From contig JAOZRC010000126.1 of the NCBI GenBank assembly GCA_029940345.1, forward strand, positions 1 to 10,667: a DNA stretch of 10,667 bases, in the 5' to 3' direction. The notes beneath the pieces are model-generated. The model made no database searches. It was not told the DNA's origin and was given only the letters and a program-made list of their open reading frames with translations. Position 1 is the stretch's first letter. The number at the start of each line of letters is the position of its first letter. The stretch comes from Desulfobacterales bacterium (GTDB taxonomy: Bacteria; Desulfobacterota; Desulfobacteria; Desulfobacterales; JAUCGF01). Below, piece by piece: positions 1-10,667 of this stretch. A program made the position numbers and the translations under genes.

Positions 1-86
1 TAAAAAAGGCATTCTTTGGCATCCTTCCAAACGAAATCATACCGTTTTATTCAAAACAATATATTTGGAAGATCCTTTTTCAGGCC
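1..86. other. Downstream flank of mazF with weak inverted and direct repeats
   Basis: No gene is visible in this 86-base flank. It contains an 8-bp inverted repeat, CTTCCAAA at 24-31 against TTTGGAAG at 64-71, separated by 32 bases. There is also a near tandem repeat of GGCATTCTTT and GGCATCCTTC at 9-28. The decamer GGCATCCTTC at 19-28 recurs at 7883-7892, at the left end of a long inverted repeat, so this may be a worn or cut-off member of the same repeat family. On the minus strand the sequence ends in a run of Ts at the window edge, but no compact stem precedes it. It is therefore not a convincing terminator for mazF. Confidence 0.3.
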
Positions 87-422
87 TTAAAACAAAATCG
101 GTTCTATATGCATTAAAACTTCCTTGAGCAGCACATCAGGACATTTGCTAAGGAAAACCGCTTTTCGCGCCCTATAATCAAGAGACCTTAAACGATCTGC
201 CATTATCACACCCTTCACCTTCCCAGGTTTATCAATCGGAACATAAAACGGATTTTTGCGTTCAGTGGTGCTTATGGGACAAACAAAAACAACCCCCATC
301 TTCCTGTTAAATGAAGTGTGGCTTACGACTAAAGCAGGTCGGCTCCCCATTTGTTCATGCCCGGCTTGCGGATCGAAATCAAGTTGAATAAAATCACTGC
401 GTTTGGGGATATAGTTTACCAA
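87..422 (-). CDS. mazF: MazF/PemK-family mRNA interferase toxin
   Basis: Predicted 111-residue ribosome-independent endoribonuclease toxin of the MazF/PemK/ChpB family, which cleaves mRNA at short motifs and is neutralised by the MazE-type antitoxin encoded just upstream. The N-terminus (IPKRSDFIQLDFDP, residues 5-18) and the GHEQMGSRPALVVS stretch (21-34) match the beta-barrel core of E. coli MazF. They retain the conserved Glu23 and Arg28. CPISTTE (48-54) and ADRLRSLDYRARKA (75-88) match the remaining conserved blocks. The length equals that of E. coli MazF (111). The start codon is TTG; it is supported by a GAAGGAG ribosome-binding site at 430-436, seven bases upstream, and by the MV-x-YIP beginning usual in the family. 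The gene overlaps the end of mazE by 7 bases, implying translational coupling. It appears intact. Cleavage specificity cannot be read from the sequence. Confidence 0.92.
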   Translation of the reverse strand: MVNYIPKRSDFIQLDFDPQAGHEQMGSRPALVVSHTSFNRKMGVVFVCPISTTERKNPFYVPIDKPGKVKGVIMADRLRSLDYRARKAVFLSKCPDVLLKEVLMHIEPILF

Positions 423-667
423 ACTTCTTCTCCTTCAGGTTTGCCCCATGATATTTCTTCGCCAGGTTCTTCCACTTTGGCTAGCAATTCTTTAAGTGTA
501 TACTTCTCGACAGGACGCACTGGTTTCAGAATCAATTTTCCATCCTCAACAGCACAACTTATCTTGTCTTTTGGCTTCAATTGGAAAACCTCTGAAATAT
601 ACTTAGGGAACCTTATTCCAAGAGAATTTCCCCATTTCCCAATTTGCAACTCAATATCGTTTTGCAT
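416..667 (-). CDS. mazE: MazE-family antitoxin, AbrB/SpoVT-type DNA-binding
   Basis: Predicted 83-residue antitoxin that binds and inhibits the MazF toxin encoded directly downstream and, as a complex, represses its own promoter. An AbrB/SpoVT swapped-hairpin DNA-binding region lies at about residues 4-50, with the typical IGKWGNSLGIRFPK block at 8-21. The acidic tail, with EISWGKPEGEEVW at 71-83, resembles the MazF-wrapping C-terminus of MazE/PemI proteins. The start chosen is the ATG at 667, because a perfect AGGAGG (675-680) sits seven bases upstream. An ATG at 673 is only one base from that site, and the open frame reaching 709 would run into the operator. The stop overlaps the toxin start by 7 bases. 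Regulation: see the promoter and palindrome entries. Confidence 0.9.
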   Translation of the reverse strand: MQNDIELQIGKWGNSLGIRFPKYISEVFQLKPKDKISCAVEDGKLILKPVRPVEKYTLKELLAKVEEPGEEISWGKPEGEEVW

Positions 668-689
668 ATCCATACCTCCTGAATTTGAT

Positions 690-706
690 GATATACAATG
701 TATATC
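690..706. promoter_or_regulatory. Perfect 17-bp palindrome, probable MazE/MazEF operator
   Basis: GATATACA (690-697) and TGTATATC (699-706) are exact inverted repeats around one central A. The palindrome covers the -10 element and the likely transcription start of mazEF. That is the expected place for autorepression by an AbrB-type antitoxin. Binding is inferred from position and family behaviour, not shown. Confidence 0.65.
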
Positions 707-725
707 CAAAAGGGTATAATGTCAA
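697..725 (-). promoter_or_regulatory. mazEF promoter
   Basis: Minus-strand sigma70-type promoter: a perfect TTGACA -35 at 720-725, a 17-base spacer, and TACATT (4 of 6 consensus) as -10 at 697-702. Transcription would start near 690, leaving a leader of about 23 bases with the AGGAGG site. The -10 lies wholly inside the palindrome at 690-706. Confidence 0.65.
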
Positions 726-1015
726 AACAAAATGTGGTAGATGTTTAAGAATCCGGTTGCCATTTACCGAATTTTCATGTTAAAAATGACAACGTGATTA
801 AGCGAGGCAATAAAACGTTATATCTTTTAATACCAGGCATGGTCATAATAGGTGATTCTAAAATGGGCTTTTTAAGGTTTTGTATTTTTTTTACAAATGG
901 CTGGTGACTGGTTTCAGGACATTTTGGCGCAAACCTGACACCCGACACCTGAAACCGACACCATTAAAATCAAAAATTATGGCATTTGTAAGCATAGCAT
1001 CAAAGGAGGTGTTCC
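726..1015. other. Intergenic region between mazEF promoter and MCE gene
   Basis: No credible gene is seen in this divergent spacer. It holds a weak hairpin, TTTGTA/TACAAA (879-884 and 892-897) around seven Ts. It also holds the heptamer-repeat and inverted-repeat tract described separately (910-962), and the strong AAAGGAGGTG ribosome-binding site just before the MCE gene start. I could not pick out a convincing -35/-10 pair for the MCE gene. Confidence 0.4.
910..962. repeat. Heptamer tandem tract with an inverted copy
   Basis: Positions 934-962 read as degenerate 7-base units: CCTGACA, CCCGACA, CCTGAAA, then CCGACA and CC. GGTTTCAGG at 910-918 is an exact inverted copy of CCTGAAACC at 948-956, so the tract can form a 9-bp stem with a 29-base loop. 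The 12-mer GACACCTGAAAC (944-955) occurs again at 4397-4408 in another intergenic region, overlapping a candidate promoter. This suggests a dispersed intergenic repeat type. Confidence 0.5.
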
Positions 1016-1699
1016 ATGTTAAAGAAATCTATCATTTTGATCAGTTTGTTGATCCTGGTCGGTGGGTGTTGGGAAACCGGGCTTAACCTGAACATTCGTT
1101 TTGACCAGGCACAGGGCATTGAAGTCAAGGATCGGGTTATTTTTGAAGGCAATCATATCGGTAGCGTCACCAAAGTGAATTATGCTGATTCCGGTGATTA
1201 TATTGTCAGTGTCACCATCCAGCCGAATTTTTCCAATACAGCGACCGAGGATTCCCAGTTTTTTATCATTGATGATCCGCAAAATGCGCAGCATAAAGCC
1301 ATTGAAGTGCTGCTGACTGCAAAAGGCGGAATGTTATTGGCCGATGGCGCTACGGTCACCGGTTCTGTCAAGCCATCAGCCGCAACGGAATTGTTCAATC
1401 AACTTGCCAGCGGCTGGAGCATTGGTATGAAACTGTTCGGCGACCAATTAGGTGATTGGCAAAAACAATTTGATTCCTTTTCCAAAGAGTTGGAAAAAAT
1501 TCCTGACAGTGAAGCCTACAAGCAGCTTGAAGCCGAATTCGACCGTCTGGTTGAGAAGATGAAACATTCTGGCGATGAAGTTCGGGAGACGATTCAAAAG
1601 GATATTTTGCCGCGGTTGGAAGAGGAGATGGAAAAGATGAAAAAGCGATTGGAACAAGCGCAACCCAAGGAAAAAACGGCACCGAAAACCGAAACCTGA
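1016..1699 (+). CDS. MCE-domain (MlaD-like) lipoprotein
   Basis: Predicted 227-residue periplasmic lipoprotein with one MCE domain, the module used by MlaD, PqiB and Mce proteins to bind or channel lipids between membranes. Residues 1-17 form a basic, hydrophobic signal peptide ending in a lipobox (VGG before Cys18). The +2 residue is Trp rather than Asp, which in enterobacteria would not signal inner-membrane retention. The MCE domain spans about 23-119; LNIRFDQAQGIEVKDRV (24-40) and GNHIGSVTKV (45-54) match its usual start. Residues 145-215 are charged and heptad-like, probably a coiled coil, and the tail is rich in Lys, Pro and Thr. The start is supported by AAAGGAGGTG five bases upstream. 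Usual MCE proteins are anchored by a transmembrane helix and sit with MlaE/MlaF-type genes. None is present here, so this is an orphan of uncertain partner. It converges on the reductase gene. Confidence 0.82.
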   Translation: MLKKSIILISLLILVGGCWETGLNLNIRFDQAQGIEVKDRVIFEGNHIGSVTKVNYADSGDYIVSVTIQPNFSNTATEDSQFFIIDDPQNAQHKAIEVLLTAKGGMLLADGATVTGSVKPSAATELFNQLASGWSIGMKLFGDQLGDWQKQFDSFSKELEKIPDSEAYKQLEAEFDRLVEKMKHSGDEVRETIQKDILPRLEEEMEKMKKRLEQAQPKEKTAPKTET

Positions 1700-2026
1700 T
1701 TGCAGGCGCATTCAACCGTTGGGGCAGAGTTGCCAGCTCATCAGAAATCATGCAAAACTGCATAGAAAGGAAAACGAACGCCGGACCCAGAAACATTAAT
1801 ACCTCCTGTACGAGATAAGAAATTTTGCTCGGATTGGGTATAATTCAATGAGAAATTAAATTTGTTTAAGGACCCTTTTAATATGTTAGTTCCCAGATAT
1901 TAATAAAGAGGAGTGCAAGCTTCAGCTTGCGTCACGGGCAACGCAAACTGAAGTCAGCACTCCAAATGGGGAAGTTATTTAATTCGCATTCCTAACTCAA
2001 TAGGAACTGTATGGACGATCCGGAAT
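1700..2026. other. Convergent intergenic region between MCE and reductase genes
   Basis: No convincing gene is seen. The main content is the 54-bp stem-loop at 1910-1963. A smaller hairpin, TTCCTA/TAGGAA (1989-1994 and 2001-2006), lies nearer the reductase stop and could contribute to termination of that minus-strand gene, although no clear T-run follows it. On the minus strand an AGGAGG at 1802-1807 sits five bases before an ATG at 1796 that opens a 133-codon frame running antisense into the MCE gene. The product has no recognisable features. Confidence 0.4.
1910..1963. repeat. 54-bp imperfect stem-loop, REP-like or bidirectional terminator
   Basis: Arms pair as GGAGTGC (1910-1916) with GCACTCC (1957-1963), CTTCAG (1920-1925) with CTGAAG (1948-1953), and TTGCGT (1927-1932) with ACGCAA (1941-1946). 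They are separated by a 3x3 internal mismatch and one single mismatch, with an 8-base loop. The left arm can instead fold on itself as GCAAGC-TTCA-GCTTGC (1915-1930). It lies between two convergent genes, a usual place for REP-type palindromes or bidirectional terminators. No strong T-tract follows on either side, so a REP-like element is the better guess. Confidence 0.6.
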
Positions 2027-4096
2027 TTAAGCCCTTTCAGACACATCCGCTTTGGCCTGGCGCGCCAGTTCCGCCACGCGTTCAATATCTTCATCAGAAA
2101 ACACCCCGTTCACACCGGAAATGGCGGCCAGTTTCATACCGTGCTTGAGCCCCAATTGGTAGATTTCACGCACTTTTTCCCACTGGATATTACGACCCAC
2201 GGTAAACGTTTCAAAACGTCCTTCCAGTGCCAGCACAATGGTTTCAGCTAGACAGGCATAGGCAACTTTGGGCGGCAGGCCAATATTTTTCATCTCCGGG
2301 TTTCCCGGAAGCTCGATTTCACCGGATTCGATGACCAGCACATCGGGGCGTTTGGCCACATCTTCAGGCGAAAGATCCAACGGTCGCGCCACATCGGTAA
2401 TCACGCAACCGGGTTTTACTTTCATAATGTCCAACACTTTTTTACCCGCCCCCGAAGTCGCGGTGACAATCACATCCATATCCGCCAGGTTTTTGTCCGC
2501 GCGGGTGGAGATATGAAGCTTCACATCCGGCGTTTCTTCGGAGATTGACTCTTTGAGGGCCAACAGTTTGGCCATATTGCGGCCTATCAGATGAACTTCC
2601 GTAAAGGCTTTGGCCAGCAGACGGCTGCACACGGACCCAATCGCGCCGGTGGCGCCCAGCACCATTGTTTTTCCCAGAATTTTATGACCGTGCTCAATTT
2701 TAATCATTCCGATACGGCGGACCGCATCGGCAGCGGCCCAGAGCGCAGCGGAAGCGCTGTAGCTGTTCCCGGTTGTAATCGGAATATCGGAAAGTTTGGC
2801 GACGGTGACGCCGGCATCACCCACGACTTTGGTAAAAGCGCCCAATCCCATAATTTGGGCACCCATACGTTTGGCCATACGTGCGGCTTGAAGCAGTCGT
2901 TTGTAGGTAAATTCGGCGTCATGCGCCAGCATCTGTTTGGGCGTTCCGCCAACCGTGATCAGCCACCCTTCGGCTTCCACGCCGGTGGGAGATTTAATGC
3001 CCGTGACTTTGGAATAGACCCAGGGCGGGGCGTAAGCCACCAATTTCTCCACAGTGTCTAAAAAGGCCGGGGGAGTGAATGCCGCCAGGTAATCAATGGT
3101 TTTATCTTTTTTTAATTGCGCCTGGGAAAGCGGGTGGATGACAAAGGCAAAGCGATTGATGCACTTGGCCTTTCCGGAAGGGTACACCACGCGGGGGTCC
3201 ATCTTTTGTTCACTGATCACTTCCAATAAATCATCATCCGTCACCTGTTCTTTCTTTTTGTCCAATGCAGCGACAATGATGGCTTCAAGAACGGACAATC
3301 CCACAACGCGCTCAAATAATTTGGGCGTTGCATCAATGATAACATCAACGCCTCTTTCCTTTAAAAAAGTGACCCGGTCATCATAAGCGGTCACTGTAAT
3401 CACGGTTTTCCCGCCCAACTCTTCAATCGAACAATTTTCAAGCTGTTTATAGAAATCGTAATAAGGAACAACAATAACAGTCGCCTTTTGGATCGCTTTG
3501 CGCATAATATAATCGTTCCACGAACGGATAGGCGTTACGGAAGATGACAGCCGTTTACTGGGAATCCATTTAAGCACTTCATGGATACCGGTGGCATACC
3601 GATCCAGGTCCGCAAGGGAATTTAAAAATTTGGAAATCCCATTTTCCAACACGGGGTCTGCAAATGTCAGATTATCGGTGAATTCGGACATCACTTTGGC
3701 AATTCGGTAATTCACCAGGCCGGAAAGGAACAACACCCGGGCGTTATTAAAATAATTGCCGAATTTAAATTGAATATGGCGCAGTGACCATTCAAACGCC
3801 ACATTACGCAATGCATCACCCGTTGTAACAGGCGTCTGAATTTTGGAAGTTAATATCTCCATGTTGCGCGCATGCTTGGCTTTAAGCCATTTCGGTCCGA
3901 CGGCATTGGGAAATTTGACGCCGCTCAGTCCGATTACATCCGCTTTGCCATCCCATTCCAGCATTTTTTCGGCAGCGCGGTCTATATTACCGTCAACCCC
4001 GATGCGTTTGATATGAAAATCCGAACCTAAAAACTCAGTTTCAAATTCGTAGTTGTCATTATGCGGACCCAGGCTGATGTTTATAATTTTTTTCAT
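2027..4096 (-). CDS. Acyl-ACP reductase (AAR)-like dehydrogenase with large N-terminal domain
   Basis: Predicted 689-residue cytosolic NAD(P)H-dependent reductase. Residues about 316-665 align by eye with the whole of cyanobacterial long-chain acyl-ACP reductase, which reduces fatty acyl-ACP to fatty aldehyde. The matching blocks are FAFVIHPLS (317-324 region; AAR begins FGLIGHLTS), GLGAFTKVVG (417-426), TTGNSYSASA (441-450), the Rossmann motif GATGAIGSV (481-489), AYACLAE (612-618) holding Cys615 at the position of the acyl-accepting Cys of AAR, and VGRNIQWEKV (633-642). Residues 1-315 are extra. ISLG (7-10) and the GSDFHIKRIGVDGNIDRA stretch (24-41) resemble, from memory, proteins annotated as quinate 5-dehydrogenase in Firmicutes; that name is unproven. 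AAR itself is about 341 residues. The ATG overlaps the ferredoxin stop (ATGA) and has GGAGG six bases upstream. Substrate is inferred; an aromatic or CoA-thioester substrate remains possible. Confidence 0.75.
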   Translation of the reverse strand: MKKIINISLGPHNDNYEFETEFLGSDFHIKRIGVDGNIDRAAEKMLEWDGKADVIGLSGVKFPNAVGPKWLKAKHARNMEILTSKIQTPVTTGDALRNVAFEWSLRHIQFKFGNYFNNARVLFLSGLVNYRIAKVMSEFTDNLTFADPVLENGISKFLNSLADLDRYATGIHEVLKWIPSKRLSSSVTPIRSWNDYIMRKAIQKATVIVVPYYDFYKQLENCSIEELGGKTVITVTAYDDRVTFLKERGVDVIIDATPKLFERVVGLSVLEAIIVAALDKKKEQVTDDDLLEVISEQKMDPRVVYPSGKAKCINRFAFVIHPLSQAQLKKDKTIDYLAAFTPPAFLDTVEKLVAYAPPWVYSKVTGIKSPTGVEAEGWLITVGGTPKQMLAHDAEFTYKRLLQAARMAKRMGAQIMGLGAFTKVVGDAGVTVAKLSDIPITTGNSYSASAALWAAADAVRRIGMIKIEHGHKILGKTMVLGATGAIGSVCSRLLAKAFTEVHLIGRNMAKLLALKESISEETPDVKLHISTRADKNLADMDVIVTATSGAGKKVLDIMKVKPGCVITDVARPLDLSPEDVAKRPDVLVIESGEIELPGNPEMKNIGLPPKVAYACLAETIVLALEGRFETFTVGRNIQWEKVREIYQLGLKHGMKLAAISGVNGVFSDEDIERVAELARQAKADVSERA

Positions 4097-4347
4097 TTTT
4101 CCCCTCCGGTAAAGCGGTTATGGCTGTCTGTTGTGATAGCGTCGGCCGGACAGATATTTACCGCTTCCATACACAAAGCGTGTTCTTGGGCGTTATCCGG
4201 CTGTTTAATCACATAGCAATACCCATATTCAACAGTTTCATCCGCATTGGCGGCAAAATTGGTCGGTGCGATAGCGACGCAAAGGTCGCAACCGATACAT
4301 TTATCGGTAACCGAATATGGGCCTTTGATATTTTCGATGAAGATCAT
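4093..4347 (-). CDS. Single-cluster [4Fe-4S] ferredoxin
   Basis: Predicted 84-residue electron carrier. Cys17, Cys20 and Cys23 (CIGCDLC) plus the distant Cys66 followed by Pro67 are the four ligands of one [4Fe-4S] cluster. The position that would donate a fourth local cysteine for a second cluster is Ala27 (CVAIAP). This is the arrangement of mono-cluster ferredoxins such as Desulfovibrio-type Fd I, and GYCYVIKQP (42-50) also matches that group. Cys44 and Cys59 are additional and could form a disulfide or be incidental. The stop codon overlaps the start of the reductase gene by 4 bases, so the two are co-translated and the ferredoxin is a probable electron partner, or regulator, of the AAR-like protein. 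No Shine-Dalgarno sequence is visible before the ATG, and a candidate -10 at 4362-4367 would give a nearly leaderless transcript. Confidence 0.88.
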   Translation of the reverse strand: MIFIENIKGPYSVTDKCIGCDLCVAIAPTNFAANADETVEYGYCYVIKQPDNAQEHALCMEAVNICPADAITTDSHNRFTGGEK

Positions 4348-4357
4348 AATGAACGTC

Positions 4358-4385
4358 GAACACTATAAACACGATATCAGTGTTC
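4358..4385. promoter_or_regulatory. Inverted-repeat operator candidate upstream of ferredoxin
   Basis: GAACACT (4358-4364) and AGTGTTC (4379-4385) are exact 7-bp inverted repeats whose centres are 21 bases apart, two helical turns. A third, inner half-site AACAC at 4368-4372 pairs with GTGTT at 4380-4384. On the minus strand a TATAGT (4362-4367) that could be the ferredoxin -10 falls within it, but a good -35 is lacking. The geometry suits a dimeric repressor (for example TetR or GntR type); the regulator is not in the window. Confidence 0.45.
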
Positions 4386-4394
4386 AGCAGCGCC

Positions 4395-4422
4395 TTGACA
4401 CCTGAAACAATGTTTGTTTAAT
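4395..4422 (+). promoter_or_regulatory. Promoter for polysaccharide gene cluster
   Basis: A perfect TTGACA -35 (4395-4400), a 16-base spacer, and TTTAAT (5 of 6 consensus) as -10 (4417-4422). Transcription would begin near 4429, about 75 bases before the ATG of the Wzy/WaaL-like gene. The -35 overlaps the dispersed 12-mer GACACCTGAAAC. Confidence 0.55.
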
Positions 4423-4503
4423 ATTGATACAAAAGCAAATGTTTGATAATAGCATGTACAAAATACTTTTTAAAGAAGAATTAACCCTTTCGATGAATTG
4501 CGA

Positions 4504-5961
4504 ATGCGAATCACTTCAAACCAAAACATAACCGTAATTATCGGTTTCACGGCCTTGCTGTTTGGATATGTCCTTGCCCTTTTATTGCACAACCATGCAA
4601 TGCTCATCACCGTTCTGATGGCGGGTATGCCGCTTCTATTGCTTACGCCTTTTAGCACAACCCGACGAATCGCATTGATATTGTTAATCACATTGGTGCC
4701 TTTAACCGGTATACTCAAACCGCTGACAGGTATTCGCTATGCGCCGATCACCTTTGATATCGGTATTTTAATCGCATGTGTTTTCGATTTGATTGATCGT
4801 ATTTTGCAGCGTAATCTGCGATTTGACATTTTAGATTATCTAATGGGGGCATTTTTTGTATTGGCTTTACTGCAGATATTTAATCCCAATGTGCCTGGTT
4901 TAAGAGCGGGGATTGAAGGCTTCCGCAAATTTGCATTTATGAGTGTTGCTTTTTATGCGGGTCGTCACATCTTAAGTTTCCACGATCTGAAACTTTTCCA
5001 AAAACTGATTTTACCGATTTCATCATGTATCGCTTTTTATGGTCTCAAACAATTTTTTTACATGTCCGAATTTGATTACAAAGTCTTGGAATTGTCTACC
5101 GGCAGTCCGACAACCTATCTTTTGGGTGGCTGGATTCGACCGTTTTCAATATTGCCGGGACCATTTCATCTGGGATTATATTTATTAATAACGATTATTT
5201 TTATCATAGGATATTTGCTTAATGGAAAAAAGCAACTTCCTGTATGGGTTTTAATGCTCCTGGTGTTAAGCATCCAGTTAGCGAGTTTATTCGTTACGCG
5301 AACAAAAGGCAATTGGGTCGCATTGCTCATTGGGCTGACGGTGCTTATTGTATTTCAACAGCGTGGCTCAAGGGTCTGGCAGATATTGAGCATCGTGACG
5401 TTTATTGGGATAATAATCAGTGGTCTTCATTGGGTAATGCCGTCCATAACCGTATCTGAAATATTTTTCAAAAGCGTATCTGCCGTTGCCAATCCGATTG
5501 AAGCGCCTACATTGCAACTTCGACTTGACCTATGGAAATATAGTATTTTTCCGGCGCTCAAACTTCATCCTCTTTTAGGGTATGGCACCAGTAGTGCCGG
5601 TGAAGGTTTGGCACATCTTTACAGGGGATTGTCCTCGTCATATTTTTATAGCCATAATCTGTACTTCAAAGTATGCCTTGAATTAGGTCTTATTGGCTTT
5701 TTCCTCTTTTTAACTGTTATCGGAATGAGTATTTATAAAGGAAGCGGAGAGGTAATTCAGGCCAACGACCTTTCAGAAGAGTACTCTGGTTTCGGGATAA
5801 TCAGCATAGCTGTGATTTGGGCGTTTTTAACTGCCGGCTTGGTATCGCCGGTTTTAGATGCCGCTCCGATAAACTATTATTTCTGGTTGCTGCTTGGTTT
5901 TCTATCAAAGTTGCATCAGACCGAGAGATACGATGAAACTGGTGACGATTCCCTTTCATGA
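4504..5961 (+). CDS. O-antigen ligase/polymerase (WaaL/Wzy-like) membrane protein
   Basis: Predicted 485-residue polytopic inner-membrane protein with about a dozen hydrophobic segments, of the Wzy_C (O-antigen ligase/polymerase) superfamily. These enzymes join or polymerise undecaprenyl-linked glycans on the periplasmic side. Hallmarks are the conserved basic segment TRTKGNW (about residues 265-271) at the start of a membrane helix, HPLLGYG (355-361) in the large periplasmic loop, and SHNLYFKVCLELGLIGFF (383-400), the typical SHN..E.G motif leading into the next helix. Sequence alone does not separate ligase from polymerase or exopolysaccharide functions. The start is uncertain: ATG at 4504 is preferred over an in-frame TTG at 4498, and neither has a clear ribosome-binding site. 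The 3' end overlaps the glycosyltransferase start by 29 bases, indicating an operon. No other assembly genes (flippase, initiating transferase) are visible. Confidence 0.85.
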   Translation: MRITSNQNITVIIGFTALLFGYVLALLLHNHAMLITVLMAGMPLLLLTPFSTTRRIALILLITLVPLTGILKPLTGIRYAPITFDIGILIACVFDLIDRILQRNLRFDILDYLMGAFFVLALLQIFNPNVPGLRAGIEGFRKFAFMSVAFYAGRHILSFHDLKLFQKLILPISSCIAFYGLKQFFYMSEFDYKVLELSTGSPTTYLLGGWIRPFSILPGPFHLGLYLLITIIFIIGYLLNGKKQLPVWVLMLLVLSIQLASLFVTRTKGNWVALLIGLTVLIVFQQRGSRVWQILSIVTFIGIIISGLHWVMPSITVSEIFFKSVSAVANPIEAPTLQLRLDLWKYSIFPALKLHPLLGYGTSSAGEGLAHLYRGLSSSYFYSHNLYFKVCLELGLIGFFLFLTVIGMSIYKGSGEVIQANDLSEEYSGFGIISIAVIWAFLTAGLVSPVLDAAPINYYFWLLLGFLSKLHQTERYDETGDDSLS

Positions 5962-7165
5962 CTGGAAAAAATGTGAACGTGAGGGATTTCGCACGCGCGA
6001 TGCCCACCTGATGCAGGAATTTGGGAAACATCCGCATGTTGAAAAAATGTTGGTGATTAATCGCCCGGTTTCATTATCCGAAATCGTTCTGCTTAGACGA
6101 AATTGGCGGGTGCGTCAAGGGCGTCGCTTAATTCGTAAACACAACCTTTGCATCTCCCAAGGCGTAAAAAAAGGTGCCGATGATCATATTTTTAACCTTG
6201 ATATGATCGTTCCTGAAATTATCCGACCGATTATAATGCGGCGCCATTGGACGCCTTATATCTTCGGTCAAAATCAAATTCTAAAAGCCGTATCTTGGGC
6301 GCTGGCGTATCTTAACATGGACCTGAACTATGCCTTGTTTATTTCGGCACCCTTATTTACACCTTTGGTTCAAAAATTACACCCCAAAGTTTTTGTTGCG
6401 GATGCGCAGGACAATTTTTTAAAACTTAAATCTTATCGTAATACACCTCACCTGGAGCACTATTATCAATTTTGGCGCGACCATGCGGACGTGCTTATTT
6501 CCAACTCGCCCGAAACTACCCGTTGGCTAAGGCAAAACCGTCCTGATGCAAAATGTATTCCCAATGGCGCAGATTTCACTTTTTTTAGGAGAGACGTTTC
6601 TTACGAAACCCCTTTGGATATGCGCTCGGTTAAGCGGCCCATTGTCGGGTTTGCCGGTAAAATGCAGGAGATGTCAGATGTTGAATTGATACAGCAGCTG
6701 ATCGAAACAATGCCGGAAGTCAGCTTCGTTTTTATCGGCCAATTACTAAATCCACGCTGGGTCAAATCATTGTGGCGGTATCCCAATGTGCATTATCTCG
6801 GTGATAAACCCTATGCACAACTGCCTCAATATTTAGCAGCCTTCGATGTTTGTATTATCCCCTACAGCCAGAAGCGGCAGCACGGGGTCGATCCGATTAA
6901 ATTTTATGAATATTTAGCGATGGGTAAACCGGTGGTCACCACGCTTGTCGGAGATGTTGCCCGTTATGAAAACCATCCCCAGGTGATTATCGGGAAAACA
7001 GATGACGCCTTTATACAGGGAGTGAAATTTTTTCTAAAAAAAATTATGCGCAATGACCCTCTGGAAACGGCCTCTCTGCCCGAGCAATGTTCGTGGAAGA
7101 TAAAGGCGGATTATATCATTCAGAAAATAGATAGCCTGATGAAAAGGGGACAAGTCTCCTTTTAA
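5933..7165 (+). CDS. GT-B fold glycosyltransferase (GT4/TuaH-like)
   Basis: Predicted 410-residue cytoplasmic or membrane-peripheral glycosyltransferase with two Rossmann-like domains. The N-terminal acceptor domain covers about 1-205, with IFGQNQILKAVSWALAY at 110-126 and an SNSPETTRWL block at 190-199. The interdomain segment is IPNGADFTFF (209-218). The donor-binding domain includes IVGFAGKM (237-244), VSFVFIGQ (263-270), VHYLGDKPYAQLPQYLAAFDVCIIPY (286-311, read as one block) and the sugar-nucleotide site DPIKFYEYLAMGKPVV (320-335) with Glu326. The layout recalls TuaH of Bacillus teichuronic acid synthesis. Donor and acceptor are unknown. The start is taken at ATG 5933 (MKLVTIPFHDW) with GAGAG upstream, rather than a longer frame 39 bases earlier. 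It overlaps the WaaL/Wzy-like gene, so both probably build the same surface glycan. Confidence 0.88.
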   Translation: MKLVTIPFHDWKKCEREGFRTRDAHLMQEFGKHPHVEKMLVINRPVSLSEIVLLRRNWRVRQGRRLIRKHNLCISQGVKKGADDHIFNLDMIVPEIIRPIIMRRHWTPYIFGQNQILKAVSWALAYLNMDLNYALFISAPLFTPLVQKLHPKVFVADAQDNFLKLKSYRNTPHLEHYYQFWRDHADVLISNSPETTRWLRQNRPDAKCIPNGADFTFFRRDVSYETPLDMRSVKRPIVGFAGKMQEMSDVELIQQLIETMPEVSFVFIGQLLNPRWVKSLWRYPNVHYLGDKPYAQLPQYLAAFDVCIIPYSQKRQHGVDPIKFYEYLAMGKPVVTTLVGDVARYENHPQVIIGKTDDAFIQGVKFFLKKIMRNDPLETASLPEQCSWKIKADYIIQKIDSLMKRGQVSF

Positions 7166-7206
7166 CTTTTTTAATATTGAATTCAAACAATCATAATGAG
7201 GTTGAC

Positions 7207-7875
7207 ATGGCAGAAAAAGCATTCCTACCGTTAGCTGATTATTGTAAATTTCCGGAAACTGAGATGAAACGACGGGCATCAGAGTTTTATGCGGAGATGA
7301 GGCGTCGCCGTACTGTACGAAACTTTTCAGATCAGTCCGTTGATCGTGGCATTATCGAAGACTGTCTTCGCACTGCCGCTACAGCTCCCAGCGGTGCCAA
7401 CCAACAGCCTTGGCGTTTTGTCGTTGTGTCCGACCTCACTGTTAAACGGCAAATTCGTGAGGCATCTGAAAAAATCGAGAACGAATTTTACAGCAAAAAA
7501 GCTACTGAAAAATGGACCGATGCCCTAAAACATTTAGGAACCGTTCCAAGTAAGCCATTTCTGGAAATAGCGCCCTATCTGATTGTAATTTTTTCTCAAA
7601 AATACAGCATTTCCGCAAACGGGAAAAAGTCGAAGCACTACTATGTATCAGAATCTGTGGGTATTGCCACGGGCATGCTCATTACGGCCCTGCATCATGC
7701 AGGCTTGGCCGCATTAACCTACACGCCGGTCAACATGAAGTTTCTAAATAAAATATTGGCAAGACCCTCAAACGAAAAACCGTTTATGATACTTGTGGTC
7801 GGTTATCCATCGGAAACCGCTCTTGTGCCTGTAATTCAGAAGAAAGCGTTGGAGGATATTTCTGTTTTCGTCTAA
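7207..7875 (+). CDS. Iodotyrosine deiodinase-like nitroreductase-family flavoprotein
   Basis: Predicted 222-residue FMN enzyme of the nitroreductase superfamily that closely resembles iodotyrosine deiodinase (IYD/DEHAL1), which reductively dehalogenates mono- and di-halotyrosines. MRRRRTVRNFS (31-41) and APSGANQQPWRFVVV (60-74) form the FMN-phosphate and isoalloxazine sites. Glu91, Tyr95 and Lys116 fall at the spacing of human Glu157, Tyr161 and Lys182, the active-site lid that grips the amino-acid zwitterion. Thr173 in TYTPVN matches human Thr239 near flavin N5 with the same 82-residue offset from the Glu. SANGKKSKHYY (136-146) and VVGYPS (197-202) also match. The ATG at 7207 has GAGG five bases upstream; an in-frame TTG at 7177 is less likely. 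It lies 41 bases after the glycosyltransferase gene and may be read from the same promoter. A generic nitroreductase would lack the lid residues. Confidence 0.82.
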   Translation: MAEKAFLPLADYCKFPETEMKRRASEFYAEMRRRRTVRNFSDQSVDRGIIEDCLRTAATAPSGANQQPWRFVVVSDLTVKRQIREASEKIENEFYSKKATEKWTDALKHLGTVPSKPFLEIAPYLIVIFSQKYSISANGKKSKHYYVSESVGIATGMLITALHHAGLAALTYTPVNMKFLNKILARPSNEKPFMILVVGYPSETALVPVIQKKALEDISVFV

Positions 7876-7882
7876 AATAAGG

Positions 7883-8026
7883 GGCATCCTTCATTTGTCA
7901 GTTTATACTTTTTTGTGGTCATACAATGTAAAGGCCGTAGAACGATTTTGCAAATCGTTCATTATCGCTGTAAATCGTTCTACGTTAAAAAGTGTAAATT
8001 ACTTTTGGGCCAATTTGGAGGATGCC
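7883..8026. repeat. 144-bp nested inverted repeat with alternative hairpins
   Basis: The outer ends are GGCATCC (7883-7889) and GGATGCC (8020-8026), followed inward by an imperfect pairing of GTTTATACTTTTT with AAAAAGTGTAAAT. The core has CGTAGAACGATTT (7936-7948) and AAATCGTTCTACG (7972-7984), a perfect 13-bp stem around 23 bases. The left core arm can instead pair with AAATCGTTC at 7952-7960, giving a 9-bp stem with a 3-base loop, so the two folds exclude each other. It starts seven bases after the IYD-like stop. It may be a MITE-like element or a processed hairpin RNA, and could terminate the upstream operon. Confidence 0.6.
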
Positions 8027-8068
8027 ATATGATCTGATTTTTTAAACTGAAAAAAAGCGACTTTACGG

Positions 8069-8096
8069 TTGCCAACAAACACGATTATGATATATT
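8069..8096 (+). promoter_or_regulatory. Candidate glyS promoter
   Basis: TTGCCA (8069-8074, 5 of 6 to consensus), a 16-base spacer, and TATATT (8091-8096, 5 of 6). If used, the transcript would begin near 8103 and carry the entire 160-bp palindromic element in a leader of nearly 290 bases. The element may therefore have been inserted between this promoter and glyS. Confidence 0.4.
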
Positions 8097-8159
8097 AACA
8101 AAATATAATAGGAAAAGAGTATCTTTCATATCTTTTTAAGAGCGGTGAACATTCCCTTA

Positions 8160-8319
8160 GAGCCTGTTTGAAAAGTCTTAAATCGGCTACAAAAGCGTGA
8201 GAGCGGTTCTGATTTCCGCAAATTTCATGGCAATAGGCCGGCTATTCCCTTAAAATTTGCGAAAATCAGCCCTCGCTCTCACACTTTTTCGCTTCGATCA
8301 CGACTTTCCAAGCAGGCTC
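8160..8319. mobile_element. 160-bp MITE-like palindromic element with TTA flanks
   Basis: The whole element is an imperfect palindrome. Its left 80 bases and the reverse complement of its right 80 share GAGCCTG at the ends, then GTGAGAGCG, CTGATTT, CGCAAATTT and a central AATAG/CTATT, with most positions pairing by eye. TTA occurs directly at both borders (8157-8159 and 8320-8322). As the palindrome itself would give TAA on the right, this looks like a 3-bp target duplication. TNA duplications are typical of some IS5-family groups, which is the suggested but unproven source of transposase. It encodes nothing. A second copy starts at 10614. Confidence 0.75.
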
Positions 8320-8390
8320 TTAAATGCGGGAGGAAAGGGAACGTGAATTGCTAAAAAAAATTGGCTTTATTTTGAATTGCAGAGGAAACT

Positions 8391-10472
8391 ATGGACACTT
8401 TACTACTGGAGATTGGAACAGAAGAAATCCCGGCGGGATATATCAAACCTGCTTTGGATGTGCTCGAAGCAACCCTTTTACAGAAAATGGATAAAGCGCG
8501 CATTACTCACGGAGACGCCAGAACGTTGGCTACGCCGCGTAAACTGGCGATCCAAATTGAAAATGTCGCTCTTCAACAAACGCCCCAGACTTCGGAAATT
8601 ACGGGACCGCCTCTGAAAGTTGCCTATGATGACCAGGGACGTCCGACCGTTGCCGCCATTAAATTTGCTGAAAAAGTTGGAATTGACGTTGATGCGCTTG
8701 CCGTTAAAAAAACCGTCAAAGGATCCTATTTATGTGCTGCGGCTACGGATGCGGGAGGTCCTTCAATTGAATTGCTAGCCCAAATGCTTCCGAGTGTGAT
8801 GCAGGCGGTTCCATTTCCCAAAAAAATGCGCTGGGGCGACCTGTCCCTTGAATTTGCCCGTCCGATTCATTCAATATTAGCCCTTTTGGGAAACACCGTT
8901 GTCCCTTTTGAGTTGGAGGGAATTGCCAGTGATCGATTCACGCATGGGCATATATTTATGCAACCGGGTAAAATTGAAATCACGAACCCTATAGAATACG
9001 TCGATGCTTTATCCGAAAGGTACATTCAGATTGATCAGGATCAGCGTCGCAACGATATTGAACAGGACATTCAACGCACTGCTAAAGAGTTGGGCGGTCA
9101 AGTGTTGCCTGATGATGAACTCCTTGATACGGTTACGAATTTGGTGGAATATCCGTTTGTTGTGGCCGGTAAATTTGACGCCAAATTTCTTGAACTTCCT
9201 GATGAAGTCCTGATCACAGCGATGCGTGAACATCAGAAATATTTTGCCGTCACCGACACAAATAACCGTCTGATGCCTTATTTTATCACGGTCAGCAATA
9301 CAAAAGCGCGGGACATGGCACTTGTCGCTATAGGCAACGAACGGGTTTTGCGTGCGCGTCTCGAAGATGCTCGTTTTTTTTATAACAGCGATTTAAAAAT
9401 ACCCCTGGATACATGGGTTGAAAAATTAAAAACGGTTCTTTTTCAGAAAAAACTTGGCAGTGTCCATGAAAAAGTGATGCGTGTGTCTGACATGGCCGAA
9501 TTTATCGCTGAAACGGTTGAACCCGGTTCTGATTTGAAAACTGTCGCGTCACGAGCGGCGATACTCTGCAAAGTAGATTTGGTGAGCCAGATGGTTGTGG
9601 AATTTACTAAACTGCAAGGTATTATGGGCCGTGTATATGCAAATCAAGCCGGCGAGCCGGATGACGTTGCCCAGGCGATTGAAGAACATTACCGACCCAC
9701 TTATTCAGGAGGTCCGCTGCCGGCAAGTAAGACCGGAGCCGTTTTAAGCATTGCGGACAAAATTGATTCTATCTGCGGTTTTTTCGCCGTAGGCCTGATC
9801 CCCACAGGGGGGGCTGACCCTTATGCTTTAAGACGTCAGGGTATTGGCATCATTCTGATTATGCTGGATCAGGACTTTACATTTTCACTGCGAAGCCTGA
9901 TTGATAAGAGCCTGGCGAGCCTTCACGAAAAGTGTAAAGAAGAAGCGGATGCCATTTCGGAAAAAATAGCGCTATTTTTTCATAACCGGATGGCCCATCT
10001 TCTGGCTGAAGATGGTTTTTCAAAAGATGTTATCGCTGCGATAATCAGTGTCTCATCAGATAACATTCCGAATGTATGGAACAAAGTACGCGCACTTCAA
10101 GCACTGAAAGCCAAACCTGATTTCACGCCGCTCGCTGTTGCCTTTAAACGTGTCGTCAATATCATTAAAAAGAGTGCCGATTCGTCAACTGAAAATCTCA
10201 ATGTCATTACTGAACGCTTTGTTCATGAATCTGAATCCGCTCTTTTTAACGCCTATAATGAGGTTTCGGGAAAGGTAGCAGACCATTTGAAGCATAACCG
10301 CTTTGAAGATGCAATTTTAAAAATTGCCACATTACGCGATCCTGTCGATACCTTTTTTGATAGCGTGATGGTGATGGATAAGGATTTGAAATTACGTGAA
10401 AACCGATTGGCTTTGTTGAAACAGATTGCAGACCTGTTCGCAACTTTTGCCGATTTTTCAAAGCTCTCTTAA
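8391..10472 (+). CDS. glyS: Glycine--tRNA ligase beta subunit
   Basis: Predicted 693-residue beta chain of the bacterial alpha2beta2 glycyl-tRNA synthetase. It contributes tRNA recognition while the alpha chain (GlyQ) forms glycyl-adenylate. Characteristic blocks are LLLEIGTEEIPAGY (4-17), ITGPP (70-74), MRWGD (146-150), REHQKYFAV (279-287), ERVLRARLEDARFFYNSDLK (317-336), KVDLVSQMVVEFTKLQGIMG (394-413), TGGADPYALRRQ (472-483) and FFDSVMVM (655-662). The C-terminal part (about 580-693) is the DALR-type anticodon-binding region. Length is normal for the family (about 690). The start has AGAGGA four bases upstream. In many bacteria glyQ lies immediately upstream; here that place is taken by repeats. 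The gene is bracketed by two same-orientation copies of a MITE-like repeat. Confidence 0.97.
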   Translation: MDTLLLEIGTEEIPAGYIKPALDVLEATLLQKMDKARITHGDARTLATPRKLAIQIENVALQQTPQTSEITGPPLKVAYDDQGRPTVAAIKFAEKVGIDVDALAVKKTVKGSYLCAAATDAGGPSIELLAQMLPSVMQAVPFPKKMRWGDLSLEFARPIHSILALLGNTVVPFELEGIASDRFTHGHIFMQPGKIEITNPIEYVDALSERYIQIDQDQRRNDIEQDIQRTAKELGGQVLPDDELLDTVTNLVEYPFVVAGKFDAKFLELPDEVLITAMREHQKYFAVTDTNNRLMPYFITVSNTKARDMALVAIGNERVLRARLEDARFFYNSDLKIPLDTWVEKLKTVLFQKKLGSVHEKVMRVSDMAEFIAETVEPGSDLKTVASRAAILCKVDLVSQMVVEFTKLQGIMGRVYANQAGEPDDVAQAIEEHYRPTYSGGPLPASKTGAVLSIADKIDSICGFFAVGLIPTGGADPYALRRQGIGIILIMLDQDFTFSLRSLIDKSLASLHEKCKEEADAISEKIALFFHNRMAHLLAEDGFSKDVIAAIISVSSDNIPNVWNKVRALQALKAKPDFTPLAVAFKRVVNIIKKSADSSTENLNVITERFVHESESALFNAYNEVSGKVADHLKHNRFEDAILKIATLRDPVDTFFDSVMVMDKDLKLRENRLALLKQIADLFATFADFSKLS

Positions 10473-10532
10473 TCGACTAAGGCCGTTTCACTTGTTTTGG
10501 CATGGATTTTGCAAGAGTAAATAGCACCAGAT

Positions 10533-10550
10533 GCTAATTTACGAATTAGC
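10533..10550. repeat. Small stem-loop after glyS
   Basis: GCTAATT (10533-10539) and AATTAGC (10544-10550) pair perfectly around TACG, 61 bases after the glyS stop. The stem is AT-rich and no T-run follows immediately, so a factor-independent terminator is possible but weak. Confidence 0.35.
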
Positions 10551-10565
10551 GCTCATGTTTCCTCC

Positions 10566-10590
10566 GGTTCCCACGCTTTGCGTGGGAACC
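10566..10590. repeat. REP-like 11-bp hairpin
   Basis: GGTTCCCACGC (10566-10576) and GCGTGGGAACC (10580-10590) are perfect inverted repeats around TTT. Palindromes of this GTTCCCACGC type are, from general knowledge, common as dispersed intergenic repeats in many Gram-negative genomes. It could also act in transcript 3'-end formation for glyS. It ends 20 bases before the TTA that precedes the second MITE-like copy. Confidence 0.6.
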
Positions 10591-10613
10591 CTCCTGCCAA
10601 ACCAAATCACTTA

Positions 10614-10667
10614 GAGCCTGTTTGAAAAGTTTTAAATCGGCTGCAAAAGCGTGAGAGCGGTTCTGAT
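10614..10667 (+). mobile_element. Second copy of the MITE-like element, cut by window end
   Basis: These 54 bases match the first 54 bases of the element at 8160-8319 at 52 positions, and are also preceded by TTA (10611-10613). The differences are T for C and G for A. The rest lies beyond the window. The orientation is the same as the first copy, so the two form direct repeats around glyS about 2.45 kb apart. Confidence 0.8.

Follow-up and report, generated by a model that had tools for sequence, protein, structure and literature searches.

What does a reductase of the cyanobacterial AAR type do in a member of the Desulfobacterales? The question is raised by a gene on the minus strand (2027..4096; 689 codons plus stop) of the 10,667-nucleotide stretch of DNA analysed here in full length (the window). 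The first-pass annotation had proposed that its product makes fatty aldehyde for ether lipids, alcohols or hydrocarbons in an apparent anaerobe. The host is indeed a relative of sulfate reducers (Desulfobacterales, Thermodesulfobacteriota) and the proposed reductase type is supported, whereas the context points to wax-ester and neutral-lipid synthesis rather than to ether lipids or hydrocarbons. We propose, with a probability of roughly 0.7, that the protein is a fatty-acyl thioester reductase supplying fatty aldehyde for the synthesis of wax esters, a neutral storage lipid, in anaerobic Desulfobacterales. This reading rests on the AAR fold, the conserved cysteine, nucleotide loop and arginine, the association with WS/DGAT in both genome content and gene order, and the upstream ferredoxin.

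The AAR-type domain and its neighborhood

The C-terminal domain (residues 315-673; 2078..3154, minus strand) shares the fold of SeAAR (6jzq/6jzy), so that the structure comparison suggested from the sequence bears out a thioester reductase domain of the AAR type, in which the cysteine is present. The dinucleotide loop GATGAIG (residues 481-487; 2636..2656, minus strand) corresponds to GATGDIG 162-168 of SeAAR, Cys615 (codon 2252..2254, minus strand) is the equivalent of Cys294, and Arg635 (codon 2192..2194, minus strand) is that of R314. The NADPH-phosphate residues R189, R193 and R314 of SeAAR, as given in an excerpt of PMC7089970, are represented by R506, K510 (Lys for Arg) and R635. The window protein missed the cut-off of the curated AAR model TIGR04058 (73 bits vs 449.7) and is therefore a relative that falls outside that equivalog.

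Among the NCBIfam models it matches PigE best (3.7e-53), and TamH-like aminotransferase-reductase proteins also occur in two genomes of the order (G014 and G040), both of which would suit a thioester reductase for a small metabolite, comparable to PigE or TamH. We consider such a function quite improbable, given that the PigE cut-off is far missed (181 vs 850 bits), that a domain search of the window protein gave no match to an aminotransferase domain, and that storage lipid is the usual context of the gene.

Directly upstream lies a gene for a 4Fe-4S ferredoxin of the single-cluster family (84 aa; 4093..4347, minus strand; Fer4_13 1.7e-13), the stop of which has 4 bases in common with the reductase start. 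The other genes in the window, among them those for an O-antigen-ligase-like protein, a glycosyltransferase, a nitroreductase and glyS, look unrelated. A pair comprising a MazF-like toxin and a MazE-like antitoxin (87-709, minus strand; PemK_toxin 7.8e-24, MazE 1.2e-06) stands beside the reductase locus, and the gene for a short MCE/MlaD-domain protein detected by domain search (1016-1699, plus strand), with a possible role in lipid transport, converges on the reductase gene. No aldehyde-deformylating oxygenase was seen among the annotated neighbor genes.

The host genome (6.05 Mb, 1024 contigs, 93% complete) carries one copy of the reductase gene, which is not adjacent to WS/DGAT; the latter is found on contig C471 (387 bits, cut-off 310), with the motif HHxxxDG, which we take to be catalytic. 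A full-length Fe-ADH/SCP2 (65% identity) is encoded on contig C691, the genome search revealed no HMGR-type FcrA, and the best NAD_binding_4 match reached only 63.7 bits. The organism seems to have only the Cys-containing reductase (hereinafter copy A) and Fe-ADH/SCP2.

The N-terminal domain

As the first-pass annotation noted, a long extra domain (residues 1-314; 3155..4096, minus strand) precedes the full AAR-type domain. It had been likened to quinate dehydrogenase; judging by the structure model, it is probably another AAR fold, degenerate and lacking both GxxGxxG and Cys. With this model as the Foldseek query, the top row was a sugar-binding protein and AAR-type chains came second and third, at TM-scores of about 0.45. 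In a hand alignment anchored on E271/E618, S268 occupies the place of Cys615; of 145 rows, 83 have Asn at this position and 46 have Ser.

The sequence signal is weak, and the case for homology of the two domains is mainly structural. In the first profile comparison only the overlapping ends of the two alignments matched; after trimming, the E-value was 0.0054, at a score of 28.7 vs 26.1 for an unrelated control family. The middle segments matched each other (E 4e-4), the C-terminal segments gave nothing (a score reached by 131 of 200 shuffles), and the whole-domain score was reached in none of 60 shuffles. Stand-alone relatives of the N-terminal domain (P0242, P0247 and P0248; 301-308 aa, 24-27% identity) show no match to the C-terminal domain. 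The N-terminal pseudo-AAR unit could act as a docking or dimer-like partner.

Association with wax-ester genes

WS/DGAT is present in 9 of 58 genomes (the host and its relatives), and all 9 encode the full-length reductase; a genome of the same genus (G001) encodes the reductase without any WS/DGAT match, and the one match in G014, a weak one, is a TamH-like protein. We then considered a sample of 389 genomes of the order, with WS/DGAT defined as PF03007 over the cut-off (a weak match in G603 was dropped) and the reductase as E<=1e-50. In this sample WS/DGAT was found in 67 genomes, the reductase in 71 and both in 62, spanning 20 families (Fisher p 9e-56, uncorrected for descent). Five genomes encode WS/DGAT without the reductase (G481, G513, G521, G657 and G722), and nine of the 71 have the reductase without PF03007 over the cut-off (G001, G458, G463, G494, G518, G575, G701, G710 and G765, the last with a piece of WS/DGAT on a short contig). 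Outside the order WS/DGAT occurs without the reductase: in a phylum sample of 395 genomes, PF03007 was detected in 17 (15 over the cut-off), the N-terminal domain in 3 and both in 2, leaving 15 of the 17 PF03007-positive genomes without this domain. Fe-ADH/SCP2 (E<=1e-110) is encoded in 39 of the 71 reductase genomes, a count that includes a few partial matches and one that is just 42% identical, in none of the five with WS/DGAT only and in 1 of 48 with neither.

Other fatty acyl reductases were surveyed with NAD_binding_4, the family to which FarA and AcrB presumably belong, and HMGR. The NAD_binding_4 probe is unspecific, matching in all 14 control genomes, and was therefore counted only at >=110 bits, a threshold of our choosing; some matches above it sit in frames of >1000 residues and are not necessarily fatty acyl reductases. 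Neither a NAD_binding_4 match at this level nor HMGR was found in 31 of the 67 WS/DGAT genomes, 26 of which have the AAR-type reductase; the five WS/DGAT genomes without that reductase likewise gave neither. A strong match to one or the other is present in the remaining 36, and other reductases may therefore act there.

Gene order points in the same direction, and both the WS/DGAT cluster and the tandem Cys-less paralog (copy B) found in relatives were missed in the first pass. In a tblastn survey of 32 loci from named genomes, fetched by the reductase protein alone and several of them short, WS/DGAT was found in 22, ferredoxin in 22 and Fe-ADH/SCP2 in 13 (one just 36% identical); the other members are PhaR/phasin-like proteins, a patatin-like protein, an alpha/beta hydrolase, a UbiB-type kinase and two uncharacterised proteins. 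The typical order is seen at locus L007, where one arm consists of WS/DGAT, ferredoxin, A, B, the hydrolase and the UbiB-like gene, and the divergent arm of Fe-ADH/SCP2, patatin, a FFLEELY protein, two PhaR-like genes and an unknown gene. The two PhaR/phasin-like proteins at this locus (3842-5042) resemble PHA-granule regulators, which may serve lipid granules instead. A longer second WS/DGAT (745-757 aa) lies downstream of the A/B pair at L026 (10866-13136), L014 (8193-10427) and L073 (3271-5541); the L026 protein, the one scanned, has a C-terminal esterase-like match.

On the proposed pathway, an acyl group from CoA or ACP would be transferred to Cys615, and the resulting thioester would be reduced by NAD(P)H to the aldehyde, as in AAR (excerpt of PMC7089970). 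Fe-ADH/SCP2 or copy B would then convert the aldehyde to fatty alcohol, which WS/DGAT would join to a second acyl-CoA to yield a wax ester. Such a cluster predicts anaerobic wax storage in Desulfobacterales. WS/DGAT can also make triacylglycerol, for which no aldehyde is needed, and may do so here.

Sulfate reducers contain ether lipids (PMC11150832, in part), and the aldehyde or alcohol could in principle supply alkyl ether lipids or plasmalogens. We regard this as highly improbable: in the same excerpt the ethers are made by glycerol ester reduction with Ger, and those of Desulfatibacillum are attributed to glycerol ester reductase (PMC11150832), while the annotated neighbors are WS/DGAT, lipase-like and PhaR-like genes, none of which was identified by annotation as Ger or PlsA.

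Bacteria that make wax esters require a fatty acyl reductase. According to PMC11948995, FarA, AcrB and FcrA are found in 1%, 31% and 26% of WS/DGAT bacteria, respectively, so that at least 42% lack all three; for a major group of marine anaerobes, the gene described here offers a candidate for the missing enzyme that can be put to the test. A 2023 survey states, perhaps incompletely, that no WE/TAG accumulation had been reported from Deltaproteobacteria; the gene context of deltaproteobacterial WS/DGAT was beyond what that survey could analyse (PMC10351704). No description of the cluster was found among the matches listed in the open-licence literature searched, an absence that is weak because only open-licence papers, among the matches listed, were covered.

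The Cys-less paralog

Of the 71 genomes with the reductase, 69 were used to read copies around the listed matches; G518, G710 and 12 partial matches were left out. After shorter pieces were dropped, this gave at least 134 copies, each >=550 aa, and the counts that follow refer to these listed matches. Residue 615 is Cys in 85 of the 134, Gly in 29 and Ser in 20 (49 non-Cys). Arg635 is kept in all 85 Cys copies, in none of the 29 Gly copies and in 13 of the 20 Ser copies. WS/DGAT is on the same stretch for 28 of the 85 Cys, 22 of the 29 Gly and 1 of the 20 Ser copies. Among 30 stretches with two copies on the same strand, 27 have the order Cys-Gly, one Cys-Ser and two Cys-Cys, and by genome both kinds are present in 46 of the 69, Cys copies only in 20 and non-Cys copies only in 3. 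A ferredoxin gene lies <=700 bp upstream of 53 of the 85 Cys copies and of none of the 49 others.

This ferredoxin, together with the patatin-like, alpha/beta-hydrolase and alcohol dehydrogenase genes of the cluster, would also fit the reverse reaction, from fatty aldehyde to acyl thioester when wax esters, fatty alcohols or alkanes are consumed, with electrons passed onward via ferredoxin. That direction appears unlikely, since AAR reduces thioesters with NADPH (PMC7089970, in part) and the NADPH-phosphate pocket residues are kept here, and since the WS/DGAT encoded in this cluster acts in synthesis.

Both phylogenetic trees were of a quick kind. The second was built on 70 chosen rows; in it a single clade (SH-aLRT 99) unites the non-Cys copies, 15 with Gly, 11 with Ser and one with Ala, the last from a genome outside the order (G133). 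Copy B has neither the cysteine nor, when it is of the Gly form, the NADPH-phosphate arginine, but the nucleotide loop is kept (GxxGxxG in all of the 19 B copies examined). For 11 chosen pairs dN/dS was 0.05-0.17 in the non-Cys vs 0.04-0.13 in the Cys copies, the non-Cys ratios being rough for the 8 of 11 pairs with dS above 1; given these low values, similar to those of the Cys copies, and the full lengths (680-743 aa among the 49 listed non-Cys copies), copy B looks selected rather than decaying.

Desulfonema magnum (G494, L162) has a single copy with Ser in place of Cys615, which falls inside the Cys group in the second tree and beside clade B in the first. Neither WS/DGAT nor Fe-ADH/SCP2 was found in its single-contig genome, which together with the Ser copy fits a relic or a changed role. 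Eleven genomes of family f59 (G384, G537 and nine others) have three copies on separate contigs, two Cys and one Ser among the listed matches, and all eleven are without Fe-ADH/SCP2 at E<=1e-110; in this family WS/DGAT is on two fetched stretches only (L144 and L150).

The tandem A/B arrangement might represent a new kind of alcohol-forming fatty-acyl reductase, in which A would make the aldehyde and B reduce it to the alcohol: a four-electron system for anaerobic wax storage, with four AAR-fold units and a single catalytic thiol, derived by two rounds of duplication. We offer this as a tentative scheme that is rather doubtful at present; a further idea is that in family f59 the B copy with Ser might take the place of Fe-ADH/SCP2. 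The Cys-less paralog constitutes a natural test of whether the AAR fold can become an aldehyde reductase.

Comparison with known systems

One of the closest parallels is cyanobacterial AAR (EC 1.2.1.80), which resembles the window protein in fold, in the pairs Cys294/C615, GATGDIG/GATGAIG, R189/R506, R193/K510, R314/R635 and H7/H321. The two share 26% identity, and the window protein differs by its extra 314-residue N-terminal unit, by R571 in place of Y247 and by its wax-ester context, as opposed to the aldehyde-deformylating oxygenase partner of AAR. PigE and TamH also contain an AAR-type reductase domain with the conserved Cys within a fusion protein (excerpts of PMC8341465 and PMC9594044), but their partner is an aminotransferase, whereas in the window protein the partner is another AAR-like unit. 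Two genomes of the same order encode TamH-like aminotransferase proteins, 972-977 aa in length, that match PigE (L053, 5462-8377; L054, 7779-10709). The carmabin TAD reductase (9e4s and others) belongs, by its PDB description, to a biosynthetic pathway protein without a wax context. With FarA, AcrB and FcrA, the fatty acyl-CoA reductases of wax-ester bacteria, the window reductase shares the expected supply of fatty alcohol to WS/DGAT; FcrA is a member of the HMG-CoA reductase family (PMC11948995, in part), unlike the window reductase, which is of the AAR type.
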